In this document: piece after piece, positions 1 through 44,553 of the stretch
How the letters are laid out: every line of letters starts with the position of its first letter
How positions within the stretch are numbered: position 1 is the stretch's first letter
NCBI GenBank assembly: GCA_015493615.1
Contig: WGCV01000052.1
Span: 1-44,553 of the forward strand
Direction of reading: 5' to 3'
Origin: Melioribacteraceae bacterium
GTDB taxonomy: Bacteria; Bacteroidota; Ignavibacteria; Ignavibacteriales; Melioribacteraceae
DNA: 44,553 nucleotides
Position numbers and translations under genes: made by a program
Notes under the pieces: model-generated
What the model saw: the letters and a program-made list of their open reading frames with translations, nothing else
What the model was told of the DNA's origin: nothing
Databases searched by the model: none

Positions 1-21
1 ACTTACTAGAAATTGGTTTTG

Positions 22-51
22 AAAGGACAACTTGCGGGTTGTCCTTTTTTT
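22..51 (+). terminator. Rho-independent terminator of a gene upstream of the window
   Basis: A perfect 10-bp stem (22-31 paired with 38-47) with a 6-nt loop runs straight into a T tract. No gene in the window ends here, so it probably ends a plus-strand transcript that enters from the left. Confidence 0.8.
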
Positions 52-311
52 ATATCTCATTACTTGATTTTTTCTTCAAAAATCTTTACTGTTAATAAAG
101 CAATATATGAGGCTGTGTGGGTTTTTTAATTTTTAAATATTGGCACGATTTATACTCTCTCTCTCTCTGGGATTCCGAAATTTTATATCCGTTTATAATT
201 CAATTTATTTTTATTCATCTAATTATTTCTCGGGTTTTATATGAATTGTGGATCGAGGAAAAGTTGGTTATATCTTATCGAACAATTTATTTATTAAAAT
301 GAGGATAGAAA
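52..311. other. AT-rich intergenic region, no convincing gene
   Basis: The stretch is very AT-rich. A 61-codon open frame at 117-302 encodes a hydrophobic, low-complexity peptide without an RBS or recognisable domain, and I do not regard it as a gene. The end of the stretch holds the RBS (GAGG about 8 nt upstream) of the next gene and must contain its promoter, which I cannot place with confidence. Confidence 0.5.
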
Positions 312-1223
312 ATGAAACGAATGTTATTTATTATGATATTGCTGCCGGTAATGATTTTTGCACAGGGAGCGGGGCGTTATCTTAACAACAACGAAGTACC
401 TCAAAGTTTTAAGGAAAGATATTTCTCGAAAGGGGATCATAAATTTTTCCCTATGCACGTAAGGGATTTGTGGCAATATGTCTATTATGATCATGATAAC
501 GATACTCTAGAATATTTTGAAAATAAAATAATAAAGGATACGTTAGTGAACAACTTACAATTTTTTAAAATGTTAAAACATTATTATTTATATTATTACC
601 GCACTGACAATGAAGGTGTGTTACGAGTATTGGACACTTACGATTGTGATAGTGATGGAATAACCGATGAGGAATTTTTAGGAGACAGTTTAGATGTTCC
701 ATATCAAACTATGTACCATTCATATTTTGATATAGTTCACATTGTACGAGATACAATGTGGTATGTAATAGATAATGATACATTATTTACAAGAATGGTT
801 TTTACTATAGGAGGCGAGCTTTTTTATACTGATAGAATAGGGTTGACAATGATATGGCCCGAACAAAATGAGCCAATATATTTAACCGGAGCGATAATAA
901 ACGGCGTAACACACGGAACATTGGTTGGGATTGAAGATGAACCCAACGGCATTAAACCGGCAAAATTTGAGTTGGAGCAAAACTACCCGAACCCGTTTAA
1001 CCCGACAACAAATATTAATTTTACTTTACCCAAAGACAGCAATGTAAGGTTATCCGTTTATAATTTGCTGGGTCAAAAGGTTGCCGCTCTTATGGATAAA
1101 CCGTTAACCGCCGGACAATATCATGTTACTTTTAACGGCTCGGATTTACCAAGCGGCGTATATTTTTACAGACTGCAGGCTGGTAAATATTCTCAAACTC
1201 GAAAAATGTTGTTAATGGAATAA
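312..1223 (+). CDS. Secreted protein with C-terminal type IX secretion (T9SS type A) sorting domain
   Basis: 303 residues. A short signal peptide (about residues 1-18: KR, then a hydrophobic run ending FAQG) sends it through Sec. The last 80 or so residues form a Por_Secre_tail-type sorting domain: the NYPNPFNPTT motif near residue 228, then the usual beta-strand pattern with VYNLLGQKV and SGVYFYRL. In this family the domain takes the protein across the outer membrane by T9SS and is cleaved or anchored. The central 200 residues are acidic and rich in Tyr and Asp (a DCDSDGITDEE stretch could bind calcium) and match no domain I know. The start has a GAGG RBS, and a strong hairpin follows the stop codon, so the gene is probably monocistronic. 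Export is well supported; the molecular function is unknown. Confidence 0.85.
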   Translation: MKRMLFIMILLPVMIFAQGAGRYLNNNEVPQSFKERYFSKGDHKFFPMHVRDLWQYVYYDHDNDTLEYFENKIIKDTLVNNLQFFKMLKHYYLYYYRTDNEGVLRVLDTYDCDSDGITDEEFLGDSLDVPYQTMYHSYFDIVHIVRDTMWYVIDNDTLFTRMVFTIGGELFYTDRIGLTMIWPEQNEPIYLTGAIINGVTHGTLVGIEDEPNGIKPAKFELEQNYPNPFNPTTNINFTLPKDSNVRLSVYNLLGQKVAALMDKPLTAGQYHVTFNGSDLPSGVYFYRLQAGKYSQTRKMLLME

Positions 1224-1266
1224 TTTTTTTCGGAGTTAAATAGATTCTGATTTTTATAAATTTATG

Positions 1267-1300
1267 ACTTTCACGGAGTTTCTTCTCCGTGAAAGTTTGT
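1267..1300 (+). terminator. Terminator-like hairpin after the T9SS protein gene
   Basis: A perfect 12-bp inverted repeat (1267-1278 with 1285-1296) and a 6-nt loop sit 43 bp after the stop codon. The T tract that follows is short, so termination is likely but not certain. The near-symmetric stem could also serve the opposite strand. Confidence 0.65.
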
Positions 1301-1455
1301 ATCATATAAATCTTTTCTGTTAGAATTTTTTACTTAGCGGCTACGGACTAAAAAAATTTACGCGTAAAACAATTCCAAAAAAAAATCTTCAAATAAAATA
1401 ATCTTTTCTTATTTTTGAAGTCTGATTTTAGTTCATATTAATTGTGAATTCCAAC

Positions 1456-1543
1456 GGAAAGGTGCCGGAGTGGTTGAACGGGGCGGTCTCGAAAACCGTT
1501 GAACGCTTTTTGCGTTCCGAGGGTTCGAATCCCTCCCTTTCCG
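1456..1543 (+). tRNA. tRNA-Ser (anticodon CGA)
   Basis: The 88-nt cloverleaf has a 7-bp acceptor stem (GGAAAGG with CCTTTCC), a D arm, and an anticodon stem GCGGT/ACCGT whose CTCGAAA loop gives anticodon CGA. A long variable arm (GAACGC TTTTT GCGTTC) is characteristic of class II tRNAs, and the T arm is GAGGG-TTCGAAT-CCCTC. The discriminator base is G, as expected for serine. The 3' CCA is not encoded. It reads UCG codons. Confidence 0.96.
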
Positions 1544-1565
1544 CAATAATTTTACGAGGTCCCCG

Positions 1566-2027
1566 ATGAAAAAACTCACTTTTTTATTACTTCTTGCTTT
1601 GGTTACATTTGGTTCAACTTACGCGCAGGGAAAAAAAGAAGTTTGGATAAAAATTTCCGACGATGAGAATCAACAGGTTTATCTAGACAAAAACAGCATC
1701 GAGCCGGGAGACAGCAACGATGTAACAGTTTGGATTATGCAGATGCATATTCCTCCTCTGAATATTGAATCCGTTAACCGGAAGATTTACAAATCGAAAA
1801 CCGAGTATCTCTTTAACACTAAATTGGAGCGTTACGGAATTCTGAAAATCCAATACTTTGACGCTAAAGGGAGAAAAATTAAATCATTCGATTACAGGTT
1901 GAAAACTAAAATTCCCGATTACAGGTACAGCTACCCGATTTTTAAAAAGAGCATCGAAAAAGATATACTTAAAACAATTTATAAATATCATCCGGACTTG
2001 AATCCGTACAGAACCGATAAAAAATAA
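1566..2027 (+). CDS. Small secreted protein resembling the surface-adhesin E family
   Basis: 153 residues with a clear Sec signal peptide (MKK, hydrophobic core, cleavage after TYAQ near residue 21). The mature part begins with a W-x-K-I...VYLDKNSI pattern and continues with a conserved VWIM strand. This resembles the surface-adhesin protein E family of small beta-rich proteins that report on a reaction or gel in the envelope without known catalysis. The C-terminal 40 residues are basic and rich in Tyr. The start follows a GAGGT RBS 22 bp after the tRNA, so the gene may be co-transcribed with tRNA-Ser. No catalytic motif is seen. The family call is by pattern only, and the localisation (periplasm or outer surface) is more certain than the role. 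Confidence 0.6.
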   Translation: MKKLTFLLLLALVTFGSTYAQGKKEVWIKISDDENQQVYLDKNSIEPGDSNDVTVWIMQMHIPPLNIESVNRKIYKSKTEYLFNTKLERYGILKIQYFDAKGRKIKSFDYRLKTKIPDYRYSYPIFKKSIEKDILKTIYKYHPDLNPYRTDKK

Positions 2028-2069
2028 ATTCAGAGCTTCTTCCGGCTTTGAATCGAGCTACTAAAAAAA

Positions 2070-3938
2070 ATGAATATTACTCCACAGCAACTCGAAGAAA
2101 TCCGGTCCGCAGTAGATATTGTGGATTACATCAAGGATTATGTCCCCCTTAAAAAATCGGGGAAAAACTACTTCGGGTTGTGTCCGTTTCACGAAGAAAA
2201 ATCTCCCTCCTTTTCTGTTAATTCCGAGAAAAAATATTATCACTGTTTCGGGTGCGGGGCAAGCGGAGATGTATTTACATTCGCCAAGGAGTTTAAACAT
2301 CTTTCCTTTCTAGAAGCTGTTGAAGATGTGGCAAAGTTTGCGGGAATCGAACTTAAAAAACTGAGCGCTTCCGAAGCGTTAAGAATAGATGAAAATGATG
2401 AACTGTATGAAATAAACGCTTTTGCCGCAAGCTATTTCAGCGAAATGCTGGAGGAAAGTCCAACCGCGAAAAGCGTAAGGGAGTATCTGAAACAGCGGGG
2501 AATAAAGCCCGCTACGCAAAAGGCGTTTGCGCTTGGCTATTCTCCGACGCAATGGGACGCGCTTTACAAAAATATGGTGCGAAATAAATTGAGCATCGTT
2601 AAAGCGGTAAAGCTCGGTTTGCTGGACAAAAGTAAAAACAACGATTATTACGATAAATTCCGCGGGCGGCTGATGTTCCCGATTCACACGCCCAACGGGA
2701 GAATTGCGGCATTCGGCGGGCGAACTCTCGACCCGGAACAGAAGGTCGCAAAGTATATTAACTCGCCCGAGTCGCCAGTTTACTCCAAACGAAAAACTCT
2801 TTACGGACTATATTTTGCCAAGGAGGAAATTGCAAAAATAGATAAGGCGATTCTTGTAGAGGGCTACATGGACGTTATTTCGCTTTATCAAAACGGAATT
2901 AAAAATGTGGTCGCGGCTTCTGGGACTTCATTAACCGAAGACCAGGTAAGATTGTTATCGCGCTACACAAAAAACATTGTGGTAATTTTCGACGCCGACG
3001 AAGCGGGGAAAAAAGCCGCCAAACGAAGCATTGAAATTTTGCTGAAGTTCCATTTCGACGTTCGCCTCTTAAGTCTTCCGAGCGGCGAAGATCCCGATTC
3101 CTATATTCGCTCGCATTCGGCTGATGATTTTAAGGAACTTGTCGGAGGCGCTCCCGATTTTTTAAGTTATCAGGCTCTGGAATTCCAAAAAGCCGGAATG
3201 CTGGACGACCCGATGCAGAAAGCCCGCGCGACGCGGGAGTTGATTAAATCCATTGTCTTAATTGACGATCAGCTGATGCGCGCCACGTATATTCAAGCGC
3301 TTGCAAAATCGTTCGGCTTTAGCGAAAGACTTCTTGAGCGTGAAGTTCAACAATATCTTGAAAGCAGAAGGGGAGAATCAAATAAGTCTAAAAAATATAA
3401 GGTCAATTCTTCTTTACAGACGAATGAAGAAATCCGGATTTCCAAACTTCCAAAATTTGAAATAGATGTTATCCGTCTTCTACTTTCGGGAAACGAAAAT
3501 ATTATCGGGGATGTGTTCGATCATATTATGCCGAGCGATATCCGTTCCCCAAAGCTTCGTGAAATAGCCGAGGTTGCTTATCAAGCATATATGGACGATT
3601 TATATTCGCCCGCCGCCATTCTTGAAAGAATGAATGATGAACTGAAACAATATGCCGCCGAACTTACATTTGATAAGGAGGGGATAAGCGAGCGTTGGGG
3701 AAAAGTAGAAAGCGCACAGACCGAGTTGGGTATAATGAAATTTGTAAAAGATATAATTTCCAAATTTCAAATTCAAAATATTGATTATCAAATTGAGCAG
3801 ATAAAAGTTGAACTTAAATCTGCAACAGAATCTCAGCAGGTGAAGGAGTTGCTTGAAAAGAACCAAATTTTGCTTGACGAAAAAAAGGATTTACTTAACC
3901 TCAATAAAACCTCTTTTGAGGAAGATGCGGGAATATAA
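2070..3938 (+). CDS. dnaG: DNA primase DnaG
   Basis: 622 residues, the usual length for DnaG, the RNA polymerase that lays primers at the replication fork. The N-terminal zinc-binding domain has ligands C38, H41, C59 and C62. A catalytic core follows, with the TOPRIM motifs EGYMD (E264) and FDADEAG (D308, D310), which coordinate the catalytic metals. The C-terminal 200 residues correspond to the helicase (DnaB)-interacting region and end in a long helical stretch. The ATG follows an A-rich leader with no Shine-Dalgarno sequence, unlike the two genes before it. It starts 42 bp after the preceding gene and could be read through from it. Identification is secure. Confidence 0.98.
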   Translation: MNITPQQLEEIRSAVDIVDYIKDYVPLKKSGKNYFGLCPFHEEKSPSFSVNSEKKYYHCFGCGASGDVFTFAKEFKHLSFLEAVEDVAKFAGIELKKLSASEALRIDENDELYEINAFAASYFSEMLEESPTAKSVREYLKQRGIKPATQKAFALGYSPTQWDALYKNMVRNKLSIVKAVKLGLLDKSKNNDYYDKFRGRLMFPIHTPNGRIAAFGGRTLDPEQKVAKYINSPESPVYSKRKTLYGLYFAKEEIAKIDKAILVEGYMDVISLYQNGIKNVVAASGTSLTEDQVRLLSRYTKNIVVIFDADEAGKKAAKRSIEILLKFHFDVRLLSLPSGEDPDSYIRSHSADDFKELVGGAPDFLSYQALEFQKAGMLDDPMQKARATRELIKSIVLIDDQLMRATYIQALAKSFGFSERLLEREVQQYLESRRGESNKSKKYKVNSSLQTNEEIRISKLPKFEIDVIRLLLSGNENIIGDVFDHIMPSDIRSPKLREIAEVAYQAYMDDLYSPAAILERMNDELKQYAAELTFDKEGISERWGKVESAQTELGIMKFVKDIISKFQIQNIDYQIEQIKVELKSATESQQVKELLEKNQILLDEKKDLLNLNKTSFEEDAGI

Positions 3939-4016
3939 AATTCACTAAGATAAGGTTTTACATAACTTAGTAATTTGTCACACCAACAAAAAAACAGACA
4001 ACGAAAAGCAGTCGTG

Positions 4017-4114
4017 GTCATTCTGAGCATAGCGAAGAATCTCTAAGTTAGAATAGATGCCAGTGCATGTAACGAGATTCTTCTCCCGCCAAAAAACGGC
4101 GGAATCAGAATGAC
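4017..4114. repeat. MITE-like inverted repeat in the 3939-4353 intergenic region
   Basis: The element starts with GTCATTCTGA and ends with TCAGAATGAC. Internal GAATCTC and GAGATTC blocks are also inverted, giving a long imperfect hairpin of 98 bp. Related blocks occur at 18157-18310, 20754-23225 and 33107-33268. A fragment with AAGAATCTCAGAAC lies at about 4147. The rest of the 415-bp gap between the converging dnaG and lipase genes has no gene that I can support. Confidence 0.7.
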
Positions 4115-4353
4115 AAAAGTAGAATTTGTAATTATGATGCAGAAAAAAGAATCTCAGAACAGAGAGTAGCACCAAATTACGAGAGGTTTTCACTCATACC
4201 TTGGTGGACTTAATGTGACAATTTTAGCACCTTATCAGTAATATTCGTGTTGTTTTAAGCGGAATATTTTTCTAAATACTCTCAAGCCCTTTGTTTGTAG
4301 GGGTATTAGATATTTTTCTACTTTTCTCCCTTATTAGTTCTGGCTAGTCCATG

Positions 4354-5193
4354 TTAGGTTTTAGATATGTTAAGCTCTTTTTCCAGCTTCTTTTTAAGCT
4401 CATCTTTGTATTTAACGGCAGCCTTAAATATCCGGTTGCTTTTAACAAATTCCATCATCCTGATATTTTGGATGTCTGTCTTAATCAAAATTGTCGGCTG
4501 ACTGAGTTTAAGTTTTGTGTTGAAAATAGAAGTCTGCATTATTTGAAATGATGAGAAAAATGTTTCGAATAACGGGGGAGTTTCATCCGTTGCCGGTTTG
4601 CCTCCCGGCGCTAAAACATCCACGGCAACAGTAATATCAACAAGATGATCAATTATATCAAAGGGAACGGGATTTACCATACCTCCGTCAACATAAAAAT
4701 TGTTGTTAATTTTCATAGGACTGAACAATCCCGGAACAGAGTAGCTCGCTTTGATCGGGGCAAACAATTCTCCTTGATCGAAAACGGACTGCTCGCGGGA
4801 GTAGTAATTAGTGGCGACAACTTTCAGCGGGATTTGCAAATCCTCAAATTCGGAAACGCCGAGAACTTCTTTATAATGCGCTAAAAATTTGTCGCCTCTT
4901 ATAATTCCGCCCTGTCGCAGTCCGATATCAACAAACTGGAGCATTTTGAGATAATCTTTATTTCTGTAAATGTCCCAATCCTTAGCGTGTTCGGTATGCA
5001 GCAGTTCGTCGAGGTTTTCTTTAATCTCTTTCGAGGAAAGTCCGTTACAGTAAGCGGCTCCGATAATAGCGCCGATGCTTGTCCCGGAAACAATAGCGGG
5101 TTTAATCCCAAGCTCTTCAAAAGCTTGCAGTATAACGATGTGCGCAAGTCCCCTTGCTCCTCCCGATCCGAGCGCTAATCCAATCTTCTTCAT
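4354..5193 (-). CDS. Patatin-like phospholipase (RssA/YlbK type)
   Basis: 279 residues, a serine lipid acyl hydrolase of the bacterial patatin family. The N-terminus carries the oxyanion-hole GSGGARG (residues 9-15), the nucleophile elbow GTSIG with S39, and the catalytic-dyad DGG at 169-171, all intact and spaced as in the family. No signal peptide is present, so it acts in the cytoplasm or at the inner face of the membrane, presumably on phospholipids. Its start overlaps the end of the small membrane-protein gene 5190-5522 by 4 bp, so the two are translationally coupled. It is the last gene of the minus-strand run starting at citF. The substrate is unknown. Confidence 0.9.
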   Translation of the reverse strand: MKKIGLALGSGGARGLAHIVILQAFEELGIKPAIVSGTSIGAIIGAAYCNGLSSKEIKENLDELLHTEHAKDWDIYRNKDYLKMLQFVDIGLRQGGIIRGDKFLAHYKEVLGVSEFEDLQIPLKVVATNYYSREQSVFDQGELFAPIKASYSVPGLFSPMKINNNFYVDGGMVNPVPFDIIDHLVDITVAVDVLAPGGKPATDETPPLFETFFSSFQIMQTSIFNTKLKLSQPTILIKTDIQNIRMMEFVKSNRIFKAAVKYKDELKKKLEKELNISKT

Positions 5194-5522
5194 TCGGTTT
5201 TTTCTTCGATTAGTTTTTCATCTTTATTTTCTTTTGGGGAATTTTCTTCACATTCTTTTTTAATTTTCTTTAGCTCCGAATTGTATTTCGATTTAAGTCT
5301 CCAAACATAAGGCGCAAGTAGAAAGATAACGATTATCGTCAATAAAATCGGTATGAAGCTGCCGATGAACATAATCCAGTTAAAATCTTCAAAGTTATAG
5401 TTGTACTGTGTGTTAAACGAACGGAGAATGTAATAATCAACAACAAGCCAAACTACGCTTATCAGCCCGAGGATAAAAAGCGTCATTGTTAACGAGCGGA
5501 TTTTTTTTATTAGTTTTTCCAT
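5190..5522 (-). CDS. Small two-helix membrane protein
   Basis: 110 residues. Two hydrophobic segments (about residues 12-32 and 48-71) flank a short polar loop with several Tyr and Asn. The C-terminal 35 residues form a charged Lys/Glu tail that is probably helical and cytoplasmic. I do not recognise a family. It sits 8 bp after citF and overlaps the patatin gene by 4 bp (ATGA), so the three genes are likely one transcript. The overlap suggests it works with the lipase, perhaps as a membrane anchor; this is inference. Confidence 0.65.
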   Translation of the reverse strand: MEKLIKKIRSLTMTLFILGLISVVWLVVDYYILRSFNTQYNYNFEDFNWIMFIGSFIPILLTIIVIFLLAPYVWRLKSKYNSELKKIKKECEENSPKENKDEKLIEEKTE

Positions 5523-5530
5523 TGTTGCTC

Positions 5531-7114
5531 CTATTGTTCAACTTTATAAACAGAATCGATAACTGTTCCGTCAACCCATTTAATGACGGCGATAATTTCA
5601 TCCTTGTTAATTTTGGGCTTTGCCGGTTTGCCTCCGCAAAGGGAATTAACTTCATCGTAAATTTCTTTAATCGGGCGGATTGGCAAATCGGAATTTTTAA
5701 CCGCTTTCAGCAAATCTTTTCTTTTCGGATTTATTGCGATTCCCCGTTCGGTTACAATAACATCAATTAACTCACCCGGTCCGACAAGCGTAGTAACTTT
5801 ATCAACAATTACGGGGATGCGGTCGCGGAAAGAAGGAATTGCGAGGATTGTGGTTTTACCGAAAAGGGCGTTCTGCCAACCGCCGATTCCGTGCAGCAAA
5901 AAACCATCCGAGTGTGTAACCACATTTGCGTTGAAGTTTAAGTCAACTTCGGTGGCTCCCAGCACGGCGGCGTCAATCATCGACGCAAAATTTCCTTTCC
6001 CGTGATAGTTGTAACTTGTAAAGGGACTGGTATTAATATGATTCGGATTTTCACGCATCGAGCGCACTCCTTCCAAATCGAAAGTTTGTCCGTCAAGAAT
6101 ATAATCCGTTAATCCTTCCTCAAGCATTTCCACCAAGTACTTTGTGCTTCCGCCACGTATAAACCGCGCTTTTATTCCTTTTCGTCTCATCCTTTCCCGC
6201 AGATAAACCGCAAAGGCAAGATTTATTCCTCCGGCTCCGGCTTGAAATGAAAAACCGTTCTGCATAATTCCGGCATCTTCAAAAAATTGAGCTATGTATT
6301 CGGCGATAAGTAATCTGTCGGGACTTTTGGTAACCTGCGTTGTTCCGGATACAATTTTTGTCGGATCTCCTACCGAATCAACTTCGACGACAAAATCGAC
6401 ATTGTTTCCTTGAATTTGCCAAGGCGTGCAGGGAAAGGGAACAAGATTATCGGTAACTACGATTACATTATCTGCATAAATTGAATCCGCGAGGGCAAAA
6501 CCGAGCAGTCCGCAAGCCGCCGGTCCGCGGTCCCCTGTTGCGTTCCCGAACGGGTCGGCTGTGGGAGCGGCAATCACCGCGATATCGATGTGAACTTCAC
6601 CGTCCTGGATTGCCTGCCATCTTCCGCCGTGTGAACGCAAAACTCCGGTCCCTTTCATTTTTCCTAAAGAGGCGAATCTGCCTAGCGCTCCGTTCATCGA
6701 GCCTTCGATGTGGTGAATTGTTCCATCCTCCAAATATTTGATTAACGGTTCATGAACGGGGAAGGAGGCGCTCGGGAACCAGCGGATATTTTTTATTCCC
6801 ATCGATTTAATTGTATCAAAAAGTAAATTTGTAACTTTATCACCGTTGCGAAAATGGTGGTGAGTCGAGATTGTCATTCCGTCTTTAAGTCCGGCTTTTT
6901 TTAGCGCTTCTTTCAGATTTTTTACAACTTTATTTCCATCGTCGGGATAATCCGCGCATGATTTTATCGGAGGCGCCGCTTTTTTCCCTTTAGGTTTGTA
7001 TTTCCCAACTCCTTTAAAAGGAATCTGTTTTACTCCGTTTACTTCTGTCGGTACATATCTTCCGGCAGCATTTTTAACTAATTTCATAATCTTTCCATTC
7101 TCTTTTTTGGTCAT
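5531..7114 (-). CDS. citF: Citrate lyase alpha subunit (citrate CoA-transferase)
   Basis: 527 residues, close to the family length. The alpha subunit moves citrate onto the acyl-carrier subunit (acetyl-ACP:citrate ACP-transferase), after which the beta subunit cleaves citryl-ACP to oxaloacetate and acetyl-ACP. The whole length matches CitF: NLKEALKKAGLKDGMTISTH near the N-terminus, SHGGRWQAIQDGEVHIDIA, DPFGNATG, GFSFQAGAGG, RNPNH and the C-terminal TERGIAINPKR block. A Lys/Pro-rich leader of about 50 residues precedes the enzyme core. An alternative ATG lies at 7087 (MKLVKNAAG). The beta/gamma partner is at 9205, separated by the REP-transposase island. The ligase citC and prosthetic-group genes citX/citG are not in the window. 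Citramalate lyase, a homologous three-part enzyme, is a possible alternative activity. Confidence 0.93.
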   Translation of the reverse strand: MTKKENGKIMKLVKNAAGRYVPTEVNGVKQIPFKGVGKYKPKGKKAAPPIKSCADYPDDGNKVVKNLKEALKKAGLKDGMTISTHHHFRNGDKVTNLLFDTIKSMGIKNIRWFPSASFPVHEPLIKYLEDGTIHHIEGSMNGALGRFASLGKMKGTGVLRSHGGRWQAIQDGEVHIDIAVIAAPTADPFGNATGDRGPAACGLLGFALADSIYADNVIVVTDNLVPFPCTPWQIQGNNVDFVVEVDSVGDPTKIVSGTTQVTKSPDRLLIAEYIAQFFEDAGIMQNGFSFQAGAGGINLAFAVYLRERMRRKGIKARFIRGGSTKYLVEMLEEGLTDYILDGQTFDLEGVRSMRENPNHINTSPFTSYNYHGKGNFASMIDAAVLGATEVDLNFNANVVTHSDGFLLHGIGGWQNALFGKTTILAIPSFRDRIPVIVDKVTTLVGPGELIDVIVTERGIAINPKRKDLLKAVKNSDLPIRPIKEIYDEVNSLCGGKPAKPKINKDEIIAVIKWVDGTVIDSVYKVEQ

Positions 7115-7325
7115 TTGTCAGTAGTAATCAGTCATTAGGGGATTTTCTGTTTTTCTCCATATTGCCAATTGATTTAATATAAGCGTTAAGCATTTTCCCT
7201 AATATTGTTAATTGATTAATAAAAATTTTTTACATTGTAATTAATCGAAGTCACCAAGTCGGAAGATTTTTGCAGTAAACATCCTACTAATCCTTTTTCC
7301 AACTGAAGCATTACCGTTTAGTATC
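7115..7325. other. Intergenic region upstream of citF, no gene seen
   Basis: This AT-rich stretch should contain the citF promoter on the minus strand. I see no tRNA, riboswitch-like fold or credible reading frame. Open frames that cross from here into 7600 run through repeats and are not genes. Confidence 0.4.
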
Positions 7326-7392
7326 GCTCCTACGGAGCTTATGATTAATGATCTATTTTTTATTACAAAGATTTTGCTCCTACGGAGCAAAA
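7326..7392. repeat. REP pair 1 (GCTCCTACGGAGC palindromes)
   Basis: Two copies of the hairpin GCTCC-TAC-GGAGC lie 50 bp apart (7326-7338 and 7376-7388). The second extends to a 9-bp stem at 7372-7392. The copies are in the same orientation as the pair at 8365 and inverted relative to the pairs at 7815 and 8850. The paired layout is typical of bacterial REP/BIME elements that belong to a RAYT transposase. Confidence 0.85.
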
Positions 7393-7405
7393 CCCAAAAT
7401 GTATA

Positions 7406-7515
7406 GAGACCTTTGCGAAACATAGAACCATCCTGTTGAGTTTGCCACGGCGAATATGGAAAGCCGTCTGAAATATCTCTTAATTCGATATAATTTCCGG
7501 TTTTGAGATTCTTCA
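7406..7515 (-). repeat. Degraded MITE-like element
   Basis: Read on the minus strand, it contains GAAGAATCTCAAAACCGG, then a block resembling GAGATATTTC-GACGGC, and ends GCAAAGGTCTC. These match the internal and right-end blocks of the element at 18157-18310. The left end is not recognisable. Confidence 0.55.
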
Positions 7516-7814
7516 TATCGCCCCCAATCCAAAGCAATCTGGGCAAGATTCGCTCCATTCAGAACATGTCCCGAGCTTAGTATAGTATAAATAATTATCA
7601 ATTAGAGTAATAGAATATTTTATAATATTATCAATTCTAAATAATAAATTCCAATTTCTATTTTTCTCCGTCTTGAAGGATGATTTTTCTGTTTTAGAAA
7701 GGGCAAACAATTTCCTCGGTGTATTACCTGAAATTAATTCCTTATCCTTACTGCACTGTTTTGATAAGGCAAAAAACTCCGGAGCAGTATCCTTTTTGAT
7801 ATCATTATGTATTA

Positions 7815-7878
7815 GCTCCGTAGGAGCGGAACCTTTGTAAAAAAGGAGCGCACTAATATTTTTCAGCTCCGTAGGAGC
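7815..7878. repeat. REP pair 2, 3' flank of the transposase gene
   Basis: Two GCTCC-GTA-GGAGC hairpins at 7815-7827 and 7866-7878 lie 51 bp apart, immediately downstream of the minus-strand transposase. They are inverted relative to the pair on the other side of the gene, so the gene is bracketed by REP pairs facing each other. Confidence 0.88.
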
Positions 7879-7885
7879 GACACCT

Positions 7886-8347
7886 TTACTCATAGTATTC
7901 AAACAAATATTTTTCATTGTAATCAACATTAAATTTTTCAAGAAAATCCATATACTCCTCCCTAAATGTTTTTTTCTTGTGATGCTTACGTTGGTTTAGA
8001 ATATAGTTTACCACCACATCTATTTGTGATTTTGAATACGTAAAAGCTCCAAACCCTTCTTGCCATTTGAAATTTCCCTTAACCCACTTATTTTGATTTA
8101 TCCATTTAGATGAACTCGCTTTTATATCTCTTGCGATATCTGAAACAGCAACTGAAGGATGTAGTCCTATTAAAATATGTGTATGATCCGGATTATAGTA
8201 TATTGCAAGAGTTTTTGATTTCTTGTTAGACACAATACCACAGATATATTTCTCTAATTGGTCTCTATTTTTTTCTACAATTAGATTTTGTCTTCCTTGA
8301 ACGGCAAAAACAATTTGTACATATATTTGGGTATAAGTATTAGCCAT
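7886..8347 (-). CDS. REP-associated tyrosine transposase (RAYT; IS200-like Y1 family)
   Basis: 153 residues, a full-length Y1/HUH nuclease of the IS200-like superfamily that cuts and joins single-stranded DNA at hairpins. The HUH motif is H55-T-H57 in the stretch DHTHILIGL. The catalytic tyrosine is probably Y115 in VVNYILNQ, followed by the KHHKKKTF stretch common in this group. The C-terminal FLEKFNVDYNEKYLF block is also typical. It is flanked on both sides by pairs of GCTCC/GGAGC hairpins in inverted orientation, so it is best read as the RAYT that mobilises those REPs, rather than a classical IS200. All key residues are present and the enzyme may be active. It splits the citrate-lyase genes. 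Confidence 0.9.
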   Translation of the reverse strand: MANTYTQIYVQIVFAVQGRQNLIVEKNRDQLEKYICGIVSNKKSKTLAIYYNPDHTHILIGLHPSVAVSDIARDIKASSSKWINQNKWVKGNFKWQEGFGAFTYSKSQIDVVVNYILNQRKHHKKKTFREEYMDFLEKFNVDYNEKYLFEYYE

Positions 8348-8364
8348 TTTATTTATTTAGTATC

Positions 8365-8427
8365 GCTCCTACGGAGCTTGTGTTTAGTGATGTATTTCTT
8401 ATTACAAAGATTTTGCTCCTACGGAGC
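8365..8427. repeat. REP pair 3, 5' flank of the transposase gene
   Basis: GCTCC-TAC-GGAGC hairpins at 8365-8377 and 8415-8427 begin 18 bp upstream of the transposase start codon. The 90 bp around them closely match the pair at 7326-7388, including ATTACAAAGATTTTGCTCC, so they derive from a duplication. Confidence 0.88.
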
Positions 8428-8481
8428 AAGTCTTGAAATGTATCGTTTCTATAATTTTCAATCACTACGATACAATTTATT

Positions 8482-8703
8482 AAATTCTTTACAAAACCTA
8501 AAATTGTCATGTTAAGTTCCCAACGGCGAAAATAAGAGCCATCCGAAATATCTCTAATTTCGTTATACTTACCGGTTCTGATATTATTCCGCTATGACGG
8601 ATTCTGCTACCAACCTAATACGGTCGAGAAAACATTCTCTTCATTCAAAACTTGCCCGACTGCTTTATGTTGGGAAACAAATAAATAAGTTATGCAAAAC
8701 CTT
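8482..8703 (-). repeat. MITE-like element, diverged copy
   Basis: On the minus strand it starts AAGGTTTTGCATAAC (8703-8689) and ends ATGACAATTTTAGGTTTTG (to about 8490). Both ends match the termini of the better-preserved copy at 18157-18310. The inner blocks TCAGAACCGG and AGAGATATTTCGGA are also shared. The element is longer than the other copies (about 222 bp) because of extra sequence in its left half. I see no target duplication. Confidence 0.65.
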
Positions 8704-8849
8704 CCTAATTTCGAAAAATAAATCCCAAATTCTATTGTCTTCCGCATTGGCAGATGATATTTCTGTTTTAGAATTGGCAAATGATTTCGTCGGAGTATCG
8801 CTCGAGATTATTGCCTTATCCATTCTGTAATGTTTTAAAAAAGCGGATA

Positions 8850-8916
8850 ACTCCGTCGTAGGAGTGTTGCCTTTGTAGAAAAGGAGTAGGGCACTATGTT
8901 TTAGCTCCGTAGGAGC
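8850..8916. repeat. REP pair 4, one copy decayed
   Basis: An intact GCTCC-GTA-GGAGC hairpin at 8904-8916 and a degenerate one at about 8850-8864 (ACTCCGTCGTAGGAGT) repeat the spacing of pair 2. The flanking sequence also matches pair 2, marking this as the second copy of a duplicated unit of about 0.5-1 kb. Confidence 0.75.
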
Positions 8917-8923
8917 GACACTC

Positions 8924-8968
8924 TTATGCACTGTAATCAGCATTAAATTTTTCTACTTCCTTAAAAAA
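8924..8968 (-). pseudogene. 3'-end relic of a second RAYT transposase
   Basis: In one minus-strand frame the sequence reads FFKEVEKFNADYSA and stop. This lines up with the end of the intact transposase (FLEKFNVDY). At DNA level 25 bases, GAAAAATTTAATG..GATTACA.TG, are nearly identical, and the REP pair follows at the same distance. Only the last dozen or so codons survive; the rest of the gene has been deleted up to the truncated four-helix-bundle gene. Confidence 0.7.
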
Positions 8969-9168
8969 CAAAACAATTTATTTTCTTCAAAAGAATATCT
9001 TCCGAAACCTTCGGAGATATTTGCTGCTATTGAATCTGAAGAGCGAATTAATTGTTTCCCGACCGTATTTAAATCAAGATAATTCCATTTGGAAACAATG
9101 AAATAAATTTCCTCGGCTAATACCATTGAGTTTTTATAAACATTTAACTCGTTTAACTTCATTTTCAC
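8953..9168 (-). pseudogene. Truncated four-helix bundle (23S rRNA intervening-sequence) protein
   Basis: 71 residues match the first half of the four-helix bundle family: VYKNSMVLAEEIYFIVSKW, then RSSDSIAANISEGFGR, the most conserved block. Normal members have about 115-125 residues, as the intact paralogue at 18930-19286 shows. Here the frame stops just after the EENKLF motif, exactly where the RAYT relic begins. The loss of the C-terminal helices is therefore a deletion made by the REP/transposase unit. The product is unlikely to fold normally. The function of the family is poorly known. Confidence 0.75.
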
Positions 9169-9204
9169 CCGATTTAAAAATTAATACCAATGACCAATGG
9201 CTAA

Positions 9205-10389
9205 TTACCGATTCATTAATTTTGCTAATTCTAAAATCCTTTCCGCTCTTTTAACTACGGGCGGATCAATCATTTTACTTCCGAGTGAAACAACACCGAG
9301 ACCTTTTGCTTTTGCCGCGTCAAATGCATCCACGATTTTTTTCGCTTTTTCAATCTCTTCTTCCGACGGGGCAAACGCTTCATGAACAACTTTAATTTGC
9401 CGCGGATGAATGCATCCTTTTCCTTCAAAGCCCAATGATTTTGCTTCGAGAACGCTTTCGCGAAGTCCTTCCATATCGTTCACATCAGAGAAGACAGTAT
9501 CGATTGCCGAAATTCTAACTGCTTTTGCAGCGTTCACAATCATGCTTCTCGCATAAAAACTTTCGCGTCCTTCTTTGGTACGTTCTGCGCCTATATCTGC
9601 CGTGTAGTCTTCCAGCCCGATTGTTAGAGCGCAATTATTTTCGGAAGCGGAGGCAATTTCGTATGCGTTAATTATACCGATGGCGCTTTCGATAATCGGC
9701 ATATAGTAAATTTTGTTTTTTATCTTCTGTTCTTTTCTAAGTCTTTGTACTTCCTCGTCAACTTTGATTACATCTTCGGCGGTTTCACATTTGGGGATTA
9801 ATATTACATGAACATTGTGGGGCACAATGTACTTCAAATCGTCCAAACCCCGCGGCAGTTGGTTAATCCTTACCATCCTTTCTGCGCCGTAAAAATTAAT
9901 TCCTCGTAACGAGTTACGAACCACCAATTGTGCGGCGTCTTTTTCTACGGGTGAAACGCTGTCTTCCAAGTCGAGAATCACGCCGTCCGGTTTATGCAAT
10001 CCCGCATTGGGGAAAAACTTAGGGTCGTTGCCGGGCAAGTACAAACGGCTGCGGCGTAAACGCTCTTTAGTTGTTCCGTATTTATTCTGAGGTATAAATT
10101 CCGGCAAAAATTCTTTTTTGATTTTAGGATAAGCGCGTTTTACCGCAAGTTCAAATCTTGCCATCAAAGTGGGAGGAAGCGCGCCGTAATCCTCAACATA
10201 AATTTCAGCGTTTTGTATCTCAAAATATTCGGACATTTCTTTAATAGTATTGTAAATTGATTCTCCGTACATCGAATCAACTTTGCTTTTAACATTAATC
10301 TTAATGCCGCCCGTTCGTTTGGGAGTAAGTTCAATGTAACAATCGGAACGGATTTTATTTCCTTGTTTGCCAGCTGTTATCTTAGCCAT
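9205..10389 (-). CDS. citE: CitD-CitE fusion: citrate lyase acyl-carrier and beta subunit
   Basis: 394 residues, about 100 longer than an ordinary CitE. The first 90 residues are CitD-like: AGKQGNKIRSDCYIEL at the start, where S15 lines up with the serine that carries phosphoribosyl-dephospho-CoA, then a VEDYGALPPTLMARFELAVK stretch like the VDDKGALxxxLRAR block of CitD. From about residue 110 follows a HpcH/HpaI-type TIM barrel with RSRLYLPGNDPKFFPNA, DGVILDLEDSV (Mg2+ site), PKCETAEDV, PIIESAIGI and GCIHPRQI. Carrier and citryl-ACP lyase are therefore one polypeptide, paired with CitF at 5531. It lies 139 bp downstream of the PrpD-like gene, beyond a terminator hairpin, so it probably has its own promoter. 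The fold assignments are strong. Citrate as substrate is inferred, and citramalate is possible. Confidence 0.88.
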   Translation of the reverse strand: MAKITAGKQGNKIRSDCYIELTPKRTGGIKINVKSKVDSMYGESIYNTIKEMSEYFEIQNAEIYVEDYGALPPTLMARFELAVKRAYPKIKKEFLPEFIPQNKYGTTKERLRRSRLYLPGNDPKFFPNAGLHKPDGVILDLEDSVSPVEKDAAQLVVRNSLRGINFYGAERMVRINQLPRGLDDLKYIVPHNVHVILIPKCETAEDVIKVDEEVQRLRKEQKIKNKIYYMPIIESAIGIINAYEIASASENNCALTIGLEDYTADIGAERTKEGRESFYARSMIVNAAKAVRISAIDTVFSDVNDMEGLRESVLEAKSLGFEGKGCIHPRQIKVVHEAFAPSEEEIEKAKKIVDAFDAAKAKGLGVVSLGSKMIDPPVVKRAERILELAKLMNR

Positions 10390-10462
10390 TGACGTAATTC
10401 CTGAATTAGCTTAATAAAAATTCTCTATTATTTAAAATTAACTGTTTTAGATTTAATTCAAT

Positions 10463-10508
10463 AAAAAAAAGGCTGCCGAAAAAGAATATTCTTCTTTTAA
10501 GACAGCCC
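10463..10508 (-). terminator. Rho-independent terminator of the PrpD-like gene
   Basis: Read on the minus strand, a stem GGGCTG...CAGCC, with an inner AAAAGAA/TTCTT pairing, is followed by eight T residues. It lies 20 bp after the stop codon of the 10528-11961 gene. Confidence 0.85.
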
Positions 10509-10527
10509 GTAAATTAAGTTTGCTTTA

Positions 10528-11961
10528 CTAAACAACCAATTGATTCATAAAATCCTTAGCCGAATATTTTTCGGCATTGAGAATTACTTCCTTAATTGAT
10601 TGTTGCCTTTCATCGCTTAGTAGTCCTTCAGCCAAGCCGCTGAACTTAATATCGATATCCTCAATTGTCATCGGCTCTCTCGGATCACCCTTGGGATATT
10701 CAAGGTATTCCGAATAAACATTTCCATCTTTCGTTTTTATCGTAGCGCGGGATGGCTGCTTCTCGGGAAACATTTTATCGAATTCATCGGAAGCTTCTCC
10801 TTTAATTTTATCAATCACTTCCCAGATTCTCGGATCTTTTAATTTCTCCTTAGAGAAAGTTGAGGTGGTAATTTTTTTGTCAACTACCGCCGCGGCAATG
10901 CAGTACGGCAGCGAGTGATCCGCAGTTTCGCGTGATTCGGGTCTGTATTTATGCGGGTCAAACAGAATATCCACAGCGCGGGCAATTGCCGTAATTTTAA
11001 TCTCTTCGATTTCGTCGTAATTGATATTGTTTTCCCGTACTACTTTTAACACTGCGGTAATATGAGTGTGAGTTAACGCTTCTGTCGGGAAAGCTTTCAT
11101 TCCGCATTCCATAATCTTAAAGTTCTCACCAAGATTCCCAATTAGCTTATCCAAATCCCAAGTCCATTTTCCAAGGGCTTCCCGTCCTTGCATTTTAACC
11201 GGCTCAGATTTTTGCTCTTTAACATTCCACCCGAAAAAGGCGTCCATAAATCCTTCTTTTCCTTCAAACACCGATTCTGTTCCGCTGTAACCTTTCTTAG
11301 CCATTAAGGCGGCAAACACTCCCGACTGTACCGCCATCGGATCAACCGTGTTTTTCATCATTGTAAGTTTACCTGCCGTGGGTGCGCCGATTGTGTGATT
11401 GTGAACTCCGCTTATACCGATTGCATTTACCATTGCATCTACGGATAAACCGAGGAGCTTGCCCGCTACAATCGGAGATACAAACTGCGTTAGCGTGGCG
11501 TGATGCCACTTCCTTTCCCGCACTCCGGGGACGGCAAATTCGCATAAGCGCTGTTCGAATTCGTAAGCTAAAACAATCGCCGTAATTACATCTTCCATCG
11601 ACGCTCCGACAAGTTCTCCCGTGCTTAAGGCGGCGGGAATTAAATCGGACGGGTGTGAAGGATCTTCTTTCCAGTAGATATCGTTGTAATCGAGAGCGCG
11701 AATCATAAGCGAATTAACAAGCGTAGCGTTTACGGCGGGAATTTTATCGCCGAAACCGATAACAGTGGCTTCTTCCTTGCCCCCCATCTCTGAATAAATG
11801 CCTCTTAATATATTCACGTCCTTAGTTTTATAGCCGCCGAACGAACAGGCTATTGAATCATAGATAAAATGTTTTGCAGTTTCAACAACTTCTTTAGGTA
11901 AGTCTTCATATTTGAGGTTAACCGCAAATTCCGAGATAATTCTTGAGATAGATTTTTCCAT
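10528..11961 (-). CDS. MmgE/PrpD family protein (2-methylcitrate dehydratase-like)
   Basis: 477 residues, typical of the MmgE/PrpD superfamily, which includes 2-methylcitrate dehydratase and cis-aconitate decarboxylase. Family blocks include the N-terminal ETAKHFIYDSIACSFGG, the active-site region LDYNDIYW, DPSHPSDLIPAAL, KWHHATLTQF, the MKNTVDPMAVQSG loop, and MKAFPTEALTHTHI. It binds C6-C7 tricarboxylic acids, in line with the citrate-lyase, aconitase and dehydrogenase genes on either side. I cannot tell dehydratase from decarboxylase by eye. Dehydration of 2-methylcitrate in propionate breakdown is the default reading. No prpB (methylisocitrate lyase) or prpC (methylcitrate synthase) is nearby. 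It starts 17 bp after the small membrane-protein gene 11979 and ends at a terminator. Confidence 0.85.
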   Translation of the reverse strand: MEKSISRIISEFAVNLKYEDLPKEVVETAKHFIYDSIACSFGGYKTKDVNILRGIYSEMGGKEEATVIGFGDKIPAVNATLVNSLMIRALDYNDIYWKEDPSHPSDLIPAALSTGELVGASMEDVITAIVLAYEFEQRLCEFAVPGVRERKWHHATLTQFVSPIVAGKLLGLSVDAMVNAIGISGVHNHTIGAPTAGKLTMMKNTVDPMAVQSGVFAALMAKKGYSGTESVFEGKEGFMDAFFGWNVKEQKSEPVKMQGREALGKWTWDLDKLIGNLGENFKIMECGMKAFPTEALTHTHITAVLKVVRENNINYDEIEEIKITAIARAVDILFDPHKYRPESRETADHSLPYCIAAAVVDKKITTSTFSKEKLKDPRIWEVIDKIKGEASDEFDKMFPEKQPSRATIKTKDGNVYSEYLEYPKGDPREPMTIEDIDIKFSGLAEGLLSDERQQSIKEVILNAEKYSAKDFMNQLVV

Positions 11962-11978
11962 AGATTTCCTTAATTGTT

Positions 11979-12413
11979 TTAAATCGAATTACTTTTCTTT
12001 ATTTGATTTATTATTTCTTTAATCTTAATTACTTCGTTGAATGTGAAGTTCGCCAAGGAGATATTTTCCGTTGTCCCTTCCTTTGTTTTGATTTCCAAAC
12101 TTACCGGACGAACCTCAATTTTTGAAATGTTTTTTATCGGAATAACTTTTTCTTTGAGTTTTCCGTCAAGTTTGAAGATAATTTTATCATCGGTTAATTT
12201 AAGATAGGAGCTGAAAAATCCTTTATTCTCCGAATGAAAAATAAAGAAGATAAATACGATTCCGGTAAGGAGGTAAAGTATTCCGGTTATGTTCTTCCCC
12301 GAATAAAAACTAACAATACCGAATGAAATATACCCAACTCCCGCTAATATCAGAAACGGTTTTGAACCTTTTTTCTTTTTCTGTAAAACCGGTATAAATT
12401 CATAATTTTTCAT
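11979..12413 (-). CDS. Two-helix membrane protein with PH-like C-terminal domain
   Basis: 144 residues. After a Lys-rich cytoplasmic start (QKKKKGSKPF), two hydrophobic segments form a hairpin at about residues 18-58. The remaining 85 residues have an alternating beta pattern (LKLTDDKIIFKL, IPIKNISKIEVRPVSLEI, ENISLANFTF) and a C-terminal helix. This looks like the bacterial PH-type domains found behind membrane hairpins. No catalytic residues are seen. It lies 23 bp after the sensor kinase and 17 bp before the PrpD gene, so it is probably in their transcript. Function unknown. Confidence 0.7.
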   Translation of the reverse strand: MKNYEFIPVLQKKKKGSKPFLILAGVGYISFGIVSFYSGKNITGILYLLTGIVFIFFIFHSENKGFFSSYLKLTDDKIIFKLDGKLKEKVIPIKNISKIEVRPVSLEIKTKEGTTENISLANFTFNEVIKIKEIINQIKKSNSI

Positions 12414-12436
12414 TTAAGCAATATATAAATTCATTC

Positions 12437-15400
12437 TCAAATTTGAGAATGAAAAATCAGCTTAAACTTTGAGCCGACTCCTTTTTTGCTTTCAATTTCA
12501 ATTCGCGCTTTATTCAAGTCCGCATATTGTTTTGATACTGAAAGCCCTAATCCGTTACCGTCTCTTTTCCTCGTGTAAACTTCAATTTCTTCCTGTGAAA
12601 AGCTGTCAAAGATATAAGGAAGATATTCTTCGTCAATCCCAATCCCGGTATCTGCAACTTCTAAGATAACATTATTTCCGTGAGCATAAACGCTTATAGT
12701 AACGCTTCCCTGTTCGGTGTATTTAACGGCATTCTCGATAAAGTTTGAAATTATGGTTTTAACCGAAATATAATCGGCATTTACTACAATATATTCGGGA
12801 TTGCAGCTGTAAGATAAGTCCAATCCTTTAATCTCGGCTTCCGGTGCAAATTCCATAAAAAGCTGAGAAACTATATCGCAAATTTTAACTTCTTCGAATA
12901 TAGGTTTATAATCTCCTTGATTTAATTGGGCTTGCTTTAAAAGTAAATCAAGTGTCCTGATTATTCTTTTGGAGGAAGTCAAAATTGTTCTTCCTAAAAT
13001 TCTTGATTCTTCCGAAACATTTTCATCCAAATCACTAAATAGCAGCTCGGCGCTTCCCGAAATAGAGTTAAGGGGAGATCTTATTTCGTGTGAAATTTGA
13101 GATAAGAAGTTAGCTTGGAGTTCTTTATTTTTATCATAAAGTCTCTTTGCTTCTTTTAATTTCCGTCTGATTTCATTCTCACGGCTTAAGTCCTTAATTG
13201 ATATTACGTAACAATTTTGTGATTTATAAGTATGAGATTTAATACTAATCTCCACATCAATTTGTTCGCCCGATTTAGTAAATAACTTGCTCTTAACTCC
13301 TTCGTTGCTGTCGTTTAGCGTGCTGATTTTTCTCAGCTCGCTTTTTATCAATTTTTCAGAACCTTTTGTGAAAGATGAAACATTTAACTTGAGAAATTCT
13401 TGTCTCGAATAACCAAACAGTTTGGAAGCGCTTTCATTGGCGTCAATAATTTCAAGCGTATCGCGTTTAATAATTATTATCGGAGTATATGCCGAGGAGA
13501 AAAGCTCCTTGTATTCATTGCTCAATCTTTCGTTATTTTCAATAACTATTTTCTTCTCTTTTAAAACTTGGAGCAGTTCTTTGTTTCTTTCCCTTAAAGC
13601 TCTGTTTCTAAAATGAAAAAAAGCAATCAGAAGAAGAATAAGAATAGCTAAGGAGAGAAAAATAAAATACGGATTTTTATAATATGGAGTTTTTATAGTA
13701 AAGCGATACTTTACTATTTGACTTGACGCAGTGTTATACTGGTCTTTTGCTTTTATATAAAGCGTGTATTCACCCGAGGGCAGCCCCACAAAATGAATTT
13801 GAGAATTTGAAGTGTAGTCCGAAAACTTTTTGTTAATCGGTTCCAGCTTAAAACTGTACTTAATGTATGTCGGGTTGCTAAAGTCAATTGCCGATAAATT
13901 AAATGAAAGATTATTCAAAAATGCAGGAAGCACAATATTATCGGGAAGTGAATAAGTTGAGCTGACTTCTCCGCCGAATTTCATCGGATCAATTTTTTTG
14001 TAGTTTATTTCAACTCCTTTCACATATGGTTTGATAATGTGCATCGCCTGAGAAATTGGGAACGGTTTGTGATATACTAATTTATTAACCCCGCCTAGCC
14101 AGATAGAATTATCTTTGTCAACAAAAAGAGAAAACTGGTTAAACTCATCTCCGAGCACAATATCGTTTTTCCCGAATGTTATAATATCGGGGGTATTGCC
14201 GGTGAAAAGAGAACTTATGTTTTTTATTATCGAAATTCCGGCAAACGTTGTTACCCACAAATTACCAACTTTATCAAATCCGATTGAAGCGATATTGTTG
14301 CTCGGAAGCCCATCCTTTACGGTAAAAGACTTAACTCCTTTTTGGGGAGAGTTTTGTTTAAAATCCACTAAAATCAAACCGCTGTTGGCAGTGGCGAGAA
14401 GCAAGTATCCTTCTTTGGTAAAAATGGCGTCATATAAACGATGGTGTGAAAGTTCTTTCTTAAACTTATAATTGATTATTTTATCGCCGTCAAATTTATA
14501 TAGCCCTTCTAATGTAATAAGCCAATAACCGTAATTTATGTCGGGCAATATTTTGTATGTAGTCAGTTTTCTCCCGTGCTTTATCAGCTGGACTTTTGAT
14601 AAATTTTTCCCGTTGTACTTATAGAGATATTCTCCGAGGGTTGTTATCCAGATATTTTGTGCGCTGTCTTCAAAAAAATTAATCGGGAATTCATTTGAGG
14701 GGAGACCTTCTTCTTTCTTTAAATATTTTATTGTTCCGTTTTTCTTTTTTATAAAAACGCCTCGGCTTCCGGCAAACCATAAATTGCCTTCGCTGTCTTC
14801 AAAAATGTTCCAAACCGTTTTACCAATGTGACTAATACCTGCATCAACAAATTGATTTTTTTCGGGGGAAAATTTCAAAACGCCTTGTCCGTCTGTACCT
14901 ACAAGAAGTTCACCGGACGATGTTCTTAGAATTCCGAATGGATTGCTTTTTATTCCGGAATGCCTTTCATAATAGATAAATGAAAGATGCGTAATTTTGA
15001 ATAATCCATCCATGTTGCTTCCAATCCAAATTTTCCCGTCAAAATCTTTAAAAAGAACTTGAATGGTTGAATTTATCGGAGAATTGATTGGATCAATAAG
15101 AGGAACTTTTACGCCTTTTTCGAATTTGTATAAATTTTCTCCTTTGGAAAGTATAAGAGCGCCGGAATAATCCGTAACCATGCTGCACAATATGTTGTGA
15201 GCGCCAAGGGTTTTATCCAACAATAAAAATTTATTTTTTACTTTTTTATACAGACCGTTTTTGCCTCTTGCAAAAATCTCATTCGCAGGAGAGCGAAAAA
15301 GCTTAAATATTTTATCGGACAATAATTTTTTATTTATGTTAGAAGTTGTTAGTTTGAACAAGCCTTTTGATGTTGCAAAATATAAATTTCCCTGAAGATC

Positions 15401-15907
15401 ATTTGTAATTGAGTAAACTCTGCTATCGTTGAGAAACGAGTACCGTTTTTCTTTGATTATTTTGTTTTTTGTAAATGTTAGAACTCCATTAAGGCAGCCT
15501 ATTAAAACTTTTCCTCCCGGAACTTCAAAAAAAGTGTAAGCTGCTTTTGCGGAAAACCCGTTACTTTTTGTAAAGAATTTGACTTTTCGTTTAACTCTGT
15601 TCTTAAATACTCCAATACTGTCAATCGTACTTATAAAAACTGTGGAATCGGAACTTACGAATAAATCGACAATAGATAACGAGGAGAATTCTTTAATATT
15701 CACAAAATTTTGACCGTCAAAGGAATTCAAACCAGAGCTGGTGCCAATTAATAATCTGCCTTCTGATGATTGAGCCAAAGAAAAGATTAAGTTTGAGCTT
15801 AATCCTTCATGGGAATCGTAGTGTTTTAATATCAACTGTTGTCCGAATATTGGTTTTATCAGAATTGCCAGCAAAAAGAGTATCAGATGTTTTTTCATAT
15901 TAGTCAT
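12437..15907 (-). CDS. Large periplasmic-sensing histidine kinase (Reg_prop beta-propellers, Y_Y_Y, PAS, HisKA, HATPase)
   Basis: About 1,156 residues. A signal peptide (MKKHLILFLLAILIKPIFGQQ) precedes some 600 residues of repeated Reg_prop blades of the form DSEGNLWFAGSRGVF, then a Y_Y_Y domain ending YTLYIKAKDQYNTAS. One transmembrane helix (about residue 775) leads to a PAS domain (ELFSSAYTPIIII), a HisKA dimerisation domain with phospho-acceptor SHEIRSPLN (about residue 945) and HATPase_c with N box NFIENAVKY, DTGIGI and GNGLGLSVS. No receiver or AraC output domain is attached, unlike the hybrid versions common in Bacteroides, and no response regulator lies nearby. Starts at 15925 (TTG), 15907 or 15898 (ATG) are possible; the later ones fit the signal peptide. 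Its place among tricarboxylate genes suggests that it senses a related compound; this is inference. Confidence 0.92.
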   Translation of the reverse strand: MTNMKKHLILFLLAILIKPIFGQQLILKHYDSHEGLSSNLIFSLAQSSEGRLLIGTSSGLNSFDGQNFVNIKEFSSLSIVDLFVSSDSTVFISTIDSIGVFKNRVKRKVKFFTKSNGFSAKAAYTFFEVPGGKVLIGCLNGVLTFTKNKIIKEKRYSFLNDSRVYSITNDLQGNLYFATSKGLFKLTTSNINKKLLSDKIFKLFRSPANEIFARGKNGLYKKVKNKFLLLDKTLGAHNILCSMVTDYSGALILSKGENLYKFEKGVKVPLIDPINSPINSTIQVLFKDFDGKIWIGSNMDGLFKITHLSFIYYERHSGIKSNPFGILRTSSGELLVGTDGQGVLKFSPEKNQFVDAGISHIGKTVWNIFEDSEGNLWFAGSRGVFIKKKNGTIKYLKKEEGLPSNEFPINFFEDSAQNIWITTLGEYLYKYNGKNLSKVQLIKHGRKLTTYKILPDINYGYWLITLEGLYKFDGDKIINYKFKKELSHHRLYDAIFTKEGYLLLATANSGLILVDFKQNSPQKGVKSFTVKDGLPSNNIASIGFDKVGNLWVTTFAGISIIKNISSLFTGNTPDIITFGKNDIVLGDEFNQFSLFVDKDNSIWLGGVNKLVYHKPFPISQAMHIIKPYVKGVEINYKKIDPMKFGGEVSSTYSLPDNIVLPAFLNNLSFNLSAIDFSNPTYIKYSFKLEPINKKFSDYTSNSQIHFVGLPSGEYTLYIKAKDQYNTASSQIVKYRFTIKTPYYKNPYFIFLSLAILILLLIAFFHFRNRALRERNKELLQVLKEKKIVIENNERLSNEYKELFSSAYTPIIIIKRDTLEIIDANESASKLFGYSRQEFLKLNVSSFTKGSEKLIKSELRKISTLNDSNEGVKSKLFTKSGEQIDVEISIKSHTYKSQNCYVISIKDLSRENEIRRKLKEAKRLYDKNKELQANFLSQISHEIRSPLNSISGSAELLFSDLDENVSEESRILGRTILTSSKRIIRTLDLLLKQAQLNQGDYKPIFEEVKICDIVSQLFMEFAPEAEIKGLDLSYSCNPEYIVVNADYISVKTIISNFIENAVKYTEQGSVTISVYAHGNNVILEVADTGIGIDEEYLPYIFDSFSQEEIEVYTRKRDGNGLGLSVSKQYADLNKARIEIESKKGVGSKFKLIFHSQI

Positions 15908-16047
15908 TTTATTCAAGTTCAACAAAAATTTATTACATGTAGTAACAAACTTTATACCAAAAATTATCCCCTATATTGATTGATAATGACGAATAAAACT
16001 ATCAAAATATATATATAGTGTTTATTGTCCGGAAGTGTATTAAAATG

Positions 16048-16074
16048 AGGCATTCCAGATTTGCTGAAATGCCT
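16048..16074 (-). terminator. Terminator hairpin after the aconitase-like gene
   Basis: AGGCATT (16048-16054) pairs with AATGCCT (16068-16074) around a 13-nt loop, 18 bp beyond the stop codon of the minus-strand gene 16092-18074. On that strand it is followed by the T-rich CATTTTAATA. It isolates the kinase from the aconitase gene. Confidence 0.7.
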
Positions 16075-16091
16075 TTAAGGTTTATTCGGTT

Positions 16092-18074
16092 CTAAGATAT
16101 CTTTTTCTTTACCCAATTTTCCAAACCGCCGGTAACGATTAATTCTTGAGCTGCTTTACCTATAGGAGGGAAAGAAAAAACAAGATTATCAAACCGGATT
16201 TCTGATTTGGAAAAATCTATTGTTAAAGGAGCTTGTATTTTGAGGGATAATTCTTTATTGGCTTTATATTTTTTTCTTAAATACTCAACAAGGTCTTTTT
16301 GTTCTATCGATAAAAATCCGTTATTTAAAGCATTCCGGACATAAGTTGCGGAAAACGAAGCGGCAATTACAAGACGAATTCCGCGATACTTTAAGGCTGT
16401 TGCCGCCTGCTCGCGCGAGCTGCCGGTACCGTAATTATATCCACTTATTAAAATATCGCCTTCTTTTGCAATTTTCTGAAAATTTACATCATAGTTTTCC
16501 ATTGCAACGGCAGCCTGCTGTTCGGGAGTGAAATCATCGATGTAAGTATATTTTCCGGGATAGATTCCGTCTGTGTTCATATTGTCGGTATCGCAGAAAA
16601 TTATATCGCCCGATATTTCTTTCGGGAAGCCGTCGAGAATCTCAACGTTTTGTTTTGAGACATTTTTTATTTCGTTAAGTTTTAATCCTTTTTTTACCGT
16701 AGCCGGTTCAACTTCCTTGTTCGGGTAAATATAACCTTTAATTGCGGATTCGGCGACAACGGCGGGAGAGCCGAGATATGCTTCGGCATTCGGAGATCCC
16801 ATTCTTCCCTTAAAATTACGGTTAGTAGCGCTTATTCCTACTTCGCCGTCTTCCAAAAGTCCCGCGCCCAAACCGATGCAAGGTCCGCAACCCGGAGGAA
16901 GAGGTATTGCCCCGGCGTTAAGCAATGTTTGCCAATATCCGGCTTTTTCAGCTTCTTTTTGAACATCGCGTGAAGCGGCGGCAATGTAAAATTTAACGCC
17001 TTCTGCAACTTTATTATTTCCGATTGTTTCCGCTGCGGATTTAATATCTTCAAATCTGCTGTTAACGCAGGAAACAAGGTACGCTTTATCAATCTTTACT
17101 TTTTTATCTTTCATTTCACGCGCCGAGTGCATAACTTTTACAGTGTGCGGGCCGCATACAACCGGCTCGATTGTAGATAGATCAAGGAAAATTTCTTTAG
17201 CGTAAAATGCGTCATCATCGGCTTTGAGTTCTTGTAAAGAATCTTGAATTTGCATGATAGTTTTTGAGTTTAACCGCGGATGTTCTCCGTTAATTGCGTC
17301 CGCATCGGAGTTAACGCCTTCCAAGCCGCGCATCTTAATATATTCGGCTCGTTCTTTCAGCCAGGTAAGTGTAACCTCGTCAACTGGAAAAACTCCCGCC
17401 AACGCGCCCCATTCGGTAGTCATATTAGCAATGGTAAGGCGTTGATCAAGCGAAAGGTTTTTTACGCCGTCGCCTGTAAATTCTATTGCGTGGTTCAAAA
17501 CTTCATCGTTGTTGAATAATCCGGCAAGGGCGATTATCACATCTTTTCCGGAAACGCCTTCACGTAGTTCGCTTCGAAGTTCCACTTTTGCAACCGGCGG
17601 AATTTGCCACCAAGTTTGTCCCGTTGCCCAGATAGCGGCGGCATCCGTTCGTACAACCGGCGTGCCCAGCGCTCCGAGTCCTCCGTACATGTTCGAGTGG
17701 CTGTCCGATGCGACGACCATTGTGCCGGGAAGAACATAACCTTCTTCGCACATTATTTGATGCCCGATCCCGCGCCCGGCAGGGTAGAAGTCTGCGCCCA
17801 TTGATTTGGAGAACTCCTCGATTTTACGGTACTTCTCCAAATTCTTCGGACTTTTATCCTGGATGTTGTGGTCGAGAGTGTGGACAACTTGACGCGGATT
17901 GAAGAACTTGGTTGCGCCAATGCTCTTAAACTTCGGAATTACGGCGCCTGTGTTATCGTGCGTCATCACGTAAGCGGGGCGCACCGAAATTATTTGTCCG
18001 CTCCTAACCTCGTTATTTTTGTCAATATCAACGGCGTATTTTTGAACGATTTTTTCAATAAAGTTTTGTGACAT
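16092..18074 (-). CDS. Aconitase superfamily hydratase, LYS4 (homoaconitase)-like
   Basis: 660 residues, large and small domains in one chain. The [4Fe-4S] ligands are C336 (VSCVNSRF), C396 and C399 (GCGPCIG). Substrate-site motifs are MTHDNTG (38-44), DSHSNMYGG (124-132) and, in the swivel domain, YGTGSSREQAATAL. The SSREQA version, together with TWWQIPP and LFNNDEVLNHAIEFTG, looks more like fungal homoaconitase (LYS4) than classical aconitase, which has GSSREHA. The enzyme should interconvert tertiary and secondary hydroxy-tricarboxylates (citrate/isocitrate, homocitrate/homoisocitrate or 2-methyl versions). With a dehydrogenase of matching type two genes upstream, the pair can turn a citrate-like acid into a 2-oxo acid. 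The start ATG is followed by a normal N-terminus. The substrate is undecided; the fold is certain. Confidence 0.88.
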   Translation of the reverse strand: MSQNFIEKIVQKYAVDIDKNNEVRSGQIISVRPAYVMTHDNTGAVIPKFKSIGATKFFNPRQVVHTLDHNIQDKSPKNLEKYRKIEEFSKSMGADFYPAGRGIGHQIMCEEGYVLPGTMVVASDSHSNMYGGLGALGTPVVRTDAAAIWATGQTWWQIPPVAKVELRSELREGVSGKDVIIALAGLFNNDEVLNHAIEFTGDGVKNLSLDQRLTIANMTTEWGALAGVFPVDEVTLTWLKERAEYIKMRGLEGVNSDADAINGEHPRLNSKTIMQIQDSLQELKADDDAFYAKEIFLDLSTIEPVVCGPHTVKVMHSAREMKDKKVKIDKAYLVSCVNSRFEDIKSAAETIGNNKVAEGVKFYIAAASRDVQKEAEKAGYWQTLLNAGAIPLPPGCGPCIGLGAGLLEDGEVGISATNRNFKGRMGSPNAEAYLGSPAVVAESAIKGYIYPNKEVEPATVKKGLKLNEIKNVSKQNVEILDGFPKEISGDIIFCDTDNMNTDGIYPGKYTYIDDFTPEQQAAVAMENYDVNFQKIAKEGDILISGYNYGTGSSREQAATALKYRGIRLVIAASFSATYVRNALNNGFLSIEQKDLVEYLRKKYKANKELSLKIQAPLTIDFSKSEIRFDNLVFSFPPIGKAAQELIVTGGLENWVKKKIS

Positions 18075-18156
18075 TTTTTTCTCTTAAATTTTAATAAATC
18101 AGTAAAACGGCTCACTTAAAAAGTAAGCAAACAGAAAATTAATAAAGCTTATTTAG

Positions 18157-18310
18157 AAGGCTTTGCATAAACCCGAAATTTGTCATTCTGATCCTCCGCC
18201 ACGGCGGAGCGGGAGAAGAATCTCAGAACCGGTATTAATTCCGATTTAGAGATATTTCGGACGGCTCACACCGTCTTCAATATGACAATTTTAGGTTTTG
18301 CAAAGGTCTC
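18157..18310. repeat. MITE-like element (about 154 bp) at the end of the HD gene
   Basis: The left end, AAGGCTTTGCATAAACC, and the reverse complement of the right end, GAGACCTTTGCAAAACC, form imperfect terminal inverted repeats that continue to GTCAT.TGA, about 33 nt in all. Flanks ATTTAG (18151-18156) and ATTTAA (18311-18316) look like a 6-bp target duplication with one change. The right flank includes the stop codon of the HD-domain gene, so the element landed exactly at the end of that gene. A second copy with a perfect 6-bp duplication is at 33107-33268. Confidence 0.8.
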
Positions 18311-18312
18311 AT

Positions 18313-18858
18313 TTAATCAATTCGTTTCGAATTCTGAAACGGCTCAAAACTAACAAAATCAGCATGATGAACAATTATTGATTCCAGAGTACGCTTGCCT
18401 AAATCTCCTTCTTTGGAGTGCGTCGCAATTATGTGCTGAACTTCCGCGGGAATATCGAATTTCTCCGCGATTGCAACTCCGCTGAAAGGATGACGAAGCA
18501 GCTTTCCTTCTCGGCTGGTGGTAAGTTTACCGTCAACAATTTCATACTCGATAAGTTTACCTACATCGATTAAAATTGCTCCCGCGATAAGATAATCCCA
18601 ATTAATTTTAATGTCCGGAGAAAAATTTTTCTCCATTACTTTTCCCATCTCAATTGATAATTGAACAGCGGTTCGTTTATGATTCATAAACGAAATATTA
18701 ACGTCAATTAAAAGGGAAAAGGGAATAGTCTCCAAGTCTTCGGGAGTTAAAACGCTTTGTTCAATAGCGTACGCCCAAGCGTCGGTAACTTTTTCTCGAA
18801 GATTTTCATCCTTGATTAATTCCAATTCCGGCCAAATTTTTTTAATTTTATTTTTCAT
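18313..18858 (-). CDS. HD-domain protein with a degenerate metal site
   Basis: 181 residues with the helical pattern of an HD metal-dependent phosphohydrolase: a first histidine in NHKRTA (about 59), the core AGAILIDVGKLIEY (about 92-105), HPFSGVAIAEKF, HIIATHSKEGD and a late VHHADF. The core motif should read LHDVGK, but here the histidine of the HD pair is isoleucine (ATC codon), so one metal ligand is lost. The other His and Asp residues remain. It may be an inactive or altered enzyme, or a nucleotide-binding sensor. It lies between the aconitase-like and dehydrogenase genes on the same strand. A MITE abuts its stop codon. Substrate unknown. Confidence 0.75.
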   Translation of the reverse strand: MKNKIKKIWPELELIKDENLREKVTDAWAYAIEQSVLTPEDLETIPFSLLIDVNISFMNHKRTAVQLSIEMGKVMEKNFSPDIKINWDYLIAGAILIDVGKLIEYEIVDGKLTTSREGKLLRHPFSGVAIAEKFDIPAEVQHIIATHSKEGDLGKRTLESIIVHHADFVSFEPFQNSKRID

Positions 18859-18929
18859 TGATTCCTCAAATAATGTTAGAGGGAAGAAGGTAGAGGTAAG
18901 AGGTTGACCGCTAAATTCTTCCCTTTGAA

Positions 18930-19286
18930 TTATTGATATTTATTTAATAAACTTGTCAGCATTCCAAAAACTGAATTTGAAAGTTTTGATACATTTTCAA
19001 TCTTCTTTTTATCACAGTAACCGAGAATCAAAGCAATCTCCATTTGGGTATCTAATTCCACTAAAGAAGAACGTGAAATGTCTATAAAACGCGCTTTCTC
19101 TTTGGAGGAAGCACGAGACAGACCTTCTGATAGATTGGAAGGGATAGATATGGCGGCTCTTCTCATTTGAGAGGTCAGTCCGTATTTCTCATTATCAGGA
19201 AATTCTTGAGTTATCAAATAAATTTCTTTTATCAAAGAAATACTGAATTTCCAAACTTCCATTTTTTTATGACTTAAGGTAATCAT
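18930..19286 (-). CDS. Four-helix bundle protein (23S rRNA intervening-sequence family)
   Basis: 118 residues, full length for the family first seen in 23S rRNA intervening sequences. The family signature is complete: KMEVWKFSISLIKEIYLIT, GLTSQMRRAAISIPSNLSEG, then the acidic/aromatic ARFIDISRSSLVELDTQ segment and a C-terminal helix. It forms a pentameric all-helical bundle in solved homologues. The cellular role is unclear, although such genes are often mobile and sit between unrelated genes, as here inside the tricarboxylate run. Short AC-rich direct repeats flank it: CTTCTTACCTCTACC-like text at about 19301 and its reverse complement near 18885. They hint that it came in as a small insert. 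A broken paralogue is at 8953-9168. Confidence 0.88.
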   Translation of the reverse strand: MITLSHKKMEVWKFSISLIKEIYLITQEFPDNEKYGLTSQMRRAAISIPSNLSEGLSRASSKEKARFIDISRSSLVELDTQMEIALILGYCDKKKIENVSKLSNSVFGMLTSLLNKYQ

Positions 19287-19322
19287 CTTGTCCTCTAACT
19301 TCTTACCTCTACCTTCTAACCT

Positions 19323-20510
19323 CTAACCTTCAACAATTTCCTTAATCACCGCATCTGTCATCTGCTGAGTTGTAGCTGCGCCTTTGGAAATAGCTTCCGG
19401 TCCGCCGCGGAGTTTAAGCATGTCGTATGTACGGACTTCTCCTTTCTTAATTACGGACGCAACGGCGTTTCGTATTTTGTCTGCGACTTCCGTTTCTCCG
19501 ATATGGTCAAGCATCATGCAGGCGCTTAAAAACATAGCAATCGGATTTACAATACTCGGGTTAAGCTTTTCATATTTAGGGGCGGAGCCGTGAGTAGGTT
19601 CAAAAACCGCAACTTCGTCTCCGATATTTGCGCTGCACGCAAAACCTAATCCGCCGACCAATCCGGCAAAGCCGTCGCTGATAATATCGCCGAACATATT
19701 TTCCGCAATTATTACTCCGTAATCTTCCGGATTTTTAGTCAGCCACATCATCTGAGCGTCGATGTTTGTTTCGTAAAGAGGAATATCGGGATATTTCTCG
19801 GCAACTTTGCGCGCTTCCAAAACCATCATTCCCGAAGTTTCGCGCAACACATTCGGCTTTTCACAAATCGTTACAGACTTGTAACCATAGCGCTTTGCGT
19901 AATCAAAAGCTCTTTCGGCAATGCGCTGCGCCGCTTTGCGCGTTACGATACGCGTGGAAATCGCCAAGTCTTCTTTTGGGACATTCATGAAATTCTTGAA
20001 TTTGGGATGCGTGGTAAAAGCTTCGTAAACATTTTGTGGCGGATTTGTCCATTCAACTCCCGCGTAAAGCCCTTCCGTATTCTGGCGGAAAATAACCGCG
20101 TCAACCGGAGGTTCCTCAAAATCATTGCTTCCTTTTCTTCTGATAAAGTTGAGCGGATTTCCTTCAAACGCTTTGCAGGGACGGATTGAAATATCGAGAT
20201 TAAAATGCTGCCGCAAACCGACTATCGGACTGGAGTAAACATAACCTTTCTCCCTAAGTTCGGGAGCTAATTCTTCCGCCGCCGCATCTTTCGGTTTTGA
20301 GGTGATTGCGCCGAAAAGACCGATCTTATGCTCGGCAAGCAAGTCAATTGTTCGTTGAGGAAGCGCGTTTCCTTCTGTTTTCCAATATTCCCAGCCGATA
20401 TCTCCGTGAACATAATTGGCTGTAAATCCGGCGGCTTCCATTAAACGGATTGCCTCCGGCAAAACAATTTTCCCGATTCCGTCTCCGGGCAATGAAACTA
20501 TTGTACGCAT
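19323..20510 (-). CDS. Isocitrate/isopropylmalate-family dehydrogenase (isocitrate or homoisocitrate)
   Basis: 395 residues, a metal-dependent beta-decarboxylating dehydrogenase: LPGDGIG at the N-terminus, substrate region SSPIVGLRQHFNLDISIRP, catalytic Tyr in QNTEGLYAGVEW, NMFGDIISDGFAGLVGGLG metal-binding aspartates, and EPTHGSAPKY. In the family, a Lys-Tyr after HGxAP, as here, favours NADP+, while Asp favours NAD+. The SPI at the substrate loop resembles homoisocitrate dehydrogenases, whereas isocitrate enzymes have SLN. Cofactor and substrate hints therefore point in different directions. It is the first gene of the minus-strand run with the HD and aconitase-like genes, and the two enzymes probably act in sequence. 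The ATG start is clear. Confidence 0.85.
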   Translation of the reverse strand: MRTIVSLPGDGIGKIVLPEAIRLMEAAGFTANYVHGDIGWEYWKTEGNALPQRTIDLLAEHKIGLFGAITSKPKDAAAEELAPELREKGYVYSSPIVGLRQHFNLDISIRPCKAFEGNPLNFIRRKGSNDFEEPPVDAVIFRQNTEGLYAGVEWTNPPQNVYEAFTTHPKFKNFMNVPKEDLAISTRIVTRKAAQRIAERAFDYAKRYGYKSVTICEKPNVLRETSGMMVLEARKVAEKYPDIPLYETNIDAQMMWLTKNPEDYGVIIAENMFGDIISDGFAGLVGGLGFACSANIGDEVAVFEPTHGSAPKYEKLNPSIVNPIAMFLSACMMLDHIGETEVADKIRNAVASVIKKGEVRTYDMLKLRGGPEAISKGAATTQQMTDAVIKEIVEG

Positions 20511-20753
20511 AATTTTCTTTCCTGTTTTTTGTTATAAATTATCTTAGTTGAAATTATATTAAGAATGTAAATATTTCAAGGATAAAAATTTTACGGTAAA
20601 AATCTTTTTCTTGTCTAAATTAAAAAATTTCTTATAGAATATAATAAAAGGTTCAAAGGTTCTAATTGGATGAATGGATGTACGGATGGTTGGATGAAAG
20701 GATATCTTTCGTTTTCTGTTTTGTTTCTCTCGCTATTTATATTCCGTAAAAAG

Positions 20754-21064
20754 GGGGATGAAGAATCTCAAAACCGGTTTTCGTACAAATTCTAATTTTG
20801 AGATTCTTCGTTTTGTCTGACGACTTAATTCAAAATGACAACGAAGAACTTATTTTATAAAGTTCTCTTCAATGAAAAAATCAGTGCAAGTTCTAAATTC
20901 TACAATGTAGAACAATGATATATTTGTCATTCTGAATCCCGCTCCATGCGGGATGAAGAATCTCAAAACCGGTTTTCGTACAAATTCTAATTTTGAGATT
21001 CTTCGTTTTGTCTGACGACTTAATTCAAAATGACAACGAAGAACTTATTTTATATAGTTCTCTT
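20754..21064. repeat. Left part of a 195-bp tandem cruciform array
   Basis: The array begins with a partial unit (about 20754-20840) and one full unit (20841-21037), then the start of the next unit, which the IS interrupts. Each unit has an outer inverted repeat (GTCATTCTGAAT / ATTCAAAATGAC), a 14-bp inner stem (GAAGAATCTCAAAA / TTTTGAGATTCTTC), a small CCCGC/GCGGG hairpin and a spacer with AATGAAAAAATCAGTGC. The rest of the 20511-20753 gap is the upstream region of the dehydrogenase gene and holds a short GGATG-rich run at 20668-20702. Confidence 0.9.
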
Positions 21065-21141
21065 GAGTTTGGCATTTCACTAGAGAAAGGAAAAAAAGAA
21101 GAAAAAAATTAGGAAAAGAGGGAAATATTTTGCATATTGCG

Positions 21142-21159
21142 TCTAGTTATACAACTAGA
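21142..21159. promoter_or_regulatory. Palindrome in the IS leader, possible operator
   Basis: TCTAGTT-ATAC-AACTAGA is a perfect 7-bp inverted repeat ending just before the RBS (GAGAGGT) of the AbrB-like gene. It could be a binding site for the dimeric AbrB-like product, giving autoregulation, or a leader hairpin that limits read-through transcription. No experiment supports either. Confidence 0.4.
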
Positions 21160-21168
21160 GAGGTAAGT

Positions 21169-21384
21169 ATGGGATTTCCAACAAAAATTCAACTAATTAA
21201 CAGAACTAAAAGTCAACAGTGGTATGTTAATTTCCCTTCGGCAATTGCGCAAGCCATGGAATTTGACAAGGGAGAAATAGTCGAGTGGGTTATAGAAAAC
21301 AAGAACAAACTTATTCTTAAAAGAACTCCAAAGCAAAACAATACCGGAGAGAGTAAAAAAAAACTTCAAGACAAACAGTCTTAG
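21169..21384 (+). CDS. AbrB/SpoVT-like DNA-binding protein, first frame of the IS
   Basis: 71 residues from the ATG at 21169, which has a GAGAGGT RBS five bases upstream. A TTG at 21130 would add 13 residues but has no RBS. Residues 1-52 look like a swapped-hairpin AbrB/MazE domain: KIQLINRTKSQQWYVNFPSA, then IAQAMEFDKGEIVEWVI and a final strand KLILKRT. Such domains bind DNA as dimers. The tail is basic (ESKKKLQDKQS). Its last 28 bases overlap the transposase frame, which lies one base back, and the overlap starts in a run of nine A. It probably has two roles: a free DNA-binding repressor, and the N-terminal domain of a frameshifted transposase. I know no IS4-family archetype with this arrangement, although such pairs may exist in databases. 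Confidence 0.78.
   Translation: MGFPTKIQLINRTKSQQWYVNFPSAIAQAMEFDKGEIVEWVIENKNKLILKRTPKQNNTGESKKKLQDKQS
21346..21382 (+). other. Predicted -1 frameshift (or slippage) site of the IS
   Basis: Nine A residues (21355-21363) contain the classic A-AAA-AAA slippery heptamer in the frame of the AbrB-like gene. An SD-like GGAGAGAG (21346-21353) lies just upstream, as in other bacterial -1 sites. A small hairpin AAGAC/GTCTT (21368-21382) starts four bases downstream. The -1 frame is open from 21357 and becomes the transposase, while the zero frame stops at 21382. Transcriptional slippage on the A tract would give the same result. Confidence 0.7.
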
Positions 21385-22805
21385 AGGAGTTCGATTATTT
21401 ATTCTCTCAACTTGGAAACGCTTTTGCCCAATCACGAACAGCTCAACGAGCCCGTAAGATTGCTTACGGCTTACTTAATTGTAATTCTAAGCACACTCTT
21501 ACCGGATTGCTTACGGCTTCGGGAGAACAATTTAAGGACTGGTCTTCTGCTTATCGTTTATTCAAGGGAGAAAGAATGAACGTCGATGAGATTTTCTCGG
21601 TTATTAAAGAAAAACTAATTAAAGAGCAATTGAGCCAACAGCAAGCTATTTACGCCCACATGGATGATACTATTTTTAAGAAAACCGGGAAAAAAGTTAG
21701 CGGAACGGCATGGAGAAGAGACCCGCTCGGACCTCCATTCCATACTAACTTCATCTGGGGACAAAGATTCCTTCAACTCTCGATTGCTTTACCCGATAAT
21801 CAAGGCGCTTGTATTTCACGAGCCATTCCGGTTGATATTGATCATTGTCCTACGGCAAAGAAGCCACGGAAGAACGACTCACAAAGAGTTTGGGATGAAT
21901 ATAAGGAAGCCAAAAAGCAAGCTAACCTTAGTCTTAAGGGAGTTCAGAGAATCAAAGACTTACGAAAAAGTATCGATGATCTTGGAGCTGAAGAACGTCA
22001 ACTCGTTATTAGCGTTGACGGAAGTTATACCAATAGAACCGTAATCAAGGAGATACCCGAAAGGGTTACAATTATCGGACGTATTAGAAAAGATAGTCGT
22101 ATTTACGCATTGCCCGAAGAAAAACAGAATAGAGGCAGAAAAAGAATTTACGGCGAACTTCTTCCTACCCCCGAACAAATAAGAAAAAACAATGACATCC
22201 CTTGGCAACAAGTCGAAGCTTACGCCGCCGGTAAAGTCCATCGGTTTGACGTTAAGGTTCTTAAGAATATTCGCTGGCGAGCATCAAGTAAAAACAATGT
22301 GCAATTAGTGGTTATTCGTCCACTTGCTTACCGGCTTACGAAAAACTCACGGCTGCTTTACAGAAAGCCCGCCTACTTAATATGCACTGATCCGAACTTA
22401 GATATAAAAAAACTCTTACAAGCTTATCTTTGGAGGTGGGAAATTGAGGTTAATTTTAAGGAAGAAAAATCTTTGTTCGGTTCCGGCGAGGCTCATGTAA
22501 GGACTAAGGACGCCGTCGAAAAACTCCCGAGCTTTATTGTCGCTGTCTATGCCTTGTTATTACTCGCCGCTTTTAATACAGCTCAATACGACTCAATAAA
22601 CTCTTTACCCAGAGCTAAGTGGTATCCTAATAAAAAGTCTAACAGAAAAACTACCGGCGATATTTTGAATGTTATTAGAAGTCAACTATACGCTAAAGCT
22701 ATTGACATGAATTTTTCCCAATTCGTTAACTTACAACATAAGTACACGAACTCTAATAATTCTATGATTTCTGTCTTTTCTAATGCTTTTTATAATAGAA
22801 ATTGA
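21357..22805 (+). CDS. IS4-family DDE transposase, expressed in the -1 frame
   Basis: 482 codons are open, from the frameshift zone to TGA at 22803. Catalytic residues: first D in HMDDTIFKKTGKK, second D in LVISVDGSYTNR, and E in the complete IS4 signature Y-(2)-R-(3)-E-(6)-K at YLWRWEIEVNFKEEK (about 22425). The only conventional start candidate, TTG at 21507, has no RBS. It would also remove about 50 residues (EEFDYLFSQLGNAFAQ, RKIAYGLLN) that look like the usual N-terminal region of IS4/IS701 transposases. I therefore read the real product as a fusion of 65 AbrB-frame codons and 480 transposase codons, about 545 residues. The enzyme would cut and paste the element. No internal stops or missing catalytic residues are seen. 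Confidence 0.85.
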   Translation, partial: KKTSRQTVLEEFDYLFSQLGNAFAQSRTAQRARKIAYGLLNCNSKHTLTGLLTASGEQFKDWSSAYRLFKGERMNVDEIFSVIKEKLIKEQLSQQQAIYAHMDDTIFKKTGKKVSGTAWRRDPLGPPFHTNFIWGQRFLQLSIALPDNQGACISRAIPVDIDHCPTAKKPRKNDSQRVWDEYKEAKKQANLSLKGVQRIKDLRKSIDDLGAEERQLVISVDGSYTNRTVIKEIPERVTIIGRIRKDSRIYALPEEKQNRGRKRIYGELLPTPEQIRKNNDIPWQQVEAYAAGKVHRFDVKVLKNIRWRASSKNNVQLVVIRPLAYRLTKNSRLLYRKPAYLICTDPNLDIKKLLQAYLWRWEIEVNFKEEKSLFGSGEAHVRTKDAVEKLPSFIVAVYALLLLAAFNTAQYDSINSLPRAKWYPNKKSNRKTTGDILNVIRSQLYAKAIDMNFSQFVNLQHKYTNSNNSMISVFSNAFYNRN

Positions 22806-22816
22806 CCAAACTTGAG

Positions 22817-23225
22817 AGAACTTATTTTATATAGTTCTCTTCAATGAAAAAATCAGTGCAAGTTCCAAATTCTACAATGTAGAACAATGATATATTTGTC
22901 ATTCTGAATCCCGCAATCTGCGGGATGAAGAATCTCAAAACCGGTTTTTGCACAAATTCTAATTTTGAGATTCTTCGTTTCGTCTGATGACTCAACTCAG
23001 AATGACAACGATAAACTTTTTTTAAAAAAGTTCACTTCAATGAAAAAATCAGTGCAAGTTCCATATTCTACAATGTAGAACAATGATATATTTGTCATTC
23101 TGAATCCCACTCCATGCGGGATGAAGAATCTCTAAACATGTTTTCGTACAAATTCTAATTTTAAGATTCTTCGTTTTGTCTAACGACTCAATTCATAATG
23201 ACAATGAAGAACCTATTTTATTTTG
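22817..23225. repeat. Right part of the 195-bp tandem cruciform array
   Basis: Two further units follow the IS, at about 22817-23011 and 23012-23208 (period 196 bp), plus the beginning of another. Units share the outer GTCATTCTGAAT, the GAAGAATCTC stems and the AATGAAAAAATCAGTGCAAG spacer with the left part, so the IS was inserted into a pre-existing array. Nothing else is seen in this gap. Confidence 0.9.
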
Positions 23226-23268
23226 TTCTTTTTAACGAAAAGGGGGAAGGATTTCCCCCTGTAAATAT

Positions 23269-24543
23269 TCATCTTGAATGTTTTGTTAAAGTTTGGCGAA
23301 TTAGTTCTTCTATTTCTTTTTCGGTAACCGGAGTTTGTTTGTTGTCAATCTCGGCAACAAATAAATAGCCTTCTCTTTTTCCGGTTTTTAGAATCGCATT
23401 TACCAGCTTCAACTGATCGCTTCTAATGCTGCGTCCGGATTTACCATCCCACAATTCAACGCTGGAAAGGCAACCTGTTGTAGGGGTTAACGGATAGTAA
23501 GATTCTTTATTGTAGTATTGCGGGTTATCTGTCGAGCCGTGTACTACCAATTTGTTCCTTCCTAACTTGCCCGCATAAAATGTTTCGGTAAATCGGTAGT
23601 TGTTTCTTAAGTCTTCCGGAAGAAGTTTAAGATAGGAAGTTAACGACCATTGATTGTTCGAGAGTTTTCCGAAAGAGAATTTTACGGGACCGACTTCAAA
23701 AGGAAGTCGCGTAATTAATGCCGGAGTCGGTCCGATGGATTTTTTCTTCGATTGATAAAATCCTTGAAATGAAAATAATCCTTGCGGGGTATTCCCGTCC
23801 TCCAAAAAATATGGCAAGTTTGCTACGGAATAACCGAGCTGCGGGATTGTAAAAAGTGTAGAATCATTTAACATTAAGAAGTTGCCGTCAGGTTTACGGA
23901 TGAATGTAATACCGGGAATTTTTCTGTTATGTCTTAGGAATGTAAAAATAACAAGATGGTTTTTCATAAATGTTCTTTCTAAAATATCCGCGAATTCCCT
24001 TTTAGTCAATGGTTTGTAATTTGAAAGTAAATCTTGTTGAGTTAGATTCAAAAGCAGATTATTATTGTCGGAAAACTTTAATTGCAATTTTTTTGCAAGC
24101 GTGGAATCCGGATATTTTTTCCCCTTGAGATAATAAAGAGCATAAACGGCAATCTTGGGGTTTTTTGTTCGGTTAAAGATAGAGCTGATTTGACCCTTGA
24201 ATTTATTGGGGTAAAGAGTTTTAGCCGTAATAATTGCCCGCAGTAACAAATGATTTGGGACCTGAGAATTATTGGTTAAAATCTCTCCGATTGTTTTTTC
24301 GAGCTGAGGCGTTCTTACATAATAGAGCGCAGCTTGATACAGCGTATTACTAATTTGTTTTTCATGAAGAGCGAAGTTCTTCAATTGCGCAGTTCTTGAA
24401 ATTCGGGATTTAATAAGCGAATCAAAATGAGCTTGTTCTTTATGCAGCACAAAATTCGTTTTTAATTTTCTTGAACTTAGTTGCCATTGCGCGTGAATGC
24501 TTGTAAACGCAATTAAAAAAACGATGATAATTATTTTTTTCAA
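23269..24543 (-). CDS. Secreted L,D-transpeptidase (YkuD)-like protein
   Basis: 424 residues with a Sec signal peptide (MKKIIIIVFLIAFTSIHAQ). Residues 30-190 are helical and repeat-like, without a known domain. From about 215 to 370 the sequence resembles a YkuD catalytic domain: the HG of VVHGSTDNPQYY (H335) and the cysteine in TPTTGCLSS (C358) have the spacing of the HxxG...GC motif that cross-links or trims peptidoglycan. The usual SHGCIR is here TTGCLSS, so it is a divergent member. It would act in the periplasm on murein peptides. The gene stands alone, divergent from the amgK-murU peptidoglycan-sugar operon 75 bp away, and the two may share a promoter region. Catalytic activity is inferred. 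Confidence 0.75.
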   Translation of the reverse strand: MKKIIIIVFLIAFTSIHAQWQLSSRKLKTNFVLHKEQAHFDSLIKSRISRTAQLKNFALHEKQISNTLYQAALYYVRTPQLEKTIGEILTNNSQVPNHLLLRAIITAKTLYPNKFKGQISSIFNRTKNPKIAVYALYYLKGKKYPDSTLAKKLQLKFSDNNNLLLNLTQQDLLSNYKPLTKREFADILERTFMKNHLVIFTFLRHNRKIPGITFIRKPDGNFLMLNDSTLFTIPQLGYSVANLPYFLEDGNTPQGLFSFQGFYQSKKKSIGPTPALITRLPFEVGPVKFSFGKLSNNQWSLTSYLKLLPEDLRNNYRFTETFYAGKLGRNKLVVHGSTDNPQYYNKESYYPLTPTTGCLSSVELWDGKSGRSIRSDQLKLVNAILKTGKREGYLFVAEIDNKQTPVTEKEIEELIRQTLTKHSR

Positions 24544-24618
24544 TACGATATTTCCATTTTTAAAGAAAGGAATTATAATAATTTATTAAGTTTGTTGAAC
24601 GAAAAATATCCGGGAAAT

Positions 24619-25620
24619 ATGATTAACGAAGCAAAAAAAATAGTTGAAAAATGGAGCGGAGAAAAGATAGAATCAATTTATCTTCTGCCTCCTTCGGGTT
24701 CCCCGAGAAGATATTACAGAGCAATTTTTAAGGACCGTTCCTTTATTGTAACATACAGTTCAAATATTGAAGAGAATAAAACTTTTATTTCTTTTACAAA
24801 AAATTTCAATTCAAAAAAATTAAAAGTTCCTGAAATACTTTATCTGTCGGATGATTATAATTTTTATATCCAATCTGATCTTGGAGATGACAGATTGTTC
24901 GATTACTTAAAACGGAACGGCTGGAGCGAAAATGTAAAAGCGATATACAAAAAGAGTTTGGATGAATTACTTAAGTTTCAGTTTAACGGACTCGGTGATT
25001 TGGACTTGTCTTTAGCATATCCGCGCAGAGAGTTTGACCGCCAATCGATAATGTGGGATTTGAATTATTTTAAATATTATTTCATCAAATTGGGTGAAAT
25101 TGATTTTAACGAACAGCGGCTTGAAGATGATTTTAATTCGTTTACGGAATTTTTATTAGAAGCTGAACGCAGTTTTTTTCTCTATCGTGATTTTCAGACG
25201 CGCAACATAATGATAGTTGACGAAACCCCTTATTTTATTGATTATCAAGGCGGGCGGAAAGGAGCGCTTCATTATGATGTGGCGTCGATTCTCTATGATG
25301 CTAAAGCCGACATCCCGGAATCCGCTAAAGATGAAATGTTGAAATATTATGTTGATAATCTCAAACGAATTGATAAAGACAAAGCCGAAAGTTTTTTAGA
25401 TTACTATTACCATTTTGTTTTAGTCAGAATGTTGCAGACGCTTGGAGCGTTTGGTTTCAGGGGAATAGTACAGCGAAAGCCCCACTTTATCGAGTCTATC
25501 CCGTTTGCTATTAATAATATTCAGAAATTAGTTAATGAAAAATTATCAGGCATGCCGTTCCCTGAGTTAAGATGCGTAATCGAAAAGTTCAATATAAAAC
25601 AGTTTGAGGATTTGATTTGA
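24619..25620 (+). CDS. amgK: Amino-sugar anomeric kinase (AmgK-like phosphotransferase)
   Basis: 333 residues from the ATG at 24619; a TTG at 24592 would add nine. It belongs to the aminoglycoside-phosphotransferase fold. The catalytic loop is FFLYRDFQTRNIM, with Asp as base and Asn for metal. The Mg2+ motif is YFIDYQGGRKGALHYDVASILYD. These exact blocks are characteristic of AmgK, which phosphorylates N-acetylmuramate or N-acetylglucosamine at C1 in peptidoglycan recycling. The next gene, overlapping by 4 bp, is the matching nucleotidyltransferase MurU, which strongly supports this function over antibiotic resistance. Cytoplasmic. The related recycling genes mupP and anmK are not in the window. 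Confidence 0.82.
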   Translation: MINEAKKIVEKWSGEKIESIYLLPPSGSPRRYYRAIFKDRSFIVTYSSNIEENKTFISFTKNFNSKKLKVPEILYLSDDYNFYIQSDLGDDRLFDYLKRNGWSENVKAIYKKSLDELLKFQFNGLGDLDLSLAYPRREFDRQSIMWDLNYFKYYFIKLGEIDFNEQRLEDDFNSFTEFLLEAERSFFLYRDFQTRNIMIVDETPYFIDYQGGRKGALHYDVASILYDAKADIPESAKDEMLKYYVDNLKRIDKDKAESFLDYYYHFVLVRMLQTLGAFGFRGIVQRKPHFIESIPFAINNIQKLVNEKLSGMPFPELRCVIEKFNIKQFEDLI

Positions 25621-26357
25621 AAGTAACGGGCATGATTCTCGCCGCCGGATTCGGTACGCGCCTTCAACCATTGACAAACATGCTGCCTAAAGCTCTCATC
25701 CCCTTTTTGGGAAAGCCGATGATTGATTATGTGATTAATAAAATGAAGGATTTCGGAATTGAGCGGATTGTGGTTAATGTTCATCATCACAGAGAAAAAA
25801 TAATTGAATATTTAACAAATAAAGATTTTGGAGTAGAAATCAAAGTCTCCGATGAAAAGGATGAGCATCTGTTAACCGGCGGCGGCATAAAAAAAGCGAC
25901 TAAGTATTTTCAGAACTCCGATAATATTTTAGTTCATAATGCCGATATTATTTCATCTGTTAATTATACGGAGTTTCTTTCATTCCATGAAGATAGACAC
26001 GCCCGGATTACTCTTGCCGTGAGGAGTAAGGATGATTCCAGAGTCTTTTGTTTTAATAAACAGATGGAATTAACCGGATGGATGAATAAAAAAACAGGAA
26101 AAGTGAGAAAGAGCAAAGTTAACGAGACACCGAAAGAATATGGGTTTAACGGGATTTATCTTCTCTCTGCTCAAGCGCTTAAAGAATTCCCCGAAATGAA
26201 AAAGTTTTCTGTTGTGGATTTCTTTTTGGAATACACTAAGACAAACCCCGTGCTTGGATTTGTTGATAATAGTCCGTATTGGTTTGACTTAGGCTCCGTT
26301 GAAAAGATTGAAAAAGCCGAGAATTACTTTAGAAAAGAAGGAATAAAAATTGAATAA
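25617..26357 (+). CDS. murU: Sugar-1-phosphate nucleotidyltransferase, MurU-like
   Basis: 246 residues, somewhat over the length of MurU. The N-terminal GMILAAGFGTRLQPLT is the nucleotide-binding and catalytic signature, followed by PKALIPFLGKPMIDY and the LLTGGGIKKA block. NADIIS binds the metal, and the WFDLGSVEKIEKAE block near the C-terminus binds sugar phosphate. MurU turns MurNAc-1-P and UTP into UDP-MurNAc. It starts with TTG (an ATG at 25632 would cut into the conserved strand) and overlaps amgK by 4 bp, so the two are coupled. The downstream gene starts 8 bp before its stop codon. Confidence 0.82.
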   Translation: MKVTGMILAAGFGTRLQPLTNMLPKALIPFLGKPMIDYVINKMKDFGIERIVVNVHHHREKIIEYLTNKDFGVEIKVSDEKDEHLLTGGGIKKATKYFQNSDNILVHNADIISSVNYTEFLSFHEDRHARITLAVRSKDDSRVFCFNKQMELTGWMNKKTGKVRKSKVNETPKEYGFNGIYLLSAQALKEFPEMKKFSVVDFFLEYTKTNPVLGFVDNSPYWFDLGSVEKIEKAENYFRKEGIKIE

Positions 26358-27669
26358 ACTGTTGCTGACATATCTGCTCCTTGTTGTTTCGGTATTTGCG
26401 CAAAACGGAATAATCAAATCGTATTATCCAAACGGAAAAGTTCATACACAAGAATCTTACGTTGACGACGTTAAAGACGGAGCATTTTACACTTACTATG
26501 AAAACGGCAATCTTGCCGAAGAAAAGAATTTTTCGTCGGGTGTTCTGAACGGCTGGATAAGAACCTTTTATGAAAGCGGTTTATTACGGGAGGAAGTTTA
26601 TGTTGAAAACGGAATAAGGAACGGCGTCGATAAGCTATATTACGGTAACGGAGCTTTGGCTCAAGTCCGTTCTTATAAAAACGGAAAGTTAATTAAAATA
26701 ATTAAGCTCGATTATGATTCTACTTACGTAGCTCCCGCCGACGCCTTTGTCGGAAGCAATCAAAAAATAATAAATAAAAAAAGCGATGAAATAATTTGTA
26801 ATGTTTTTGAATGTCCCGTCCCGATTGGCGGAATGGCGTCAATTGAAAGAAAGATTGTTTATCCCAAACATGCAAAGTTATACGGACTGGAAGGCGATGT
26901 TTTGTTGATTGCTAAAATTGATTCATCGGGCAAGGTAGTTTCCACTAAAGTCCTTAAAAAATTGGGCTTGGGATGCGATGAAGCCGCTGAAAAAGCAGTT
27001 AAAGAAACCAGATTTTTCCCCGGAAAAGATAAGAATGGGAAAACAGTTGAAGCTTTGGCGACTTTAAAAGTTAATTTTTCACTCGGAAGAAAGAAGCATT
27101 TAGTCTCGGCGAAAAAAACGACTCGGGATTTCAGCGAATTTGTATCAAATGAGATATACGATAACAAAAAAATAAGTCCGGTTTCAGGGGAGAAATCATC
27201 GGGAATAAAAAAAGAGAAAGGAATTTTGAATAAAGTAACCGAAGTCAAGAAAACGGCAAGACAAGAGAAAGCGGAAGAAATCAGCTCCCAAGAAAATGAA
27301 GTTGTTCAAACCTTCGTTAAATCTAAAAAGAAAAAGCTAAATGTTCGCAAGTCGTCAATACCGGCGCAGCCCCGGATTACTTGTTTAAGTTCGGCTTGCG
27401 CAACTCCGGTAGGGGGCGTCGCCGCTCTGCAAAAACAATTTAAGATTCCGAAACGAGTAATTGAAAAGGGGATCAAGGGAGTTGTAGTTATTCAAGTTTC
27501 GATTGATAAATATGGATATGTAAAGGATACCAAGATAATAAAGGGATTGCCATACGGCGCAAACGATGCCGCCGAAGTTGCCGTTCTATATACCGCATTT
27601 AAACCGGCAATTGAAAACGGAGAAAGAGTAGGGGCATTATTGGAAATTACTCTTCCCGTAAAATATTAA
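26350..27669 (+). CDS. Exported YwqK-repeat protein with two TonB C-terminal domains
   Basis: 439 residues. Signal peptide at residues 1-17 (LLLTYLLLVVSVFAQ). About residues 20-115 hold four YwqK/MORN-like repeats of the form YYENGNLAEEKNFSSGVLNG. There are two TonB C-terminal domains: at about 155-250 (PIGGMASIERKIVYP, LEGDVLLIAKIDSSGKVV) and at about 355-439 (PVGGVAALQKQFKIP, VVVIQVSIDKYGYVK). Between them lies a Lys/Glu-rich linker. Normal TonB has one N-terminal transmembrane anchor and one such domain. This one looks periplasmic and unanchored, and may contact outer-membrane receptors or other envelope parts. It starts at TTG with an 8-bp overlap with murU, so it is in the same operon. 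Function unknown; the architecture call is firm. Confidence 0.75.
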   Translation: MNKLLLTYLLLVVSVFAQNGIIKSYYPNGKVHTQESYVDDVKDGAFYTYYENGNLAEEKNFSSGVLNGWIRTFYESGLLREEVYVENGIRNGVDKLYYGNGALAQVRSYKNGKLIKIIKLDYDSTYVAPADAFVGSNQKIINKKSDEIICNVFECPVPIGGMASIERKIVYPKHAKLYGLEGDVLLIAKIDSSGKVVSTKVLKKLGLGCDEAAEKAVKETRFFPGKDKNGKTVEALATLKVNFSLGRKKHLVSAKKTTRDFSEFVSNEIYDNKKISPVSGEKSSGIKKEKGILNKVTEVKKTARQEKAEEISSQENEVVQTFVKSKKKKLNVRKSSIPAQPRITCLSSACATPVGGVAALQKQFKIPKRVIEKGIKGVVVIQVSIDKYGYVKDTKIIKGLPYGANDAAEVAVLYTAFKPAIENGERVGALLEITLPVKY

Positions 27670-27747
27670 ATTGTGATACCCGCGTTATTCACTTAAAGCA
27701 ACTTTTTATTATATTTATTTATCATACAACAATTCTTTGGAGGAAAA

Positions 27748-27921
27748 ATGGCAGACGGTGGATGGGTTGCCGGTTGGGGTACGTTATCATTAATTAATGC
27801 CGGTTTGGCGCAGGCAAAGAACAGAAGCGGATTTTTGTGGTGGCTGACTTCTCTATTCTTAGGACCTTTAGCTACCCTTTTAATTGTTGTGCTTCCGAAG
27901 TTAGATGAAGTTGTTGAATAA
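27748..27921 (+). CDS. Small hydrophobic protein (57 residues)
   Basis: An ATG with the strongest Shine-Dalgarno of the window (GGAGG, 27739-27743, five bases upstream) opens 57 codons. The N-terminus is Gly/Trp-rich (MADGGWVAGWGTLSLINAG). A short basic stretch (AKNRSG) precedes one hydrophobic segment (FLWWLTSLFLGPLATLLIVV), and the end is acidic (PKLDEVVE). It resembles small single-helix membrane proteins that annotate poorly because of length. Its own upstream region has an AT-rich promoter-like stretch, so it may be independently transcribed. Function unknown. Confidence 0.72.
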   Translation: MADGGWVAGWGTLSLINAGLAQAKNRSGFLWWLTSLFLGPLATLLIVVLPKLDEVVE

Positions 27922-28001
27922 TAAAATCAGTCGCTTTAGGGTTCTTACTTTTTCATCTTAACTTTTTTAGCTATTTTTACTTAACAAATTGCCGGAATTA
28001 T

Positions 28002-28541
28002 ATGAGTAAAATAGAAGAAATTAAATATCTGCTTCATGTTAACGGTATTAAGTACAGTTGGCTTGCCAACGAACTTGACATGAAACTTTCAACTCTTAAA
28101 TATCTTCTTGAAGAGTCTGATATTATTGACGATGAGCTTTATGAAAGAATAAAAGAGCTTATCGACTCTTACCAATATGAGCTTGATTTATTTGAAGAAG
28201 ACCCCGCTGAAAATTATGATTTATTTGACGAAGCGAATTTTGCAGCCGGAGTGGGAGCAAGAATCAGAGTTTTCGCAAAAAGAAGATTCGGCTCATACAC
28301 AAAACTGGCTGAAGCTCTCGGGATGTCTCCGCAGCATTTGCAGCAGTATATCAGCGGGCGGCGAGAGCCGGGAACTAAAATGCTGATCAGGTTTCTTCGC
28401 GTGGGATGCGATATAAACTGGCTGCTGGGCGCTACGGAAAGAGTCGAATCATATCGGGTTTATAAACTTGAAAGCGAAGTTAAAAAGCTCAGAAATACAA
28501 TATCCAAAATTTCAGAGATAATTGAGCACAGTAAGAAATAG
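28002..28541 (+). CDS. XRE-type transcriptional regulator with two helix-turn-helix segments
   Basis: 179 residues. The first 45 look like a helix-turn-helix (KYSWLANELDMKLSTLKYLL). Residues 50-80 are acidic. Residues 84-142 are a typical Cro/CI (XRE) domain: GARIRVFAKRRFGSYTKLAEALGMSPQHLQQYISGRREPGTKML, then INWLLGATE. The C-terminal 35 residues form a coiled coil (LESEVKKLRNTISKISEII), likely for dimerisation. No effector domain is seen. Cytoplasmic DNA-binding protein, possibly controlling the MFS pump that starts 115 bp downstream on the same strand. That link is inferred from position only. Confidence 0.82.
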   Translation: MSKIEEIKYLLHVNGIKYSWLANELDMKLSTLKYLLEESDIIDDELYERIKELIDSYQYELDLFEEDPAENYDLFDEANFAAGVGARIRVFAKRRFGSYTKLAEALGMSPQHLQQYISGRREPGTKMLIRFLRVGCDINWLLGATERVESYRVYKLESEVKKLRNTISKISEIIEHSKK

Positions 28542-28593
28542 CGGCTCACGATTTATTAATTTTACTTCATCTTTTTTTGTTTCCGGCAAAAAA

Positions 28594-28625
28594 TTGCTTT
28601 AAGTAATAGTCTGTTATTATATTTC
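28594..28625 (+). promoter_or_regulatory. Possible promoter of the MFS gene
   Basis: TTG at 28594 and TATATTTC at 28618, 21 bases apart, resemble the Bacteroidota -33 (TTG) and -7 (TAnnTTTG) elements. A similar TTATTATATTT lies before the 57-residue gene at about 27706. The match is weak. Confidence 0.25.
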
Positions 28626-28656
28626 TGTTTATAGAAAAATAAAATACGGTAGTTGT

Positions 28657-29835
28657 TTGAACCCTGAAAATTCCGATTTGAAAAAATTCAAAACGCTTGA
28701 CGTTGTTACGATTTCTTCCGCGCATTTTATACACGATGTTTTTTCATCTTTCCTTGCGCCGATTCTTCCCCTCTTGATTGATAAATTGGGCTTTTCGCTC
28801 GGGCTTGCGGGAATTCTTTCGATGATTCAGCGAATTCCGAGTTTGTTAAATCCTTTTGTCGGATTAGCCGCGGATAAGCTCCCCATGCGTTACTTACTTA
28901 TAGCGGCGCCTTCTGTTACGGCAATAAGTATGAGTTTGCTCGGCGTCGCTCCTACATACACATTTCTGGTAATTCTGCTTCTGATGATGGGAGTAGGCGC
29001 ATCGATGTTTCATGTACCCGCGCCGGTAATTATAAGAAGCGTGTCCGGGGAGAGAGTAGGTAAAGGAATGAGCTTTTTTATGTTCGGCGGAGAAGTTGCG
29101 CGAAGCGTCGGACCCATTGTGATTCTCGGAGCGGTCTCGCTTTGGGGATTGGAGGGAACGTGGAAGCTGATTCCTATCGGACTGCTGGCGTCTTTAATTT
29201 TGTTTTTCAGATTAAGAAAGTTTAAGATTTCGGAGACGTTCGAGAAAAAAGAAAAGACGGATAAAATTTCCAAAACGCTGAAAGAAATCTATCCTCTCTT
29301 CGGTAATATTGCCGCCGCAACCTTTTTTATTGCCTTAATGAAAGGCGCTTTAACGGCTTTTCTCCCTACGTTTATTACCATGAAAGGCGAAACTGTTTGG
29401 GCGGGGGGAATAGCTCTTTCCGTGTTTCAGCTTTCAGGCGCAGCCGGCTCATTTATCTCCGGGACAATTTCCGACAGGCTCGGGAGAAGAAACACTCTGA
29501 TAATTATTGTTTTACTTGCGCCGATCTTTCTTTGGGGATTTGTATTGTCCGATGGAATTCTATCTTTGGGATTTCTTATTTTGCTCGGACTTGTGAGTTT
29601 CGGGACGACGCCGATTTTATTGGCGGTAGTAAATAACCTTCGCTCCGAACGTCCCGCGTTTATTAACGGAGTTTATATAACGATTAATTTTTTTATCGGG
29701 GGCGGGGCGATTCTTCTCATCGGAATATTAGGAGATTTATTCACATTGGAGCTTACATATAAAATTGTGGGAACAACGATTTTATTATCGATTCCCTTTA
29801 TATTTAAGATTGAAAAACACGAAAGAAAACTTTGA
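28657..29835 (+). CDS. MFS transporter, fosmidomycin-resistance (Fsr) type
   Basis: 392 residues with about 12 hydrophobic segments. The N-terminal AHFIHDVFSSFLAPILP and MFHVPAPVIIRSVSGERVGKGMSFF-GGEVARSVGP motifs are the hallmarks of the fosmidomycin resistance (Fsr) branch of the major facilitator superfamily. Another short motif, GTISDRLGRRNT, lies in the middle loop. Such proteins are proton-driven exporters; fosmidomycin is one substrate known in E. coli, but the natural ones are unclear. The start is TTG (no ATG near), 115 bp after the XRE gene. The hydrolase gene follows 20 bp later and is probably co-transcribed. Confidence 0.88.
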   Translation: MNPENSDLKKFKTLDVVTISSAHFIHDVFSSFLAPILPLLIDKLGFSLGLAGILSMIQRIPSLLNPFVGLAADKLPMRYLLIAAPSVTAISMSLLGVAPTYTFLVILLLMMGVGASMFHVPAPVIIRSVSGERVGKGMSFFMFGGEVARSVGPIVILGAVSLWGLEGTWKLIPIGLLASLILFFRLRKFKISETFEKKEKTDKISKTLKEIYPLFGNIAAATFFIALMKGALTAFLPTFITMKGETVWAGGIALSVFQLSGAAGSFISGTISDRLGRRNTLIIIVLLAPIFLWGFVLSDGILSLGFLILLGLVSFGTTPILLAVVNNLRSERPAFINGVYITINFFIGGGAILLIGILGDLFTLELTYKIVGTTILLSIPFIFKIEKHERKL

Positions 29836-29854
29836 CAAAAAAAGGTGAAATTAT

Positions 29855-30700
29855 ATGAACTTTAATCCGATCTGTGACGACTTAAAATATAATCCTCAGC
29901 ATGAAGCCGTAGTTACTACTACAATTCTTGAGAGTGAAGGGAAAAGACTAAGGGGAACTATCTTTGCATACACAGATAACGAGCCGCGCAAAACAATACT
30001 TCTTCTTCACGGTTTTCCCGGCTCGGAATTTGCGTATGATTTAGGGCATATCTTTTTGCGCGCAGGGTGGAATGTTGTAGGATTTCATTACCGCGGAATT
30101 TGGGGAAGCGAAGGGGAATTCACATTTGAAAATACAATTGCAGATGTAAAAAATGTAATTAAAATTCTACTTGAAGATTTATTGGGGAACAGCTTTAGTG
30201 TTGATTCCGAAAAAATTGTTCTTGTCGGGCACAGTTTTGGAGGCTCTCAAGCTTTGAATGCTCTTGCAACCGTGGCAGAAATCAGACATGCCGCCGCGAT
30301 AGCGCCGTTTAATTTTGCCGTTTTGGGCGTTTACTTGCGCGAGCATCCTGAGTTTCTTTCTGTTGCGGAACAGCGCATGGATTGGAGCGCGCGCTTTATT
30401 GAAAATTCATCGGGGAAAAAACTTGTAGCCGAAATGCTTGCGCATGAGGAGGATATGAATCTAATCGGGCTTATCCCCAAATATAAGGATAAGAAGATTC
30501 TGCTTGTCGCCGGAGAACACGATAAAACCTCCGAGCCGCAATATCACTATTACCCTTTTGTGAATGCTTTTAATGAATACCCATTCAACAAAAATTTACA
30601 AAGCAAGCTGCTTAAGGATAATCACTCGTTTGCCAATACAAGGTTGGAATTGAGCCAAACAATTTTAGATTGGCTTAAAGAAGTTGAAAAGGATTTTTAA
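29855..30700 (+). CDS. Alpha/beta-hydrolase
   Basis: 281 residues with a full catalytic triad: nucleophile serine in GHSFGGS, a probable Asp in VAGEHDKTSEP, and His in DNHSFA near the C-terminus. HGFPGSE forms the oxyanion hole. No signal peptide. The fold is that of short-chain esterases and peptidases. The substrate is unknown. A GGTG RBS is present, and the decarboxylase gene starts 3 bp after its stop codon, so the two are one operon. Confidence 0.85.
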   Translation: MNFNPICDDLKYNPQHEAVVTTTILESEGKRLRGTIFAYTDNEPRKTILLLHGFPGSEFAYDLGHIFLRAGWNVVGFHYRGIWGSEGEFTFENTIADVKNVIKILLEDLLGNSFSVDSEKIVLVGHSFGGSQALNALATVAEIRHAAAIAPFNFAVLGVYLREHPEFLSVAEQRMDWSARFIENSSGKKLVAEMLAHEEDMNLIGLIPKYKDKKILLVAGEHDKTSEPQYHYYPFVNAFNEYPFNKNLQSKLLKDNHSFANTRLELSQTILDWLKEVEKDF

Positions 30701-30702
30701 AG

Positions 30703-32154
30703 ATGAAACACAATCGAGATATGAACAGCGAAGAATTCAGGAAACACGCCTACAAGTTTTCCGATTATATCGCCGATTATTTTTCCAAAATAGATTCATT
30801 TCCTGTTCTGCCGGAGATTGAGCCTGGTTGGTTAAAAAACCGTCTTCCCGAAAGCGCTCCCGAAGAAGGGGAATCGTTTGAAGAGATTCTAACACAGATT
30901 GACGACTTAATTATTCCCGCGCTCACACATTGGAATCATCCCAAATTTATGGCGTATTTTAATTCTACGTCTTCAGCTCCCGGCATATTGGGGGAATTTC
31001 TATCCGCCGCGTTAAATCAGAATGCAATGGTCTGGAAAACTTCTCCAGCGGCTACGGAGCTGGAGGAGAAAACGCTGGAGTGGTATCGGGAAATGCTCGG
31101 AGTAACAAATGAGTTTACTCCCTTTATTTATGACACTGCGTCGGTAAGTTCAATGCACGCCTTGGCTTCGGCGCGTGAGAAAAAATTTCCAGGAGTAATT
31201 CGCAATGAAGGTCTATCCGGAAACGGAAAAATTCCCAAGCTGAGAGTTTACATCTCTGAGGAAGCGCACTCCTCGATAGAAAAGAGCGCGATAACGCTCG
31301 GTTTAGGGCTGAACGGAATCAGAAAAATTCCCACTAACGAAAGATTTGAAATGATTCCGTATGAGCTTGAAAAAGCAATAGCCGAAGATAAAATGAAAGG
31401 GATAGAACCGCTGGCTGTTGTTGCAACAGTTGGGACTACTTCTTCAACATCGATTGATCCGGTAAAAGAGATAGCGGCAATTTGCAAACCCAAAAATATT
31501 TGGCTTCATGTTGATGCGGCTTACGGTGGAACCGCGGCTGTTGTTGATGAGAAAAATGCGGTCGTTACTTCAGGCTGGGAAGACGCCGATTCTATTGTGG
31601 TTAATCCGCATAAGTGGATGTTCATTCCCGTTGACTTAAGCGTGTTTTTCACAAAAGAACCGGAAACGCTGAAAAGGGCTTTTTCGTTGGTGCCGGAATA
31701 TCTTAAAACGGCGGAGGACAGCAAAGTAACCAACTACATGGACTACGGACTCCAGCTTGGGAGGCGTTTCCGCTCACTGAAACTTTGGCTTACAATTAAA
31801 TATTTCGGAAAGAAAGGGATTGCGGAAATTGTTGGGGAACATATCCGAATAGCAAATCAGTTTAAAGATTTCATAGATAAATCCGACGGTTTTGAAAGGT
31901 TAGCTCCCGTTCCATTCAGCGTTGTTTCCTTCCGGGCGCTCCCGAACGAAAAAGAAAGCGGGGAAGTTATTAACCGCTTTAATGAGAAGCTGATGGAAAA
32001 CATTAACTCCACCGGAAAATTATTTTTATCTCACACAAAGCTCAAAGGGAAATACGCAATCAGATTGGTAATCTCCGGACTTCACACAAAAGAGAAAGAT
32101 ATGCTTGAAGCTTGGGAAATAATTAATGATGAATATCAAAAATTGCTGAAATAA
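30703..32154 (+). CDS. PLP-dependent aromatic amino-acid decarboxylase (group II)
   Basis: 483 residues, the length of the DOPA/tryptophan decarboxylase family. Seen: PALTHWNHPKFMAYFNSTSS near the N-terminus, LHVDAAYGG (PLP-pyridine Asp and the following Ala) and the internal-aldimine lysine in NPHKWMFIPVDLS. It should decarboxylate an aromatic L-amino acid (Trp, Tyr, Phe or DOPA) to the amine. No other decarboxylation-pathway gene is nearby, so the purpose of the amine is not known. Its ATG is 3 bp after the hydrolase and a second ATG lies at 30721. The LysR gene starts 7 bp after its end. Confidence 0.88.
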   Translation: MKHNRDMNSEEFRKHAYKFSDYIADYFSKIDSFPVLPEIEPGWLKNRLPESAPEEGESFEEILTQIDDLIIPALTHWNHPKFMAYFNSTSSAPGILGEFLSAALNQNAMVWKTSPAATELEEKTLEWYREMLGVTNEFTPFIYDTASVSSMHALASAREKKFPGVIRNEGLSGNGKIPKLRVYISEEAHSSIEKSAITLGLGLNGIRKIPTNERFEMIPYELEKAIAEDKMKGIEPLAVVATVGTTSSTSIDPVKEIAAICKPKNIWLHVDAAYGGTAAVVDEKNAVVTSGWEDADSIVVNPHKWMFIPVDLSVFFTKEPETLKRAFSLVPEYLKTAEDSKVTNYMDYGLQLGRRFRSLKLWLTIKYFGKKGIAEIVGEHIRIANQFKDFIDKSDGFERLAPVPFSVVSFRALPNEKESGEVINRFNEKLMENINSTGKLFLSHTKLKGKYAIRLVISGLHTKEKDMLEAWEIINDEYQKLLK

Positions 32155-32160
32155 ATTTAT

Positions 32161-33051
32161 ATGCACTACGATTTCAGATTATATGTTTTTAAGGTTGTTG
32201 CGGAAAAACTTAGTTTTACGCGGGCGGCGAAGGAGTTGTTTTTAAGCCAGCCTTCGGTGACAAATCACATTAAGGAATTGGAAAAGGAGGCGGGCGAAGC
32301 CTTATTTGAAAGACTTGGGAACGCTATTCGTCTTACGCCTGCCGGCGAACTTTTTTATCAATACACATTGAATATACATGGTTTGTACAAGGAGCTTGAT
32401 GAAAAAATCAATATTCTAAAAAAAGCGGAAGCGGGAAATCTGAAACTCGGAGCGAGCACAACGGTTTCCCATTATATTTTACCGAAGATTTTATCTTCGT
32501 TTAAGGTTCGTTTTCCTAATGTTAATCTTTCTTTGCAGAATGGAAACAGCGAACAAATAGAAAAACTTCTGATTGAGAAAAAGATTGATTTGGGCATTAT
32601 TGAAGGAAATTCAAATCTTCCTCAAATTAAGTATGAGGATTTTCTGAGGGATGAAATTGTGCTTGTGGTTTCGGCTCGTAACATGGCGCTGAAAAGTGAA
32701 ATCACCTTAAATGAATTGCCGAATATTCCGCTGATCATTAGAGAAAGCGGCTCGGGAACGCTTGATATAATTCATTCGGCATTATCCGCAAAAAATATAA
32801 ATACGCGGGATCTAAATATTCAGATGCGATTGGGAAGCACCGAAGCGATTAAGGAATATCTGAAATTTTCCGATTCCGCCGCTCTTATTTCCGTTAACGC
32901 GGTTCAAAATGAACTTATCAGAAATGAACTTAAAATAATAGATATTGCAGATTTTGAAATTACGAGAATTTTCAAATTTATTGCCTTGGTCGGACAGCAA
33001 TCCGAATTAATAAACTCTTTCAAGAAATTCGCTCGTCGCAGTTTGCGATAA
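32161..33051 (+). CDS. LysR-type transcriptional regulator
   Basis: 296 residues. The N-terminal winged helix-turn-helix (AEKLSFTRAAKELFLSQPSVTNHIKELEKEAG) is followed by the LysR effector-binding fold: LKLGASTTVSHYILPKILSSF, IDLGIIEGNS, and PLIIRESGSGT. This resembles the CysB/CysL/YeiE side of the family. It is the last gene of the run hydrolase-decarboxylase-LysR. A YeiH-like sulfate-exporter homologue lies about 0.7 kb downstream; YeiE-type LysR proteins are neighbours of yeiH in other bacteria, so it may regulate that gene or its own operon. Confidence 0.92.
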   Translation: MHYDFRLYVFKVVAEKLSFTRAAKELFLSQPSVTNHIKELEKEAGEALFERLGNAIRLTPAGELFYQYTLNIHGLYKELDEKINILKKAEAGNLKLGASTTVSHYILPKILSSFKVRFPNVNLSLQNGNSEQIEKLLIEKKIDLGIIEGNSNLPQIKYEDFLRDEIVLVVSARNMALKSEITLNELPNIPLIIRESGSGTLDIIHSALSAKNINTRDLNIQMRLGSTEAIKEYLKFSDSAALISVNAVQNELIRNELKIIDIADFEITRIFKFIALVGQQSELINSFKKFARRSLR

Positions 33052-33106
33052 AGCAAATTTATCTTTTCATTTCTTAGAGCGGAGACATGTCGAATTTATA
33101 TAAGAG

Positions 33107-33268
33107 AAGGCTTTGCATAACCCAATTATATGTCATTCTGAGTCCGGACAAAGTCGGGAAGAAGAATCTCAGAACCAGTAATTTTACCGAATTTAGAGAT
33201 ATTTCGGTCGGCTCACACTCCGCCTTGGCGGACTCAATATTACAAATTTAGGTTTTTGCAAAGGTTTC
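33107..33268. repeat. MITE-like element with perfect 6-bp target duplication
   Basis: AAGGCTTTGCATAACCC at the left and GGTTTTTGCAAAGGTTTC at the right are imperfect terminal inverted repeats, continuing to GTCATTCTGA. TAAGAG flanks both sides (33101-33106 and 33269-33274). Inside are GAAGAATCTCAGAACC and AGAGATATTTCGGTC, shared with the copies at 18157 and 8482. It has no coding capacity, so it is a non-autonomous element. Confidence 0.82.
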
Positions 33269-33289
33269 TAAGAGTATTTGCGTCAATTC

Positions 33290-33372
33290 AACTGCTTTGC
33301 AGTTGGTGTTGTTTTTTTTCACTAACCCCGAATTAAATTCGGGGCTATTGTGAATTCAACTGCTTCGCAGTT
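33290..33372. repeat. Cluster of three short palindromes
   Basis: AACTGC-TTT-GCAGTT (33290-33304), CCCCGAATT-A-AATTCGGGG (33326-33344) and AACTGC-TTC-GCAGTT (33358-33372) form a symmetric set, the two outer ones nearly identical. They may act as terminators or as REP-type sites. The remaining part up to 33753 (about 380 bp) holds no gene that I can support and must include the YeiH promoter. Confidence 0.7.
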
Positions 33373-33753
33373 AGATTGTTAAAATATTGGTTTCCAACTT
33401 TGTTTTTTGAAAACCGCGAGATTCAAAAATGAAACATTTTTCTTCAAAAGCGAGAAGCGCATTAATTTACAATAACTATGGGTGAAACCCATCGAGAATT
33501 AGCAACAAGTTAATCGTTAAACATTGTCCACCAATCCGAAGATTCATTAATCCACTTATCCGCTTATCCAACTATCAGACAGCTTAAAGGTATTGCAGAG
33601 CGTCCCGACAAAAAGGGACCGATTTTCTTAAACTTCAAGCATTATTTATTACGCTCGGCATTATAGATTTTTCCTATCTATCATCAATATTCGTTATTAC
33701 CTTCTTGGCATTCTTCTCCTTAACTTGCATGCAGTTTTGAATTAAAAAGAGAA

Positions 33754-34791
33754 ATGCCAATGCCTTTTAAAAAAGAAAACAGAGCCAATACTTTAAGCGG
33801 AGTAATGCTGATTGCGTTATTCTCCCTTTCCGCATTTTATATCGCGGATTTTCCCGTTATTAAAAATTTGTCTTTGAGTCCGCTGGTAATCGGAATTATA
33901 CTCGGTATGGGGTATGCAAACAGTTTGCGCAACAAGCTTCCGGAGGCGTGGGTGCCGGGAGTTGTGTTCAGCACAAAAACATTGCTGAGAACAGGAATTA
34001 TTTTTTACGGCTTTCGATTGACATATCAAAATGTTGTAAATGTCGGTTTGGATGCAATTGTGATTGACCTGCTTGTAATTACGACGGTAGTTCTGCTCGG
34101 AATTTTGTTAGGCAAATTGCTTAAGCTCGACGATGAAATTGCTCTCCTTACTGCGACGGGAAGCGCTATTTGCGGGGCTGCAGCAGTTCTGGGCGCCGAA
34201 CCGGTGGTAAAAAGCAAGCCGTACAAAGCGGCGGTGGCTGTTTCGACGGTTGTTATTTTCGGGACGATTTCAATGTTTCTTTATCCGGTTTTATACCGCT
34301 CGGGAATCCTTCATCTTTCTCCCAAGCTAATGGGAATTTACACAGGTTCCTCGGTACACGAAGTTGCGCATGTAGTCGGCGCAGGAAACGCAATGGGCCC
34401 CGAGGTTGCAAGCACAGCGGTTATTGTAAAGATGATTCGGGTAATTTTACTTTCTCCCTATTTGATTATACTCAGCTATTTCCTCAGTCGAAAACGGAAG
34501 AGCGGAAATTCAAATCAAAAAACTAAAATTACAATTCCGTGGTTTGCAATTTGGTTCCTTGTTGTGATTGGTTTTAACTCTTTGAATTTGCTTCCGGTAT
34601 CGGTAGTTTCGTTTATCAACAGATTGGACACATTCGTATTAACTATGGCTATGACGGCTCTGGGCGTCGAGACTAATTTCTCCAAGTTCAAACAGGCGGG
34701 AATAAAACCATTTGTGCTTGGTTTGTTACTTTACATTTGGCTGATAGCGGGCGATTATTTCTTCGTCTCTTTTATCCCCAAGATTTTGTAG
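33754..34791 (+). CDS. YeiH-family (UPF0324) putative sulfate exporter
   Basis: 345 residues with about ten hydrophobic helices. Family blocks are clear: LSPLVIGIILGMGYANS, ATGSAICGAAAVLGAEPVVKSKPYKAAVAVSTVVIFGT, YTGSSVHEVAHVVGAGNAMG and a late VLTMAMTALGVETNFSKFK. The family is thought to export sulfate or sulfite across the inner membrane. An ATG at 33754 or 33760 may be the start. The upstream LysR gene is the kind of regulator usually found with yeiH. It stands alone, with a long upstream region rich in repeats. Confidence 0.88.
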   Translation: MPMPFKKENRANTLSGVMLIALFSLSAFYIADFPVIKNLSLSPLVIGIILGMGYANSLRNKLPEAWVPGVVFSTKTLLRTGIIFYGFRLTYQNVVNVGLDAIVIDLLVITTVVLLGILLGKLLKLDDEIALLTATGSAICGAAAVLGAEPVVKSKPYKAAVAVSTVVIFGTISMFLYPVLYRSGILHLSPKLMGIYTGSSVHEVAHVVGAGNAMGPEVASTAVIVKMIRVILLSPYLIILSYFLSRKRKSGNSNQKTKITIPWFAIWFLVVIGFNSLNLLPVSVVSFINRLDTFVLTMAMTALGVETNFSKFKQAGIKPFVLGLLLYIWLIAGDYFFVSFIPKIL

Positions 34792-34839
34792 CCGCAAATT
34801 ATTTGTTATTTTTCAGATTCATAAGCTGAGAGAAGAATA

Positions 34840-35196
34840 ATGGATATTGAGGAAATAAGAAATTACTGCTTAAAGAAAAAAGGGGTCACGGAAAGTTTCC
34901 CCTTTGACGAAACAACTTTGGTGATGAAGGTTAAGAACAAGATGTTTTGTTTAATCAGTTTGGACTTGCCTCACGGAATAAACGTTAAGTGCGACCCGGA
35001 AAAAGCCGTTGAGTTGCGTGAAAAATACGAGGGTGTGCTGCCGGGTTATCACATGAATAAACGCTTGTGGAACACAATCAGAATTGATGAAATTGAGAAT
35101 ACTGCGCTGATAAAAGAATGGATTGACGATTCGTACGAACTGGTTGTAAATACGCTTCCTCAAAAAGTCCGGAAAGAATTAACAAATATGGATTGA
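34840..35196 (+). CDS. MmcQ/YjbR family protein
   Basis: 118 residues, the usual length. Typical patterns are ESFPFDETTLVMKVKNKMFCLI in the first half, NVKCDPEKAVELREKY in the middle and GYHMNKRLWNTIRID, ending with an acidic helix IKEWIDDSYELV. The fold resembles the CyaY double-wing type and is sometimes described as DNA-binding. The function is unknown. Its RBS is GAGAAG. It follows the YeiH gene by 48 bp and converges on rluD. Confidence 0.85.
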   Translation: MDIEEIRNYCLKKKGVTESFPFDETTLVMKVKNKMFCLISLDLPHGINVKCDPEKAVELREKYEGVLPGYHMNKRLWNTIRIDEIENTALIKEWIDDSYELVVNTLPQKVRKELTNMD

Positions 35197-35250
35197 GTTT
35201 TACTACCAGTTTTGAAACGGAAAAAATATGAATAAAGATTTTTTCAGAGA

Positions 35251-36234
35251 TTAATCTCCTCTCAATTTTTCTATCAACAGTTTCATATCCTCGGGAAGTT
35301 CGGATGAGAAGAATAAATCTTTTTTCAATCTCGGATGAAAGAAGCCCAAGGTTTTGGCATGTAGCGCTTGTCTCGGCATTATCTCAAGAAGATTATTAAC
35401 GCGCGCTTTTAACTTTGCCAAATCGCCTCCGTAAACTATTCTCCTGCCGCCGTAATTAGGGTCTCCGAAAATAGGATGATTCAGCGATGATAAATGGACA
35501 CGGATTTGGTGAGTTCGTCCCGTTTTTAAATGAAGTTTAACCAGGGAAGCAAACTCAAATTCCTCTATTACTTCATAAAAAGTATGTGCGGTTTTTCCTT
35601 CGTTTTCACTAACGGTAAAAATTTTTCTGTCTTTTTTGCTTCTTGCGATGTTTGAGGTTATCTCTCCTTTTTGCTCCTTAAATAAGCCCCAAACTACAGC
35701 CCAATATTCCCGTTGAAGTGTGTGGGCGGAAAATTGTTTCGCCAGCTGTGAATGCGTCCATTCATCCTTAGCGATAAGGAGAAGTCCCGAAGTGTCTTTG
35801 TCGATTCTGTGAACAATTCCCGGACGCGTTTCTTCATCGGTTTTGCTTAAGTTTGCAGTATGGTTAAGAAGCGCATTTACAAGCGTTCCCGAACTGTGCC
35901 CAAGCGCAGGGTGAACTACCATTCCGGCGGGTTTATTTACTATCAGGAGATAATCATCTTCATAAATAATTTCAAGGGGAATATCTTCCGCTTCAATTTT
36001 TTCGGGACGGGGAGTAACGGGAATCCGTACGTCGATTATTTCTTCACCGGCAATTTTATAGTTCGGTTTTACAGGTTTCCCGTTTACGAGAACGTAACCT
36101 TCTTTTATTAATTTCTGGATCTTTGTCCTCGTCGCATTTTCGATATGATTTGTCAGAAAAACATCAATCCGGATATTTTTCGTCCCCTTGTCAATTTCGA
36201 AACGTCGTTCTTTTTCCGTTATTATTTTGTTCAT
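35251..36234 (-). CDS. rluD: RluD-type 23S rRNA pseudouridine synthase
   Basis: 327 residues. An S4 RNA-binding domain (about residues 22-70, IRIDVFLTNHIENATRTKIQKLIKEGYVLVNGKP pattern) is followed by the RluA-type catalytic domain. The key motif is VHRIDKDTSGLLLIAKD, with catalytic D145, and the C-terminal RTHQIRVHL and NYGG blocks are present. It modifies uridines in the helix 69 region of 23S rRNA in E. coli RluD; RluC/RluA-type targets are possible. It is last in the yggS-divIVA-ileS-dksA-lspA-rluD order seen in Gram-positives (B. subtilis ylyB), which supports the assignment. Confidence 0.92.
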   Translation of the reverse strand: MNKIITEKERRFEIDKGTKNIRIDVFLTNHIENATRTKIQKLIKEGYVLVNGKPVKPNYKIAGEEIIDVRIPVTPRPEKIEAEDIPLEIIYEDDYLLIVNKPAGMVVHPALGHSSGTLVNALLNHTANLSKTDEETRPGIVHRIDKDTSGLLLIAKDEWTHSQLAKQFSAHTLQREYWAVVWGLFKEQKGEITSNIARSKKDRKIFTVSENEGKTAHTFYEVIEEFEFASLVKLHLKTGRTHQIRVHLSSLNHPIFGDPNYGGRRIVYGGDLAKLKARVNNLLEIMPRQALHAKTLGFFHPRLKKDLFFSSELPEDMKLLIEKLRGD

Positions 36235-36378
36235 ATTCTTTCAGTTAACAGTGAACGGTTTACAGTGAACAGTAAAGATAATTTTTTAATATCCATTGTT
36301 TGAATAATCCGGCAATCGATTAAATACTAAGATAAGAAAGTAATTGAAAATAATCAGGCATTACAGTAACAATTCGGA

Positions 36379-37020
36379 TTATTGCTGTTTCTCCGGATTC
36401 TTTGCGGTTTCATTTTCTTCGGTAATCGGCAATGAATTTTCATCTGCGGTATCGGGGATAATTTCTTCCTTATTTTCGTCGTCTTGTTTGGAAGACTTGG
36501 GAGAAAATAAAATCAGCATTACAACCCCGATTGAAACAGCCGAATCCGCGACGTTAAAAATAGGGAAGCGGGAAAAGCTTTTTCCGAAAAGGGAGAAATC
36601 AAAAAATTCAAAGCTAATGAAATCAACAACCTTACCGTAAAAAAGGGGAGCGTAACCGAACAAAACTCCGTAAAACATTCTATCAATAAAGTTACCGATT
36701 GCTCCTCCGAGAATCAAAGCGATTGCAATCTTGTATGGCTCGGGTTTATCAAGATTTTTGTAAAGGAAATAGAAAAGAATTACAATAAGTACAAATGTAG
36801 AAACTGTAAGAAGCAGTTTGTTATTTACGCCAACATCAATGCCGAAGGCAATTCCGGGGTTTTCCACAAATGTTAAACGGAGAAAGGAGCCGATAATATC
36901 GATGCTTTCTCCGTATTCAAAACCTTTAACGGTTAATCCGAGAAAGGAGAAACCATGAATTAAAAGCTTGGTTAGTTGGTCAAGTAAAACAACCCCCAGA
37001 GTAACAAAAAGAACTCTCAA
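36379..37020 (-). CDS. lspA: Lipoprotein signal peptidase (signal peptidase II)
   Basis: 213 residues, about 40 longer than usual. Four membrane helices are present. Catalytic aspartates D113 (GGAIGNFIDRMFYG) and D159 (FPIFNVADSAVSIG) are in their conserved motifs. It cleaves prolipoprotein signal peptides before the lipid-modified Cys in the inner membrane. The extra C-terminal tail (residues 173-213) is very rich in Glu, Asp, Asn and Lys. It lies 6 bp after the DksA-like gene and 144 bp before rluD, and belongs to the ileS operon. Confidence 0.95.
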   Translation of the reverse strand: MRVLFVTLGVVLLDQLTKLLIHGFSFLGLTVKGFEYGESIDIIGSFLRLTFVENPGIAFGIDVGVNNKLLLTVSTFVLIVILFYFLYKNLDKPEPYKIAIALILGGAIGNFIDRMFYGVLFGYAPLFYGKVVDFISFEFFDFSLFGKSFSRFPIFNVADSAVSIGVVMLILFSPKSSKQDDENKEEIIPDTADENSLPITEENETAKNPEKQQ

Positions 37021-37026
37021 GATAAT

Positions 37027-37710
37027 TTATTTCTGTAATTGTTTTTTTACTTCTACGCAATGCTGAGTATGAGGAACGGCGCGTAATCTATCTTTAGGAA
37101 TAAGGGGACATGTTTTGCACAACTTTTTCGGTTCGTCCATACATTCAACGCAGATTCCGTATGTGCCGATTTCAATTCTCTGCAGAGCGGCTTCGAGATA
37201 ACGCAAAAATTTACTTTCGCGCTGCGCCCACAGGAATAATTTCTCGCGTTCCTGCGCGTCTGTTCCCTGTTCAGCCATGTGAAGGGAATATGGAGAGTTT
37301 TCGTTGATGTAAATGCCCGTATTCGGATCGGCAATTTGTTCTTTTATTAGTTGAAGCTGCTCAACAATTTCGTCCCTTCTTCCGATTATCAACTCTTTGA
37401 ATTCCACTAAATCTTTTGGCGTATAACCTTTTATTTCGGTTCCCGAACCTGTTTTAATAATAAACGGGTCGGTTTCTTTTTTCGGGCGGATTACGGTCAT
37501 CTTCCCGATTGAAATAACAGAATTATCTTCTTCAGCCTTCTTTTTCTTTGAAACGGTTTTCTTTTTGACAGAAGGTTTTACAGTCTTTGCAGTTGTTGTC
37601 TTACTCTTTTTTACAGCCGCAGATTTCACCGTCTTCGCGCTTTTTTTTGCGGCGGTTTTCTTAGCGGTTGATTTTTTCGCTTCTTCTTTTTTTGTTACTT
37701 TTTTAGCCAT
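37027..37710 (-). CDS. DksA/TraR-family zinc-finger protein with lysine-rich tail
   Basis: 227 residues. The last 120 form the DksA-like module: a helical hairpin (ELIIGRRDEIVEQLQLIKEQ) that in the family enters the RNA-polymerase secondary channel, and a C4 zinc finger CVECMDEPKKLCKTC. The first 60 residues are almost only Lys, Ala, Thr, Val and Ser (KKSTAKKTAAKKSAKTVKS), like histone H1 and bacterial H1-like tails, which bind DNA without sequence preference. Between ileS and lspA this is the position of B. subtilis ylyA, another DksA/TraR member. Its likely role is transcription control through RNA polymerase; the extra tail could add DNA binding. The acidic DxxDA tip of DksA is not obvious. 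Confidence 0.88.
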   Translation of the reverse strand: MAKKVTKKEEAKKSTAKKTAAKKSAKTVKSAAVKKSKTTTAKTVKPSVKKKTVSKKKKAEEDNSVISIGKMTVIRPKKETDPFIIKTGSGTEIKGYTPKDLVEFKELIIGRRDEIVEQLQLIKEQIADPNTGIYINENSPYSLHMAEQGTDAQEREKLFLWAQRESKFLRYLEAALQRIEIGTYGICVECMDEPKKLCKTCPLIPKDRLRAVPHTQHCVEVKKQLQK

Positions 37711-37726
37711 TACAAATCTCCTTTAC

Positions 37727-40700
37727 TCAGGCGGTTTTAATAATTGTTATCTTAACTGTAAAGTCGCCTATTTCCCATTCTTGTGTAAATCCTTCGGTTT
37801 CGGCTTCAGCCGGCGTTATAACATCAGCTAAAATTTCTTGACCTATATATTCGGAAAATTTTTCGATAAAATCCACGAATTTTTTATCAGCATGATAAAA
37901 AACTTTTATTCTGTCAACAACGTCCAAGCCGGAATCTTTTCTCATATTTTGGACTCTGTTAACAAATTCGCGCGCATATCCTTCGGCAATAAGCTCGTCG
38001 TCAAGTTCTTTATCCACTGCAACGGTTATGTTTCCTTCCGATTCTACCATCCAGCCTTCGATTTCAGAACTTTGAATTTCAACATCGTCGCGCGAGATTG
38101 TTATCACTTCGCCGTTGACCGTAAGAGTTAATTTTCCTGAGGATTCAAGTTCTTCAATTTGTTCCTTCCCAATTTCTCTTATTGCGGCGGCGAGCGGTTT
38201 AACCAGTTTTCCGTACTTCGGTCCGATAACTTTGAAGTTCGGTTTAGCTGTTTTATTAACGATACTTGAATCATCTTCAAGTATTTCAAGCTCTTTAATA
38301 TTCACCTCTTCCAGAATTACATCTGTCATTTCCTGAATAGCGGTTCGCAAGGAAGGATCGACGGCAATTATAATTTTACGAAGCGGCTGGCGGACTTTCA
38401 AATTTGCTTTAGCGCGCATTGAGCGGGTAAGATAAACTACTTTTTCCGCAATACTCATTTTTTCTTCTAATTTTTTATCTGTGAAACCCGGTGTCGGAAA
38501 TTCGGCAAGATGAACCGATTCGAATTCTTCCAGCTTTGTCGCTCCGTTCAGTTTACGGTACAAGTCGTCGGTAACAAAAGGCGCAAATGGAGAAGCCAAT
38601 TTGCTGACAGTTACTAGACATTCGTAAAGAGTTTGGTATGCGGAAAGTTTATTCCGGTTATTTTCCGATTTCCAAAAGCGTCTTCTGTTGCGTCGTACGT
38701 ACCAGTTGGATAGTTCGTCAATCGTAAAGTCCTGCACGGCTCGCGCCGCTTTGGTTACTTGATATTCGTCCATTAATTTTTCGTATTCGGTAATCAATGT
38801 GTTCAGCTTGGAAATAATCCACCTGTCAATTTCGGGGCGTTCTTCATAGGGAATTTTATTTTCCGAAAAAGTGAAATTATCAAGATTGGCGTATAAGGCA
38901 AAGAAAGAATAAGTGTTTACCAGCGTTCCGAAAAACTTGCGCTGAACTTCAACTATTCCATCTTCGTCAAAAAGCGTTGGTCTCCAAGGCGGACTTGTAG
39001 TTACAAGATACCAGCGTGTTGCGTCAGCTCCGTATTTGTCGAACAGCCCGAACGGGTCAACAGCATTGCCTCTTGATTTCGACATCTTCCGACCGTTTTT
39101 ATCAAGAATGAGTTCGTTGACCAAAATATTTTTGTACGCAATGTTGTCGAAAAGCATTGTCGAAATTGCATGAAGCGTGTAAAACCATCCTCTTGTCTGA
39201 TCGATTCCTTCGGAGATAAAATCAGCCGGGAAGTTCTTTTCAAAAAGTTCTTTATTTTCAAAAGGATAATGCCACTGAGCAAAGGGCATCGAACCGGAAT
39301 CAAACCAAACATCGATTAATTCGGGAGTTCTGGTATAAACTTTTCCGTTTTTCTCGAATTTAACTTCATCAACAAAAGGTTTGTGTAAATCTATTTCAGC
39401 TTCGTCCAAATCGGCTACTAAAACGCGCTTACCATCTCTTTCCACAAATCCTTCCTTAAGTTCTGCAACGCTACCGACGGCAAACATATCTTTTCCATCT
39501 TCGGAAACCCAAATGGGAAGGGGAGTAGCCCAGAATCTGTCTCGCGACAAAGCCCAATCCTTGTTCTCTTCAAGCCAATTTCCGAAGCGTCCCGCGCCGA
39601 CTTCAGGGGGAACCCAGTTGATTGTTTTATTTAACTCAACCATTTTGTCGGCTATCGAAGTTGTTTTAATGAACCACGATTCACGGGCGTAATAAATAAC
39701 GGGAACGTCGTCAAAACGCCAGCTGAAAGGATAAGTGTGCGTAATTGTTTCCTTTTTGTAGAGCTTGCCCGATTCTTTCAATTTCATAATGATATCGATG
39801 TCGGCGTCTTTAACGAACTTACCGGCAAGGTCGGGAACGTCTTCGGTGAATGTGCCGTTTCGTTTTACCGGCTGCAGGAAAGGCAAATCATATTTCTTGG
39901 AAACTTCGTAATCGTCGGCGCCGAATGCCGGAGCGATATGAACGATTCCGGAACCATCTTCAATCGTAACAAAATCGGCTTCGATTACATAAAACCCTTT
40001 TTTATCAACGGGCAGATAATCAAAAAGCTGTTCGTAAGTTGTTCCGGCTAAATCTTTTCCCTTGTACTCTTCAAGAATTTCGTAATCATCTTTCAGCGCG
40101 CTTAAACGTTCTTTTGCAAGAATCAGTTTTTTGTCGCCCGTTTTAACTTTCACGTAATCAATGTCCGAACCGACTGCAAGCGCAACGTTGGAAATCAGCG
40201 TCCAGGGAGTTGTAGTCCAAACCAGGAAGTAAACTTCTTCTCCTTCAAACTTCGGATCGTTAATTTTCATTAAAACATAAACGGAAGGATCTTTCGTTTC
40301 CTTATATCCGAGCGCAAGTTCGTGCGAAGAAAGAACCGTTTCCGAACGTGGGCATTGAGGAACAATCTTGTAGTCCTTAAAAATCAAGCCCTTGTCGAAA
40401 AGCGTTTTAAGCGCCCACCAAACCGATTCGATATAATTCTGATCGCATGTAACATAAGGATGTTCAAGGTCAATCCAATATCCCATTCGTTCCGTCATTT
40501 TTTCCCACAAATCTTTGTAGGTAAAAACGGAATCGAAACAGGCTTTGTTGTATTTTGCGACGCCGAATTCGGGAATCTCGCTCTTATTTTTAATGCCGAG
40601 TTTTTTCTCAACTTCAATTTCAACCGGAAGTCCGTGAGTATCCCAGCCCGCTTTTCTGCTTACGCGGTAACCCTTTAATGTTTTGTAGCGGCAGACCAAA

Positions 40701-40894
40701 TCTTTAAGCGAGCGCGCCATAACATGATGAAGTCCGGGTTTTCCGTTTGCGGTGGGAGGTCCTTCATAAAAAGTGAAGGTTTTATTTTCATCTCTTGTTG
40801 AGATGCTTTTATCAAAAATATTGTTTTCTTTCCAAAAACTTAATGTTTCGGATTCTATCTCGGGATAATTAACTTTTTTAAATTGTTCAAACAT
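37727..40894 (-). CDS. ileS: Isoleucyl-tRNA synthetase
   Basis: 1,055 residues, full length for the long (type 2, mupirocin-insensitive, eukaryotic-like) form. The class I signature is PTANGKPGLHHVMARS (HIGH-like), and KMSKS is found as GRKMSKSRGNAVDPF. Between them lies the editing domain with TTPWTLISNVALAV and the GTGIVH-like SGIVHIAPAFG. The anticodon-binding domain follows, with ELSNWYVRRNRRRFW. The C-terminal extension (residues 820-1055) is the long-form type without the usual zinc finger. The domain order identifies IleRS over ValRS and LeuRS. It follows the 202-residue membrane protein by 32 bp and precedes the dksA-like gene by 16 bp. Confidence 0.98.
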   Translation of the reverse strand: MFEQFKKVNYPEIESETLSFWKENNIFDKSISTRDENKTFTFYEGPPTANGKPGLHHVMARSLKDLVCRYKTLKGYRVSRKAGWDTHGLPVEIEVEKKLGIKNKSEIPEFGVAKYNKACFDSVFTYKDLWEKMTERMGYWIDLEHPYVTCDQNYIESVWWALKTLFDKGLIFKDYKIVPQCPRSETVLSSHELALGYKETKDPSVYVLMKINDPKFEGEEVYFLVWTTTPWTLISNVALAVGSDIDYVKVKTGDKKLILAKERLSALKDDYEILEEYKGKDLAGTTYEQLFDYLPVDKKGFYVIEADFVTIEDGSGIVHIAPAFGADDYEVSKKYDLPFLQPVKRNGTFTEDVPDLAGKFVKDADIDIIMKLKESGKLYKKETITHTYPFSWRFDDVPVIYYARESWFIKTTSIADKMVELNKTINWVPPEVGAGRFGNWLEENKDWALSRDRFWATPLPIWVSEDGKDMFAVGSVAELKEGFVERDGKRVLVADLDEAEIDLHKPFVDEVKFEKNGKVYTRTPELIDVWFDSGSMPFAQWHYPFENKELFEKNFPADFISEGIDQTRGWFYTLHAISTMLFDNIAYKNILVNELILDKNGRKMSKSRGNAVDPFGLFDKYGADATRWYLVTTSPPWRPTLFDEDGIVEVQRKFFGTLVNTYSFFALYANLDNFTFSENKIPYEERPEIDRWIISKLNTLITEYEKLMDEYQVTKAARAVQDFTIDELSNWYVRRNRRRFWKSENNRNKLSAYQTLYECLVTVSKLASPFAPFVTDDLYRKLNGATKLEEFESVHLAEFPTPGFTDKKLEEKMSIAEKVVYLTRSMRAKANLKVRQPLRKIIIAVDPSLRTAIQEMTDVILEEVNIKELEILEDDSSIVNKTAKPNFKVIGPKYGKLVKPLAAAIREIGKEQIEELESSGKLTLTVNGEVITISRDDVEIQSSEIEGWMVESEGNITVAVDKELDDELIAEGYAREFVNRVQNMRKDSGLDVVDRIKVFYHADKKFVDFIEKFSEYIGQEILADVITPAEAETEGFTQEWEIGDFTVKITIIKTA

Positions 40895-40926
40895 AGTTTA
40901 TCGTATTTTGTTTGTTAGTATTCTAT

Positions 40927-41535
40927 TTATCTGTCGTATCTTTTTAATATTTCTTTTTCAGATGAAATTAATTCGTTAAGTTTTTTCTTAAGTTCAATTT
41001 CATTCCGGACAAGTTCATTTAATGCGCCGGTTTTTTCTTTTTTCATTTCTTCAATTTTTTGTTCCGCTTCTTTGATTAGCAGTTCCGCTTCTTTTTTTGC
41101 GTTTTCAACCAAAAGAGCGGTATTTTTTTCAATATCTCCTTGCGCTTTTATTACGGCTTCGTTGGCGGTAACTTCCGCAATTGCCATTCCGAAAAATCCC
41201 ATTGCTCCGAGAGTAATATTTCTTAAAATGAATAGAATTAAATCCTCGAGCAAGGGACTTGAAAGAGCGATATAATTTTTAAAAAATGAAGCGAAAGATA
41301 ATGAGAAAATTATTGATATAATAATCGCCACAAAAACAACTTTGCCTCCGATTACCCATCCGAAAGACTTATCGATTATCCAGCCGAGCGAAAAAATCAG
41401 CACGGACAGGATAAACCAAACTGCGAATGTTTGCAGCATCGTTTCAAACATTCGCGTGTTCAGAAAATCCGAAAGGAAAATCAGAAACGCCATAAGAAGC
41501 GGATAGAAATAATATATTGGTTTTACTTTTTTCAA
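40927..41535 (-). CDS. Membrane protein with C-terminal coiled coil
   Basis: 202 residues. Three to four hydrophobic segments (about 10-25, 33-50, 62-80, 105-125) are followed by a cytoplasmic coiled coil (about 130-200) made of Glu/Lys/Ile heptads such as AEQKIEEMKKEKTGALNELV. Its start overlaps the pnp stop codon by 4 bp. No domain is recognised. Its location between divIVA/pnp and ileS in the cell-division-linked cluster, and its coiled coil next to a membrane anchor, suggest a structural or division-associated role; this is inference. Confidence 0.72.
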   Translation of the reverse strand: MKKVKPIYYFYPLLMAFLIFLSDFLNTRMFETMLQTFAVWFILSVLIFSLGWIIDKSFGWVIGGKVVFVAIIISIIFSLSFASFFKNYIALSSPLLEDLILFILRNITLGAMGFFGMAIAEVTANEAVIKAQGDIEKNTALLVENAKKEAELLIKEAEQKIEEMKKEKTGALNELVRNEIELKKKLNELISSEKEILKRYDR

Positions 41536-42353
41536 AGTTTTTTAATTACCTCTTTGAAAATTGTTGTCATTTTAGGTTCCGCCTCATTAGCGGTTGCGAT
41601 TATCTTTGTAACGTCAATCGGTTTTAGCGCGTCGGGGAAACATTCGTCCGTAATAATGCTGATTCCCAGCGTCTGCATTCCCATGTGATTCGCTACAATA
41701 TTTTCCGGTACGGTTGACATTCCCACAACATCGGCTCCGGTTGAGCGCAAAAAACGGTACTCGGCGCGGGTTTCCAAACTTGGTCCCGGTACGGCTACAT
41801 AAACTCCTTTCTGAATCTTAATTTTATTATCGAGAGCTGCTTTTTCCGCCAGCTCAATCAATGCTTTGCTGTACGGTTCGCTCATATCGGGGAAACGTGG
41901 TCCGAGTGAGTTTTCATTTTTACCGATAAGGGGATTATCGCCAAGAAGATTAATGTGGTCTTCAATTATCATTAAATCGCCTAACTTGAAGAGGGGATTC
42001 ATTCCGCCGCCGGCATTTGAAACAAGAAGAAATTTAACTCCGAGCATTTTCATAACGCGGACGGGATAGGTGATTTCTTTCATCGAGTAACCTTCGTAAA
42101 AGTGAAAGCGTCCCTGCATTACAACAACATCATTCCCCTCGATTTTTCCGAACAAAAGTTTACCGTGATGCGATTCAACAGTTGAAAGCGCAAAATGGGG
42201 AAGCTCGGAATAATCGAATTCATATTCAATTTCCATATCTTTTACCAAGCCGCCGAGACCGGTTCCGAGAATAATCCCGATTCTGTAATCTTTTTCTGTT
42301 TTTGTTCTGATTACGTCAAGAGTTTCATTCAGCATTTTCAATAAGTTGCTCAT
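41532..42353 (-). CDS. Purine-nucleoside phosphorylase (PNP, trimeric type)
   Basis: About 273 residues from the ATG at 42353 (also possible: 42359 or 42401, which overlap more of divIVA). PNP phosphate and substrate blocks are clear: GIILGTGLGGLV, ESHHGKLLFG, MQGRFHFYEGYS, VSNAGGGMN, PGPSLETRAEYR, and the late MSTVPE. It splits inosine or guanosine with phosphate to free base and ribose-1-phosphate. Its start overlaps divIVA by about 29 bp and its end overlaps the membrane-protein gene by 4 bp, so these are translationally coupled. It is an insertion relative to the Gram-positive gene order. It may also be 5'-methylthioadenosine phosphorylase-like; the blocks favour PNP. Confidence 0.93.
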   Translation of the reverse strand: MSNLLKMLNETLDVIRTKTEKDYRIGIILGTGLGGLVKDMEIEYEFDYSELPHFALSTVESHHGKLLFGKIEGNDVVVMQGRFHFYEGYSMKEITYPVRVMKMLGVKFLLVSNAGGGMNPLFKLGDLMIIEDHINLLGDNPLIGKNENSLGPRFPDMSEPYSKALIELAEKAALDNKIKIQKGVYVAVPGPSLETRAEYRFLRSTGADVVGMSTVPENIVANHMGMQTLGISIITDECFPDALKPIDVTKIIATANEAEPKMTTIFKEVIKKL

Positions 42354-42837
42354 TGCCATTTTCCGTATTGTTTGTGTTTTCCTTTTCGGGGTCGTGTCCA
42401 ATTTCGTTTTTATCGGCGGAGATTAAAAATCCGTGTCGTTTAAGTAATATTTCCTGCGTTTCAATCATCGCTTTTAATTCGGCGACCAACCTGTTTTTAG
42501 ATTCGGTTAATTCGGCGACAGAATTACGCATTTCGGCGGCGTGAACTTCGGCTTCCGATAATATTATTGCCGCTTCCGATTTTGCTTCGTTAATTGTTTT
42601 CTGCGATGACTCGTGCGCGTCCAAAAGCGTATGCTGCAGATTTTGCTCTATTTTCTTAAACTGCTCCAATTCGGTTTGCAAAACGCCGATTTCTGTATTT
42701 AACCTTTCGTTTTCGTTCAAACATTCGGCTAACCTGTCGGCGACTTCCTTTAAAAATTCTTCAACCTCGGCTTTGTCATATCCCAACGCAGATTTTCCGA
42801 ACGTCGCTTCTTCAATATTTCTCGGGGTTAAATTCAT
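42325..42837 (-). CDS. divIVA: DivIVA-domain protein
   Basis: 170 residues from the ATG at 42837, which makes an ATGA overlap with the yggS stop codon (an upstream ATG at 42849 is less likely). The first 60 residues match the DivIVA lipid-binding domain: NLTPRNIEEATFGKSALGYDKAEVEEFLKEVADRL pattern. The rest is a long coiled coil with several heptad stretches and a Glu/Asn-rich tail. DivIVA marks curved membrane at poles and septa in Gram-positives, and its role in this lineage is unknown. The order yggS-divIVA-(pnp, membrane protein)-ileS matches ylmE-divIVA-ileS and supports a division or polarity role. Confidence 0.9.
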   Translation of the reverse strand: MNLTPRNIEEATFGKSALGYDKAEVEEFLKEVADRLAECLNENERLNTEIGVLQTELEQFKKIEQNLQHTLLDAHESSQKTINEAKSEAAIILSEAEVHAAEMRNSVAELTESKNRLVAELKAMIETQEILLKRHGFLISADKNEIGHDPEKENTNNTENGNEQLIENAE

Positions 42838-43535
42838 TTCTGATTCCACGGTTTTGTGTAATCTCTCTCTCCGAAAATCGCTGTGCCTACTCTTAAAATC
42901 GTTGCTCCTTCTTCAACGGCGATTTCATAATCATTTGTCATTCCCATAGAAAGCTCGGTTAAGCCGAATCCCTGAGCGTTCAATTTTTCTTTCATCTCTC
43001 TCAATGCGGAAAACGATTTGCGAATAGGCGCCTCGTCCTTTGTAAAAGGCGCCATTGTCATTAGTCCGAGCAAGTTAAGATTCGAAGCGTTCTTACAAAA
43101 GGAAGCAATTTCAAATAAATCCTTTTCGTTTCTGATGCCGAATTTCGATTCTTCCCCTGATGTATTTACTTCGAGAAGAATACTTTGCGAAACGCCCAAA
43201 TCGGCGGCTTTTTTATTTACGGCTTCGGCAATATCGGTTGAATCAATGGAATGAATTAGTGCGGCTTTCCCGACAACATACTTTATTTTGTTTTTCTGAA
43301 GATGCCCGATAAAATGCCAGTTAATCCCACTGTTAAGCAGATTGTATTTGTCTCGGAATTCCTGCGCTTTGTTTTCCCCGAAATCCCGGACGCCATAAGA
43401 TAACAGTTCTTCGATGTAGCGAAGCGGCTCGGTTTTGGAGACTGCGACAAGAGTAACAGTTTCATTTTCCCTGCCGCTGCGACCTTTGGCATCGCTGATT
43501 TTTTGTTGGACGATATTTAAATTTTCTTTTAGCAT
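42834..43535 (-). CDS. YggS/PLPBP family pyridoxal-phosphate-binding protein
   Basis: 233 residues. PLP-binding lysine K34 is in VAVSKTEPLRYIEEL, and other family blocks are FGENKAQEF, WHFIGHLQKNK, LLEVNTSGEESKFG, LLGLMTMAP, and ELSMGMTNDYEIAVEEGAT. These proteins keep free PLP balanced and have no known own catalysis. It is the first gene of the minus-strand run and corresponds to ylmE of B. subtilis. Its promoter should lie just above 43535. Confidence 0.95.
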   Translation of the reverse strand: MLKENLNIVQQKISDAKGRSGRENETVTLVAVSKTEPLRYIEELLSYGVRDFGENKAQEFRDKYNLLNSGINWHFIGHLQKNKIKYVVGKAALIHSIDSTDIAEAVNKKAADLGVSQSILLEVNTSGEESKFGIRNEKDLFEIASFCKNASNLNLLGLMTMAPFTKDEAPIRKSFSALREMKEKLNAQGFGLTELSMGMTNDYEIAVEEGATILRVGTAIFGERDYTKPWNQK

Positions 43536-43668
43536 CGCAAAAAATAAAGATAAATAAGGTATTGTTTTAGGAGTAAAATGTCAATATAAATAACGGCTTT
43601 TTATGAGGAAATTACTGGAAAAACAAACTGCCCACCGTTCCGAATTGCGAACCCCTAAAAAACAAACC

Positions 43669-43713
43669 GTCATTGCGAGACAATCCGCGAAAGCGAATTG
43701 TCGCGGCAATCTC
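43669..43713. repeat. Repeat of the GTCATTGCGAG family, truncated
   Basis: GTCATTGCGAGACAATCCGC to CAATCTC contains the short inverted repeat GACAATCCGCG/CGAATTGTCGCGG-like core. The complementary end of a full element is missing here; the neighbouring AACCGTTTTT-like text at about 43740 suggests a decayed full copy. Confidence 0.65.
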
Positions 43714-43850
43714 ATGAATATTCCACCTTAGCAGTTAAAACGTTTTTGAATATTCGTACTTAGCTTGTTTTTCGGTGAGTCCGACACGGAGGAGCTTGAG
43801 TCGCTGTAATTTTTATCCTACCCCGTCAATCTCGTTCCTCGATTGACACC

Positions 43851-43902
43851 CCTTCCGTAGGAAGGGGAATTTCCAATTCCCCTCTCGTGAGAGGGGTGGA
43901 TT
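43851..43902. repeat. Two short palindromes (CCCCTTCC..GGAAGGGG type)
   Basis: CCCCTTCC-GTA-GGAAGGGG and CCCCTCTC-GT-GAGAGGGG lie back to back near the centre of the repeat region. They resemble REP-type hairpins. No gene is present in this part; the open frame crossing it (43826-44131 minus) reads through repeats. Confidence 0.6.
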
Positions 43903-43962
43903 CCGACGAAGTGGGGCGCAGTCGGAAGACGGGGTGTGGAAAGGTACTAAAAAACAAGCTGT

Positions 43963-44112
43963 CCGCCGCGGCGGATTGCGAGCGATCCCGGTTTAGCGGG
44001 GGAGTGCGGCAATCTCCAAAATATTCAACCTCATCAGTTAAACCGTTTTTACCCATCGGCGATTGTAAGTTTTCTAGTGAGATTGCTTCGTCACTTCGTT
44101 CCTCGCAATGAC
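43963..44112. repeat. Repeat element of the GTCATTGCGAG family, left end altered
   Basis: The right end reads GTGAGATTGCTTCGTC...TCGCAATGAC, the inverted form of GTCATTGCGAG...CAATCTC. Internal GTTAAACCGTTTTT blocks are shared with 44134-44281. The left end is replaced by GTCCGCCGCGGCGGATTGCG. Confidence 0.65.
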
Positions 44113-44133
44113 GGTAAAATTTAAATAACAAAT

Positions 44134-44281
44134 GTCATTGCGAGACAATCCGCGAAAGTGAATTGTCGTGGCAATCTCACCTATATTTAACCTTAGCGGT
44201 TAAACCGTTTTTGAATATTCGGCAACCGTAAGTTTTCCGGTGAGATTGCTTCAGTCGAACTTTGTTCTCCTTCGCAATGAC
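44134..44281. repeat. Repeat element of the GTCATTGCGAG family, intact ends
   Basis: 148 bp from GTCATTGCGAGACAATCC to CCTTCGCAATGAC, with inverted ends (GTCATTGCGA / TCGCAATGAC) and inner CAATCTCACC/GGTGAGATTG. It has no coding capacity. The remaining sequence to the window end (44282-44553) shows a GTCCGCCGTGGCGGA palindrome at about 44521 and no gene. Confidence 0.75.
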
Positions 44282-44553
44282 GGGACAGCCCTATCTGCCT
44301 CTAACAAAAACAGGCAATGGAAAGCGTAAAGCAAAAGCGATTTTTTTTGCCGCTTGTCGATTTACCTTTTTCCTAATCGTCCGTTTTCGCTTTTTTATTA
44401 AACCCAAAATTGTCATTAGAATTTTTTCTAATCTAAAATTATTAAGAAAAATACTATTCTTTGTAACGTAGATTGCTTGCAATCTGCGAAAAAACAGCAT
44501 AATGCTAAATTGCAGCCACAGTCCGCCGTGGCGGAGACCGTTCGCAAGCTCAC

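Follow-up and report, generated by a model that had tools for sequence, protein, structure and literature searches.

The OrfA proteins of IS1 and IS3 elements are DNA-binding proteins of the helix-turn-helix type, and a -1 frameshift joins them to the catalytic part as OrfAB. IS1634, which is related to IS4, has long direct repeats of variable length, which are not known to follow hairpins. The family table of PMC2266710 gives a duplication of 5-6 bp for IS1634. According to the same source, the absence of frameshifting is a hallmark of IS4 elements, whose duplications measure 7-13 bp, while IS701 elements are 1,400-1,550 bp long, duplicate exactly 4 bp of target and usually lack the tyrosine of the YREK signature (present in 4 of 27). 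Frameshifting is described for DDE_Tnp_1-type transposases (PMC3711429), and two-frame elements of the IS5 type are reported from Amoebophilus (PMC3196728). Runs of nine A's, or eight in some homologues, are described as transcriptional slippage sites in IS elements (PMC1088944); a single AAA_AAA_AAA is reported for E. coli coding sequence, 50-fold fewer than extrapolated (PMC5009743). IS1272 and TnSha1, of the IS1182 family, insert at hairpins of unrelated sequence that are often terminators, and remove the target hairpin without producing a duplication (PMC5678879, PMC4923244). The 2017 IS1272 paper also draws a possible route in which joining of the element ends at the 5' feet leaves a copy of the stem-loop on either side, and its available sections give no example (PMC5678879). 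The accessible portions of the open-access literature contain no account of an insertion sequence with an AbrB-transposase fusion or of an IS701 element with an AbrB domain. For palindromic, stem-loop or variable-length targets, this element type is undescribed among the matches listed from the same literature.

We analyzed a 44,553-nt stretch of DNA from a Melioribacteraceae bacterium (the window). It contains a real and conserved two-frame insertion sequence, present as one copy in the 3.15-Mb genome according to a genome search. Its features are as follows.

20845-20866, no strand: target hairpin left unoccupied in an adjacent host repeat (empty paralogous site), from the joined-flank match.
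21040-21061, no strand: target direct repeat on the left side (22 bp), AGAACTTATTTTATATAGTTCT, which forms an imperfect hairpin and matches 22817-22838 exactly.
21062-22816, plus strand: complete insertion sequence of 1,755 bp, from terminal inverted repeats and flanks.
21062-21073, plus strand: left terminal inverted repeat CTTGAGTTTGGC, common to relatives.
21079-21084, plus strand: ACTAGA inside the left end, identical to the operator half-site, from left-end comparison.
21142-21159, plus strand: palindrome TCTAGTTATACAACTAGA, likely operator of the AbrB-like protein, of the form TCTAGT-N6-ACTAGA in 12 of 12 lineages.
21169-21384, plus strand: OrfA, AbrB/MazE-like protein of 71 aa, from ORF reading and profile similarity.
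21354-21356, plus strand: TAA in the -1 frame, overlapping the start of the run and closing the transposase frame upstream; same in 7 of 12 lineages.
21355-21363, plus strand: A9 slippage site, read AAA AAA AAA in the OrfA frame.
21357-22805, plus strand: OrfB, DDE transposase reading frame, -1 relative to OrfA, from frame reading and profiles.
22804-22816, minus strand: right terminal inverted repeat GACCAAACTTGAG, from comparison of the ends.
22817-22838, no strand: target direct repeat on the right side (22 bp), matching the left copy exactly.

The 18 full copies that we collected range from 1,729 to 1,779 bp, and the transposase of the nearest relative, also from Melioribacteraceae (Ignavibacteriota in NCBI), is 94% identical to that of the window. 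We note that a host repeat of about 200 bp occurs several times in a row around the element, at 20777-20956, about 20972-21061 resuming at 22839-22928, 22944-23124 and 23140-23241. Each of these repeats has its own hairpin, and the element occupies one of them.

The initial annotation filed the element under IS4, and this assignment has to be revised. NF049999 (transpos_IS701_3) is the only NCBIfam model above its cut-off for the window transposase (185.4 bits, cut-off 170), and relatives L020 and L026 score 184.7 and 175.6; L062, which is cut short, falls below the cut-off at 162.5. The transposase also passes the Pfam DDE_5 cut-off. The best IS4 model reaches just 52.6 bits against a cut-off of 250, the IS1634 profile 19 bits (cut-off 100), and no IS1182 model is found among the nine NCBIfam matches. 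IS4 membership is ruled out by the profile scores, the frame arrangement and the duplication length; the window element has a -1 frame and a 22-bp repeat, at odds with the unshifted frames and 7-13-bp duplications of IS4 (PMC2266710). What it shares with IS4 is the Y-(2)-R-(3)-E-(6)-K signature in full, YLWRWEIEVNFKEEK, which we read by eye and which the annotation had also named. The tyrosine of this signature is allowed but uncommon in IS701, the element is longer than the IS701 size range, and its 22-bp repeat, like the 18-32 bp seen in 11 of 18 copies, departs from the 4-bp IS701 duplication. Judged by its sequence, the element fits neither the IS4 nor the IS701 description fully and belongs with IS701 by homology.

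The assignment of OrfA comes from sub-threshold similarity, which suggests an AbrB/MazE-like protein. Pfam PF04014 scores 19.7 bits against the window protein, below the gathering cut-off of 24.7, and matches 13 of 15 relatives at E up to 0.1 (best 3e-5); where bit scores were obtained for five relatives, four match at 17.9-20.9 bits, all below the cut-off. In NCBIfam searches with 15 AbrB-like rows, one member matches an AbrB model (E 0.084) and another an unrelated model (0.07). The AlphaFold model of this part has the order strand-strand-helix-strand-strand, as expected for the two beta-hairpins and intervening short helix of an AbrB/MazE domain, although it is weak (mean pLDDT 59.6), and a search of solved structures with the AbrB-like profile returns a single weak match (E 0.25). 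Proteins of the OrfA type are 65-71 aa long in the relatives. For the pair formed by the window and G004, OrfA has a dN/dS of 0.122 and OrfB one of 0.116; all other pairs are saturated or close to it, and an OrfA value is absent for three of six pairs.

The two frames are arranged as first reported: an AbrB-like frame at 21169-21384, a run of nine A's (21355-21363) and, in the -1 register, a transposase frame that opens at 21357. The OrfA frame stops six codons past the run. The TAA at 21354-21356, which takes the first two A's of the run, shuts the -1 frame, and this frame is then open to 22805, so a transposase with the conserved N-terminal part needs a frame change within 21357-21381. Apart from this run, the window has just one stretch of nine A's or T's, which lies at 1377-1385 between listed ORFs.

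The annotation's proposal, a -1 shift at this run that couples the AbrB-like frame to the transposase, is supported by the other copies, in which the A tract, the overlap relation and both frames are conserved. The transposase lies in the -1 frame at 23 of 27 related loci with both parts readable, at two in +1 and at two in frame 0, as scored with separate profiles for the AbrB-like part and for the N-terminus of the transposase (28 loci, both found in 27); duplicate records of the same places, L045 (AbrB-like match of 51 bits) and L022, which keeps A9 but gives no AbrB-like match, are outside this set, and L007 is counted as -1 on a transposase match of just 24 bits. A -1 copy is present in 16 of 19 genomes. 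The +1 exceptions are L056 (A9 then T) and L028, which has A8 and is one of seven full copies in G163, the six others having A9. The -1 relation is kept with weaker or unusual sites in L027 (A6) and L055 (AAAAAG). We note that L055, from G643, reads AAA AAG AAA in place of the run and that the element is interrupted elsewhere. A9 and both readings, in the same frame relation, also occur in G246 and G163, where the transposases are 46-47% identical; this places the arrangement beyond chance.

Across 12 lineages the run is A9 in nine and A8 in three, with an in-frame A_AAA_AAA in all; the comparison keeps 12 of 13 rows (G033, matched at the wrong A run, is left out) and includes G1328, cut short at 412 aa. 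The three A8 lineages come from the Armatimonadota search, and elsewhere these elements use AAG more than AAA. From each element's own AAA/AAG use, the probability that all run lysines are AAA is 3.4e-8, a value that assumes independent lineages, and related elements are not fully independent. The SD-like stretch GGAGAGAG and the AAGAC/GTCTT hairpin that the annotation placed beside the run are both present in the window, but they extend no further than the sister lineage: of the 11 other lineages only G004 has a similar SD-like sequence (GAGGG), and among the other lineages compared the hairpin recurs in G004 only. The 70 nt downstream of the window run fold no better than shuffled sequences (z -0.49), and 11 of 12 lineages behave like shuffles (z -0.64 to 0.92; the L003 stretch starts one base early), with G492 as the exception (z -2.38). 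No stimulatory fold or SD-like element common to the 12 lineages was found. The constant -1 direction suggests ribosomal slippage and the bare long run suggests polymerase slippage; the fusion may arise by either, as the data fit both alike.

As in IS1 and IS3, a DNA-binding OrfA would be joined to a catalytic part by slippage, and the A9/A8 runs resemble those of the IS elements treated by Baranov in 2005 (PMC1088944). The window transposase differs from those of IS1 and IS3 in coming from an unrelated group, and its AbrB/MazE-like domain replaces the helix-turn-helix type.

The palindrome TCTAGT-N6-ACTAGA lies 1-31 nt upstream of the OrfA-type start codon in all 12 lineages, with similar palindromes in several decayed copies. 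It resembles a putative autoregulatory site, and it is plausible from the sequence that free OrfA acts as a repressor. ACTAGA recurs within the first 30 nt of the element in 8 of 12 lineages (G000, G004, G246, G569, G492, G607, G1157 and G1319) and is absent from the left end of G163, G485, G650 (ACTAGT) and G1328 (GCTAGA); CTAG is found near position 19 of the left end in 10 of 12 (G1157 read by eye). The fusion may bind at the left end. A half-site at both ends is not supported, since CTAG occurs in the right end of G492 only among the 10 lineages with a right end. A sigma-70 scan of window positions 21050-21200 gives neither promoter-like nor terminator-like sequences. In L057 a terminator-like hairpin with a T tail lies between the left end and OrfA (1219-1253), and similar hairpins were seen by eye in several relatives; that of L057 could shield the transposase from outside transcription.

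The more unusual property of the element, and a new finding, is the duplication of a whole hairpin as its target. A hairpin abuts the element at 44 of 48 junctions, compared with 166 of 2,760 positions taken as controls from these flanks (6%). The test takes stems of at least 6 pairs lying no more than 3 nt from the element and draws 36 junctions from the 18 full copies and 12 from one-ended copies; not all 48 are independent, as L014 and L037 represent a single element, the right flank is common to L029 and L030, and the flanks of L026 and L029 are reciprocal. Of the 18 full copies, 11 are flanked by exact direct repeats of 18-32 bp, whereas none of 3,600 shifted control junction pairs has a repeat of 10 bp or more. 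Examples of targets are AGAACTTATTTTATATAGTTCT in the window, CATCAGGATCATTTGATCCTGATG in L050 and GGGCCCGGCCGTGAGGCCGGGCCT in L060; the repeat of L052 is a terminator-like hairpin of 32 bp. Repeat length tracks hairpin span in the 11 copies (r 0.97, difference 0-2 bp, with 1-2 nt taken off the repeat length in three copies whose repeat also matched the element ends), and a fixed staggered cut would not give such lengths. Like IS1272 and TnSha1, then, these copies insert at hairpins of unrelated sequence, but 11 of 18 keep the hairpin on both sides as an exact repeat.

An arrangement of two separate genes would explain the frames without recoding: OrfA would be a stand-alone repressor, the transposase would be made alone, either starting at the internal TTG 21507 or through coupling to the OrfA stop, and the A run would be incidental. 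Possible starts do exist near the N-terminus in G492 (ATG, 17 nt past the run), G246 (GTG, 14 nt) and G1319 (GTG, 16 nt), and the transposase of AbrB-less relatives has its own start. In the window, however, the first ATG, GTG or TTG of the transposase frame is TTG 21507, as the initial annotation had observed; it lies 143 nt past the run, and the first starts of G004 (143 nt), G650 (110 nt) and G485 (146 nt) likewise fall inside the conserved N-terminal part. Separate genes would also leave the run, its phase and the constant -1 relation unexplained, and we consider them very improbable. The annotation had further allowed that the split frame might reflect a mutation or a sequencing artefact. 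In an alternative of this kind, A9 would be a decayed or mis-sequenced A10 of an AbrB-transposase gene normally read in one frame, as in Algoriphagus L014/L037. Read-through in a single frame is indeed seen in L037 (A10) and L018 (A7), the two frame-0 loci, but both are decayed and broken elsewhere. Long uninterrupted OrfB frames accompany A9 or A8 in 12 lineages, and A9 stands in six of seven copies in G163, a single-contig genome; this explanation is hardly credible. A fusion made by slippage at the run remains our reading of the two frames.

The hairpin repeats, for their part, could pre-exist, with the element landing between tandem hairpins or recombining into them. Hairpins of this kind occur at the 6% of control positions given above, and a matching repeat is lacking in 7 of 18 full copies. 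L026, L029, L054 and L061 each have two different hairpins; L028 has two opposed, nearly identical hairpins on its sides, the left one missed by the test; L032 has one hairpin by the test; and the decayed L035 has only 6 bp, ATCTAT, and no hairpin. Two empty sites with a single hairpin, one of them inside a coding frame, speak against tandem hairpins. The window flanks joined with one hairpin match 20777-20956 at 96.7% over 180 bp without gaps, and two further host repeats at about 89%. The L050 flanks joined in the same way give an uninterrupted reading of 202 aa, and the joint falls inside an Sde0182_C domain (89.8 bits); among the 11 repeat-flanked copies, such a domain-bearing reading was sought for L050 alone. 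Moreover, the repeats lie 0-2 nt from the element, and their sequence varies from site to site. L026 and L029 lie on contig 1 of G163 at about 326 kb and 385 kb, on opposite strands and with reciprocal hairpin flanks. Such flanks are expected after inversion by recombination between copies, which suggests two normal insertions that recombined; that recombination also accounts for the other repeat-less copies is a guess. Pre-existing tandem hairpins are thus very improbable, and duplication of the hairpin upon insertion is the reading that we carry forward.

Elements of this type are uncommon in the genomes searched. Matches were found in 6 of 58 genomes of relatives and in 4 of 395 from the phylum, and two families gave 2 of 11 and 2 of 92. 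For the Algoriphagus genome, the family gave 9 of 295 and the order 4 of 390, none of the latter new, and the phylum of a Chthonomonadaceae genome (Armatimonadota by NCBI) gave 5 of 291; these counts include the own genome or centre where it is in the set, and the E-value limits differ between searches, with only matches under each limit taken further. No viral relatives were found in IMG/VR, searched with the protein and with alignment A2, and none in the phage records searched.

Eight plasmid relatives (L066-L073) have no AbrB-like match at E up to 1. Five of them, from Sinorhizobium (L066, L069-L072), are 1,514-1,515 bp long with one frame and CTNAG-type flanks, which are the same on both sides in L070 and L072; the annotated CDS is 1,383 bp in L066, L069, L071 and L072. 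These IS701 copies resemble the window element in having a homologous DDE transposase above the IS701_3 cut-off and differ in their single frame, in showing no AbrB-like match and in their targets, with hairpins at 0 of 10 junctions. Because the AbrB-bearing copies lie at hairpins and the five Sinorhizobium copies do not, hairpin choice and the small domain go together in this sample. A tree of 17 rows sets the 12 AbrB-bearing transposases apart on one side of a branch with 98/97 support; the AbrB-less L063 adjoins them, and the tree is rooted at its midpoint only.

Comparison among the copies brings out the conserved frames, run and palindrome, the hairpin targets and a repeat length that follows the hairpin. 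On these grounds we hold it likely that the window carries a complete two-frame insertion sequence that makes an AbrB-transposase fusion by slippage and duplicates its hairpin target. Translation of OrfA would yield the small AbrB/MazE-like protein. At the A9/A8 run some products would enter the -1 frame, either when the ribosome slips on A_AAA_AAA or when RNA polymerase adds one A, and the resulting fusion of about 545 aa would probably be the active form of the transposase. On its own, the small protein probably represses by binding the palindrome immediately upstream of its start, and the fusion probably uses the same AbrB-like domain on the element's own DNA. An extruded hairpin would be recognised, with the strand-joining positions at the hairpin. 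On balance we lean slightly towards a broader reading, in which this clade of DDE insertion sequences would read its target by shape: the extruded hairpin would be found, joined at the 5' feet of both stems and duplicated whole (18-32 bp as seen). This trait would accompany an AbrB-like domain that is added only by A8/A9 slippage, also faces a palindromic operator and may read the hairpin.

These copies would be natural examples of the structure-directed outcome of transposition that PMC5678879 drew as possible, in which a hairpin, often terminator-like, is left intact on both sides. They would link an altered choice of target to a domain that the enzyme acquires only through recoding, and both can be tested in one small element. 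For the IS701 group, the finding would add a two-frame, slippage-dependent mode of expression.
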